Assembly: GCF_003288845.1 (NCBI RefSeq)
Contig: NZ_NHYN01000019.1
Span: forward strand, 1-39,483
DNA from: Helicobacter monodelphidis
Lineage (GTDB): Bacteria; Campylobacterota; Campylobacteria; Campylobacterales; Helicobacteraceae
DNA: 39,483 nucleotides
Reading direction: 5' to 3'
In this document: positions 1 to 39,483 of the stretch, piece after piece
How positions within the stretch are numbered: position 1 is the first letter of the stretch
Layout of the letters: each line of letters opens with the position of its first letter
The notes under the pieces: generated by a model
What the model was told of the DNA's origin: nothing
The model's database searches: none
The model's input: only the letters and a program-made list of their open reading frames with translations
Program-made: the position numbers and the translations under genes

Positions 1-2
1 AA

Positions 3-791
3 ATTACGCATACAACAAAAGAAGGCTTAAAAAAGCAGAGAAAAAAGCTAAAACAGACAAAAATAGAACCTAAGAATTTATTTGATTATGCAGAGGAAGT
101 CATTATCCCTGCAAAGATTAAACAAGAATGGATGAATATATTCAATCTAAAAAATATTGATGAACCTTTTATACCGCATATTCCTAATGAAGTTAAGGAG
201 TATGTCGGCAAAGATTTACTTTTAACAAAAAATAGTTTGATAAAACTGATTGCAAATAAAAGAGAGAAGTATATCAAAGACATTTTACCCACTTTGGAGA
301 AGCCAGAAATTGTTATTAAACACGAAGATTCAATTATTTTTGCAAGAGAATTAAATGACAAATTATTTTTTACTTCTGTTGGTAAGGATTTTGACGCAGG
401 TTTCATTGTTGCAAGTAATGCACCGAAGAAAAGAAATAATTTAATAAATAAGGCTACAAATGAAAACATCATCTATCAGTCTCCAAACTTCGGAGTACTC
501 CGTTATGACAAGCTTTTACAGACAGACGGTCTACTGCCAACAAGACTGAACAGTGATAATTCTACCCCTAATCATCTTAAAAAACCCTTAGACTTTGAAT
601 CCTTCCATGATGAAGAGAAAAGTTTAAGGACTAGATTCAAAGACAATATAGAGGCTATGTCTTTACTCAAAGAGCTTATGCAAAACAATACACAAGCAAC
701 ACAAGAACAACAAGCCATTTTAGCTAAATATCTAAATATAAGTTGCATCTGCCTTTATCCCATTTGCCACATTGCTAGATATAGAATGTAG
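3..791 (+). pseudogene. 3' fragment of polyvalent mobile-element protein (PBECR-like nuclease plus start of N12-class methylase/helicase), truncated
   Basis: The frame is open from the window edge, so the gene begins upstream. The middle part (after FIPHIPNEVKEYVG) resembles the PBECR-type nuclease-like modules found inside phage and plasmid polyvalent proteins. The last third reads RFKDNIEAMSLLKEL followed by ATQEQQAILAKY, the usual lead-in to the YVGWGGL motif that opens N12-class adenine methylase/SNF2 helicases. Instead of VGWGGL the frame continues LNISCICLYP and stops after about 19 unrelated residues, so the methylase/helicase, normally well over 1000 residues, is missing. I read this as the scar of a deletion or rearrangement in an integrated plasmid or ICE. 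The family assignment rests on remembered motifs. The methylase junction is the firmer part; the nuclease domain is less certain. Confidence 0.6.
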
Positions 792-884
792 AAATATAAA
801 TTGAAAATATTTAAATGAGAAAGCTATTTTTTTAAAAGTCTTATTAGACGGTATTCATTTTGCATATAAACATATTTTTAAAAA

Positions 885-1397
885 CTAATTATTTATTTTA
901 TGAGACAAATGAAATATTGGAATATAAAATTGTATCAATAAACTATGATTTTTGGTGGCTGGGTAAGGTGCATTTGCTGAAAAATCGCTTTTATCATAAA
1001 TGCTTTCTCGAAAAGAAACAGAAAAAGAAAAAGGTTCTTGTTGTCTGATTCCTATTTCATAGTAGTAGCCACTAGTTTTTGAAAAGTGTTGTTTTTGAGT
1101 AGCGCCTCCACCTGCAAAGAGTGCGTATTGTTTAAAATTAAATAATATGTTTGCTCCAGAAAAATTTTCTAAAAGTCGGTTGTGGCTACGCATATAAAGC
1201 ATATTTGCACCTAAACCAAAAGATTCAGTACTACCGCCTAGTGTCATTGATGCACCATAATCCCCAGCAACATTTTTGTAATCATAAGAATTGAGTGCAC
1301 TAATGCCACCCTGTGCTTCAAGGGAATAATAAATATTCCATTCAGCAGATATTGGTAGTACTAGACAAGTAATATAAAAAGCATATTTTAATATCAC
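885..1397 (-). CDS. putative outer-membrane beta-barrel protein downstream of tolA
   Basis: A 170-residue protein with a hydrophobic N-terminal signal-like segment (about residues 1-18), then alternating aromatic/polar strands rich in Gly, Ser, Tyr and Phe (for example YALFAGGGAT and YYYEIGIRQQ), typical of a small outer-membrane barrel. The start is a GTG sharing one base with the tolA-like stop (TAGTG), so it is translationally coupled to the Tol genes. A barrel-like aromatic end (IQFYIPIF) is followed by eight extra residues, which may be a short readthrough or natural variation. I do not recognise a specific family. Its position corresponds to a hypothetical gene that precedes tolB in H. 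pylori, but here tolB does not follow. Role in envelope integrity is inferred from context only. Confidence 0.6.
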   Translation of the reverse strand: MILKYAFYITCLVLPISAEWNIYYSLEAQGGISALNSYDYKNVAGDYGASMTLGGSTESFGLGANMLYMRSHNRLLENFSGANILFNFKQYALFAGGGATQKQHFSKTSGYYYEIGIRQQEPFSFSVSFRESIYDKSDFSANAPYPATKNHSLLIQFYIPIFHLSHKINN

Positions 1398-2134
1398 TAT
1401 AATTCACCGATGGTAATTTCAATAGTTGTTGATGTGCGATTTTGATTGATATATTTAGGAAAAGATAAATGTGTCATGTCTTCTAAGAAAATACGCAATA
1501 CAGAATCAAAAGCTTCATTACCGGAATTTTTAATCAGTTGGTAGGAAAATTCTCCTTTATGGTTAATGGTGACTTTAACGCGTGCATTATGGCTACCTAC
1601 ATATGTTTGATACTGAGGTAATGCCCATCGCTCACTGATAAATTCGTTTACTTTTGCATAATACTCGTCATATTCTCCCTCTGGTACAACAAATAAGACA
1701 CGTTTTTTGACATTAGCATTTGATAAGATTTTTTGTAAATTTTCTTGAATGGTATCCTTTTCTTGTGAGCTTTCCCCCTTAAATCTGGAGGCATTGGGGT
1801 CATTATTGTCTAAAATTTCTTGTGGTTTTACTGGAATTTTATCTGCAACAGAGGCAAATAAATCGCCCACTCCTTGTCCTGCAATTGGGGTTTTTGATGC
1901 GGGTTTATCGTTTGTGGGTAGTTTTTTATCAGGTGCTTTTTGCGTAGAGAGTGTATCTTTTGTTTCTTCTGCACTTAAACTTACATCAATTTGAAATTCA
2001 ATTTCCTTCTGTACACTCACTTTAACAGGGTGGCTATAGGGCGTAATACCAATAAAAAGCAAAATAATAATAATGCCAACGTATAGGGAGATAGAAATGA
2101 CTCCACTTGCACACCATAAGATAATTTTATCCAT
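1397..2134 (-). CDS. tolA: TolA/TonB-like periplasmic-spanning energy transducer
   Basis: A 245-residue protein with one N-terminal transmembrane helix (about residues 6-30), a Pro/Lys/Ser-rich periplasmic linker (residues 50-145), and a C-terminal TonB/TolA-fold domain (about 150-245; FISERWALPQYQTY, then VKVTINHKGEFSYQLIKNSG, and a final strand TTIEITIGEL). It is the last of the tolQ-tolR-tolA order and overlaps the tolR end by 8 bases. By family knowledge it transmits proton-motive energy from TolQR across the periplasm to outer-membrane partners, needed for envelope constriction in division. The linker is much shorter than in E. coli TolA. A TonB role for iron uptake is possible, but the adjacent TolQ/TolR genes and the ATP-synthase linkage known in Helicobacter favour Tol. 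Confidence 0.8.
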   Translation of the reverse strand: MDKIILWCASGVISISLYVGIIIILLFIGITPYSHPVKVSVQKEIEFQIDVSLSAEETKDTLSTQKAPDKKLPTNDKPASKTPIAGQGVGDLFASVADKIPVKPQEILDNNDPNASRFKGESSQEKDTIQENLQKILSNANVKKRVLFVVPEGEYDEYYAKVNEFISERWALPQYQTYVGSHNARVKVTINHKGEFSYQLIKNSGNEAFDSVLRIFLEDMTHLSFPKYINQNRTSTTIEITIGEL

Positions 2135-2522
2135 CAGTAACCAATGAGACGCGTGTAAAACCTGCCCCTTTTACGCTTTTGAGGATAAAGATGACATTAT
2201 CATAAAGAAGATTCTTGTCCGCACGAATTAAAACTTGCGTTTTTTTGTCGTATCCTTGTGAAAACATGATAAAACTATCGGGAAATGCATCAAATTCATA
2301 CGTGTGATCTTTGATGTAGACTACCTTCTTTTTGTCAATACGGATTTCAATCTTTGCATCTTGCTGCACTTTTGAGGTTTTAGAACCTTGCGGAAGTGTA
2401 ATTTCTTCTTGATAAACAACAACAGGGGCGGTTACCATCAAGATAGCAAGAAGAACAAGCATAATATCAACTAAAGGGGTGATGTTTAAATCTGGAGATT
2501 CGTCCCAATTAAATTGACTCAA
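2127..2522 (-). CDS. tolR: TolR/ExbD-family proton channel protein
   Basis: A 131-residue ExbD/TolR family protein. The short cytoplasmic N terminus is followed by one transmembrane helix (about residues 13-35, LNITPLVDIMLVLLAIL) containing the conserved Asp of the proton path. The rest is a periplasmic domain (KIEIRIDKKKVVYIKD, later VLIRADKNLLYDNVIFIL). It forms the inner-membrane motor with TolQ and drives the TolA-like protein encoded immediately downstream with an 8-base overlap. Spacing from tolQ is 10 bases, with a GGAGG-like site in the gap. Length and topology are normal for the family. Confidence 0.9.
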   Translation of the reverse strand: MSQFNWDESPDLNITPLVDIMLVLLAILMVTAPVVVYQEEITLPQGSKTSKVQQDAKIEIRIDKKKVVYIKDHTYEFDAFPDSFIMFSQGYDKKTQVLIRADKNLLYDNVIFILKSVKGAGFTRVSLVTDG

Positions 2523-2532
2523 AACTTCCTCC

Positions 2533-3138
2533 TTACCCTTGCTTAATCTCCATTCCTGAAGTTTGTTCCATATTGATAATCATCTCAATTTCCATTTGTA
2601 TAATAGAGACCAGTTCAAACGACTTACGTTTAAGTAAAATATGAAAAGAGTATGCTGGAATGGCTGTTAAAATTCCTGCTGCTGTTGCAATAAGTGCTTT
2701 TGAAATGACGGGAGCTATCACTTCAAGGGTTGCCCTTGCACCTTCTCCTAATCTTGAAAATGCCTCCAATATCTCAACTACTGTTCCAAACAAGCCAATA
2801 AAGGGGGCTGTAGAAGCGAATACAGAAAGTAATGTGAGTCCCACAGTTGCACGTGCGATGGCTCTTTGTTTAGAAACTTCGAGTAACTCACGTGTGACAT
2901 TCGCGTGTTTTCTTTTGAGTGAGTAACTAAGTAGAGATGACCGAGAAAGCTTGTAATTTCCCTGCATAAGAGACTCCAAAGAGAGTTTCTCTTGTGCAAG
3001 TAATCCTGAAAGGATAAGAATTCTATATAGAAATATCCAAAGTGAAAGGATAAAATATAAAGAAAGCCATATCAGTACAATATAAGTAACAATCCCACTT
3101 GAGGAAAAATATTGACTTAATTGTTCTGTAAAAGTCAT
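2533..3138 (-). CDS. tolQ: TolQ/ExbB-family proton channel protein
   Basis: A 201-residue three-helix membrane protein of the MotA/TolQ/ExbB family. Helix 1 lies near residues 15-40. The two C-terminal helices (about 98-120 and 140-168) carry the typical LSVFASTAPFIGLFGTVVEI and AVISKALIATAAGILTAIPAY-like segments, with the small residues and Thr/Pro of the proton channel. The ATG shares its A with the atpC stop codon (TAATG), so translation is coupled to the ATP-synthase epsilon gene. The tolQ-tolR-tolA order supports the Tol assignment over ExbB. The linkage to the atp cluster is, as I recall, also found in H. pylori. Confidence 0.88.
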   Translation of the reverse strand: MTFTEQLSQYFSSSGIVTYIVLIWLSLYFILSLWIFLYRILILSGLLAQEKLSLESLMQGNYKLSRSSLLSYSLKRKHANVTRELLEVSKQRAIARATVGLTLLSVFASTAPFIGLFGTVVEILEAFSRLGEGARATLEVIAPVISKALIATAAGILTAIPAYSFHILLKRKSFELVSIIQMEIEMIINMEQTSGMEIKQG

Positions 3139-3527
3139 TAAAAAGTCTTTGCTGCAGATTCTAATCGTGAAAGTACAGAAGCAGCAATAACTCTATCACT
3201 TTTTGCACCTTCTAGAAGATTTTTTGCGTCCGCCAAAGCTTTCGCAATAATACTATCATTACCACCACTGATAGCAACCGCACCATCTGCCAACACATCA
3301 ACACTTTTGTGGTCAACTTTAACATAGCCTGAGTTGACAGCAACGATTTCTCTTTTGCCATCTTCTCTTTCTATCTCAATTGCACCCGCACTGAGGAGTG
3401 TTAAAACATCACTATGTCCGGGAAGGACACCAAATTCACCCTCTTCACCAGGTAACAAAACGCTACGTACCTGCCCTGAAAAAATCCCCCCTTCGGGGGT
3501 AACGATATTTAAGGTTAAAGTATCCAT
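3138..3527 (-). CDS. atpC: ATP synthase F1 epsilon subunit
   Basis: A 129-residue epsilon subunit. The N-terminal beta-sandwich is typical (LNIVTPEGGIFSGQVRSVLL, then PGEEGEFGVLPGHSDVLTLL), followed by a short alpha-helical hairpin (about 90-129, AKALADAKNLLEGAK). It sits at the base of F1, couples rotation to the c-ring and can inhibit ATP hydrolysis. It is the last F1 gene of the cluster and its stop overlaps the tolQ start. Length is normal. Confidence 0.96.
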   Translation of the reverse strand: MDTLTLNIVTPEGGIFSGQVRSVLLPGEEGEFGVLPGHSDVLTLLSAGAIEIEREDGKREIVAVNSGYVKVDHKSVDVLADGAVAISGGNDSIIAKALADAKNLLEGAKSDRVIAASVLSRLESAAKTF

Positions 3528-3558
3528 GAGTGGAACTCCTTATGTGGATTTTTATGCA

Positions 3559-4980
<1,422 letters not shown>

Positions 4981-5009
4981 TTAAGATAATATATTAAAAA
5001 GTTTGATGA

Positions 5010-5912
5010 TTATTTCATCGACTCTACACCGGTATTAATTTCTACTAATTCCGTTGTGATTGCTTCTTGACGTGCTTTGTTGTAAGCAATTGTGCGAGTT
5101 TTAACTAATTCACCCGCATTGTTTGTTGCTGAATCCATAGCCTGCATTCTTGCACTATGCTCTGCTGCTAAAGAATCAACAAGTGCATAATACATACTGA
5201 ATTCTATATACTTTTTTGCAAGTTGGTTAAGAATTTCTACTTCACCATCCTCTGGCTCAATTTCCATAGGGGGTGCAACGAGATGATTTTCTTCTTGTTG
5301 TGGTTTAGGATGTGCCACAGGTAAAAGCTGTTGCACACGCAACTCCTGAGAAATCATATTTTTAAAGCCATTATAAATTAAAACAATTTCATCAACAACA
5401 CCGTCTAAAAAATCCTTCACTGCCTTATTGACAAAAGCAGAAGAAGATTCATAGTTTGGAGTAGAACTCAGATCAACAACACGGTCAAGCAATTCAACTC
5501 CATTAAAGTCAAAATAGGCAATTCCTTTCTTGCCAATCGCACGCAAACGCACCTTAACACCTTTCGCCTTATAGGAAGCCATTACCTTCAAAACTTCTTT
5601 AATTGTTGTTGAATTAAAGCCACCACACAAACCCTTGTCTGCTGTAATAAAGATAATATCTACCTTTTTTGCTTGGGTCTCCCTGGTTGTAAAAAATGGT
5701 CCATCAAGACTACCCGTACCACTCTTTTCAATACGTTCATGAATTTCTTGAAAAACTTCCATAATACGTTTTGCATAAAGTCTTGAACGTTTCGCCATCT
5801 CATCCGCTTTTTTGAGCTTGGAGGTTGAAACAAGTTTCATTGCCTTCGTAATCTTCTGGGTGTTTTTAACACTCGTTATTTGTGTTCTAATTTCCTTAAG
5901 GTTATTTCCCAT
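5010..5912 (-). CDS. atpG: ATP synthase F1 gamma subunit
   Basis: A 300-residue gamma subunit, the central stalk that rotates inside the alpha/beta hexamer. The N-terminal helix is canonical ([20 protein letters not shown], then [12 protein letters not shown]), the Rossmann-like middle has [11 protein letters not shown], and the C-terminal helix ends with [15 protein letters not shown] and [15 protein letters not shown]. It is preceded by atpA (16 bases) and followed by atpD. Length and motifs are normal for Campylobacterota. Confidence 0.97.
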
Positions 5913-5928
5913 TTTATTTCCTTAAAGT

Positions 5929-7443
5929 TTACGCATTAAATGAGCTTTTGAATTCTGATAATGCCTTTTTGAGAAGCTCTTCAGTATCTTTGTCAATCAT
6001 TTTCTGTGTGCGAATATTTTCAAAAATTTGTGGATATCTTGCCTCAATGAATGGGTAAAGATCAGATTCAAATTTTGTTACTTTGTTTGCAGGGATATCA
6101 TCCATATAGCCCTGTGCACCTGCAAAGATGATAACAACTTGTCTTTCAATAGGGAGTGGTGCATAAGGAGGTTGCTTAAGAAGTTCCACCATTCTTTGCC
6201 CACGCTCCAACTGCCTTCGACTCGCTTCATCAAGGTCAGAAGCAAATTGTGAGAATGCTTGAAGTTCACGATATTGAGCAAGGTCAAGTCTCAATGTTCC
6301 CGCAACTTGTTTAGTTGCCTTAATCTGTGCAGCACCCCCAACCCTTGAGACAGACAGACCCACATTTATCGCTGGGCGAACACCTGAATTAAACAAATCA
6401 GTTTCTAAGAATATTTGTCCATCTGTAATAGAAATCACATTGGTTGGAATGTAGGCTGCAACGTCCCCAGCCTGTGTTTCAATGATAGGCAGTGCTGTTA
6501 AAGAACCTGCACCTAAATCATCACTTAGTTTTGCTGCACGTTCAAGAAGTCTTGAGTGGAGATAGAATACATCACCCGGAAATGCTTCACGTCCAGGAGG
6601 ACGGCGAAGAATCAAACTCATTTCGCGGTAAGCAACGGCATGTTTACTGAGATCATCATAAATAATTAATGCATGACGTGCATTATCTCTGAAGTATTCT
6701 CCCATTGCAACACCCGAATAAGGAGCAAGGAATTGCATAGCAGCAGAATCTGAAGCAGGTGCGTTAACAATAATTGTGTATTCCATCGCTCCATGCTCTT
6801 CTAGTTTTCTAACAACCTGTGCAACAGTAGATTCTTTTTGCCCAATTGCAACATAGATACAAACAACGTCTTGTCCTTTTTGATTGATGATTGTATCGAT
6901 AGCAACAGTCGTTTTACCCGTTTGCCTATCACCGATAATTAACTCTCTTTGTCCGCGACCGATTGGGACAAGTGCATCAATTGCTTTTAAGCCTGTTTGC
7001 AAAGGTTCATGAACAGACTTTCTAGCCATAATTCCAGGTGCTTTCTCCTCAACAAATCGGAATTCATTTGCCTCAATTGCACCTTTTCCATCAATGGGTT
7101 CACCGAGTGCATTGACGACACGTCCCATTAAGGCATCGCCAACAGGAACTCTCATTAGTCGCCCGAGTCTTTTTACAGAAGAACCCTCCTTGATTGTTCT
7201 CCCTGCACCTAGTACAACAACACCAACACTCCCTTCTTCAAGATTTGACGCTAAGCCCTTGTCGCCAGTATCAAACTCAACCATTTCGTAAGACATTACA
7301 TTTTTTAGTCCATACACCTTCGCTACACCATCAGCATAGCTAATAACCTTCCCTGTTTCTGCGATATTGACATCGATATCGAAGTTATCAATTCTTTCTT
7401 TGATGATTGAGCTAATTTCATCTGCTTGTAACTTTACTGTCAC
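5929..7443 (-). CDS. atpA: ATP synthase F1 alpha subunit
   Basis: A 504-residue non-catalytic subunit of F1. The P-loop GDRQTGKT is at residues 171-178. Also present are [12 protein letters not shown] upstream of it, the Walker B region [20 protein letters not shown], the family signature [20 protein letters not shown] and the arginine-finger region [17 protein letters not shown]. It binds nucleotide regulatorily and alternates with beta around gamma. It lies 24 bases after atpH and 16 before atpG in the F1 gene order H-A-G-D-C. Confidence 0.98.
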
Positions 7444-7467
7444 TGGAACACTCCTTTTAAAATTAAA

Positions 7468-7998
7468 TTAAAATGCTTTTAAGATATGATCTCTAAGATC
7501 ATTAACAAATTTCTCTTTAGAGAAAGCAACTTCCACGCCTAAATCCTCAACAACTAGACGTACCCCACCATCATTGCTGATTTTTTGCACCAAAGCTAAC
7601 CGCACATTCAAACGTTTCGCAAAGGCGACCTCAATATTTTTAAGAACATCATCGCTAAAAGCCTCCTGTGTATATAGGAGTGCTGTATATTCACTCCGCA
7701 TTGTTGCAAGTCTACGTTCCAATTCTCTGCATAAGTCAGGAATAATCTCAAAGCGATTTTTTTCACCCAAAAGTTTAACAAAGTTGATAAGTTTTGAGTT
7801 ATTGCGTCCTGTAATATCCAAAATCACCTCTGTTTTTTTTGCTTCTTGAATGCTTGGAGTGGCGATAATGTCACAAAATAAACTATCTTCGAATGCTGAT
7901 TCCACTTTTCTTAAAGATTCTAAGATAGAAACTATTTCCTCCGCCTTGAAGCTTTCTGTCAGTGCTTTGGTATATTTTTTTGCAATTAATTCTTTCAT
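7468..7998 (-). CDS. atpH: ATP synthase F1 delta subunit
   Basis: A 176-residue delta (OSCP-type) subunit that ties the top of F1 to the peripheral b-stalk. The N-terminal helical bundle (LIAKKYTKALTESFK) and the C-terminal segment with KISNDGGVRLVVEDLGVEVAFS are typical of the family. It starts directly after the atpF stop with no spacer and precedes atpA by 24 bases. Confidence 0.93.
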   Translation of the reverse strand: MKELIAKKYTKALTESFKAEEIVSILESLRKVESAFEDSLFCDIIATPSIQEAKKTEVILDITGRNNSKLINFVKLLGEKNRFEIIPDLCRELERRLATMRSEYTALLYTQEAFSDDVLKNIEVAFAKRLNVRLALVQKISNDGGVRLVVEDLGVEVAFSKEKFVNDLRDHILKAF

Positions 7999-8514
7999 CT
8001 ATGCAACCTTTTTTAAGAGAATCTCTGAATAAGCGACTTTATCTAATTTTAAGGCATCGCTTTCAAAGAGTTCTTGCAAAACTTCTTTGACGATAGCTTG
8101 TTCCACCCTGCGACGCTCAAATTCAATAGCATCCTCATATTGTTTGTTCATGATTTCAATTTCAGAAAGTGCACCTTCCTCAATCTTTTGCCTAAGAATT
8201 GTTGCTTCTCGTCTTGCTGTTGCAACAATGGTTTCAGCATTCTCTCTAGCAAGTTTTAACATATTTTCAGCATTCTCTTTTGCCTTCTTAGATTCTTTTA
8301 GCTTTTGTTGGACTTTTTCTAATTCACTCTCGATACCTTTTGCACGATCCTTAAAAAAATTTTTAAGTGGATCTGCGACAAAATAATAAAGAAGTCCAGC
8401 AAAAAGAATAAAATTGAGCGTTCTTTCAACAATGTCCTTCTCGCCATCCCCTGCTGCAAAAGCTGTCACAGGCAACAATAATAAGCTACATAGGATAAAC
8501 AATAGCCTTTTCAC
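7999..8514 (-). CDS. atpF: ATP synthase F0 b subunit
   Basis: A 171-residue b subunit of the peripheral stalk. The N terminus looks like a signal peptide (LLFILCSLLLLPVTAFAA) followed by the membrane helix (about residues 33-50), then a long charged coiled coil (about 60-150, with repeated KLKESKKAKENAE and LARENAETIVATARREA segments) reaching up to delta. Extra N-terminal signal-like sequence is, from memory, usual in this group. The gene directly abuts atpH. A second, shorter b-type gene (b') lies upstream, giving a heterodimeric stalk. Confidence 0.92.
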   Translation of the reverse strand: MKRLLFILCSLLLLPVTAFAAGDGEKDIVERTLNFILFAGLLYYFVADPLKNFFKDRAKGIESELEKVQQKLKESKKAKENAENMLKLARENAETIVATARREATILRQKIEEGALSEIEIMNKQYEDAIEFERRRVEQAIVKEVLQELFESDALKLDKVAYSEILLKKVA

Positions 8515-8526
8515 CTCTTTCTCTCC

Positions 8527-8949
8527 TTATAACTGATTTAATTTAGCTTTTAAGCTCTCTTTATAAAGAGGCATTTGTGCTAAAAGTGTATTCCTAAGCT
8601 CATTTCCTTCCTCCTCAAGGCTAGAAATAACCTCCTGTTTCTTCGAATCAAGCTCACTTTGTTTGGCACTGACTTGCTGGGCGGCAACTTCTCTAGCAAG
8701 ATTTTGTGCCTCTTCTTTAATTGCATTAGCTTCATTCTTTGCATTAGCAAGAACGCGTTCAGCTTCTGCTTTTAAAACCTCGATTTCATGGTCATTTCCA
8801 CGTATGCCTTCAAGGTCACTCTTAATGGAAGAGGAACGATTATCCATAAAGCTTAATAGGGGCTTATACAGCCATTCATTAAGCAAGTAGACTAGCGTTA
8901 CAAAAACCACAAAGACAAGCAACATCAGCAATGGAACTATGTCTAGCAT
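8527..8949 (-). CDS. atpF': ATP synthase F0 b' subunit
   Basis: A 140-residue b-type subunit with an N-terminal membrane helix (about residues 5-27, PLLMLLVFVVFVTLVYLLN) and a long alpha-helical coiled-coil domain rich in Ala, Glu and Lys (LKAEAERVLANAKNEANAIK). Paired with the downstream b gene it forms the stator stalk. It is the first gene of the atp run here; F0 a and c genes are not in the window, consistent with the split atp organisation of Campylobacterota. Confidence 0.9.
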   Translation of the reverse strand: MLDIVPLLMLLVFVVFVTLVYLLNEWLYKPLLSFMDNRSSSIKSDLEGIRGNDHEIEVLKAEAERVLANAKNEANAIKEEAQNLAREVAAQQVSAKQSELDSKKQEVISSLEEEGNELRNTLLAQMPLYKESLKAKLNQL

Positions 8950-8965
8950 ATTAACTCCTTTTTAG

Positions 8966-8993
8966 ATTCTTAAGGTATTCTATCATTCTTAAG
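8966..8993. repeat. Two direct copies of ATTCTTAAG between parB and atpF'
   Basis: ATTCTTAAG occurs at 8966-8974 and 8985-8993 (19-base period) in the 56-base gap between the parB stop and the atpF' start. On the minus strand a TAGAAT hexamer lies between the copies and could serve as a -10 for the atp genes. The second copy is flanked by CTATC/GATAG (8980-8984 and about 8993-8997), giving a small dyad. A regulator site or internal promoter is possible; nothing proves it. Confidence 0.35.
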
Positions 8994-9005
8994 ATAGGTT
9001 TTAGC

Positions 9006-9923
9006 TTAAATGGAGGATAACTCTTGTAAATATTGTGCAAATTTTTCCATTTCTTCATCATTTTTAAAGGAGATACATAAAGTTTTACCTTTAAAGACGG
9101 CTTGAAAATTCTGATTTTCAAAAAAATCAAGAATTTTTTGTTCATTTTGCATTATTTGTATTTTAATTGGAGAGGTGGCATTGGGGGTCTTGTCCTTTTC
9201 CCGTTTTTCTCCCGCTTTTGTATTTTTAAGGTTTCTAATTAAAGATTCTGTTTCATGTACATTAAGTTTTTGGTTAAGGATAGATTGTAAAATTTCTTCT
9301 TGTTGTTTTGGTTGGGCTGAGACAATTATTTTTGCATGTCCTTGAGAGATTTTATTTTCCAATAGGGCTTGAATAACATTAGGCTCAAGGTTTAATAATC
9401 TAAGGGTGTTTGTAATCTGTGTGCGACTTTTTGAAACCTTTTTTGCTAATTCATCATGCGTAAATTGGTGGGTTTGAATGAGTTCTTTGTAGCATTGTGC
9501 AAGTTCGATGGGGTTAAGATCTTCTCTTTGTATATTCTCAATTAAGGCGATTTCACGCAACTGCTGTGTTTGTTGACGGCTAAGAATAATTGCAGGGATT
9601 GTTGAAAAATTAGCCATCTGACAAGCCCTCCATCTCCTTTCTCCAGCAACAATAATGTAATGTTCTTCTTGTGTGCTTTCTGTATCATTACATAAGAGAA
9701 TAGGTTGTAAAAGCCCATATTCGAGGATTGATTGGCTTAATTCCTCTAAGGATTCTTGACTAAAATTTTGACGCGGTTGCATAGGATTAGGACGGATATG
9801 ATGAATGTTAATCTCTAAAACCATACCTGTTGTATCATTAAGAACATTTTGATAAGCTTCCTGTGCTTCCCCTAACAGGAATTCTAAACCTTTACCCAAT
9901 GCTTGTTTGCGTGATTTTGCCAC
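9006..9923 (-). CDS. parB: ParB/Spo0J chromosome partitioning protein
   Basis: A 305-residue ParB. The N terminus has the ParA-contact segment RKQALGKGLEFLLGEA. The ParB N domain has RPNPMQPRQNF and the CTP-binding box VAGERRWRACQMA, followed by a helix-turn-helix (ELAKKVSKSRTQITNTLRLL) for parS and a C-terminal dimerisation domain. By family knowledge it is a CTP-switch clamp that loads at parS and spreads to organise the origin region. It overlaps the parA 3' end by 32 bases. I saw no convincing parS site in this window. Confidence 0.95.
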   Translation of the reverse strand: MAKSRKQALGKGLEFLLGEAQEAYQNVLNDTTGMVLEINIHHIRPNPMQPRQNFSQESLEELSQSILEYGLLQPILLCNDTESTQEEHYIIVAGERRWRACQMANFSTIPAIILSRQQTQQLREIALIENIQREDLNPIELAQCYKELIQTHQFTHDELAKKVSKSRTQITNTLRLLNLEPNVIQALLENKISQGHAKIIVSAQPKQQEEILQSILNQKLNVHETESLIRNLKNTKAGEKREKDKTPNATSPIKIQIMQNEQKILDFFENQNFQAVFKGKTLCISFKNDEEMEKFAQYLQELSSI

Positions 9924-10743
9924 AACTTGCCCTTTTTTCTAAGATTAACTTTGCTAGATCCTGGTAAGCGGTGTTGCCGATGGAGCGGATATCATAAAGA
10001 ATAATAGGTTGCCCAAAGCTTGGTGCTTCGGCAAGCTTAATATTGCGTGGAATAATGACATAAGAATCTTTTTCTACATTTTGTGAATCTTTGATTTTTT
10101 GCCTGAATAAATACTTGTCAAAATGCTGTACTAAGTCTTTAAATACTGCGGGTGATAAGTTGTTTTGATTGCTATACATTGTAGGTAAGAATCCACGAAT
10201 AAACAAATTTGGGTTTGTTGTTTGTTTAAGGAGATGAATGGTTTGGATAAGTTGTGCTACACCTTCTAGTGCGAAATATTCACACTGAATAGGGATAATA
10301 ACAGAATTTGCTGCTGAAAGTGCATTGATTGTTAAAGGTCCTAATGTTGGTGGTGTGTCAATAATAATGTAATCGTATTGTGAGCTAACTTCTTCTAATT
10401 TTTTACGTAATGTAAACTCGCGTCCGCCACCCTTTTTTTTAGCATCATAAAATTCTTTTTCAAAACCAACAAGCCCAATACTCGATGGAACTAAAGAAAG
10501 AGTTGGAATGCGAGTTTTTTGAATAACTTGCGAAAATCTTCTTGCACCAATTAAAACATGATAAATATTTAATTCAATATCGTTTTTACGAATTCCCAGA
10601 CTTGTTGTTGCGTTTGCTTGGGGGTCCGCATCGATCAGTAAAACACTTTCTTCATTGACAGCTAACGACGCGGCTAGATTAACCGCCGTTGTTGTCTTGC
10701 CTACCCCACCTTTTTGGTTTGCAATAGCTATAACCTCACACAT
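9892..10743 (-). CDS. parA: ParA/Soj chromosome partitioning ATPase
   Basis: A 283-residue deviant Walker ATPase. The motif NQKGGVGKTTTAVNLAASLA is at residues 8-27 with the signature Lys, followed by LLIDADPQANATTSLG and the Walker B-like YIIIDTPPTLGPLT. It forms DNA-bound ATP dimers that move ParB-parS complexes. It overlaps parB by 32 bases and follows birA after 21 bases. A run of eight T (plus strand) near 10433-10440 encodes part of KKKGGGREF and could be slippage prone, though the frame is intact here. Confidence 0.96.
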   Translation of the reverse strand: MCEVIAIANQKGGVGKTTTAVNLAASLAVNEESVLLIDADPQANATTSLGIRKNDIELNIYHVLIGARRFSQVIQKTRIPTLSLVPSSIGLVGFEKEFYDAKKKGGGREFTLRKKLEEVSSQYDYIIIDTPPTLGPLTINALSAANSVIIPIQCEYFALEGVAQLIQTIHLLKQTTNPNLFIRGFLPTMYSNQNNLSPAVFKDLVQHFDKYLFRQKIKDSQNVEKDSYVIIPRNIKLAEAPSFGQPIILYDIRSIGNTAYQDLAKLILEKRASCGKITQTSIG

Positions 10744-10764
10744 AATTTCCCTTAGTAATGTAAT

Positions 10765-11397
10765 TTATCGAGCATTATACAATTTTTCACCTCTGTAAAG
10801 TAATGCTCCATCTTCCTGTAATATGGCTTCTTTTATAGGGATTTTTTCATTCCCTTTATGAAAGCTGTAGGAATAATTCAGATGAAATTCTAACCTATAC
10901 TTACTAAAAATTTGCTTCCATTGATAGATAGAAAAGTTTTTTTTCACCATTTCTTCAATAATGTCTTCTTTGTGGACATGTTCTTCTAAAGCTGCAAAAT
11001 CCCCATTTGTTTTTAAATTGATACCAATACCGCAAATAAGAGTATTTTGCACCTTTTGTGTTAAAATTCCACCTATTTTGTGTGTATCCAGATAAAGATC
11101 ATTTGGCCATTTTAGCCAAGCCAAAGAACCACGATTAGTAAGAATTTCTTTGAGTATATAACCAAAATATAGGGAGCTTGAATGTAGGGGTAAGTCATTA
11201 GGAAGCTGTTGTAGGGGTAGTGCAAAAGAGAAAGTTAATGCTTCTCTTTGAGTGTGCCATGTATTTGCGCGTGATCCAATGCCATTTGTTTGATTTTTTG
11301 CAACCACACAAATGGGTGCACTTAAAGAATGAGTTTTGATTTGTTCTATAAGCCATAGTTGTGTTGACTCTAGTGTATCATAATAAAGAATCTCCAT
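10765..11397 (-). CDS. birA: Biotin--[acetyl-CoA-carboxylase] ligase
   Basis: A 210-residue class I biotin protein ligase without the N-terminal repressor helix-turn-helix of E. coli BirA. The biotin/AMP loop reads QTNGIGSRANTWH in place of GRGRRGR-type text. LAWLKWPNDLYLDTHKIGGIL is the classical KWPND block, followed by LICGIGINLKT. It attaches biotin to the carboxyl-carrier subunit of acetyl-CoA carboxylase. It overlaps fmt by 20 bases and precedes parA by 21, so it is probably co-transcribed. Confidence 0.9.
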   Translation of the reverse strand: MEILYYDTLESTQLWLIEQIKTHSLSAPICVVAKNQTNGIGSRANTWHTQREALTFSFALPLQQLPNDLPLHSSSLYFGYILKEILTNRGSLAWLKWPNDLYLDTHKIGGILTQKVQNTLICGIGINLKTNGDFAALEEHVHKEDIIEEMVKKNFSIYQWKQIFSKYRLEFHLNYSYSFHKGNEKIPIKEAILQEDGALLYRGEKLYNAR

Positions 11398-12301
11398 TTT
11401 TTAACCTTTTTCCATTAAGATAAGCCAATGCAGAGATAGGATTCTTAGAGGGGGGTTGAACTTGCTTAAGCAACAAAGAACCTTGAATGCAACCAATAAC
11501 AACACCATCTTTAAGAATATCAAGAATTCTTCCTGCTTGATAATTGCCATTTTCTGCGTATAATTCTATCTCTTTTAGCTTGAGACCATTTTTAAGAAAA
11601 ATACCTGGAAACGATGAGTATGCACGATATTGACGTAAAATATTGGTGGCGGATTCAAAATGTACTAATCCATCTTGTTTGCGAATTTTATGACAGTAGG
11701 AGGAGTCAACTTCAATTTGGGGCAGTGGGCATAAATAATTAAGCTTATCTAGACATTGTAAGGTCAGTTTTCCCGCTACATGAGCAAGTTTTTCAAATAG
11801 AATTTCTGCATTTATTGAATTATCCAATTCTACCACGCTTTGTGCTAAATAATCTCCGCAATCAAGTCCCTCATTCATACGCATAAAGCTAACACCTACA
11901 GTGCGTTCACCTTGCAGTAAGGATTCTTGAATAGGACTTGCACCACGATACTTAGGAAGCAAGGAAGCATGGAGATTGTAACATGGAGCCAAGTTTAAAA
12001 TTTCTAAAGGAAGAATCTTTCCATAAGCGGCAACAAGAATCACATCTGGAGCTAACGCGTGAATCTTAGAGTAAAATTCAATATTATTTTTAAGTGATTG
12101 GGGTTGTAGAATTTCTGCAAAGAGTGTGTTGTAATTTTGTTCTAGTAGGAACTGCTTTGTTGCTGGATAACTTAAATGTTGCCCACGTTTTGCAGGTTTG
12201 TCGGGTTGAGTAACAACAGCAATAACCTCAAAAGGAGAATTAAGCAGATAAGATAAAATGATAGAAGAATAATTTGGAGTTCCCATAAATAAAATACGCA
12301 T
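11378..12301 (-). CDS. fmt: Methionyl-tRNA formyltransferase
   Basis: A 307-residue formyltransferase that formylates initiator Met-tRNA using 10-formyl-THF. The N-terminal start MRILFMGTPNYSSIILSYLL, the catalytic NLHASLLPKYRGASPIQ (Asn-x-His) and GLDCGD (catalytic Asp) are all present, followed by a C-terminal tRNA-binding OB-fold. It is the first gene of a minus-strand run fmt-birA-parA-parB; a likely promoter is directly upstream at 12333-12341. Confidence 0.96.
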   Translation of the reverse strand: MRILFMGTPNYSSIILSYLLNSPFEVIAVVTQPDKPAKRGQHLSYPATKQFLLEQNYNTLFAEILQPQSLKNNIEFYSKIHALAPDVILVAAYGKILPLEILNLAPCYNLHASLLPKYRGASPIQESLLQGERTVGVSFMRMNEGLDCGDYLAQSVVELDNSINAEILFEKLAHVAGKLTLQCLDKLNYLCPLPQIEVDSSYCHKIRKQDGLVHFESATNILRQYRAYSSFPGIFLKNGLKLKEIELYAENGNYQAGRILDILKDGVVIGCIQGSLLLKQVQPPSKNPISALAYLNGKRLKNGDSLL

Positions 12302-12332
12302 AACTGATACCTTTTGAAAATAAAATAGCCTA

Positions 12333-12341
12333 ATTATAGCA
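12333..12341 (-). promoter_or_regulatory. Extended -10 promoter for fmt-birA-parA-parB
   Basis: On the minus strand TGCTATAAT, an extended -10 box (TGn plus TATAAT), lies about 32 bases upstream of the fmt start. Helicobacter housekeeping promoters usually have a strong -10 and weak -35, which fits. It is the best promoter candidate in the 246-base gap. Inferred from sequence only. Confidence 0.55.
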
Positions 12342-12477
12342 TACCCAAGACTAGATTGCCTAAATCAATCATAGGAGGTAGAACTATAGATTTTGCTTTG
12401 TTGTATTAGAATGTTTATATTGCATTCTTTATTTGCAATAAATTAAAAGATTGAGTGGTGAAAATATCTTAGTATGC

Positions 12478-12519
12478 AAGATTCTATAATCGAGGAACTA
12501 TCTTTAAAGATTCTATAAT
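12478..12519. repeat. 13-bp direct repeat with TATAAT in each copy, fmt-queE gap
   Basis: AAGATTCTATAAT occurs exactly at 12478-12490 and 12507-12519 (29-base period). Each copy contains a TATAAT hexamer readable as a plus-strand -10, yet no plus-strand gene follows: queE lies on the minus strand. A nearby dyad CATAGC/GCTATG (12528-12533 and 12541-12546) lies just past the queE stop and may help end that transcript, but it lacks a clear T tract. Function unknown. Confidence 0.4.
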
Positions 12520-12547
12520 TTCGTTGCCATAGCATAGTTTGCTATGA

Positions 12548-13165
12548 TTACTCAATTTGCAAAATTTTGTGTAATTGTACACTTAAACGCACTTGAGGAT
12601 TTTTTTTACAAAATTCTACCATTTCTTTATAAAATTCTGCATACAAATAGGCTTTATCTCCTCTATCAATGCCTTGAATGCAATAGTGTTTATGGGGATA
12701 TTGCTGTAAATAGATTTGAATCTCATCAAAAGAAAAAAGCGGATACAAAAATTTACATTCTTGCATTCTTGCTAGAATGGATTGCGGAATATTCTTTGTT
12801 TTGGGTGAAATTGTTACCCACTCTATCCAACTCGGAGCTAATTTAAATCCATTACTTTCAATGCAACGATAAAAACCATCACATAAAGATTCTTCTTCAA
12901 CAAGCTGTAAGGTTGGTTCGCCACCGCTAAAGATAATTAATGGTTTTTGTGTAATCTTGGCTTTATTTAAAATCTCTTGAATGTGATGCTCTAATTGTTC
13001 TTTATTATAACGATAAAGGATTGTATCAAATTCTGTATCGCAAAAATCACAACGAAGATTGCATTGTGAAAAACGGACAAAAATAGCAGCTTTTCCACTA
13101 TGAAAACCTTCACCTTGTAAACTATAAAAAATCTCTCTAATAGAATAAATTTTAGTCTCGCTCAT
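12548..13165 (-). CDS. queE: 7-carboxy-7-deazaguanine synthase QueE (radical SAM)
   Basis: A roughly 205-residue radical-SAM enzyme. The N-terminal YSIREIFYSLQGEGFHSGKA and the cluster motif CNLRCDFCDTEF (C-x3-C-x2-C) are classical for QueE, with IIFSGGEPTL next. It contracts CPH4 to CDG in queuosine precursor synthesis. I chose the ATG at 13165: the frame also allows a GTG at 13186, but the ATG is preceded by AAGGA about 12 bases upstream and overlaps the queD stop by only 14 bases. It is the last gene of queC-queD-queE. Confidence 0.93.
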   Translation of the reverse strand: MSETKIYSIREIFYSLQGEGFHSGKAAIFVRFSQCNLRCDFCDTEFDTILYRYNKEQLEHHIQEILNKAKITQKPLIIFSGGEPTLQLVEEESLCDGFYRCIESNGFKLAPSWIEWVTISPKTKNIPQSILARMQECKFLYPLFSFDEIQIYLQQYPHKHYCIQGIDRGDKAYLYAEFYKEMVEFCKKNPQVRLSVQLHKILQIE

Positions 13166-13487
13166 AAATAGCAATGTTTCCTTCACTTTCTTGTACTTCC
13201 ACGCGATAACATTTTTCGCCTAATTCATCACAAACCCATTTAGCAATATTCTCTGCCGTTGTGCTAACATTCATAATGTCATTCAAGAATTGATGATCAA
13301 GTCGTTTATGAATCTTTTCTTTAATGTGTGTAAAATCAATTACCATACCATTATGATTTAATTCTTTAGAGCGACAAAAAATCGTTACAATCCAATTATG
13401 TCCATGCAAACGGTTACATTTGCTTTCATAGTCTAAAAAAAGCTGATGAGCTGCTGAAATTTCAAGTCGTTTTTGAATATAAAACAT
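13152..13487 (-). CDS. queD: 6-carboxy-5,6,7,8-tetrahydropterin synthase QueD
   Basis: A 111-residue T-fold enzyme converting dihydroneopterin triphosphate to CPH4. Zinc ligands are visible in SAAHQL and RLHGHNWIV, with the catalytic Cys before them (SKCNRLHGHN), and the C-terminal Glu region YRVEVQESEGN. Start: the ATG at 13487 has AGGAGAATCT directly upstream, so I prefer it to the upstream alternative at 13517, which would overlap queC. The gene follows queC by 8 bases and overlaps queE. Confidence 0.93.
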   Translation of the reverse strand: MFYIQKRLEISAAHQLFLDYESKCNRLHGHNWIVTIFCRSKELNHNGMVIDFTHIKEKIHKRLDHQFLNDIMNVSTTAENIAKWVCDELGEKCYRVEVQESEGNIAIYERD

Positions 13488-13495
13488 AGATTCTC

Positions 13496-14137
13496 CTATC
13501 TTTCTATCTTTAAACAATTTGCCCTGAAAGCTTCTAAAGATTCAAGGCATGTTGGACACATATTGCAATGTTTTTCATTTCCTGTATAGCAACTATAGGT
13601 CATAGAGTAATCTACACCTAAGGATATTCCAAGTTGCACAATCTTATTTTTATCCCAATCGCAAAATGGGCTAAGAATGCGTATTTTATGCCCACTTCCA
13701 CACCAAATAGCTTCATTCATCGCCATAATAAATTCTCTTGTGCAATCTGGATAAATGGGATGGTCACCTGAATGGTTTGCTAAAACTAAACTATCTGCAC
13801 CTAAAGATTCCGCTAAACCGGCTGCAACACTTAAAAATATACCATTCCTAAATGGAACAACAAGTTTTTCTAAACTTTTTTCATCATATTGACTCTGTGG
13901 AATGTCCTCACTGCTCCCAACAAGAAGGCTACTTTTAAATGAACGAAAGATGGATTCTAGATGGAGAATGTGGTAACGCACTTGAGTCGCTTGACAAATT
14001 TGAATCGCTCTTTTACATTCTTGTATGTTGTGGCGACTTGGATATTGAAAGATTAAGGCTTCTGTAGAAGTTTCTTGTTTACTCCAAAATAGGGCTGTTG
14101 TGCTATCAATACCACCGCTAAATAAAACAAGTCTCAT
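13496..14137 (-). CDS. queC: 7-cyano-7-deazaguanine synthase QueC
   Basis: A 213-residue PP-loop ATPase that turns CDG into preQ0. The PP-loop LVLFSGGIDSTTALFW is at the N terminus, and the C-terminal zinc site is CYTGNEKHCNMCPTCLES with four Cys. Also LVVPFRNGIFLSVAAGLAES is typical. With queD and queE it provides the pathway from GTP-derived pterin to preQ0; queF and tgt are not in the window. It lies 30 bases after recN. Confidence 0.95.
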   Translation of the reverse strand: MRLVLFSGGIDSTTALFWSKQETSTEALIFQYPSRHNIQECKRAIQICQATQVRYHILHLESIFRSFKSSLLVGSSEDIPQSQYDEKSLEKLVVPFRNGIFLSVAAGLAESLGADSLVLANHSGDHPIYPDCTREFIMAMNEAIWCGSGHKIRILSPFCDWDKNKIVQLGISLGVDYSMTYSCYTGNEKHCNMCPTCLESLEAFRANCLKIER

Positions 14138-14167
14138 ATTTTCCTTTCTTTTAGGTTATTGAATTTA

Positions 14168-15703
14168 TTATTTGTTGCTAAGACGTTTTTCTGCAAATTG
14201 TATGGCTTCTTGTGTAATTTCTTGTCCGCTAATCATTCTTGCAATCTCTTGAATCTGCCCTTTTTTATCTAAAGGCTGGATATGACTTTCTTGTTCATCT
14301 TTAGAATGTTTGTAGACTAAAAAATGACGATTACATAAAGTTGGCATATGGGGTTGATGTGAAATGGCAAGAATCTGGTAACTTTGTGCTAGAAGATTCA
14401 AAATTTTAGCAACACCCTCACTTTCTTCCCCACTTAAGTTTGCATCAACTTCATCTAAAATTAGAATCCCTACTTTTTCTTCAAAAGAAACTTCAAGTGC
14501 AAGGAGAGCAAGACGAACGCGACTAAATTCTCCTGCACTGATATTTTTTAATTCTGTTGTTTGTAGTTTAAAGCTAATTGTATCATATCCATATTCCATA
14601 TTATGAATCTTATTTAACTCAAAAACAGATTCCCTTAAATGTAGAATTTTTAGGTGTTCATTAAAGGCTTTTTCAAATTTCTTGAGGTTTTTCACACGTT
14701 CTTGATGGAGATTTTCAGCACTAGAATCTAATTTTTGTTTTGTAGAATCTAATTTTTGCTGTAATTGTTCTTTTGAAAAAGTGAGATTTTCATAATGTTG
14801 TAATTCCTCCTGCTTTTTTTTAAGAATCTCAAGTGCTTCTAATTCTCCACCATAGCGTTTACGAATGTCTGAAAGCAAGGAGATGCGTTCCAAAATTTCC
14901 CCTGCATCGGTCTCTAATAATTCTTCTAATTTATTTTTTTCTTCTTCAATGATATTTTTTAATTCTAAGAGGGCATCCTCAATAAAGACTGCATCACGAT
15001 TGAGGAGGTTTAAGAATTGGGAAGCAATGCTCCCTGTTTCTATAAAGGATTCTACCTCTTGACTAAGCTCTCCAATTTTTTCACATTTAGAGAGAAGTCG
15101 TTTTTTTTCCATTAAAGAATCATATTCCCCGATTTTTGGTGCGATGCTTGAGATTTTTTGGATTTCAAATCGTGCAAATTCTTTTAATTCTTCGATTTGT
15201 TCTTCTTCTTTTAAGAGTTGTGTGTATTTCTTTAAAATCTCACTATATTCCTTAAATATATCTTGATGAAGTTGAAGTTGTTTTTTAAAATGGGTATTTT
15301 TTTGAGAAATAAACAAATCTAATAAATGCCGCAAATAACCTTCCTCAAAATCCATATAACGCGAACCGAGATATTTAACAAAACTCGAAGTTATTTCTAA
15401 GACACGATGTTTAGAGATACTTTGAGAATTAATAAAATAACGCGTTTTGTCTTTTTTAAGAATTGATAAGATAGTATCTTCATCGCTATCTATTCCCCAA
15501 GATTCTAAATCCAAAGCTATGTTAAAGTGGGCTTCAATTACAGAAGCATTGCTATCTTTATGCCCAAAAAGTGCAAGTATGGATTCCATTAAAACGGATT
15601 TTCCAACTCCACTTGCACCACTAAACACATTAAAGCCATCATCAAGTTGAATCTGTATTTTTTTAAAAATGGGTGAATTTTTAATAAGAATTTCTTGTAT
15701 CAT
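14168..15703 (-). CDS. recN: DNA repair protein RecN (SMC-like ATPase)
   Basis: A 511-residue SMC-family ATPase. Walker A GASGVGKSVLMES is near residues 29-41. A long central coiled coil spans about 130-360, and the C-terminal ABC signature is NISAGEFSRVRLALLAL with Walker B ILILDEVDANLSGEES and the His-switch ILAISHQPHMP. It acts in double-strand-break repair with RecA. In the coiled coil a 16-base block occurs twice with a 21-base period (14722-14737, 14743-14758), encoding KLDSTKQKLDS, one duplicated heptad. The protein is somewhat shorter than E. coli RecN (about 550), as is usual for this group. Confidence 0.93.
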   Translation of the reverse strand: MIQEILIKNSPIFKKIQIQLDDGFNVFSGASGVGKSVLMESILALFGHKDSNASVIEAHFNIALDLESWGIDSDEDTILSILKKDKTRYFINSQSISKHRVLEITSSFVKYLGSRYMDFEEGYLRHLLDLFISQKNTHFKKQLQLHQDIFKEYSEILKKYTQLLKEEEQIEELKEFARFEIQKISSIAPKIGEYDSLMEKKRLLSKCEKIGELSQEVESFIETGSIASQFLNLLNRDAVFIEDALLELKNIIEEEKNKLEELLETDAGEILERISLLSDIRKRYGGELEALEILKKKQEELQHYENLTFSKEQLQQKLDSTKQKLDSSAENLHQERVKNLKKFEKAFNEHLKILHLRESVFELNKIHNMEYGYDTISFKLQTTELKNISAGEFSRVRLALLALEVSFEEKVGILILDEVDANLSGEESEGVAKILNLLAQSYQILAISHQPHMPTLCNRHFLVYKHSKDEQESHIQPLDKKGQIQEIARMISGQEITQEAIQFAEKRLSNK

Positions 15704-15720
15704 TGTTCTCCTTGTATTGT

Positions 15721-16662
15721 TTATCCCCAGTGGAGTTTTTCGCGTAAAATTGTAAAGTAATCATATTGATAGGTGTGCAACATTGTAGTGCTGTGTTTAG
15801 CTTTGTGGATTATAAGTTTATCGCCAAAACTAAATTTTAATTTTCTTTGCCCATCAACAATGAGATTTGCAGCACATGGTTCTTGCAGTTCTATGCAAAG
15901 TGTAAAATCAGAAGAAAGCACTAATGGACGTTGTGTTAGGGAGTGTGCACAAATGGGTGTTAAGATGATATTGTCTGAAAAAGGATGTACAACAGGCCCT
16001 CCAGCACTAATATTATAAGCTGTTGAACCACGAGGAGTAGAAACAATAAATCCATCTCCACCAAAACTATTAAAAGTATTTTTTTCAGCAGTCTGTGGGT
16101 TTATGACAGAAATCTTAGGATAAATTATACCAAAGGTATCACTACGCATTAGCGTAAATTCATTGAATGCAAAGAGTGAAGCTTTTTGTAAAGGATTGTG
16201 AATGCAACTTGTGCTACCATAATTGATACCTACTGTTTCCATTATTAGTGGCGAATCCGTATGCCAATCTAGATTTCCCTCTAAGGTTAATGTCTCTTGC
16301 AAGGTATATCGTTGGTTGACAATGGATTCACATAATTGTTGAATATTGTCGCGACTAATTTCAGCTAAAAAGCCAAGTCTTCCCATATTGACACCCGCCA
16401 CAGGAATATTATAGCCATAAGAACGGCGAATTAAGGCAAGGAGTGTTCCATCTCCTCCAATAGCAAGGAGTAAGTCTGCTTTTTTGAGTAACTGATTGAA
16501 ATCAACACCATCAGGAGATTGAATCATTTTTGCACTCGCCATGTCTAGTAAGGGTGTGAGCTGATAGTGCAGAAAAATTGCCTTTATTGTATTAAAATAC
16601 TCTTTTAAGGAAGGCATATTTGGACGTAAAATAATACCAACGTATTGAATTTGTTTTTTCAT
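15721..16662 (-). CDS. nadK: NAD kinase
   Basis: A 313-residue NAD kinase (ATP + NAD to NADP). The catalytic GGDGTLLALIRR motif is near residues 71-82, followed by GVNMGRLGFLAEI, and the conserved STPRGSTAYNISAGGPVVHP block. It lies between the J-domain gene (8 bases) and recN (17 bases), an order remembered from H. pylori (ppnK-recN). Cytoplasmic. Confidence 0.96.
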   Translation of the reverse strand: MKKQIQYVGIILRPNMPSLKEYFNTIKAIFLHYQLTPLLDMASAKMIQSPDGVDFNQLLKKADLLLAIGGDGTLLALIRRSYGYNIPVAGVNMGRLGFLAEISRDNIQQLCESIVNQRYTLQETLTLEGNLDWHTDSPLIMETVGINYGSTSCIHNPLQKASLFAFNEFTLMRSDTFGIIYPKISVINPQTAEKNTFNSFGGDGFIVSTPRGSTAYNISAGGPVVHPFSDNIILTPICAHSLTQRPLVLSSDFTLCIELQEPCAANLIVDGQRKLKFSFGDKLIIHKAKHSTTMLHTYQYDYFTILREKLHWG

Positions 16663-16670
16663 TAAATACT

Positions 16671-17486
16671 CTAATGTCGAACTTCTAACTGACGTTTCAG
16701 ATTTTCATAGGCGGCTTGAATGTCACGGAATTTCTCCGTATAGCTTTCAACAATGGCAATATCTTGTCCATAAACTCGATCAGGGTGGTATTCTCTTGCT
16801 AGCTCAATATAGCGGTTCTTAATTGTTTCCCAATCATCATTTAAATTGCAAGAAAGGGTTTTTAAACTATTACGCAATGTGATTTCATCTTTTGTGAGAT
16901 AGTATTCCTTGAATCCGCTATTTTCAAACCCCCCTCTAGCACAAGCCTTAAAGCTTTCATAGTCAAAATTTAAAACAACATTATGAATGATTTTTTGAGA
17001 GATTAAGCCTAGCAAAACTTCCCAAAAATCTTCACTTTCTGCATTCAAGAATAATTCTTTAGAGTTATAGCTAAGTAGAAAATTCTTAAATATAGAAAGC
17101 AAATAACGTCTAGCAAGTAGGTTGGGGTGGTCAAGTATTAAGGCAACTTGTCCTAGCTTGATAACTTTAAGAGAAATTTTAATTTGCTCAAGCACTCCCG
17201 TTTCATCAATAATTTTAATCCTGATAGGTAAGTAGCTGTGGGCTAGAATTTCCTCAAAACTTGCACTCTCTTCGCGCGATTCTCTTTGTAAACCGATATG
17301 ATAAGCCCAGTTTAAAAAGTAGTCTTTTTTTAAACGTTCGCCATCATCAAGAATCAAGATGGAGCTAGAAAGGCGATAACTTCGGGAGAAGTGTCGCATT
17401 GCAAACGAAATTGCACGTGGCAAAAATTCTGAATATCTGCTGATGTTGATTTGAACATATTGTTGTAATAGTTCGACTTTCATCAT
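16671..17486 (-). CDS. J-domain (DnaJ-like) protein
   Basis: A 271-residue protein whose C terminus (about residues 205-270) is a J domain: WETIKNRYIELAREYHPDRV contains the HPD tripeptide that stimulates DnaK, followed by EKFRDIQAAYENLKRQL. The N-terminal 200 residues have no motif I recognise; they are mixed alpha/beta and lack membrane segments. I chose the ATG at 17486 because AAGGAG lies 7 bases upstream; a TTG two codons earlier is the other option. It leads the run nadK-recN-queC-queD-queE. A co-chaperone role is inferred from the J domain; the client is unknown. Confidence 0.8.
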   Translation of the reverse strand: MMKVELLQQYVQINISRYSEFLPRAISFAMRHFSRSYRLSSSILILDDGERLKKDYFLNWAYHIGLQRESREESASFEEILAHSYLPIRIKIIDETGVLEQIKISLKVIKLGQVALILDHPNLLARRYLLSIFKNFLLSYNSKELFLNAESEDFWEVLLGLISQKIIHNVVLNFDYESFKACARGGFENSGFKEYYLTKDEITLRNSLKTLSCNLNDDWETIKNRYIELAREYHPDRVYGQDIAIVESYTEKFRDIQAAYENLKRQLEVRH

Positions 17487-17542
17487 ATTCAATCTCCTTA
17501 TTAATTTCTGCCTATTGCTGTTCTAGCAAAGAGTATTCCTTT

Positions 17543-17549
17543 ATTTATA
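17543..17549 (-). promoter_or_regulatory. Possible -10 box for the J-domain gene run
   Basis: On the minus strand TATAAAT lies about 57 bases upstream of the J-domain start in the 123-base gap after the kinase gene. It is the only good -10 in the gap and would drive J-nadK-recN-queCDE, whose spacings (8, 17, 30, 8 and -14 bases) suggest one transcript. Sequence-only inference. Confidence 0.4.
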
Positions 17550-17609
17550 CTTCATTGAACACTAAATTTCTTGAAAAGCTGATTGTAGCGTAAATAAGTT
17601 TAAAAATGC

Positions 17610-18824
17610 CTATTTTGGTTGAGACGAAAAACAAATACTGAAAATATGTTTATTGTGTTGATATGCATACTGTAATTGAAAGTGGTGAATTTTTAAAATT
17701 GTCGCAACAAGACTTAATCCTAAGCCATAACCTTTTTTTTCTTTAAAATCCTCCTCTTGCACAAAGGGATTTAAATAGAATGTAAATTCTTTTTGTAGAG
17801 GTTTTCCGACATTAAGAATACTGCAAGTTTTATCTTGAAGGATAATTTCTATTGCTTCATCGGCTTCTTGGTATTTGAGGGCATTATCGATAAGATTTTT
17901 TAAGGCAGTGCTTAACCATTGTAAATTACCCGTGATTTGAAAGTCATTTTGTAAATTCAGTTTTACAGATTCCTCATCAGCAAAACTTTGGGATAGAGAT
18001 TCTAAAAGTAATGTATGCATAGAGAATGTTTCTTGTTTGAGATTTTGAATGCCTTGTAGATATTCAAGCGTTAAAAGATGGTTAGTGAGCGTGTCAAGCC
18101 TTAAAAAACATTCTTGAATAATGGGTTTTTGTGGAGTATCCTGCATGATTTCTAGTGCAAGTTTGCCCTTTGTGATGGGGGTGCGCAATTCGTGTCCTGC
18201 GTTACGTAATAGCATTTCTTTGCTTTTAAATAATTCTGAGATAGTTTCTGCCATATTATTAAAACTCCTCGCCAATTCTCCTAATTCATTCTTAGAGTGT
18301 ACTTGAATTCGCGTTTGATAATTTCCATCTTGAAAATTTTTGAGGCTTTTAGTGAGTTGTTTAATGGGGCGCAAAATCATATAAAGCCAAGCGTAAAGGA
18401 AAAACATCAAAATAGCTTGCACAATCAATAGAGTGTTAATGAGTGTTTGGTCTGATTCCTCTGTATCAATTCTAGATGCAAGAATAATATCATCTAAGTA
18501 ACGCAATAAAATTCCATACTCTGTGTTCCGACTCCAAATTGTCATTTCTCCAAAAACGCCATTTTCTTGATGCAGGATAACTGATTTTGCGGGAATAACG
18601 CCACCGGTTTTTATAGTATAACCCTCTGCAATTAGCCCATCTTTAACTTTAATAATGTTTCCTTTTATAAGGGAACGATATAATGGCTGAATATCTCTTA
18701 GAGTTTCATTGAGGCGCATAGAACGTAAACGTTCGCTTGTAATTCCTTCGCTTTTATAAGAGATAAAAAGTAGAGTTACAGAAGAGAGAATCACTACCCA
18801 TAAAATTTGCCAAAAAATTGACAT
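17610..18824 (-). CDS. Two-component sensor histidine kinase (ArsS/CpxA-like)
   Basis: A 404-residue sensor kinase. Topology: membrane helix 1 at about 5-23, a periplasmic sensor of about 105 residues, membrane helix 2 at about 130-152, HAMP linker (about 150-205), then the H-box NAGHELRTPITKGKLALEI with the phospho-acceptor His near residue 211, N-box LKNLIDNALKYQ and G-box KKGYGLGLSLVATIL. HELRTPITKGK is the form seen in the ArsS-type kinases of Campylobacterota. It is 8 bases after the regulator gene. H. pylori pairs ArsRS (acid) and CrdRS (copper) are candidates, but the periplasmic Spy/CpxP-like gene upstream suggests an envelope-stress sensor. Exact ortholog not determined. Confidence 0.85.
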   Translation of the reverse strand: MSIFWQILWVVILSSVTLLFISYKSEGITSERLRSMRLNETLRDIQPLYRSLIKGNIIKVKDGLIAEGYTIKTGGVIPAKSVILHQENGVFGEMTIWSRNTEYGILLRYLDDIILASRIDTEESDQTLINTLLIVQAILMFFLYAWLYMILRPIKQLTKSLKNFQDGNYQTRIQVHSKNELGELARSFNNMAETISELFKSKEMLLRNAGHELRTPITKGKLALEIMQDTPQKPIIQECFLRLDTLTNHLLTLEYLQGIQNLKQETFSMHTLLLESLSQSFADEESVKLNLQNDFQITGNLQWLSTALKNLIDNALKYQEADEAIEIILQDKTCSILNVGKPLQKEFTFYLNPFVQEEDFKEKKGYGLGLSLVATILKIHHFQLQYAYQHNKHIFSICFSSQPK

Positions 18825-18832
18825 TAACTGAC

Positions 18833-19507
18833 CTAAGCAATAAATTTATAACCGATTCCCCAAACAGATTTAATATATTTTGGGGTTTTAACATTATCGC
18901 CTAACTTATTTCTTAGATTAGAAATGTGGGTATCAATACTCCTTGAATAATTATTTTCATGGATATTTTCAATTTCATTAATGAGAGTTTCTCTACTGAC
19001 AGGTTCTCCCCTTTTACGGATAAAAAGCATAAGAATACTAAATTCTGTTGGCGTGAGATTTAAAAGTTTTCCATTTAAAAATACCTCTTGCTTATCTTCG
19101 TGAATGCTTAATTCCCCAATCTCAAGAATGTTGGATTCAGTACGATTTCGTTTAAGAAGTGCATGAATGCGTAAAACAAGCTCACGTGGTTCATAGGGTT
19201 TGGCAAGGTAGTCATCAGCACCTAGTTCAAATCCTAGAATCTTGTTGCCTAAGTCACCTCTTGCAGAGGAAATAATGATGGGTGTATTGCAAATTTTTCG
19301 GATTTCACGGCATAAATCAAGTCCGTCCATTTCAGGTAACATCAAATCAAGCACTAAGATATCGAAAGCTTGTGGATTTTGCCTTAGAATGTTGAGAGTG
19401 TGGAGTGGGGAAGCAACAGCTTTGGTTTGAATGTCAAAGCCTTGTAGATAAGTAGAAATAAGTTCTTGTGTTGTTATATCGTCTTCAACAAGTAAGAGTT
19501 TAATCAT
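18833..19507 (-). CDS. OmpR/PhoB-family response regulator
   Basis: A 224-residue regulator: receiver domain (about 1-118) with acidic pocket LLLVEDDITTQ, phospho-acceptor Asp near residue 50 in DILVLDLMLPEMDGLDL, and LAKPYEPRELVLRI; then a winged helix (about 125-224) with LTPTEFSILMLFIRKRGEPV, SIDTHISNLRNKLG and SVWGIGYKF. I chose the ATG at 19507, which overlaps the stop of the upstream Spy-like gene (ATGA) and has GGAG nine bases before it, over a TTG at 19522. It works with the kinase immediately downstream. Confidence 0.92.
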   Translation of the reverse strand: MIKLLLVEDDITTQELISTYLQGFDIQTKAVASPLHTLNILRQNPQAFDILVLDLMLPEMDGLDLCREIRKICNTPIIISSARGDLGNKILGFELGADDYLAKPYEPRELVLRIHALLKRNRTESNILEIGELSIHEDKQEVFLNGKLLNLTPTEFSILMLFIRKRGEPVSRETLINEIENIHENNYSRSIDTHISNLRNKLGDNVKTPKYIKSVWGIGYKFIA

Positions 19508-19914
19508 CTTTGTATACTCCAATCATCAATATTTTTTGCGAAGGCTTTGCGTTGTTCTGGGGTTAGAAGATGATGGATTTTTGTAAAAAAGTTCTTTTCG
19601 GCCTCTAGACGTTTTCGTTCAATCTGCATAGAAGACTCAATATAATAGGTTGCATCATATTGATTTTCTATAAAGAGATTATGATTTAATGCAGAATTTC
19701 TTGCATAATCATCTTGAATAGAGCTATTTTGCAAACGATAGTCGCGGAGAATGTCGCGTAATTTTTTGAATTGCTTTTGGGTAAGTTTAAGGTCTTGTTT
19801 CCAATCGTAGATATAGGCTTGTGAATCATATTCAATACTTTCAGTTTCTGGTTTTATAGTGCCTGCAAATAGTAAGGATACAGAACAGCAGAGTAATATA
19901 AAAAAAGAACGCAC
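19504..19914 (-). CDS. Periplasmic Spy/CpxP-like protein
   Basis: A 136-residue protein with a signal peptide (about 1-18, FFILLCCSVSLLFAG) and an all-helical mature part carrying two LTxxQ-type motifs, LTQKQFKKL and LTPEQRKAF, the hallmark of the CpxP/Spy family of periplasmic chaperones or Cpx-type feedback inhibitors. Start is GTG with GGAG 7 bases upstream. Its stop overlaps the response-regulator start (ATGA), so sensor-system and chaperone are translated together. By analogy with CpxP-CpxR-CpxA it may bind misfolded protein and tune the kinase; this is inference. Confidence 0.72.
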   Translation of the reverse strand: MRSFFILLCCSVSLLFAGTIKPETESIEYDSQAYIYDWKQDLKLTQKQFKKLRDILRDYRLQNSSIQDDYARNSALNHNLFIENQYDATYYIESSMQIERKRLEAEKNFFTKIHHLLTPEQRKAFAKNIDDWSIQR

Positions 19915-19937
19915 TCAAAAACTCCAAAAGTTAAATT

Positions 19938-20354
19938 TTATTTAACAAGTAAAACAGGAATGGGCGTTTTCGTAATAAAATCATCTTGATTGGAAGAGAA
20001 GATTTTATTAAAAAAAGAATCCGCACTTCTACCAATTACTAATAGATGATGATTTTTTGCCTCTTCTAGCACCATTGAAACAGGTTCTCCTTCTTTAATT
20101 AGGGCAGTTGGATTTAAGCCTTTAGAGGTAAAAAATTGTGTGAATTTTTCAAGAACCTCTCTTGCTTTGTCTTCTTCCTTGTTTTCAGCTTCTTCATAGG
20201 CTGTAAGCATTGCATCGCCATAGAGGTTAAATTCCGGTTTAATATGGATAAGCGTAAAAGAACAATCACTCATTGTTCCAAAAAAATCGGTGACATACTC
20301 AGCAGCTCTTTGACATTCTGGTGTATCATCAATAGCAAAAAGAATCTTTTTCAT
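19938..20354 (-). CDS. Universal stress protein (UspA family)
   Basis: A 138-residue UspA-fold protein: KKILFAIDDTPECQRAAEYV at the start, FTLIHIKPEF after strand 2, and the C-terminal HLLVIGRS and TPIPVLLVK strands. The Gly-rich ATP loop (GxxGxxxxxxxxxG[ST]) of ATP-binding members is not seen; the region reads GRSADSFFNKIFSS, so it is probably of the non-ATP-binding (UspA-like) type. Cytoplasmic. It is 23 bases upstream of the Spy-like gene and may share its transcript, with a candidate promoter at 20391-20397. Confidence 0.85.
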   Translation of the reverse strand: MKKILFAIDDTPECQRAAEYVTDFFGTMSDCSFTLIHIKPEFNLYGDAMLTAYEEAENKEEDKAREVLEKFTQFFTSKGLNPTALIKEGEPVSMVLEEAKNHHLLVIGRSADSFFNKIFSSNQDDFITKTPIPVLLVK

Positions 20355-20390
20355 AATCTCTCCTTCAATTGTGCTATATTCTGTAAGGGG

Positions 20391-20397
20391 ATTTATA
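20391..20397 (-). promoter_or_regulatory. Possible -10 box for usp
   Basis: TATAAAT on the minus strand, preceded by TGCAA, about 36 bases before the usp start; AAGGAGAG precedes the ATG. Likely housekeeping promoter for usp and perhaps the Spy-like gene and its two-component pair. Sequence-only inference. Confidence 0.4.
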
Positions 20398-20617
20398 TTG
20401 CACTTTAATGCTGGGTATTCTACAAAAAAATGTTTTCAAAGACAATAAAAAATGTCTTAAATTCTGCAATTAGAGAATGTTGAACTCGTTTCAAGAAAAA
20501 ATTTAAATCTATAGGGGTAGGTAACATTGGATTGATTTATTTTATTGAAAAGTAACCTTTTGTTCTCTTGAATTGCTAGAATAAAATTCTTATAGAATTT
20601 TTTAAGAAAAAAGGGGG

Positions 20618-20623
20618 TAAAAT
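20618..20623 (+). promoter_or_regulatory. Possible -10 box for rpmH-rnpA
   Basis: TAAAAT about 42 bases upstream of the rpmH start, with GGGGG directly before it. GAGAGG precedes the ATG as ribosome-binding site. It is the best plus-strand candidate near the divergence point. Confidence 0.4.
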
Positions 20624-20664
20624 TTCGACTTCCAAAAAATTATTTATGAAGAGAGGTTTGCTTT

Positions 20665-20799
20665 ATGAAGAGAACTTATCAGCCCCACAACACTCCGCGT
20701 AAGCGTACACATGGGTTTCGTGCTAGAATGAAAAGTAAGACAGGAAAAAAAATAATTAATGCACGTCGTCGTTCTGGACGCAAGAGATTAGCCGTATAA
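20665..20799 (+). CDS. rpmH: 50S ribosomal protein L34
   Basis: A 44-residue, strongly basic protein reading [18 protein letters not shown], then [20 protein letters not shown] and RKRLAV, a textbook L34. It is a structural protein of the large ribosomal subunit. Followed after one base by rnpA, the near-universal rpmH-rnpA arrangement. GAGAGG ribosome-binding site 8 bases before the ATG. Short genes like this are easily missed. Confidence 0.98.
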
Positions 20800-20800
20800 G

Positions 20801-21121
20801 GTGGTTACACTTAAAAAAGGCAAGGAGTTTGAATTTATCTACAAAAGAGGTGCAAAAAAACATGGGTATTTTTTGATACTCTTTTTTTATAGAGGTTCGA
20901 ATAAAAAGGTGGGTTTTACGGTGTCTAAGAAAGTGGGAGATGCGGTGATAAGAAATAGAGTTCGTCGCCAATTACGCGAGATTTATCGTTTTTATGATTC
21001 AAATATCGATGATGGGCAAGTTGTAATTGTTGCAAAATCTTCTATTGTTGGTTCGCATTTTAGCGATATTCAGAGAGAATTTTATATGCTAGGAATGAGA
21101 TTAGGGTTCTTGCACCAATAA
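20801..21121 (+). CDS. rnpA: Ribonuclease P protein component
   Basis: A 106-residue basic protein that assists the RNase P RNA in 5' processing of pre-tRNA. The family motif RNRVRRQLREI is at residues 50-60, preceded by VGFTVSKKVGDAVI. The only workable start is the GTG at 20801, one base after the rpmH stop, as an in-frame stop lies four codons upstream. The lack of its own strong ribosome-binding site suggests coupling to rpmH translation. Confidence 0.94.
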   Translation: MVTLKKGKEFEFIYKRGAKKHGYFLILFFYRGSNKKVGFTVSKKVGDAVIRNRVRRQLREIYRFYDSNIDDGQVVIVAKSSIVGSHFSDIQREFYMLGMRLGFLHQ

Positions 21122-21177
21122 AAAATGTGAACAAAAATGAAGTGATGAAAATCAATTAGGAATTTAAGGAAGTTGAG

Positions 21178-21546
21178 GTGAAAAAAGATATTAATTCTTT
21201 TTTTATAAAATTGTGTCGAGGTTACCAGTTATGGATATCTCCATTGATTGGTGGTTCGAGCTGTAGACATTATCCGACTTGTTCTGAATATTGTATGTGG
21301 CTTTTGGGTAGTGCACCGCTTTATTGGACAATATTGCAGAGTTTTTACCGTGTGGTTCGCTGTCACCCTTTCGCAAAGGGGGGTATTGATTACCCCATTG
21401 TTTTTCGCCGTTATCCGATATTGAGTCTCCAGCCAAAAAGTGATAAGAGGATAGAGCATAAAATCAAAGTTGTTTTTTGGTTGGTTCCCTTTTCTACACG
21501 ACAATCTTTTTTTGGTCAACGATTCTATCTTATAAAATCTCAATAA
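21178..21546 (+). CDS. yidD: Membrane protein insertion efficiency factor YidD
   Basis: A 122-residue protein with the YidD core: FFIKLCRGYQLWISPLIGGS, the Cys cluster CRHYPTCSEYC, and CHPFAKGGIDYPI. Start is GTG at 21178 with AAGGAAGTTGAG upstream. It lies between rnpA and yidC, the classical place, and is thought to help YidC-dependent insertion. The family core is 70-90 residues; here an extra tail of about 40 residues (VFRRYPILSLQPK onward) follows. Confidence 0.92.
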   Translation: MKKDINSFFIKLCRGYQLWISPLIGGSSCRHYPTCSEYCMWLLGSAPLYWTILQSFYRVVRCHPFAKGGIDYPIVFRRYPILSLQPKSDKRIEHKIKVVFWLVPFSTRQSFFGQRFYLIKSQ

Positions 21547-21560
21547 ATAAAGGTTATACT

Positions 21561-23228
21561 GTGCTTGATAAAATCAATAATTTAAGTCCGCAAGTTAGGA
21601 TGATTTTAGCTGTTGTTGTTTGTCTCCTCTTTTTTATTCCTTATAGCTATTATTTTTCTCCAGCCCCGCAAATTGATACAAATTTAACTAAACCGCTTGA
21701 CACAATGAAGACAGTTGCTGCAACACCAACAACACCAACAATTTCTCATACAGATTCTAATGCACCTAGTGTTCCTAATGCCCAAACAATCAGTGCTTCT
21801 GATATTCTTACTGAGGTTAAATTTAAGGATTATCGTTTAGTGATTGATACAATGGGACGCATTGCACAAGTGTATTTAATTGGTGAGCGATACCGGAATG
21901 AGCAAGGGAATGAAGTAGCGATTTTAGATTTAAATAGTCGTGCACGTCCTTTAGAGTTACGTTATAGTAATTCGGAATTTTTAAAAGAAGCATTTTCTCC
22001 AGCTAACCCTTATCGATTAGTTTCCTTTCACCAAACTACAGAAGGAGAGCCACAAAGGGTGCTTTTGCAACAGACTCTTAATCAAACAGAGAATCTAGTG
22101 ATACAAAAGGAAATGATTTTTTATTCTGATGGGCATTATGAAATTCAAATTCAAGGCTTAAAGGATAATGTTAAGACGACTTTGGATTCAGTTATTTTTG
22201 TTACTCCCGGTGCACGTCCTGTTGCTGAAAATGATGCCTTTGTTTTTAAAGGTAGCATTATTAAGGAACGAGGTGGCAGTATTGCAACTTTTGAAAATGG
22301 CGATGTTAGTGATGAACAACAATTTCAAGCAACAGTGACAGCAAGCGTAGACCGTTATTACAGTACAATTTTATATTTAGCAGGAGCGGAACAAACGACG
22401 AGTTCTTTGAATGCAGTAGTTAAAAAAGATACTAACGGTGATCCACTTCCTTTTATCTCTTTTGAGGGGGAAATTTCGCTTGGGGGTTATGTTGGACCTA
22501 AAGACTATAAGCTACTTGTGCAAATTGACCCTTTATTGGGTGATGTTGTAGAATATGGAATCATCACTTTCTTTGCAAAGCCTTTATTTTTGCTTTTAGA
22601 ATGGCTTTATGGAATTTGTGGGAATTGGGGCTGGGCAATTATTTTGTTGACTGTTATTGTGCGACTTGTTCTGTTCCCTTTAACCTATAAAGGGATGATG
22701 TCGATGCAAAAATTTAAAGATATTGCACCTAAAATGAAAGAGATTCAGCAAAAATATAAAGAAGATCCGCAAAAAATGCAAACACAAATGATGGAGCTTT
22801 ATCGTAAACACGGGGCGAATCCTTTGGGCGGTTGTCTACCATTATTGCTACAAATGCCTATTTTCTTTGCAATTTATCGCGTACTTTATAACGCGATTGA
22901 ATTGAAAGGTGCGGAATGGATTTTATGGATTTCAGATTTGTCTGTGATGGATCCATTTTTTGTATTGCCACTTTTGATGGGAGCTTCAATGTTCTTGCAA
23001 CAATACATTACGCCAACGAGTTTCACAGACCCAATGCAGGAAAAGGTCTTTAAATATTTGCCTGTTATTTTTACGATATTTTTTATTACTTTCCCTTCAG
23101 GCTTAGTGCTGTATTGGTTTGTAAGTAATCTTTTCTCTATTGTTCAGCAATTTATTATTAACAAAATTGTCGAAGCAAGAAAAAAACTTTTACATAAACA
23201 AGAAGGATTAGACGATGAAAAAAATTGA
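21561..23228 (+). CDS. yidC: Membrane protein insertase YidC
   Basis: A 555-residue Oxa1/YidC insertase. N-terminal membrane helix (about residues 12-32), large periplasmic domain, then the conserved core: WGWAIILLTVIVRLVLFPLT with the key Arg, the cytoplasmic hairpin MQKFKDIAPKMKEIQQKYK, GGCLPLLLQMPIFFAIYRVL and the last helices ending in IVEARKK. It inserts proteins into the inner membrane, alone or with SecYEG. I chose the GTG at 21561, 9 bases after AAAGG and just past the yidD stop; the frame is open further upstream into yidD but that would not give a sensible N terminus. Confidence 0.95.
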   Translation: MLDKINNLSPQVRMILAVVVCLLFFIPYSYYFSPAPQIDTNLTKPLDTMKTVAATPTTPTISHTDSNAPSVPNAQTISASDILTEVKFKDYRLVIDTMGRIAQVYLIGERYRNEQGNEVAILDLNSRARPLELRYSNSEFLKEAFSPANPYRLVSFHQTTEGEPQRVLLQQTLNQTENLVIQKEMIFYSDGHYEIQIQGLKDNVKTTLDSVIFVTPGARPVAENDAFVFKGSIIKERGGSIATFENGDVSDEQQFQATVTASVDRYYSTILYLAGAEQTTSSLNAVVKKDTNGDPLPFISFEGEISLGGYVGPKDYKLLVQIDPLLGDVVEYGIITFFAKPLFLLLEWLYGICGNWGWAIILLTVIVRLVLFPLTYKGMMSMQKFKDIAPKMKEIQQKYKEDPQKMQTQMMELYRKHGANPLGGCLPLLLQMPIFFAIYRVLYNAIELKGAEWILWISDLSVMDPFFVLPLLMGASMFLQQYITPTSFTDPMQEKVFKYLPVIFTIFFITFPSGLVLYWFVSNLFSIVQQFIINKIVEARKKLLHKQEGLDDEKN

Positions 23229-24306
23229 AGCAACAAATATTAGTGAGGCACTTGTTAAAGCCTCTGAGATTTTAGGAGTTTCTGTTGCAGAGATTGACTA
23301 TGAAACAGTGCAAGAACCCTCTAAGGGTTTTTTAGGTTTAGGTAAGAAGAATGCAATAATAATTGCTTCTGTTAAAAAAATACTAAAACATATTGAAGAG
23401 AATCCACTTGAAGAGATTGAAAAGCGGACACATCTTGCACGCGGTAATTCCACTTCTGAATCACTAAAGCATTCTTATGAGATGCCAAAAACTTTTTTGG
23501 ATAAAGAAGGTGATATGAAGCAAAAAGCTCAGGAAGTTAGTCCCTCTTTTCGTAGTTCACAATCTGCTATACAGGAATCTTCAGCAAAGCTGAATCAAAA
23601 TAATTATGATATGCCACAAGTGCAAGACGGAATTTTTGATAAATTTTTCTCTGATTCTTCTGAACCCTCACAGCAGTGTTCACCTTCTTCATCTACCCAA
23701 TCCGCAAAAGAAAAAGTGCATATTGAGCCGTATTCATCTTTGTCTAAGCAAGCAACGCAACATGAAGATAAAATGGTTGTGCAAGAGGCTACATATACTT
23801 TAAAAGAGAATTCAGGTGAAAGTCGTTTAAAAAATACCCAATCTATTGAGGAAGTTGCAAAGGAAGTGGAACAAGAATTAAAGGAATTATTTGCCTTAAC
23901 ACCTTTTCGAGTGGATACAATTCAGGTGAGTGTTTTTGATTATCAGACATTGTTTATTGAGTTTCAAGGTGAAGATTCTGCACTTTTAATAGGAAAAGAG
24001 GGTTATCGCTATAAGGCACTCTCGTATATGTTGTTTAATTGGATTAATGCTAAATATAATTTTATGATTCGTTTAGAAATTGCAGAGTTTTTAAAAAATC
24101 AAGAAGAGATGATTCAAAGCTATCTAGTACCTATTGTTGAAAGTATTAGGGAGACAGGAAAGGGGCAGACGCGTCCACTTGATGGAGTTTTGGCACATAT
24201 TGCATTAAGGCAATTAAGGATAGAATTTCCCAACAAATATGTTTCTTTTCGTAATAATATGGAAGGTGAAAAATATGTGATTGTGAACGAATTTTTGAAG
24301 GGCTAA
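23215..24306 (+). CDS. jag: Jag/KhpB-family RNA-binding protein (KH and R3H domains)
   Basis: A 363-residue protein overlapping yidC by 14 bases. Domains: Jag N-terminal (about 1-55, KGFLGLGKKNAIII), a long Ser/Gln/Lys-rich linker (about 60-215), a KH domain (about 235-290, ALLIGKEGYRYKALSYMLF), and a C-terminal R3H region (about 295-363, with RPLDGVLAHIALRQLR and FPNKYVSFRN). In other bacteria KhpB/Jag binds RNA and affects cell shape. The linker is long and of low complexity, probably disordered. Confidence 0.88.
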   Translation: MKKIEATNISEALVKASEILGVSVAEIDYETVQEPSKGFLGLGKKNAIIIASVKKILKHIEENPLEEIEKRTHLARGNSTSESLKHSYEMPKTFLDKEGDMKQKAQEVSPSFRSSQSAIQESSAKLNQNNYDMPQVQDGIFDKFFSDSSEPSQQCSPSSSTQSAKEKVHIEPYSSLSKQATQHEDKMVVQEATYTLKENSGESRLKNTQSIEEVAKEVEQELKELFALTPFRVDTIQVSVFDYQTLFIEFQGEDSALLIGKEGYRYKALSYMLFNWINAKYNFMIRLEIAEFLKNQEEMIQSYLVPIVESIRETGKGQTRPLDGVLAHIALRQLRIEFPNKYVSFRNNMEGEKYVIVNEFLKG

Positions 24307-24320
24307 GATGAGGTTTAAAC

Positions 24321-25682
24321 TTGTATGATACAATAGTAGCGATTAGTACCCCATTAGGAATGGGGGCTTTAGCGGTTATTAAAATTAGTGGAGACTTTGC
24401 TTTACCTGTTGTGTTGAGGCTTTGTCGTTTAGAGGCTTCACACAGTATTGTTCCGCGTCTTGCAACTTTGAAAACGATTTATGATTCAGCAGGAGATATT
24501 CTTGATGAGGCGATTGTAATTTATTTTCAATCTCCGTGCAGTTATACTGCTGAAGATGTGGTAGAAGTTCAGTGTCATGGGGGGAGTTTCATCGTGCAAC
24601 AGATTCTAGATGAAATTCTTTCTATGCGAGATATACCTATTCGCCTTGCGAAGGCTGGGGAGTTTACCCAACGTGCACTTTTGAATGGACGCATTGATAT
24701 TACTCAAGCAGAGGCTATTGCACAGATAACACATATTAAAGATATTGCAACACAAAAACTTTTAATGCGTCAATTAAAAGGTGACTTGAGAGAATTTATA
24801 CAGAAAGAGCGTGAGGAATTAATGGAATTCCTTGCACATTCAGAAGTTGTGATTGATTATGCTGAAGAGGATTTACCCTCTAATATCCTTTCTTCTATTC
24901 AGGAAAAAATTGCTGATAAAATCTTTGCAAGTGAACGTATTTTACAAGCTTCTTCTTCATTTGTGCATCATCAAAATGGCTTCCAGGTTGCTTTTGTTGG
25001 ACGTCCAAATACGGGTAAAAGCTCTCTCTTGAATGCTATGCTTTTAAAGAATCGTGCAATTATTAGTGATGTTCCCGGAACAACTCGTGATAGCATTGAA
25101 GAGAGCATGACACTCAATCATCATCATATTCGTTTGGTGGATACAGCAGGAATTCGTCAGAGCGATGATTTAATTGAGCAAGAGGGCGTGAATCGTAGTA
25201 AGGATATTTTGCAAAATAGTGATATTATTCTTGCACTATTTGATTCTTCAGAGCCATTACAAGATGAAGATAAGGAAATTTTAGAATTATTGCGACGTAT
25301 TCCTGCAGAATCTATCGTGATTGTCTTAAATAAAAGCGATTGCGAGGTTTGTATTGATAGAGAAGTTTTTTCGGTATATAAACAAGTTGAAATTAGTGCA
25401 AAATATGGAAAGATACAGCCTTTAATTAAGGTTATATCCGAAATTTTAGAGAAGAAAAATTATAGCACAGAGATAATTTTGAGTTCTCATCGTCAGCTTG
25501 AGTCTTTCAGAATAATGGCACAAGAGTTAAGAGAGTCGCAAGTTCCCTTGCAAGAAGGTGAGTTAGAGTTGTTTTCATTTCATATTAGGGCTGCAATAGA
25601 AGCATTGGAACATATTGTGAAGCCTTTTTGTGTTGATGAATTATTTGATGTAATGTTTTCTCGTTTTTGTTTGGGAAAATGA
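24321..25682 (+). CDS. mnmE: tRNA modification GTPase MnmE (TrmE)
   Basis: A 453-residue GTPase that with MnmG modifies U34 in certain tRNAs. The N-terminal domain has GGSFIVQQIL and GEFTQRALLNGRIDITQAEA; the G domain carries GRPNTGKSSLL (about residue 227), DVPGTTRDSI, DTAGIR and NKSD; the protein ends FCLGK, the C-x-G-K motif carrying the essential Cys. The start is TTG at 24321, since an in-frame stop lies four codons upstream. Last gene of the rpmH run before the integrated element. Confidence 0.96.
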   Translation: MYDTIVAISTPLGMGALAVIKISGDFALPVVLRLCRLEASHSIVPRLATLKTIYDSAGDILDEAIVIYFQSPCSYTAEDVVEVQCHGGSFIVQQILDEILSMRDIPIRLAKAGEFTQRALLNGRIDITQAEAIAQITHIKDIATQKLLMRQLKGDLREFIQKEREELMEFLAHSEVVIDYAEEDLPSNILSSIQEKIADKIFASERILQASSSFVHHQNGFQVAFVGRPNTGKSSLLNAMLLKNRAIISDVPGTTRDSIEESMTLNHHHIRLVDTAGIRQSDDLIEQEGVNRSKDILQNSDIILALFDSSEPLQDEDKEILELLRRIPAESIVIVLNKSDCEVCIDREVFSVYKQVEISAKYGKIQPLIKVISEILEKKNYSTEIILSSHRQLESFRIMAQELRESQVPLQEGELELFSFHIRAAIEALEHIVKPFCVDELFDVMFSRFCLGK

Positions 25683-25813
25683 ATTGGGGGAGAAGGGATT
25701 TATTGTAAAAATAAGCTATCCCTCACAATCTAGCGTATTTTTCCTATATTTTAAGGAGAAACTACTAAGTGGGGAAATCCTAAGATAATAGGGTTTTAAT
25801 CTCAAATGAATTC

Positions 25814-25837
25814 AAAGAGTTCTTTCACAAACTCTTT
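25814..25837. repeat. Perfect inverted repeat downstream of mnmE
   Basis: AAAGAGTT (25814-25821), an 8-base loop, then AACTCTTT (25830-25837). No T tract follows directly on either strand. A second small dyad ATCAT/ATGAT lies at about 25854-25867, followed by a T-rich stretch ending in TTTTTTTT (about 25876-25883), which could end mnmE transcription. The first dyad could also be a binding site near the element boundary. No att duplication was found here. Confidence 0.4.
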
Positions 25838-25883
25838 AAATAACTCTAAAATTATCATTTTAATGATACATTTTAATTTTTTT

Positions 25884-26090
25884 TCATCTTCTAGCCTCCT
25901 CTTTGTACGCTAGTATTTCTTTTTCAAATTTTCGTCTCTCTGCACGATAATTTTTGAAATACTCGTGTTCTGTATTCTCTCTTGCAACCATTCCCAATTT
26001 TTCCATTGCTTCACCAAAAGTTAGTAAAGCTCCTTTGTTGTTTTGCGTATGTTGCATGAACGATAAATCATATTGTGGAATCTTTGACAT
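25884..26090 (-). CDS. Small hypothetical protein at the left flank of the element
   Basis: A 68-residue protein, MSKIPQYDLSFMQHTQNN at the N terminus and a strongly charged C-terminal helix (EYFKNYRAERRKFEKEIL). A good ribosome-binding site (AAGGAG, 7 bases before the ATG) supports it as real. A run of nine A precedes the ribosome-binding site on the coding strand. No family recognised; no membrane segment. It lies opposite in strand to the element genes, so it may be either a chromosomal gene or the element's left-end gene, for example a regulator. Function unknown. Confidence 0.6.
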   Translation of the reverse strand: MSKIPQYDLSFMQHTQNNKGALLTFGEAMEKLGMVARENTEHEYFKNYRAERRKFEKEILAYKEEARR

Positions 26091-26354
26091 TTTCCTACTC
26101 CTTTTTTTTTCTTATTCTATAAAAATGTTTGGATATTTTTAAAGGGTGAAAAGGCATTTTTATGTTTATTTTATGGTAAAAAGTCAATTTTGAAGTTTTG
26201 GAGTAAATAAAAATACGAACTATATTTAAAGGGTAACTTTCTTACAAGAGATATGACTAACTCATAGAAAGGAAAGGATACCATTAAAATGAACTTGTAA
26301 TTATGGTTATGGATATAAACGCGTTTTTAATAATGAATTTTTAAGGAAAATTCA
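26091..26354 (+). promoter_or_regulatory. Leader/control region upstream of the antirepressor
   Basis: 264 bases without a long gene. TTTAAAGGGT occurs at 26138-26147 and 26225-26234, possible operator half-sites. TATATT (26221-26226) could be a -10. A good Shine-Dalgarno run (AAGGAAAGGATACC) precedes a minimal reading frame (Met-Asn-Leu-stop, starting at 26289), and a 13-codon frame at 26303-26344 (MVMDINAFLIMNF) ends 10 bases before the antirepressor ATG. These may be translated leaders or chance. It is the natural switch region of the element. Confidence 0.35.
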
Positions 26355-27146
26355 ATGGAATTGCAAATATTTGAAAATGGAAAATTAGGAAGCGTTAGGG
26401 TTGCAGGAGATAATGAAAATCCTTTGTTTTGTTTAAGCGATGTGTGCAAGGTTTTGGAATTGAGTAGCCCTCATAAAGTTAAAAAAGCGATAGAAATTGA
26501 GTTTGGAGAAGGGGGGGAGTTAACTTCCGCCCCTTTATTAACCAATGGCGGTGTTCAACAAGCCACCTTCATCACAGAGCCACAACTCTACTTTGTCCTT
26601 ATGCGAAGCGACAAACCCAAAGCAAAACCATTTAGGCAATGGGTTGTAGGAGAGATTCTACCCAGTATCCGCAAACACGGAGCATATATGACAAAAAACA
26701 CAATGGAGCAGATTTTAGAAAATCCAGATTTTACTATCACTTTGATAGAGCAACTCAAAACAGAAAGGCAAGAGAGGCAGAAACTAGAGACAGAAATCAA
26801 AGAGAATGCGGGTTATCTAGCCTTTGCTAAAGGTGTTGAATGTTCTCAAAGTAGTGTTAATGTAGGCGTATTCTCAAAAATGCTTGAAAAAAGAGGAATT
26901 ATCTTTGGAAAAAACAAGCTTTTTGAATGGCTAAGAAATAATAAATACCTAATAAAAAGCAAAGGGAGAGAATATAATTTACCTTATCAAAGGTATATTA
27001 AAATGGGTATTTTTGAAATTTCTACCACTCTGATTGAAACCAACAAGGAATCATTCCAAAAAAGCACAACAAAAATCACAGGAAAAGGGCAGATATACCT
27101 TGCTGAAAAAATTATCAAAGCGTTGAAAGGAGCTAAAAATGACTAG
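26355..27146 (+). CDS. Phage antirepressor (Bro-N plus KilAC-type domain)
   Basis: A 263-residue protein. The N-terminal Bro-N domain (about 1-105) shows NPLFCLSDVCKVLELSSPHK, FITEPQLYFVLMRSDKPKAK and FRQWVVGEILPSIRKHGAY, all typical. The C-terminal domain (about 140-250) resembles the phage antirepressor ANT/KilAC fold (VGVFSKMLEKRGIIFGKNKL, LFEWLRNNKYLI). Such proteins counter a lysogenic repressor or regulate early genes. A run of seven G at 26511-26517 lies inside the Bro-N coding part and is in frame now; such tracts can vary in Helicobacter. Overlaps the next gene by 8 bases. Confidence 0.88.
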   Translation: MELQIFENGKLGSVRVAGDNENPLFCLSDVCKVLELSSPHKVKKAIEIEFGEGGELTSAPLLTNGGVQQATFITEPQLYFVLMRSDKPKAKPFRQWVVGEILPSIRKHGAYMTKNTMEQILENPDFTITLIEQLKTERQERQKLETEIKENAGYLAFAKGVECSQSSVNVGVFSKMLEKRGIIFGKNKLFEWLRNNKYLIKSKGREYNLPYQRYIKMGIFEISTTLIETNKESFQKSTTKITGKGQIYLAEKIIKALKGAKND

Positions 27147-27420
27147 AAATGAATTCGAAAAAAAACAGAATGAGGCATCAGAAAACTTAATAGAGATAGA
27201 CATTCTTGCAAGGGAGATTGGGGAATTTTATTTTGAAGGGATTGAAGATTTGGAATCGAGAACACATCTTTACGCTCTTTTAGATTTTTTTAACAAGCGA
27301 AAAAGGTTATTAGCTGAAACTGATTTAACTTTCGATAGCCACCTTTTTCAACTCCAAAAAGACGGAATACTAGAAAAAATCATAGATTTTTTAAAACAAA
27401 AAAGGAGCAAAAATGACTAA
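27139..27420 (+). CDS. Small tandem paralog 1 of element, unknown function
   Basis: A 93-residue, acidic, probably all-helical protein, first of three tandem relatives. It begins MTRNEFEKKQNEASENL and ends FQLQKDGILEKIIDFLKQK, both shared with the next two copies; the middle (about 20-70) differs more, with EFYFEGIEDLESRTHLYAL still recognisable. Start overlaps the antirepressor end by 8 bases. No known domain recognised; no Cys pair, membrane segment or HTH motif seen. Possible roles include phage interference or host takeover, but this is speculation. Confidence 0.8.
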   Translation: MTRNEFEKKQNEASENLIEIDILAREIGEFYFEGIEDLESRTHLYALLDFFNKRKRLLAETDLTFDSHLFQLQKDGILEKIIDFLKQKRSKND

Positions 27421-27700
27421 AAATGAATTCGAAAAAGTATGGAATGAGGCATCAGAAAGCTTAAGAGAGATAGTCAGTCTTACAAATGAGAACGAGATTG
27501 ATGATTTTTATTTTGGGGAGATTGAAGATTTTGCTTTGAGAGCACATACTTACACTATTTTGAGCATTTTAAGAAGGGATACAGAAGGTTTATTAGCTGA
27601 AACTGATTTAACTTTCAATAACCACGTTCTTCAACTCCAAAAAGACGGGACACTAGAAAAAATCATAGATTTTTTAGAACAAATAAAGGAGTATAAATGA
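27413..27700 (+). CDS. Small tandem paralog 2 of element, unknown function
   Basis: A 95-residue relative of the first and third copies, MTKNEFEKVWNEASESL at the start and LQLQKDGTLEKIIDFLEQ near the end. It overlaps the first by 8 bases and the third by 4 (ATGA), so the three are translated as one coupled set. The centre reads DDFYFGEIEDFALRAHTY. Its middle is the most divergent of the three. No function recognised. Confidence 0.8.
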   Translation: MTKNEFEKVWNEASESLREIVSLTNENEIDDFYFGEIEDFALRAHTYTILSILRRDTEGLLAETDLTFNNHVLQLQKDGTLEKIIDFLEQIKEYK

Positions 27701-27984
27701 CTAAAAATGAATTCGAAAAAGTATGGAATGAGGCAACAGAAAGCTTTTTGAAAATACTCATTCTTGCAAGTGAGATTGGAGATTTTTATTTTGAAGAGAT
27801 TGAAGATTTGGAATTGAAAACACATCTTTACGCTCTTTTAGATTTTTTAACAAGCGAAAAAGATTCACTAGGTAAAGCTAATTCATTTTTCTATAGTTAC
27901 CTTTTTCAACTCCAAAAAGACGGGATACTAGAAAAAATCATAGATTTTTTAAAACAAAAAAGGAGGCAGGATAATGGAAACTAA
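27697..27984 (+). CDS. Small tandem paralog 3 of element, unknown function
   Basis: A 95-residue third copy, MTKNEFEKVWNEATESFL at the start, GDFYFEEIEDLELKTHLY in the centre, and FQLQKDGILEKIIDFLKQK near the end. Start overlaps the second copy (ATGA). The stop overlaps the next gene by 11 bases, and AGGAGG for that gene lies within this copy's tail. The start and end of the protein are nearly the same as in copy 1. Function unknown. Confidence 0.8.
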   Translation: MTKNEFEKVWNEATESFLKILILASEIGDFYFEEIEDLELKTHLYALLDFLTSEKDSLGKANSFFYSYLFQLQKDGILEKIIDFLKQKRRQDNGN

Positions 27985-28156
27985 ATGGCTATCCATAAGA
28001 GAAACGGCTATTTTATGCAAAGTTTATCCGACAACAATCAGGCAGCACATCAAACGAGGACTTTTACCCGCCACGAAAGTGGGTAAAAGCTATATCATCA
28101 AAGAAGACGATTTAGTGCATTTTAGAAAAAGGAATCGTTGGGATAAGGAAAGCTAG
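27974..28156 (+). CDS. Small helix-turn-helix protein (excisionase-like) 1
   Basis: A 60-residue MerR/excisionase-type DNA-binding protein: WLSIRETAILCKVYPTTIRQ is the helix-turn-helix, GLLPATKVGKSYIIKEDDLV the wing and following strand, as in the HTH_17 family. Strong Shine-Dalgarno AGGAGG. Could be the element's excisionase or an early regulator. A second relative follows directly. Confidence 0.8.
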   Translation: METKWLSIRETAILCKVYPTTIRQHIKRGLLPATKVGKSYIIKEDDLVHFRKRNRWDKES

Positions 28157-28333
28157 ATGAAGGAATTTTACACTATCAGAGAAATTTCAGCATACCTAGA
28201 AATCCACGAAAAAACGGTTAGGAATTGGATAAGAAAAGGCAAGATAAAGTCATACAAACAAGGCAAGATTCGCATTATTCACAGCAGTGAATTACAAAGA
28301 ATTTACCATAAAATACAAAAGGAGCAAAAATGA
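28157..28333 (+). CDS. Small helix-turn-helix protein (excisionase-like) 2
   Basis: A 58-residue protein, FYTIREISAYLEIHEKTVRN (helix-turn-helix) and WIRKGKIKSYKQGKIRIIHS (wing), again of the HTH_17/excisionase type. It starts one base after the previous stop (TAG A ATG) and overlaps the next gene start (ATGA). Too short to be picked up by many gene finders. Two such proteins in tandem suggest one for excision and one for regulation; not proven. Confidence 0.78.
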   Translation: MKEFYTIREISAYLEIHEKTVRNWIRKGKIKSYKQGKIRIIHSSELQRIYHKIQKEQK

Positions 28334-29382
28334 AAACATATGTAGAAATATGCGAACAATACGGCTACAAATTAGCAGGTTTTGCACTGTATGTGCAGGA
28401 GGTAAAACAAAAAGAACCTAAAATTTCTAATAAAGAAATAGCAAAAAGATTAGGAATTGATGAGGCAAATTATTATAGGCTAATAAAAAAGCTGAAAGAA
28501 TTAAATATTTTTTATTTTTTTGAGAATAAAAAACATTGCAAAAATGCAAGTAATCATCTTGCAAAAATGCAAGTTTCAAACATCACACCAGCAAACACAG
28601 CCAAAACCCCTCAAACAATCGTAAAATACGATGATACAGAGGTAAAAGCAAAAAATCGCAATAATGTATTATATAATAATAATATATTCAGTAAACTAAA
28701 CAGTGAACTAGAGTTAACTAATAATACTCAAGAATATCATGAATTAGAGTTAAATAATATTAACAAAGAAAAAGTTAAAAAAGAAAGTTTGTTTGATGAA
28801 ATACCTTCTAACAACAACTTTTCACCCTTTGAATTACTCTATCATTTTGACTTTGCAGACAAAGATATGAGCAATGCGTGGCAAGAATTTTGCAACCACC
28901 GCAAAGAGATTCGCAAAAAACTCACAAAAAGAGGTGCTTTTTTGATTCTCAAACGCCTTAAAGTATGGGAAAATGAGGGCTTTTCACCCTCTGAAACTTT
29001 AAGACTTTCAGTGATGAATGGTTGGCAGGGAGTTTTCAAACAAACAAACACCCTTAAACAAAACACTGCCATAAATAGCCCTAAAAGCCACGAAAATCAA
29101 CAAACAATAGCGAGGTTGATAAATATGTCTAACTTGATAGAAAAAACGCTTTTTGAGCGTTTTAACTATGGTTATATGGATTTTGAGGAAAATAGGGATT
29201 GTCCATACTTGATTAATGGAGAAAAAATCTATTGTGTTGATAATTTTCATTACTCAAGCTGGAAAAAACCGCTTTTGTATCTCTTTTTCTTAGAGAGCGA
29301 CAAAGAGATAGTCAAGCAATTCTATCAAAACCAAGCAAAAGAATCATTCGAAGTGATAGACTGCAAAGAGTTAAGGAGCTAA
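28330..29382 (+). CDS. Phage-type replication protein (replisome-organiser/helicase-loader-like)
   Basis: A 350-residue protein. The N terminus (about 15-65) looks like a winged helix (ISNKEIAKRLGIDEANYYRL). The middle (about 70-165) is low-complexity and Asn/Lys rich. The part at about 183-235 (AWQEFCNHRKEIRKKLTKRG, then SVMNGWQGVF) matches the conserved WxxFxxHR...GWQG[LI]F pattern of phage replisome organisers related to O/DnaT/DnaD-type loaders. The C-terminal 100 residues are unrecognised. The DNA of the middle holds direct repeats (see the origin entry). It probably opens the element's origin and loads the host helicase. Confidence 0.7.
   Translation: MKTYVEICEQYGYKLAGFALYVQEVKQKEPKISNKEIAKRLGIDEANYYRLIKKLKELNIFYFFENKKHCKNASNHLAKMQVSNITPANTAKTPQTIVKYDDTEVKAKNRNNVLYNNNIFSKLNSELELTNNTQEYHELELNNINKEKVKKESLFDEIPSNNNFSPFELLYHFDFADKDMSNAWQEFCNHRKEIRKKLTKRGAFLILKRLKVWENEGFSPSETLRLSVMNGWQGVFKQTNTLKQNTAINSPKSHENQQTIARLINMSNLIEKTLFERFNYGYMDFEENRDCPYLINGEKIYCVDNFHYSSWKKPLLYLFFLESDKEIVKQFYQNQAKESFEVIDCKELRS
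28536..28759. other. Candidate replication origin inside the replication gene
   Basis: The 16-base sequence TTGCAAAAATGCAAGT is present exactly twice, at 28536-28551 and 28559-28574 (23-base period). The second copy with its leading C is a perfect dyad (CTTGCA, four A, TGCAAG). An AT-only-like stretch follows (about 28660-28690). Then a 19-base repeat with two mismatches occurs at 28705-28723 and 28741-28759. Iterons plus an AT-rich unwinding region inside an initiator gene is the layout of the phage lambda O origin and several satellites. Inference from sequence only. Confidence 0.55.
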
Positions 29383-29383
29383 A

Positions 29384-29806
29384 ATGAACATCAATGCAAT
29401 TTTTCAAGAACTCATCAACAAAAGCGAAGCAGGTGAGATAGAACGTAGATTAATCAAAGAGGAGCTAAGAAAGCTACCCAATCCATCGCTAAACCGATTC
29501 TCTCAACGCATTTTTGGAGATGAGGACAATATCATTTCTTTCAAGATTGACTACAAAGCCATTAGGCATTATGTGCGAAGAGAGCTGAAAGACTATTATG
29601 GCGATATGCTAACAAGCCTCAATAATGCGTTATTTATGTGCAAACTAAAGGGCGTAAAAGAGGCGAGAATAGAATATGGCGGCATTGTAATGCTTGAGAG
29701 TGATGAGCTAAAAAACATTCTCAAAAGTGGTTGGAATGAGGATTTACTCATAGAAATTGTAAGGAATAAGACAGATGACAAAAAGAATCCGTATTTGTCA
29801 AGATGA
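29384..29806 (+). CDS. Element protein of unknown function
   Basis: A 140-residue protein starting one base after the replication gene. It is charged, with an N-terminal helical part (IFQELINKSEAGEIERRLIK) and a central YKAIRHYVRRELKDYYGDML region. KLKGVKEARIEYGGIVMLES suggests a small mixed alpha/beta fold. I recognise no family. Its end overlaps the next gene by 32 bases. Conserved position between replication protein and SSB suggests a replication or recombination accessory role, unproven. Confidence 0.7.
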   Translation: MNINAIFQELINKSEAGEIERRLIKEELRKLPNPSLNRFSQRIFGDEDNIISFKIDYKAIRHYVRRELKDYYGDMLTSLNNALFMCKLKGVKEARIEYGGIVMLESDELKNILKSGWNEDLLIEIVRNKTDDKKNPYLSR

Positions 29807-30062
29807 GCAGAGTTTAGGTCAATTACTCATCTCTTTGCAAAAATCAGTCTTTAGCATAGAAGAAAGGCTACAGATTATCGAAAATAGGCTAGATAAGGCG
29901 GTTTGTGAGGTAACTATCAAAGAAGCAGCAATCCTAAAAGGCGTCAGTGGCAGTGCCATTTACCAAAAGCTTTGGAGAACAAAAGGGATAGAACCACAAA
30001 AAGATTTTTTCAAACGCGGAAGAAAGTATTATATTCGTGCGAGTGCATTAAGTTTATTGTGA
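29775..30062 (+). CDS. Putative DNA-binding protein of the element
   Basis: A 95-residue protein with an N-terminal helix (SLGQLLISLQKSVFSIEERL, coiled-coil-like) and a C-terminal part resembling a helix-turn-helix/excisionase wing (VTIKEAAILKGVSGSAIYQK, then RGRKYYIRASALSLL). It overlaps the preceding gene by 32 bases. Third HTH-like small protein of the element; target unknown. Confidence 0.7.
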   Translation: MTKRIRICQDEQSLGQLLISLQKSVFSIEERLQIIENRLDKAVCEVTIKEAAILKGVSGSAIYQKLWRTKGIEPQKDFFKRGRKYYIRASALSLL

Positions 30063-30072
30063 AGGAAAAAAA

Positions 30073-30387
30073 ATGTTACACGAAAAGATGAGAGCAATTT
30101 TCAAAGAAGGTCGATACAAGGAGCTTTACAATGAAGTCAAAAAAGGCGAGATTATCTGCTTGAGCGTGATTGATGGCAAAGATGAATTTCTCATCCTCTC
30201 TTACAAAGACAGGCTATATGTTCGTTTAGGCGGTATTCATAATGGCATTGAAATTCCAATTTCAATCAGCGAAGATGACTTTGTGAAAAGTTGCTCATAT
30301 TACAAAGTTGCATGGTTTGGTGGAGGCAAGGAGAATGAGGATTTAGAAGGAATGCCAGATTGCTACAAAAAAGATTTAAAGGATTGA
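30073..30387 (+). CDS. Element protein of unknown function
   Basis: A 104-residue protein, helical N terminus (KMRAIFKEGRYKELYNEVKK) followed by beta-rich text (ICLSVIDGKDEFLILSYKDR, LYVRLGGIHNGIEIPISI). Ribosome-binding site GAAGG 8 bases before the ATG; one base separates its stop from the ssb start region. No family recognised. It could be a single small beta-barrel-like protein, possibly acting with the SSB, but that is a guess. Confidence 0.7.
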   Translation: MLHEKMRAIFKEGRYKELYNEVKKGEIICLSVIDGKDEFLILSYKDRLYVRLGGIHNGIEIPISISEDDFVKSCSYYKVAWFGGGKENEDLEGMPDCYKKDLKD

Positions 30388-30388
30388 T

Positions 30389-30799
30389 ATGTTTGAGATT
30401 AACGGTATAGCGAGGATTACGCATAATTTGGAGCTAAAAACATTACCTAGTGGAAAAAGTATGTTGAATTTGCAATTAGCGAGCAACAAGAAACGTAAAG
30501 ATGATAACGGAAATAGCATTGAAGAGGCTTGTTTCTTAGAATGCACAGCATTTGGCGCTCACGCAGATACAATCTTTCATTATCTGAAAAAGGGCAGTCC
30601 TATTTTTGTGCGAGGAGAGCTTAAGCTAGAACAATGGAATGATATTGAAGGACAAAAAAGGCAAAAGCATAAGATGATTTTAAGCTCATTTGAGTTTGTG
30701 CCAAAAACAACAGAGGCGCAAAGCGATAAAAAAGAGGTGCAAAAACATCAAGTCCCTAATGTGAGGATTGAATATGATGAGGAAGACATCCCATTTTAA
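30389..30799 (+). CDS. ssb: Single-stranded DNA-binding protein of the element
   Basis: A 136-residue SSB. OB-fold text: FEINGIARITHNLELKTLPS, SMLNLQLASNKKRKDDNG, FLECTAFGAHADTIFHYLKK and GSPIFVRGELKLEQW. The C-terminal tip ends DEEDIPF, the acidic tail that recruits replication proteins. It differs from a chromosomal SSB in being shorter and inside the element, so it likely serves the element's own replication. It lies just before the integrase gene. Confidence 0.92.
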   Translation: MFEINGIARITHNLELKTLPSGKSMLNLQLASNKKRKDDNGNSIEEACFLECTAFGAHADTIFHYLKKGSPIFVRGELKLEQWNDIEGQKRQKHKMILSSFEFVPKTTEAQSDKKEVQKHQVPNVRIEYDEEDIPF

Positions 30800-30818
30800 G
30801 CAAGAAAGGAGCGGAAAA

Positions 30819-32033
30819 ATGCTAGAATCAAAGAGCCTACAGCCTCCTTTTACAAAGGTAGGTTTGATGAAAAAATACAAACATGTGTATGCTAGAAATG
30901 GCATTATATATATCGCAGGAACGATTCAAGGAGTGCGTTATAGAAAATCCACAGGAAAGGTGGCAAACGCCTTGAATATGAGATGGTGCGATGAAAATTG
31001 GCAGAATGTTTTGCAGGACATACTCGCAAATGAAGGTATGGAAAAGGTTGCAAAAGCAAAGGTAGAGATTGAACGTAGAGGTTCTTTAACATTGGAGAGA
31101 TATGCCGAAAAAATGTTTGAGATTTGGCAGACAGTGTGCAAAAAAAGCACACTGGATATGAGAAAAAGAGTCTTTAGGACATATGTCATGGGTAAAATCG
31201 GGGATTTGAAAATCAATGAAATTGATTACTCTGTTTGCAGAGACTTCATCCATTCTCTCAAAGACAAAAATGGGAATGCGCTGGGTGCAGCGATGGTAAA
31301 GAATGTCAAAATATTGCTCAACCTATTTCTTAACGAGGCGGTGAGAGAGAAAATCATTGCAGAAAATCCGATGAAAGCGGTTAGAACGATGAAAGTGATA
31401 CGCAAATCTGTAGAGCCATTCACAGAGCGAGAAATGAGCTTGATGATTGAAAGTTGTGAAAATAGCCTTGAGAGGGCATTTATCGTAACCGCATTTTTCA
31501 CAGGAATGCGGACAGGTGAGCTACTTGCTTTGCAATGGGATTGCGTGGATTTTACCAACAAAACGATTCTTGTCAAGTCATCTGTTTACAAAGGCGAGTT
31601 AAGCACGACAAAAACAGGCAAAGAAAGGCAGATTGATATGCTTCCGATTGTGGAAAGTGCTTTGAAAAGGCTTAAGGAAGAATCAAATAGCGATTTTTGC
31701 TTTTGCACCAAATATGGAAAAATGTTAAGTGGCACAGGTTCTATTCGCCGATTGTGGTGCAAGATTTTACAAGATAGTGGCATTGCTTATCGCAATGTTT
31801 ATCAGACAAGGCATACTTTTGCAAGTTTGATGATAAGCAAAGGTGAAAATGTAATGTGGGTGCAGAGAATGCTTGGACATTCAGATTTGCGGGTTACATT
31901 TTCTCATTATGCGAAGTATGTCCCGACTTCAAATACGCAAAAGGCGTCTTTTGTGAGTGAGAGTTTTGGGAATGTGTTGAGTTGCTTTGAAGTGGATTCA
32001 GAGAAAAACCACGCAAAAAACATTCTGTGTTGA
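30819..32033 (+). CDS. int: Tyrosine recombinase/integrase
   Basis: A 404-residue integrase with an N-terminal arm-binding part (KYKHVYARNGIIYIAGTIQG), a SAM-like core-binding part (about 95-190) and the catalytic domain: Arg of box I in FFTGMRTGELLALQWD (near residue 230), box II YQTRHTFASLMIS (Arg-His; the usual first His is Tyr), LGHSDLRVTFSHYAKY with the nucleophile Tyr. I chose the ATG at 30819, with AAGGAG 7 bases upstream, over a start 17 codons earlier inside ssb. It is the last gene of the element, its 3' end facing the probable attachment end. Confidence 0.93.
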   Translation: MLESKSLQPPFTKVGLMKKYKHVYARNGIIYIAGTIQGVRYRKSTGKVANALNMRWCDENWQNVLQDILANEGMEKVAKAKVEIERRGSLTLERYAEKMFEIWQTVCKKSTLDMRKRVFRTYVMGKIGDLKINEIDYSVCRDFIHSLKDKNGNALGAAMVKNVKILLNLFLNEAVREKIIAENPMKAVRTMKVIRKSVEPFTEREMSLMIESCENSLERAFIVTAFFTGMRTGELLALQWDCVDFTNKTILVKSSVYKGELSTTKTGKERQIDMLPIVESALKRLKEESNSDFCFCTKYGKMLSGTGSIRRLWCKILQDSGIAYRNVYQTRHTFASLMISKGENVMWVQRMLGHSDLRVTFSHYAKYVPTSNTQKASFVSESFGNVLSCFEVDSEKNHAKNILC

Positions 32034-32047
32034 AAAAAACACAGGAT

Positions 32048-32066
32048 TGGCACAAAAATGGCACAA
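32048..32066. repeat. Two direct TGGCACAA copies just past the integrase gene
   Basis: TGGCACAA at 32048-32055 and 32059-32066, an 11-base period (about one DNA turn), 15 bases after the int stop. This is the layout of integrase arm-type sites near an attachment site. Not found elsewhere in the window by eye. Confidence 0.45.
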
Positions 32067-32126
32067 GCGGAGTTTAGCTTCTTAGAAAAGGCATAGATAG
32101 GGGTTTGTGGGAATAGGATAGATTTG

Positions 32127-32151
32127 AGATTCTGCATTATTCTTAGAATCT
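32127..32151. repeat. Inverted repeat AGATTCT/AGAATCT downstream of int (possible att core or terminator)
   Basis: AGATTCT (32127-32133), an 11-base spacer, AGAATCT (32145-32151), followed by a TC-rich run. Either a hairpin ending the int transcript or a core-type dyad. No matching copy was found on the left side near mnmE. Confidence 0.35.
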
Positions 32152-32257
32152 AGCTTTCTTTACTCTGCTCCTAAGAGCGATATTACTTATAGAAATTTTG
32201 CTCTATCTGTTAAAGAGAGATTAAAGATGAGGTTTTTTAGGAATCTTATTTTTACAA

Positions 32258-32380
32258 TTATCGCTTTTTTCTTTTATTTTTGCGTTTTTGGTAGAGTTCT
32301 AAAAAATCTCGATGCATGTAGAATAAAAAGGCAATATAAAGAACGATGATTGCTCCCGCACCAAAATACATAGGTTCCAT
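32258..32380 (-). CDS. 40-residue single-pass membrane protein downstream of ftsW
   Basis: A 40-residue product, MEPMYFGAGAIIVLYIAFLF then YMHRDFLELYQKRKNKRKKR. One transmembrane helix (about residues 6-22) and a strongly basic cytoplasmic tail. AAGGAAAA ribosome-binding site lies 6 bases before the ATG, and the start is 14 bases after the ftsW stop on the same strand, so it is co-transcribed with ftsW. Too short for most gene callers. No family recognised. A membrane-bound helper of septal wall synthesis is possible from context only. Confidence 0.62.
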   Translation of the reverse strand: MEPMYFGAGAIIVLYIAFLFYMHRDFLELYQKRKNKRKKR

Positions 32381-32394
32381 AGAATTTTCCTTGA

Positions 32395-33558
32395 TTAAGG
32401 TAGAGTTTTTTTACTAATGCAAAGTACTAAGCCAATCGCAATACAATTTGCAATAAGAGAGCTTCCGCCATAACTATAGAAAGGTACGGCAATTCCTTTG
32501 ATGGGGGTTAAACCAGAAATTCCATAGGCATTAATCAAGAAGGAGAATCCAAGCATTAAGCCTATACCTATACAAAAGAGGTATGAAACTTGACTTTGAC
32601 TACGATTTGCAATGCGGAATATGCGATAAATAATAGCTAGAAATAGAATGACACATAAGATTAATCCAAACAAACCTACTTCTTCAGCAATTCCCGCTAA
32701 TACAATATCAGTATGCACTTCACTTAAAAAGCCAAGCTTAATAAGTCCATTACCTAAACCTTCACCAAAGAATCCGCCATTTTGAATTGCATTTAAAGAA
32801 TGCTGAATTTGATAGGGTTCAGGAAGATTTTCTACTCTAAGAGGAGCAGCAAACCATTCAGGTAAAATTGAGAGGATAAATTTTTGCGAGATTGCCCACC
32901 ATTGTTTAATGCGCAAGATACGATGGTCACTACTCACAATCAAGATAAATACAGCAAAAATTGCACCAAAAAGCAAAGAGAAAAAGAGCTTAAAGCTCCC
33001 ACCCGCACAAAGCAGCATTAGGACAAATGTGATTCCTAAAAGAAAGATTTGTCCTAAATCATTCTGTAAAATTGCAATTAAAAAGCCTAGAATAATCAAT
33101 AAAATACCATAGGGAAGAAAGATTCTGAATTCTTCTTTAAACTCCTTTATTGAATCTGTTTCATCATATTTGCGTGCAAAACTCCATGCTAAAAAAAAGA
33201 TGAAACCAATTTTAAAAAATTCTACAGGGGAGAGAGAAAAAAAGGGAAAGCGAATCCATCTTTTTGCACCTCCTGCACTTGTTGCGAGGCTTTCAGGGAG
33301 AAAATGCATTACAAGCATTAAAACCATACAAACAAAAAAGAGTAAGAAACCTATATTCTTAACAAGGCTATCTGGATTTCCGCGTGAAATAAGCCACATT
33401 AAGGTAATTCCAATAATGCCAGAAATAAGTTGGCGTATAAAAAAATGAAACTGTCCGTATTCAAAATATAAAATTGTGTATGCAGATAAAGAATAAGATG
33501 CAAGAATGCCGATTAATATGGCGGTTGAGGTAAGTACAAAAAGAGTTCTGTCAATCAA
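32395..33558 (-). CDS. ftsW: SEDS-family septal glycosyltransferase FtsW
   Basis: A 387-residue polytopic membrane protein of the SEDS family with about ten helices. Motifs: ILQNDLGQIFLLGITF, GGFFGEGLGNGLIKLGFLSE and HTDIVLAGIAEEVGLFG in the long loop, and GIAVPFYSYGGSSLIANCIA at the end. It polymerises lipid II at the septum with a class B PBP. FtsW rather than RodA is inferred from linkage to flgB-flgC-fliE-ftsI as in H. pylori (as I recall). Start appears to be TTG at 33558 with AAGGGAT upstream; no ATG fits nearby. Confidence 0.88.
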   Translation of the reverse strand: MIDRTLFVLTSTAILIGILASYSLSAYTILYFEYGQFHFFIRQLISGIIGITLMWLISRGNPDSLVKNIGFLLFFVCMVLMLVMHFLPESLATSAGGAKRWIRFPFFSLSPVEFFKIGFIFFLAWSFARKYDETDSIKEFKEEFRIFLPYGILLIILGFLIAILQNDLGQIFLLGITFVLMLLCAGGSFKLFFSLLFGAIFAVFILIVSSDHRILRIKQWWAISQKFILSILPEWFAAPLRVENLPEPYQIQHSLNAIQNGGFFGEGLGNGLIKLGFLSEVHTDIVLAGIAEEVGLFGLILCVILFLAIIYRIFRIANRSQSQVSYLFCIGIGLMLGFSFLINAYGISGLTPIKGIAVPFYSYGGSSLIANCIAIGLVLCISKKTLP

Positions 33559-33721
33559 TATGTTATCCCTTAATTTTTATTGTTTTGGAAGTGTAATTTT
33601 AATAAAAAATAGCTTGTATAGAGTTTTGATTCTATGGATTTTAATAGAATTGTGTAAAATTTTTAAGTATTATACCTAAATAGCCGAAAATATGCTAAAA
33701 TTTTATGGGTATACTCTGAAA

Positions 33722-33840
33722 TGCACATTTTGAAGGACAAAAGAGTCATACAAATTCTCTTTTAAATATCCTCTAAGGATTTCTTTTGATGGAGGTCTTT
33801 GAGGTAATTTTTCAAAAAAATTGAAAAATTATTGTTTTTT
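33722..33840 (+). ncRNA. Candidate small RNA (three stem-loops, intrinsic terminator)
   Basis: A TATACT -10 at 33710-33715 would start transcription near 33722. Stem 1: AAAAGAG/CTCTTTT (33739-33745 and 33757-33763, 11-base loop). Stem 2: ATCCT/AGGAT (33768-33772 and 33776-33780, loop 3). Stem 3: AATTTTTCAA/TTGAAAAATT (33806-33815 and 33821-33830, loop 5), then TTTTTT at 33835-33840. All stems are perfect. An 11-codon reading frame starting at 33789 ends inside stem 3. No known RNA family recognised; it could also be a terminator guarding the flgB promoter. Confidence 0.4.
33806..33840 (+). terminator. Intrinsic terminator-like hairpin upstream of the flgB promoter
   Basis: Perfect 10-base stem (33806-33815 with 33821-33830), 5-base loop, six T at 33835-33840. 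The stem is AT-only apart from one C-G pair, so strength is moderate. It would end any plus-strand transcript just before the sigma54 promoter. Confidence 0.55.
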
Positions 33841-33860
33841 AAATCTAAAAAGAGCAAAAG

Positions 33861-33877
33861 TGGAACTATTCTTGCTT
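33861..33877 (+). promoter_or_regulatory. Sigma54 (RpoN) promoter of flgB-flgC-fliE
   Basis: TGGAAC (33861-33866), five bases, TTGCTT (33872-33877): a near-ideal -24/-12 sigma54 element (TGG and TTGC at the right spacing). Its position, 41 bases before the flgB ATG, fits. In Helicobacter rod and hook genes are RpoN-dependent with the FlgR activator, so this matches known regulation. Confidence 0.85.
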
Positions 33878-33918
33878 TGATCTGTTGTATTAGAGATTTG
33901 CAAGAAAAGGACTTTAAA

Positions 33919-34365
33919 ATGATTAGTAAAGCAGAGAGTATCTTTAGCTACTCTAAAGCTAGAGAAGTAGCATATAAGGCACTTGATTATCGTTCCTTAA
34001 GACAGGACTTGATAGCAAGTAATATCGCGAATGTTGATACACCGATGTATCGCCCTAAAGATGTGAATTTTGAGCAAGTGTTAGCAAAGAAGGCACACGA
34101 ACTGCTTAACTATGCACCTAACAAGAAGCTAATGCTAGGGAAGGCTGATGGTCGTCATCTTGATCCGACAGGTCCAAGAGATGACAAGAGCACAATATTC
34201 TATCGCGATGGACACTTAGCAAGAAACGATGGTAACAGCGTGGATCTTGATGTAGAAACCAGCGAGATGGGAAAGAACTCTGTAATGTATCAAGCCATTG
34301 TAGGGTCTCTAAAGAAGCATGGTGGGATTTACTCCTATGCAATTGAATCAAGCCGTTCTTTATAA
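33919..34365 (+). CDS. flgB: Flagellar basal-body proximal rod protein FlgB
   Basis: A 148-residue rod protein. ASNIANVDTPMYRPKDVNF is the FlgB N-terminal signature; DGNSVDLDVETSEMGKNSVM is the C-terminal half motif. I chose the ATG at 33919 (AAAGGAC 8 bases before it) because it lies downstream of the sigma54 promoter; the frame is open further upstream but the promoter would then be inside the gene. Followed after 16 bases by flgC. Exported by the flagellar type III system. Confidence 0.95.
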   Translation: MISKAESIFSYSKAREVAYKALDYRSLRQDLIASNIANVDTPMYRPKDVNFEQVLAKKAHELLNYAPNKKLMLGKADGRHLDPTGPRDDKSTIFYRDGHLARNDGNSVDLDVETSEMGKNSVMYQAIVGSLKKHGGIYSYAIESSRSL

Positions 34366-34381
34366 GGGTAGGAGGTAGAGT

Positions 34382-34876
34382 ATGTCTTTTATGTCTAGTT
34401 TTGATATTAGTGGCTATGGTTTGTCTTCACAACGTGTAAGACTTAATATGATTTCAAGTAACATTGCAAATGCAAACACAACAAGGACAGATGAGGGTGG
34501 ACCTTATCGTCGTAAAGATGTTATTTTTAAAGCGTTTGATTTTGATAAAGTCTTGAATGAGAAGTTAGGTAAGGATAACAATCTACTCAAATATGAAGAT
34601 CCTCTTGATGAAGATGAGTGGGGGCAAGAGCCTAAGCCAGCAATTATGAGTGTGTATATTGATAAGATTGTGCGAGATGATACAGAACCTAGAATGAAGT
34701 ATGAGCCACATCATCCAGATGCAAATAGTGAGGGTTATGTGGCTTATCCAAACATTAATCCGGTTGTTGAAATGTCTAATCTTATTGAAACTACAAGAGC
34801 TTATCAAGCGAATGTTGCAGCATTTCAGAGTGCAAAAAATATTAGCAGTACAGCATTGACTATGTTCCAAGCGTAG
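34382..34876 (+). CDS. flgC: Flagellar basal-body rod protein FlgC
   Basis: A 164-residue rod protein. SSNIANANTTRTDEGGPYRR at the N terminus and NPVVEMSNLIETTRAYQANV at the C terminus are the classical rod-family ends. Ribosome-binding site AGGAGGTAGAG, 5 bases before the ATG. Second gene of the flgB-flgC-fliE group. A stem-loop follows in the gap to fliE. Confidence 0.96.
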   Translation: MSFMSSFDISGYGLSSQRVRLNMISSNIANANTTRTDEGGPYRRKDVIFKAFDFDKVLNEKLGKDNNLLKYEDPLDEDEWGQEPKPAIMSVYIDKIVRDDTEPRMKYEPHHPDANSEGYVAYPNINPVVEMSNLIETTRAYQANVAAFQSAKNISSTALTMFQA

Positions 34877-34903
34877 TGGTTTCAGGCTAGTTACAGGTTA
34901 AAG

Positions 34904-34950
34904 TTTCTATAATATCGTTAATGATTTTAAAAAGAGTGACGATATAGAAA
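34904..34950 (+). other. Stem-loop in the flgC-fliE gap
   Basis: ATATCGT (34912-34918) pairs with ACGATAT (34939-34945), extended by TTTCT (34904-34908) with AGAAA (34946-34950) across a 3-base bulge; loop 20 bases. No T tract follows, so more likely an mRNA-processing or stability element than a terminator. Alternatively chance pairing in AT-rich DNA. Confidence 0.35.
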
Positions 34951-35002
34951 ATGAGGCTTTTAGGATTTAAGAAGGCTTATAAAAAATGACAAGGAGTCTA
35001 TT

Positions 35003-35335
35003 ATGGCGGATATTAATAAATTTGGTCAGATAGCACCATTTAATCCAATTACACCCGTTACGCCTATTGGTGGAGCAGCTCCGCAAAGGTTTCCCATCAA
35101 TGACGCTCCTCTTGATAAAAGTTTTGCGAGCGTTCTTAAGCAAGCTGTTGATGAAGTGAATACAAAGCAACAACAGAGTGAACAGGCGTTGGCGGATGTT
35201 GCTACTGGTCAGGTTAAGGATCTCCATCAAGCAGCAATTGCGATTGGTAAGGCGGAAAATAGTATGAAATTGATGCTCGAAGTTCGTAATAAAGCAATCA
35301 GTGCATACAAAGAGATTTTAAGGACCCAGATATAG
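35003..35335 (+). CDS. fliE: Flagellar hook-basal body complex protein FliE
   Basis: A 110-residue FliE: SFASVLKQAVDEVNTKQQQS, ADVATGQVKDLHQAAIAIGK and MKLMLEVRNKAISAYKEILR are the family core. It links the MS ring to the rod and is a type III export substrate. AAGGAG ribosome-binding site 7 bases before the ATG. It lies 126 bases after flgC, and ftsI starts 12 bases downstream. Confidence 0.95.
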   Translation: MADINKFGQIAPFNPITPVTPIGGAAPQRFPINDAPLDKSFASVLKQAVDEVNTKQQQSEQALADVATGQVKDLHQAAIAIGKAENSMKLMLEVRNKAISAYKEILRTQI

Positions 35336-35347
35336 TTATTATTGCTT

Positions 35348-37114
35348 ATGGAGGGTTCTAGTGTACGCATAGGCAAAGTAGTTGTTCTATACGCTCTTTT
35401 GCTGGTGTGCTTTTTGTTGTTTATTGCTTCCTTAATCTATGTGAATTATAGTGAGAGGAAGCTTCCTGCATTGCGAAGCTTTCGCATCGAGAGTGCGATT
35501 CGTGGATCTATCTATAGTAGCGATGGTTTTATGCTTGCGTCAAGCAAGAAACTTTACAAGGCGATAGTGAACACTTATAATATTGATCCCCAAAAAGAAG
35601 AATTATTCGTTAATCTCTTTTCTATTTACTCTAAAATCCCTAGAACACAAATCCGAGAAAGACTTAAGAAAAAAGGTAATGTTGTTTTGTCTTATAATCT
35701 AGATTCTAAGACGGCGGCGAATTTGAAACAACTTGTTTATACCTTGAATCTTTACAATGTTTTTCGTGAGTATGAAGATAATCAAGGACGTGTTTTTAAG
35801 TATGGATTGTCTATCTTAGAGAGTGGAGAAAAAAGAGACTATTTGTATGAGAATTCCATGGAGCCATTAATTGGTTATGTTCGCAAAACAGAGGAAGCAA
35901 AAATAACGAAGGTAAGCGGGGTTAAGGGTATAGAAGGTTCTTATAATGGTGAACTTGAACCTCTAGCGAATGGTAGAATGGAGGGAGCGAGGGACATTGG
36001 TTTTAATTTAATTTTGAATCGTGAAGCTTTTTATCGCGAACGTAGCGATGGCTATAGCTTATCATTAAGTGTCCCTTTAAAGCTACAAAAAAAGATTGAG
36101 CGGCTTTTAGATGAGGAGAATCAAAGAATCGGTGCAAAGGAAGTGATAGCAGGGATTATGGATGCAGAAAGTGGTAAGATCCTTGCCTTAGCAACAACAA
36201 AGCGATTTGATCCAAATAATATCACACAAGATATTTATTCTCATCTGAATGTTTCAGCTGTTGAATACGCCTTTGAACCAGGTAGTATTGTGAAACCCCT
36301 TATTTATGCGATTCTCTTAGAAAATAACTTACTTGACTTTAAAGAACGATTTCCTTTGTATGGTGGACGCTATCGCATTGGAGATTCTGTTATCACAGAT
36401 ACACATAGTATGAAAGAGGCAAATGCAGAAGATATTATGATATTTTCTAGTAATATCGGTATGGCACAAATTGCACAGAAACTTTCGCCTATACAGTATT
36501 ATGATGGATTAAAGCATATTGGTTTTTCAGAATTAAGTGGCATTGATTTACCTTATGAGCAAGTGGGCAAGATTCCAACTCCAGCAATGTTCAATAATCA
36601 GCTTTATAAGGCAACAGTGGCTTATGGGTATGGTTTGCAAAGCACTTTTATTCAAATGTTAAAAGCTTATAATATTATTACCAACAATGGCTTAACGCAT
36701 TCTCCTTATATTGCGGAATTTCTCATTGATTCTAATGATTTACAATATCCAATTAAACATCCAGAACCGATTCAGGTGATTCGCAAGGAAAATGCAATTA
36801 TTTTGCAAGATATGTTGATTAAAACAGTACAAAAAGGAACGGGTAGAGGTGCAGCTGTGAACGGTGTTGTTGTGGGCGGTAAAACAGGAACTGCTCATAT
36901 TGCTGAGAATGGACGTTATGTAAATCGTTATAATAGCTCTTTTTTTGGTTTTGCAGCTGACCCAATTTCTCGCTATACAATCGGCGTTGTTGTTTTAGAG
37001 CCTAATACGCAGGAGGCTTATTTTTCCGCACGAACCGCAGTTCCTGTGTATAAAAAAATTGTTGAGTTATTGATGAGTGAGCGCTATTTGCACGCATCTT
37101 CTGTATCACCCTAA
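35348..37114 (+). CDS. ftsI: Class B penicillin-binding protein (FtsI/PBP3-like)
   Basis: A 588-residue transpeptidase with one N-terminal membrane helix (about 12-33), a pedestal domain and a C-terminal transpeptidase domain: SxxK in EPGSIVKPLIYAILL (Ser near residue 313), SxN in SSNIGMAQIAQKL, KTGTA near 511. It crosslinks septal peptidoglycan. Partner of the SEDS protein FtsW encoded just beyond flgB. Start: ATG at 35348 preferred; TTG at 35342 is possible, and the Shine-Dalgarno is weak, suggesting coupling to fliE. Confidence 0.9.
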   Translation: MEGSSVRIGKVVVLYALLLVCFLLFIASLIYVNYSERKLPALRSFRIESAIRGSIYSSDGFMLASSKKLYKAIVNTYNIDPQKEELFVNLFSIYSKIPRTQIRERLKKKGNVVLSYNLDSKTAANLKQLVYTLNLYNVFREYEDNQGRVFKYGLSILESGEKRDYLYENSMEPLIGYVRKTEEAKITKVSGVKGIEGSYNGELEPLANGRMEGARDIGFNLILNREAFYRERSDGYSLSLSVPLKLQKKIERLLDEENQRIGAKEVIAGIMDAESGKILALATTKRFDPNNITQDIYSHLNVSAVEYAFEPGSIVKPLIYAILLENNLLDFKERFPLYGGRYRIGDSVITDTHSMKEANAEDIMIFSSNIGMAQIAQKLSPIQYYDGLKHIGFSELSGIDLPYEQVGKIPTPAMFNNQLYKATVAYGYGLQSTFIQMLKAYNIITNNGLTHSPYIAEFLIDSNDLQYPIKHPEPIQVIRKENAIILQDMLIKTVQKGTGRGAAVNGVVVGGKTGTAHIAENGRYVNRYNSSFFGFAADPISRYTIGVVVLEPNTQEAYFSARTAVPVYKKIVELLMSERYLHASSVSP

Positions 37115-37134
37115 TAGATATAAATAATGCTTTT

Positions 37135-37162
37135 ATGGTAACAAAAGTGAATAATGGTAACA
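37135..37162. repeat. Two direct ATGGTAACA copies upstream of the thioesterase gene
   Basis: ATGGTAACA at 37135-37143 and 37154-37162 (19-base period) in the 148-base gap between ftsI and the thioesterase. A small AAAAAG/CTTTTT dyad (about 37172-37186) follows. Could be a regulator site for the thioesterase or part of the ftsI terminator; not proven. Confidence 0.3.
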
Positions 37163-37262
37163 TTTTAAATAAAAAGAAACTTTTTAAAACATAAACAAGG
37201 GATTTTTAGCTAAAATATGGTAGGGTTATAGGCGAGATAATCTTACAAAGGAGTTTCTTATT

Positions 37263-37715
37263 ATGGAAAATTTTCACACTCTTGTTATGCGGATTCTTGC
37301 GACACCCCCTATGGCAAATTTTGCTGGTGTTGTGCATGGGGGCGAATTACTAAAGATTCTTGATCAGGTTGCTTACGCTTGTGCAGCCCGTTTTTGTGGT
37401 CATTATGCTGTTACTTTATCTGTTGATCAAGTTTTGTTTAGGCAACCTATTAAAGTTGGTAGCCTGATGAATTTTATCGCTTCTGTGAATTTTACGGGTA
37501 AAACTTCTATGGAGATTGGAATTAAAGTTGTTGCAGAAGATGTACAAAAACGTTTTAGTGTGCATACAAATACTTGTTTAATAACAATGGTTGCAAAAGA
37601 TTCAGATGGAAAGCCATGCCCCATTCCGCAATTAGAGCCACAAACTGATGAAGAGAAAAGACGTTTTGAAGAGGGGAGAATCAGGAGAGAACAACGTTTG
37701 GCGAAGAAACAATAG
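37263..37715 (+). CDS. Acyl-CoA thioesterase (hotdog fold, YciA-like)
   Basis: A 150-residue hotdog thioesterase. MANFAGVVHGGELLKILDQV holds the HGG and the acidic catalytic Asp, followed by AYACAARFCGHYAVTLSVDQ and the strand VGSLMNFIASVNFTGKTSME. The charged tail (RRFEEGRIRREQRLAKKQ) is typical of the YciA-like type in Campylobacterota. Hydrolyses acyl-CoA, likely in fatty-acid turnover. AAAGGAG ribosome-binding site. Cytoplasmic. Confidence 0.85.
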   Translation: MENFHTLVMRILATPPMANFAGVVHGGELLKILDQVAYACAARFCGHYAVTLSVDQVLFRQPIKVGSLMNFIASVNFTGKTSMEIGIKVVAEDVQKRFSVHTNTCLITMVAKDSDGKPCPIPQLEPQTDEEKRRFEEGRIRREQRLAKKQ

Positions 37716-37959
37716 CTTTTGTTTGGTTGTAAGCAAATATCTTTGAAAAGTTTTGTTTTTATGTTTTGTGTGAGATGTGTATTATGAAGGAATAAATAGT
37801 GTAGAGTTTATTATGGCGTTGCTAAGGGAGTAGAAATGAAATTTATGTCATTTTAAGGGTTGAATACATAGAGATATGATAAAAAATTGTTGAATCTTTC
37901 AAATGTATTTTATAATTTATTTTTTAGTTAAAAATAAAAAATTTGAGGAATATCAAGCA

Positions 37960-38130
37960 ATGAAGAGTAAATTAAAAGCAGTTATTCAACTTAGTCAAGT
38001 TCCCGAAGATACAACGGGCAAAGATTTGGAATTGATGACGAGATCTAATCTTACTTTCAATGAAGCGATGGCAAGTCGCATTTTAAAGGAGAGAATATGG
38101 CAACATTTATGGAAAAAGATGTGCTTTTAG
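37960..38130 (+). pseudogene. Remnant reading frame at the left end of the toxin-antitoxin duplication
   Basis: An up to 75-codon frame (open from 37903; ATG at 37960 has GAGGA upstream). It reads KLKAVIQLSQVPEDTTGKDL, then NLTFNEAMASRILKERI. Its tail segment lies in the 38-base block at 38062-38099 that recurs twice more (38530-38566 and 39000-39037), so this is the 3' end of an older gene whose end was copied. No family recognised. It runs 34 bases into the first antitoxin gene. Confidence 0.4.
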
Positions 38131-38309
38131 AGTATGCAAACATTGGGTATCTTACAATGAATTTGGAAGATACTCCAGAAATAGAACAGGATTTAAAGGA
38201 AGTGGGTTTGCTATGGAATGAGATATTAATGACTAATCCAGAAGATATTGATTACCAAGCTATGCTTGAAAGAATTAGAGTTATAAGAGTAAAATATGAA
38301 CAGCAATGA
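38097..38309 (+). CDS. Small protein upstream of zeta-toxin fragment, copy 1 (likely antitoxin)
   Basis: A 70-residue, acidic, helical protein (MEKDVLLEYANIGYLTMNLE; PEDIDYQAMLERIRVIRVKY). Its end overlaps the toxin-like frame by 14 bases, as in coupled toxin-antitoxin pairs, and AAAGGAG precedes it. No antitoxin family recognised by sequence; role inferred from place. The second copy lies 467 bases downstream. Confidence 0.6.
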   Translation: MATFMEKDVLLEYANIGYLTMNLEDTPEIEQDLKEVGLLWNEILMTNPEDIDYQAMLERIRVIRVKYEQQ

Positions 38310-38508
38310 ACTTGAAAGAATATGGAAAAAAGAAATTATTAATAAAACCATTGCTACCCCACATCAACAAAACCCTAAAGGTTTTGTATTAGGGGGGCAA
38401 CCCGGAGCGGGTAAATCTGCTTTGATTCAAAAGGTAAAGGAACAATTGCAAGGAAATGTTGTTGTGATTAATGCTGATGATTTACTAAAGGGCAAGAAAA
38501 GGGTTTAG
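38296..38508 (+). pseudogene. Truncated zeta-type toxin, copy 1
   Basis: A 70-residue fragment beginning MNSNELERIWKKEIINKT and carrying the zeta/PezT-like P-loop FVLGGQPGAGKSALIQKVKE and VVVINADDLL. It then ends after LKGKKRV. Full zeta kinases need about 200 more residues for substrate binding and the lid, so it cannot phosphorylate UDP-GlcNAc by the known mechanism. Overlaps the antitoxin by 14 bases. Confidence 0.7.
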
Positions 38509-38563
38509 ATTTACAAAAGAGATACATACGAAGCGATGGCAGTCGCATTTTAAAGGAGAGAAT

Positions 38564-38776
38564 ATGGCAACATTTATGGAAAAAGATGTGCTTTTAGAAT
38601 ATGCACATATTGGGCATCTTACAATGAATTTGGAATATACGACAGAAATAGAACAGGATTTAAGAAATATGCACTTGTTATGGGATGAAATAATAATGAC
38701 TAATCCAGAAGATATTGATTACCAAGCTATGCTTGAAAGAATTAGAGCTATAAGAGTAAAATATGAACAGCAATGA
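38564..38776 (+). CDS. Small protein upstream of zeta-toxin fragment, copy 2 (likely antitoxin)
   Basis: A 70-residue copy of the protein at 38097-38309; 59 of 70 residues agree. Differences cluster in the middle (AHIGHLTMNLEYTTEIEQDL, then RNMHLLWDEIIMTN), while both ends are unchanged. Same 14-base overlap with the toxin fragment. Likely antitoxin by position. Confidence 0.6.
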   Translation: MATFMEKDVLLEYAHIGHLTMNLEYTTEIEQDLRNMHLLWDEIIMTNPEDIDYQAMLERIRAIRVKYEQQ

Positions 38777-38978
38777 GTTTGAAAGAATATGGGAACAGGA
38801 AATTGGCAGTGCAAACCCTTTAGTTACCCCACATCAACAAAACCCTAAAGGTTTTGTATTAGGGGGGCAACCAGGAGCGGGTAAATCTGCTTTGATTCAA
38901 AAGGTAAAGGAACAATTACAAGGAAATGTTGTTGTGATTAATGCTGATGATTTACTAAAGGGCAAGAAAAAGGTTTAG
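38763..38978 (+). pseudogene. Truncated zeta-type toxin, copy 2
   Basis: A 71-residue near copy of the frame at 38296-38508. From TPHQQNPKGFVLGGQPGAGK onward it matches except for one Arg/Lys change; the N-terminal 21 residues differ (IWEQEIGSANPLV versus IWKKEIINKTIA). Ends at the same point, LKGKKKV. Followed by the third leading block and the VbhA-like gene. Confidence 0.7.
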
Positions 38979-39034
38979 ATTTACAAAAGAGATACATACG
39001 AAGCGATGGCAAGTCGCATTTTAAAGGAGAGAAT

Positions 39035-39268
39035 ATGCAAAAATATCCAGAAGTGTATAGCTTAGAAGAAAGTTTAGCGATATTGGATAAATATAAAGGT
39101 CAAATTACACAAGATCAGTATGAACAAAATGTATCCATTATAGGAAACCATGCTATAGAAGATATATTTCTCAATGAGAGCGATATAATCTCTCTTATAG
39201 AAATGGACACCGAGAATTTAACAGCAGATGAAATGATACAAAGATTAAGAGATAAAGGTGAATTATGA
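39035..39268 (+). CDS. VbhA-like Fic antitoxin (putative)
   Basis: A 77-residue helical protein directly upstream of a Fic gene, overlapping it by 4 bases (ATGA). VSIIGNHAIEDIFLNESDII lies where VbhA-type antitoxins carry the inhibitory helix with [ST]xxxE[GN]; here N-H-A-I-E-D (residues 38-43) keeps the Glu but not the flanking residues. C terminus TADEMIQRLRDKGEL. Its start follows the third copy of the 38-base block. Antitoxin role inferred from position and the helix. Confidence 0.62.
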   Translation: MQKYPEVYSLEESLAILDKYKGQITQDQYEQNVSIIGNHAIEDIFLNESDIISLIEMDTENLTADEMIQRLRDKGEL

Positions 39269-39483
39269 GTTACTTTGAAGAATTAATTACTCATAATAAG
39301 CTGGGAATATCTGATTTAGTAGAATTTGAAAAGGTTGCTAGAAAGTATACTTCTCTAAGAATGAAAGATCTGAATCAAGAATCTATTCAAGGCAACTTTG
39401 ACTACCAACACTTGAAAGATATTCACAAATATATCTTTCAAGATATTTTTACTTGGGCAGGAAAAGATCGGTTTGAGTTAAAG
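39265..39483 (+). CDS. Fic/DOC-family protein, 5' part (runs off the window)
   Basis: The first 73 codons of a Fic protein: MSYFEELITHNKLGISDLVE, then QHLKDIHKYIFQDIFTWAGK, the conserved alpha-helical start of Fic domains. The catalytic HPFxxGNGR motif lies beyond the window edge, so activity cannot be judged. It would AMPylate or otherwise modify a target protein and be held by the VbhA-like antitoxin upstream. Start overlaps the antitoxin stop (ATGA). Confidence 0.8.
   Translation, partial: MSYFEELITHNKLGISDLVEFEKVARKYTSLRMKDLNQESIQGNFDYQHLKDIHKYIFQDIFTWAGKDRFELK

Follow-up and report, generated by a model that had tools for sequence, protein, structure and literature searches.

A phage-type island in a Helicobacteraceae genome is probably the right-hand end of a temperate phage

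An island of phage-type genes that includes a tyrosine integrase lies between bacterial genes of a Helicobacteraceae genome, with mnmE on one side and an ftsW/rodA gene on the other. It comprises 12 ORFs, all on the + strand, that start at 26355 and end at 32033 (approximately 5.7 kb) of the window, the whole 39,483-nucleotide stretch of DNA that was analyzed. The island is probably what remains of a temperate Helicobacter phage: its right-hand end, with lysogeny and replication-initiation functions. The left part, now lost, would have held DnaB, primase, terminase, and the structural genes as well as the left att site. A prophage remnant is likelier than a new satellite because the relatives of the island are parts of full phages and because one of its ends was not found.

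Gene content of the island

The sequence-only reading had named an antirepressor, a replication protein (Rep), a single-strand DNA-binding protein (SSB), three small HTH proteins, three tandem paralogs, and an integrase. All were present and intact on the + strand (Table 1), together with two other ORFs (starting at 29384 and 30073). According to the ORF listing and family searches, all 12 reading frames were intact and tightly packed, and no truncated phage gene or pseudogene of a lost phage gene was found in the island. The claim that capsid, packaging, lysis, and conjugation genes are missing was also borne out. Family profile searches recognized no such families and no other structural family in the island, which also has no relaxase gene, and tblastn comparison of the whole window with TerL, portal, candidate capsid, DnaB, primase, and the giant protein of Helicobacter phages gave no match. 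The window contained neither tRNAs nor Rfam elements. The complete gene set was absent from every other genome searched.

Table 1. Features of the island and its flanks (window positions)
Feature	Position	Strand	Basis
Degenerate copy of dispersed small-peptide (type-I-toxin-like) repeat, CDS and 3' part	25712..25913	-	77% identical to C73:118-312; also C46, C40
68-aa ORF, uncertain member of island	25884..26090	-	No family match, no phage match
Leader/promoter part of small-peptide repeat, orientation opposite to 25712-25913	26107..26243	+	82% identical to C41:32476-32611
Bro-N + KilAC antirepressor	26355..27146	+	PF02498, PF03374, phrog_130
Orphan paralog 1, predicted four-helix protein	27139..27420	+	Paralog comparison; model pLDDT 85, no fold match
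Orphan paralog 2	27413..27700	+	Paralog comparison; no match in phages/plasmids
Orphan paralog 3	27697..27984	+	Paralog comparison; no relative in viral contigs
HTH_17 protein, excisionase/AlpA-like	27974..28156	+	PF12728 1.7e-10; phrog_66 excisionase/regulator
HTH_17 protein, excisionase family	28157..28333	+	PF12728 3.1e-12; TIGR01764 41.2 bits (cut-off 28.8)
Lambda-O-like replication initiator (Rep)	28330..29382	+	phrog_678 'replication initiation O-like' 3.6e-20; alignable with G111 and G109 Reps
Origin-like site inside rep	28536..28720	+	Two exact 16-bp iterons and AT-rich stretch
Conserved protein X between Rep and HTH/Int, 140 aa	29384..29806	+	28% identical to G003:C85; no family
HTH protein (95 aa), probable excisionase or Int partner	29775..30062	+	Homologue adjoins int in relatives
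104-aa protein	30073..30387	+	No family match
SSB	30389..30799	+	PF00436 1.5e-23
Tyrosine integrase (Int)	30819..32033	+	PF00589 2e-24; ATG 30819 after AGGAG, longest ORF from 30768
Integrase arm-type direct repeat TGGCACANNNNTGGCACA	32048..32065	+	After int; sole perfect copy in genome
Inverted repeat AGATTCT-N11-AGAATCT, candidate attR core region	32127..32151	+	Sequence

The antirepressor matched Bro-N (2.7e-18), KilAC/ANT (1.9e-22), and phrog_130 (1.3e-76). A second, partial Bro-N homologue, 56% identical over 117 residues, is present on contig C68 of the same genome. With no repressor gene adjacent to it, the antirepressor might act on the repressors of other phages or be idle. The tandem paralogs that follow share 58 to 66% protein identity with the first of the three. 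Structure searches with their predicted models yielded no fold match (best E above 1). Paralog 2 had no match among phage and plasmid proteins, and a viral-contig scan with paralog 3 found no relative. The predicted model of the 104-aa protein was poor.

The origin-like site within rep has iterons starting at 28536 and 28559 and a stretch of about 80% A+T from 28650, a layout that did not arise in any of 300 codon shuffles and that is also present in the rep linkers of G111 and G109, two of the related genomes. Rep would bind the iterons within its own gene and then load a helicase, which may be the host DnaB because a phage DnaB is absent; the SSB could assist. Rep had no match among phage and plasmid proteins and protein X none among phage proteins, and scans of viral contigs with the integrase, Rep, and antirepressor gave distant relatives at best.

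Integrase and right end

The integrase is 33 to 38% identical to its relatives, with conserved catalytic boxes, and about 31% identical to the integrases of KHP40, 1961P, and other Helicobacter prophages. In G003 and G111, and likewise in an ICE of Sulfurovum, int is directly preceded by a gene for a homologue of the 95-aa HTH protein (0 of 500 shuffles in every case), which suggests that this protein is probably an excisionase or a partner of the integrase. At least one of the HTH proteins may steer the integrase toward excision. The other integrase of the same genome (contig C54) stands alone, without an adjoining prophage, and no further phage genes adjoin the solitary integrases next to tkt in G001 and G003.

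The right end of the island looks normal. The arm-type repeat after int recurs with identical sequence and spacing in G111 and is near-identical in G003. The inverted repeat that follows lies at a distance from the arm repeats comparable to that of a branch point in G111, and it ends exactly at 32151, the position previously proposed as the right end.

Left side and missing left end

The left end of the island cannot be defined. Position 26091, which had been taken as the boundary of the element, immediately adjoins the start of the 68-aa ORF on the opposite strand and is not a boundary. No shared direct repeat longer than 11 bp was found around the island in a search for exact and mismatched repeats, the inverted repeat of the right end had no left counterpart, and a second pair of integrase arms was not found either. 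A search for the empty site by synteny found mnmE and ftsW on different contigs in relatives, and the order of neighboring genes differed in all of them.

A repeat in the left flank was considered as an att duplication and rejected; it is a dispersed small-peptide locus with copies on contigs C73, C46, C40, and C41, i.e., at least four further locations in the same genome. The intact copy on C73 encodes MKKTLKLIVKMIALELLKEFFQKLLEFISN, and the window copy is frameshifted near its start. The leader fragment of the same repeat lies directly upstream of the antirepressor operon. It is plausible that the left junction, within these opposed repeat fragments, is a point of deletion or rearrangement.

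Only one arm/att side is left; therefore, self-excision should fail and the island should be stably resident. The island probably cannot excise alone.

Relatives and links to full phages

The core module Rep-X-HTH-Int recurs in Helicobacteraceae, at distant identity. In G109 (Helicobacter sp. 13S00477-4) the module runs on without a break into phage genes for DnaB, primase, TerL, and portal. In G111 (contig C18) the int end overlaps by 127 bp in the assembly with two contigs, one chromosomal (C39) and one that carries DnaB, primase, and TerL (C8), as attR and attP would. G003 has X-HTH-Int with a probable Rep tail, adjoining a chromosomal autotransporter-like gene. Rep-type genes of G023 (H. 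acinonychis-like), H. bilis, and Campylobacter-type genomes belong to prophages that also encode DnaB, primase, or terminase. It had been proposed that consistent association of these genes with phage structural modules would speak against a satellite, and this is partly the case: the module is contiguous with phage genes in G109, and in G111 it is joined both to such genes and to the chromosome.

The G109/G111-lineage temperate phages resemble the island in the order of Rep, X, HTH, and Int and, in G111, also in the arm repeats after int. Unlike them, the island has no DnaB, primase, terminase, portal, or giant protein, and it has an SSB as well as the antirepressor, three paralogs, and 104-aa gene, for which the G109/G111 modules have no counterpart. 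H. pylori KHP40/1961P-type phages are more distant relatives. Incomplete prophages are often met in Helicobacter (subcluster A4; prophage F16; 78 incomplete in non-pylori species), and one kept only its DNA-metabolism end (PMC4860318, PMC11840440). Going by the published descriptions, the island is like these in retaining the DNA-metabolism end and having lost the structural part, but it has no pseudogenes.

Remnant, satellite, or other element

The island has the gene order of an incomplete prophage and lacks DnaB, primase, TerL, portal, and the left att site. Core modules within or joined to full phages in G109 and G111, the missing left arm, and the frequency of incomplete Helicobacter prophages all favor a remnant. 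Against it, a decaying prophage usually shows some pseudogenes and the island none, several of its genes are foreign to the G109/G111 modules, and the genomes compared offered neither an empty site nor a sister strain. The G111 module, moreover, has a core-like branch point at each end, with about 3.65 kb between the two, which could mean a mini-element. The alternative is a minimal element complete in itself, either a phage satellite or an integrative replicating island, in which the integrase and HTH proteins would carry out excision, Rep and the internal origin replication, and a helper phage packaging. The antirepressor could then switch on a helper prophage; comparably, epsilon of P4 switches on the P2 prophage. 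An intact and economical operon that combines an origin, Rep, SSB, an excisionase-family HTH, and an integrase agrees with a satellite, as do the doubly bounded G111 module and the chromosomal neighbor of X-HTH-Int in G003. However, the left end, a second arm pair, and flanking repeats were not found, the core module is joined to full phage genes in two relatives, and no packaging or interference gene was recognized. A helper prophage, which the sequence-only reading had suggested looking for, was not found either: a whole-genome search with generic TerL (phrog_2; the TerL of the G109/G111 lineage is phrog_38) gave only a weak, non-specific match, and lineage-specific phage proteins, searched over 63% of the genome, detected nothing but a fragment of a portal located in an ICE and pieces of the giant protein (PBECR1). 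PICI/P4-like satellites share with the island an integrase, a replication gene, and the lack of structural genes, and they have a regulator, for which the HTH proteins of the island are candidates, but the island has no divergent Stl-type repressor, the HTH proteins present being of the excisionase family, no primase-helicase or other primase ORF, no primase domain in its O-like Rep, no att pair, and no terS or capsid-redirecting gene recognizable in family searches. PICMI of Vibrionaceae are very small elements with an integrase, an AlpA-like HTH, and a replication gene and without structural, terS, or capsid-remodeling genes (PMC10803314), all of which the island matches; in contrast to the island, they integrate beside fis, carry a primase, and are proven to excise and to have a helper. 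Thus, a phage-derived, integrase-bearing island without structural genes stands from the earlier reading, its PICI-like identity is not supported, and the trimmed prophage that it had offered as an alternative fits better. We regard a self-contained satellite as unlikely. That the window, G003:C85, and G111:C18 represent a Helicobacteraceae family of minimal (3.6- to 6.5-kb) satellites with Rep and internal origin, X, HTH excisionase, and integrase, with G111:C18 in tandem with a potential helper prophage, is quite unlikely.

It is improbable that the island is a fragment of some integrative element of this genome, conjugative or not, or a hybrid with one, with integrase arm sites and genes for SSB or regulators in common with ICEs. 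The same genome does have a T4SS ICE that encodes an SSB of its own together with a Rha-type regulator and contains the phage-portal fragment, as well as contig ends where arm-like repeats adjoin PBECR1 proteins, and the HTH-Int pair recurs in the Sulfurovum ICE. However, the island carries no conjugation gene, its Rep is phage O-like, and the relatives of its antirepressor and Rep are phage proteins. Vertical maintenance of a domesticated phage cluster for a host function, such as superinfection exclusion by the three paralogs, is very improbable. The genes are intact, and paralog dN (0.20 to 0.27) exceeds dS (0.14 to 0.19), but this comparison involves only three short sequences and has large errors, the whole island is confined to this one genome among those searched, and no defense family was matched except for a weak mad1 match of a generic HTH.

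Implications

A partial literature search found no published description of a satellite in Helicobacter. As a satellite, the island would, as far as these searches show, be the first from Helicobacter and would rank with the smallest known. As a remnant, it would be a further case of prophage erosion, in which an intact replication-initiation and integrase module was kept in a Helicobacter-type lineage, and its antirepressor could still affect other prophages.

Gene content and internal features of the segment

The host of the segment is a Helicobacteraceae bacterium whose genome comprises 1.985 Mb in 131 contigs, the window being the whole of contig C42. ORF calls and domain matches for the twelve ORFs bore out the sequence-only reading of the genes and their domains. 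Neighboring ORFs overlap or almost touch, none of the 12 is broken, AGGAG-type Shine-Dalgarno sequences can be read before many of them, and the integrase retains the conserved tyrosine-recombinase boxes. None of the structural, packaging, lysis, or conjugation families was recognized in the segment, in agreement with that same reading, and the TerL, portal, candidate capsid, DnaB, primase, and giant protein of related phages had no matches in the entire window.

Positions of features in the window and in other DNA stretches (L numbers)
Feature	Location	Strand	Remarks
mnmE	ends 25682		left neighbor of segment
Segment of twelve ORFs	26355-32033	plus	
rep (lambda-O-like initiator)	28330-29382	plus	
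Inverted repeat	32127-32151		3' of TGGCACANNNNTGGCACA repeat
ftsW/rodA-family gene	32395-33558	minus	right neighbor of segment
Dispersed 30-aa-peptide (MKKTLKLIVKMIALELLKEFFQKLLEFISN) locus	window 25712-25913, 26107-26243; L092:200-289; L091:9646; L093:2437-2562		conserved leader
Truncated phage portal and Rz1-like lipoprotein genes	L253:7799-8353 (own contig C43, about 187.8-188.4 kb)		
195-bp repeat	L081:1-195; L082:15221-15415		96% identical; at two contig ends
Second Bro-N antirepressor-like gene	L239:3936-4481 (own contig C68)		56% identity over N-terminal part
Solitary integrase genes	L024:15549-16685; L026:5173-6309		two sister species

Within rep, the linker that separates the N-terminal winged-helix part from the C-terminal part holds two exact 16-bp repeats at a spacing of 23 bp and, after them, a stretch of ~80% A+T. 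Codon shuffling of the gene, done 300 times, never produced a comparable repeat. In the rep genes of related genomes G111 and G109 (Helicobacter sp. 13S00477-4), this linker likewise holds an AT-rich stretch and repeats, which differ from gene to gene. An origin lying in the initiator gene is the lambda-type layout, which the window rep appears to share.

Searches of phages, plasmids, viral contigs, and PADLOC yielded no relative of the three tandem paralogs, and their predicted structure, a confident four-helix model, had no fold match. dN exceeded dS among them, which suggests diversifying or relaxed selection, only a hint because ~93 codons were compared.

Relatives of the module

When 121 family genomes were searched at the protein level, only G003, G001, and G111 yielded integrases with 34-39% identity (E < 1e-60); G109 yielded a Rep relative. 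In G109 (contig C40) the order is Rep, protein X (140 aa in the window), a TerS-like HTH protein, and Int, then DnaB, primase, TerL (phrog_38, 1.3e-101), and portal (phrog_156, 1.1e-93). The order in G111 contig C18 is Rep-X-HTH-Int. G003 contig C85 clearly has X-HTH-Int, with weak support for a Rep tail as well (6 of 500 shuffles). Other Rep-type genes, detected with a profile search in Campylobacter-type, H. acinonychis-like, and H. bilis genomes, were mostly in prophages. Two sister species each have a solitary integrase gene in the same position, beside tkt, without other phage genes.

When G111 contig C18 was used at full length as a DNA query, exactly 127 bp of its int end recurred at the ends of contigs C39 and C8. 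Beyond the overlap C39 leads to chromosomal genes (hsdS, dnaB, comEC, and ubiA-like) and C8 to phage DnaB, primase, and TerL. These assembly overlaps suggest one point joined to both chromosome and phage, as would be expected of attR plus attP. The left end of C18 has an arm pair and a core-like point, with 90 bp in common with C12, which leads to a giant-protein gene. The Rep-X-HTH-Int unit of this contig (L028, with L198, L199, and L200) has arm pairs and core-like branch points on both sides and is possibly a 3.65-kb mini-element in tandem with a phage.

Ends of the segment

The TGGCACANNNNTGGCACA repeat 3' of int in the window occurs in perfect form nowhere else in the genome. It probably serves the integrase as an arm site, because the DNA that follows int has it in G111 as well and has a near match in G003.

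No attL was found on the left side of the segment. Two stretches there match dispersed sequences on own contigs C73, C46, C40, and C41, and alignment showed them to be the halves of one unit consisting of a leader, a 30-codon peptide gene, and a 3' part. The intact C73 copy encodes MKKTLKLIVKMIALELLKEFFQKLLEFISN; in the window copy the halves are inverted relative to each other, and the peptide frame is interrupted. A repeat of this kind could plausibly have been the rearrangement point for loss of the left part of a prophage. In size and dispersal only, the peptide locus looks like a multicopy, partly degenerate type I toxin family.

Other mobile DNA in the genome

A helper prophage, which the sequence-only reading had proposed seeking, was not found: a phrog_2 TerL search of the genome gave no convincing match, and piece-by-piece tblastn over 1.25 of 1.985 Mb revealed no TerL or capsid of the phage lineage. 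What tblastn did match was PBECR1 proteins and, in an ICE on contig C43, a truncated portal gene. This portal gene and the Rz1-like gene lie within a T4SS conjugative element, beside a VirD4-like gene that is shortened; the arrangement is a mosaic of ICE and phage. The copies of a 195-bp repeat that carries an arm-like TGNCACAAAATTGGCACA, one adjoining a tRNA cluster, are probably ends of other integrated elements. At a contig end, the second Bro-N-like gene follows an AAA ATPase gene.

Origin of the segment

The segment is a real, phage-derived island without structural genes, as had been proposed from sequence; its designation as a PICI-like satellite was not supported, there being neither two ends nor a known helper. 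Satellite biology would be possible in principle with the same parts. However, two ends and a helper are defining features of satellites, only one end was found here, and the genome portion searched contained no helper, making a minimal phage satellite unlikely.

Most likely the segment is an incomplete prophage from a Helicobacter phage lineage that is already known, the former right end of a lysogenic phage. The antirepressor and regulators would be the control part of that end, the O-like Rep with its putative internal origin, plus SSB, would start replication, and the HTH protein and Int would serve excision. In G109, Int is followed by DnaB and primase, as it is at one of the two G111 junctions. 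With the phage DnaB, primase, and left att gone, the segment would need the DnaB and primase of the host to replicate and should be unable to excise.

Follow-up and report, generated by a model that had tools for sequence, protein, structure and literature searches.

The intergenic gap between the divergent genes ftsW and flgB of Helicobacter monodelphidis carries a non-random hairpin with a run of T residues on its flgB side, within a stretch of 39,483 nucleotides of contig NZ_NHYN01000019.1 (hereafter the window, whose positions are used throughout). Quite possibly, although we put this forward tentatively, the hairpin marks the end of a leader transcript that would be initiated by a housekeeping sigma factor and stopped before the sigma54 promoter of flgB, with the terminator acting as an insulator or attenuator. 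The gap probably holds a modest element of local control or insulation and not an established regulatory RNA, and the function of the predicted RNA of about 130 nt itself is uncertain.

The gap comprises 360 bases (33559-33918). On one side lies ftsW, an open reading frame of the FtsW/RodA/SpoVE family with a TTG start (32395-33558, minus strand; PF01098, E 6.4e-86), and on the other flgB (33919-34365, plus strand; PF00460), which begins with the ATG at 33919 and was matched in 118 of the 119 family genomes searched, its own included. Open reading frames and Pfam matches place flgC, fliE and a gene for a PBP2/FtsI-type transpeptidase downstream in the same direction (34382-37114, plus strand). 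The sigma54 promoter box of flgB, TGGAACTATTCTTGCTT, was located by pattern match at 33861-33877 on the plus strand. A phage-type integrase gene (PF00589) is found at 30768-32033 on the plus strand, ending about 360 bases from the 3' end of ftsW, and a mobile element may abut the ftsW/flgB region. On the far side of the operon, positions 38097-38978 contain two tandem copies of a 70-residue open reading frame followed by an open reading frame of 70-71 residues; similarity of the latter to Zeta_toxin (PF06414) is limited to the initial part of that domain, and the whole looks like a duplicated, truncated toxin-antitoxin locus.

The hairpin occupies 33805-33831 on the plus strand, where a perfect stem of 11 bp with a single G-C pair closes a five-base loop (AAAAA) and is followed by TTG and six T at 33835-33840. 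The T run is present on the flgB side only and ends 20 bases upstream of the sigma54 box. In 3000 dinucleotide shuffles of 33559-33918, a perfect stem of at least 11 bp with a T-rich tail arose 7 times and one of at least 9 bp 37 times (loops of 3-8 bases, with thresholds chosen after the hairpin had been seen), and the whole window contains three T-tailed perfect stems of at least 9 bp, this one included. A terminator scan that requires three G-C pairs reported none, the stem having been missed because it has only one. Judged by its sequence, 33805-33840 corresponds to the Rho-independent terminator expected at the 3' end of an intergenic small RNA. No upstream gene obviously needs such a terminator, since ftsW points the other way and the integrase gene, the nearest on the plus strand in that direction, ends at 32033. 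A terminator that faces flgB between divergent genes therefore makes it likely that transcription starts inside the gap.

The remainder of the predicted RNA is less distinctive. An earlier note on this DNA had described three perfect stem-loops, the last with a stem of ten bases and six T, and all three are present; the first two (33739-33763, 7 bp with a loop of 11, and 33768-33780, 5 bp with a loop of 3, both on the plus strand) are within chance, whereas the last exceeds it, with a stem of 11 bp instead of 10. Three hairpins of at least 5 bp within 33710-33840 were reached in 324 of 1000 shuffles, and the part upstream of the terminator, taken alone, was equalled by 280 of 1000 shuffles at 5 bp and by 80 of 1000 at 7 bp. 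The same picture emerges from the overall fold, with a z-score of -3.43 for 33690-33860 (0 of 200 shuffles as good) and -2.64 for 33707-33840 (4 of 300), and an unremarkable -0.91 once the terminator is left out.

Two plus-strand sequences could serve as the promoter. TATACT at 33710-33715, with an alternative start at about 33722, was the -10 element of the earlier note; although the sequence is present, it is contained in 97 of 1000 shuffles of the gap, and a promoter scan of 33000-34600 listed no plus-strand site near it. By its sequence, the candidate extended -10 TGCTAAAAT at 33693-33701 appears better formed, with a start expected at the GGG at about 33707-33709, and is also at chance level (TGNTANNAT occurs in 234 of 1000 shuffles of the gap). 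From this candidate promoter and the terminator, a short RNA of about 130 nt is predicted at 33707-33840 on the plus strand. The joint best sites of the scan are both on the minus strand: a promoter-like TTAGCA-18-TATAAT directed towards ftsW (33669-33698, 10 of 12 matches) and a site at 33658-33629. The TGCTAA of the candidate plus-strand -10 doubles as the -35 hexamer of this ftsW-directed site on the other strand. A sigma28 promoter of the form TAAGTATT-N11-GCCGAAAA (33664-33690) was considered and rejected, as by eye it has AA after CGA where the flagellin leaders of the genus have TA or TT.

In the proposed sequence of events, a housekeeping-sigma promoter within the divergent control region would fire towards flgB, and the AU-rich intrinsic terminator at 33805-33840 would halt the majority of polymerases 20 bases short of the sigma54 box, releasing a leader RNA of about 130 nt. 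Unscheduled transcription would in this way be kept off the sigma54 promoter of the flgB-flgC-fliE-transpeptidase operon, while some read-through may supply the operon at a basal level. The claim of a complete independent transcript thus survives in part, a short transcript being reasonable from a terminator between divergent genes, while the TATACT promoter is doubtful and no convincing homologue was found in the relatives searched; of the two roles suggested for it, insulation of the flagellar promoter fits the geometry better than action in trans, for which there is one weak pairing lead. Against the leader reading stand the chance-level promoter candidates of the window, the double role of TGCTAA as part of the ftsW-directed site, the absence of the element from every congener and the lone G-C pair of the stem. 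A TATAAT in the gap between flgC and fliE, from which fliE and the transpeptidase gene may already be transcribed, also speaks against it. That gap (34904-34950) has this TATAAT at 34908-34913, a sigma28-like ACGATAT and an inverted repeat (TTTCTATAATATCGT / ACGATATAGAAA), and is a possible internal promoter for the two genes.

In favour of the leader reading, a plus-strand TATAAT is often found in the same gap of relatives. Of 46 Helicobacter loci, 22 carry it in the 150 nt that precede the sigma54 box of flgB, as compared to 8.1 expected from shuffles, and the minus-strand TATAAT occurs in 20 of the 46, counts which overstate the evidence because the species are related and not independent. 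The sample consisted of 54 loci, from which eight were dropped, seven without a recognisable box and one (L056) with too little upstream DNA. In four loci (L062, L066, L069 and L077) a TATAAT lies exactly 34 nt before the box. The fuller TGCTATAAT is present in the same gap of eight relatives (L042, L045, L048, L049, L051, L054, L060 and L071), mostly gastric species. It lies 41-64 nt before their boxes, as against about 165 nt for TGCTAAAAT in the window, and the two are therefore not positional equivalents, which, like the minus-strand TATAAT, counts against the leader reading. On the flgB side of these eight loci, TGCTATAAT overlaps an opposite TATAAT towards a divergent open reading frame of 385-402 residues, taken as ftsW, and together they form a putative palindromic divergent promoter. 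A second sigma54-type box, TGGAACATCATTTGCT, was observed in three loci of H. rappini/H. bilis (L062, L069 and L077), 278-288 nt before the flgB match.

The placement of the terminator was also compared across the sigma54 sites of the genome. The motif TGGAAYNNNNNTTGCTT has 22 sites, as opposed to none for the reversed control pattern, and the box is a specific motif in this genome. Among these 22 sites, collected with one strict pattern, only that of flgB has a strong AU-rich terminator between divergent genes, and its preceding hairpins are the strongest (-8.5 and -9.0 kcal/mol). Weaker hairpins (-3.2 to -7.0 kcal/mol) precede sites L162, L166, L172, L173, L178 and L179, that of L173 being the same hairpin as that of L172. 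The nearest upstream open reading frame is divergent at eight other sites (L158, L165, L168-L171, L177 and L178), of which only L178 has a hairpin, a weak one. A general insulation of sigma54 promoters was consequently rejected: none of the 21 other sites, the eight divergent ones included, has such a terminator, and insulation is therefore not a general need or habit of this genome, a further point against the leader reading. In the family, 6 of 54 loci (L032, L033, L045, L048, L066 and L075) have a T-tailed hairpin of at least 6 bp and -3 kcal/mol or lower in the 320 nt preceding the box or, for loci in which no box was recognised, preceding flgB.

Similarity searches returned no convincing homologue, either of the gap by BLASTN in 59 genomes (58 besides its own), of the candidate RNA in five genomes of the genus, where it is single copy, or of the RNA body in 121 family genomes (120 besides its own, four of them congeners). 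The gap was matched in 32 of the 59 genomes, its own included, at E 0.01 or better. Five of these are the window itself and the sigma54-box and leader matches of the congeners G001, G002, G003 and G004; the other 27, short and with E values of 3.8e-5 to 0.01, were not counted as homologues. For the RNA body, 11 of the 121 genomes, its own included, were matched, and the ten non-self matches were rejected (21-76 bases, E 1.4e-4 to 8.5e-3; all lie away from flgB). Local alignment of the RNA to the G002 gap was equalled by 179 of 1000 shuffles. Within the genus, clear similarity to the gap is restricted to the sigma54 box and the flgB leader. Conserved pairing of the stems in relatives, which the earlier note had proposed as a check, was not found in the four congeners or the family genomes, the congeners being too distant for a strong test: identity at flgB third positions between the window and the congeners is 0.44-0.50, which is saturated, and the conservation test therefore has little power.

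Another element was detected in three of the congeners. Directly before the flgB sigma54 box, G001, G003 and G004 share a segment of 136-137 nt starting GGGTACC (L031:179-314, L032:2647-2783 and L033:224-360). In pairwise comparison, 124, 122 and 131 of its positions are identical, or 89-96% as compared to 84-91% at flgB third positions, and the 60 bases that precede it, interrupted by gaps, are less conserved. Its fold is no better than that of shuffles. Homology of the window RNA to this element was rejected, as 666, 599 and 606 of 1000 shuffles scored as high in local alignment and 116, 82 and 92 of 1000 in global alignment; with scores at shuffle level, the two are treated as unrelated. 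The likenesses seen are a GGGTA at the placed start of both and, in L032 and L033, a weak hairpin that stops 26 nt short of the sigma54 box. A small protein of 31 codons in the congeners' element was likewise discarded, since L031 and L032 disagree at 8 of its 31 residues, whereas identity at flgB first and second positions is 97-99%, so that the frame does not behave like a coding gene.

This lack of convincing homologues, together with the restriction of similarity to the sigma54 box and flgB leader, agrees with a rather unlikely alternative in which the hairpin and the promoter-like sites arose incidentally in an AT-rich gap that changes fast, with only ftsW and flgB transcribed, or in which the palindrome is a relic or serves to bind a protein. 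It also agrees with the shuffle results, in which the hairpin alone exceeds chance and the promoter candidates do not. It is less easily reconciled with a T run found on the flgB side only, just before a promoter, and with the rarity of such a stem in the shuffles (7 of 3000).

An independent small RNA with its own promoter and terminator, acting in trans by pairing with mRNAs that are possibly flagellar, is unlikely. The layout of promoter, body and terminator accords with it, and the flgB ribosome-binding site would be its best candidate target. Co-folding of the RNA with the flgB start gave -15.0 kcal/mol as compared to about -6 for shuffles, was beaten by none of 200 RNA shuffles, none of 200 leader shuffles and 1 of 150 in a separate test, and ranked 2 of 102 start regions of the genome, a set rich in flagellar genes. 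For the duplex energy with the 91-nt flgB leader, 8 of 400 shuffled RNAs and 1 of 400 shuffled leaders did as well, whereas with the 46-nt leader this energy was ordinary (55 and 65 of 400 as good), and the simple duplex energy with the flgB start was equalled by 19 of 200. Over 22 sigma54 leaders the mean z was at chance level (-0.15); the own leader of flgB was the lowest (z -2.11, 6 of 200 shuffles as good), having been singled out after all 22 had been tested. Three other start regions co-fold about as well (L178 at -16.6, L163 at -14.7 and L165 at -13.8 kcal/mol). For three congeners there is no sign of the pairing (113, 189 and 174 of 200 shuffled RNAs do as well), for the G002 gap it is weak (25 of 200), and the single-copy RNA is not conserved. 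The predicted pairing with the flgB ribosome-binding site may thus be taken as a lead only. A specific form of this idea, in which the terminated leader RNA pairs with that site (AAAAGGA) and the sigma54-made flgB mRNA is thereby repressed in translation by housekeeping transcription coming from the side of ftsW, is very improbable; if true, it would link division-gene control to flagellar rod assembly.

Improbable as well, somewhat less so than that specific form, is a regulated attenuator or riboswitch-like flgB leader in which an alternative fold opens the terminator. The position before the operon would suit such a device, and two possible overlapping stems, TTTTGAAGGACAAAA and AAAAGAG..CTCTTTT, share bases; a non-systematic look made out no antiterminator, the body folds no better than shuffles and no conserved body was found. 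Rfam at gathering score gave no match in the whole window. A permissive search of 33560-33930 gave five, all far below gathering scores and at chance level, and matches in a permissive search of five loci of the genus were also below gathering scores.

CsrA and FliW control flagella in this class, and both csrA and fliW are encoded in the genome, together with three ANGGA motifs in the gap (33733, 33775 and 33789); a CsrA-binding sponge RNA is nonetheless scarcely credible, with three or more motifs in 133 of 3000 shuffles, one motif able to sit in a loop, that of a hairpin of -0.5 kcal/mol, and no ANGGA in the congeners' element. The multiple GGA in hairpin loops of RNAs of the CsrB/RsmZ type were accordingly not found among the three motifs, only one of which would be in a loop, and a weak one. 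In the available part of one report, C. jejuni and H. pylori are described as lacking CsrA-antagonizing sRNAs (PMC4894983), and nothing in the flgB gap overturns that. In the same genome, the 5' leader of a flagellin gene (L141) contains GGGTAAGGATACCC and GGTAAGGATACCC, hairpins with AAGGA loops which resemble the ANGGA loops described, in the accessible part of that report, for Campylobacter flaA (PMC4894983).

Among the literature matches listed, which consisted of the starts of abstracts with few subscription papers and are weak evidence of absence, there was no mention of an RNA between ftsW and flgB in Helicobacteraceae. Of the described cases met, UpsM of Rhodobacter sphaeroides may be regarded as the nearest in layout. 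As far as the available text of that study goes, UpsM is the 5'-leader sRNA of the dcw cluster, is made by a Rho-independent terminator, has been shown by experiment, is cleaved by RNase E and is conserved in its family (PMC5089854). The predicted RNA would resemble it as a short, terminator-made leader of an operon with cell-wall or division genes. Unlike UpsM, to judge from that text, the flgB element is predicted from sequence, has no homologue that was found and is followed by a second promoter, of the sigma54 type, after the terminator.

Flagellar small RNAs of Campylobacter offer a second comparison. In the excerpted report, CjNC1 and CjNC4 (CJnc10/CJnc170) are predicted to target sigma54 leaders, and their sigma28 promoters (CGATwt) lie downstream of cj0082 and cj1633c (PMC4626219). 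The likeness, as seen in that excerpt, is that of a short RNA encoded between genes, in a related group and with a tie to the control of flagella (PMC4626219); the difference is that the gap lacks CGATwt and that group-wide pairing with sigma54 leaders is at chance. By eye, no CGATwt sigma28 promoter was found in the gap, and the flagellin leaders of the genus have CGATAT or CGATTA sites. CJnc230 of Campylobacter jejuni, in the portion of the article at hand, is an sRNA adjoining a sigma54-dependent flagellar gene, downstream of flgE, with RNase III processing and a weak RpoD promoter also reported, whereas the predicted flgB RNA would precede the sigma54 promoter (PMC11187230).

The more general point is that the gap evolves rapidly among members of the genus, whereas the sigma54 box and the flgB leader stay recognisable. 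If real, the proposed leader transcript and its terminator would constitute a simple case of a terminator keeping a sigma54 flagellar promoter clear of housekeeping transcription, and one outside the studied Helicobacter and Campylobacter models. As the operon contains a gene for a cell-wall transpeptidase, how the two promoters are balanced could have consequences other than for motility.
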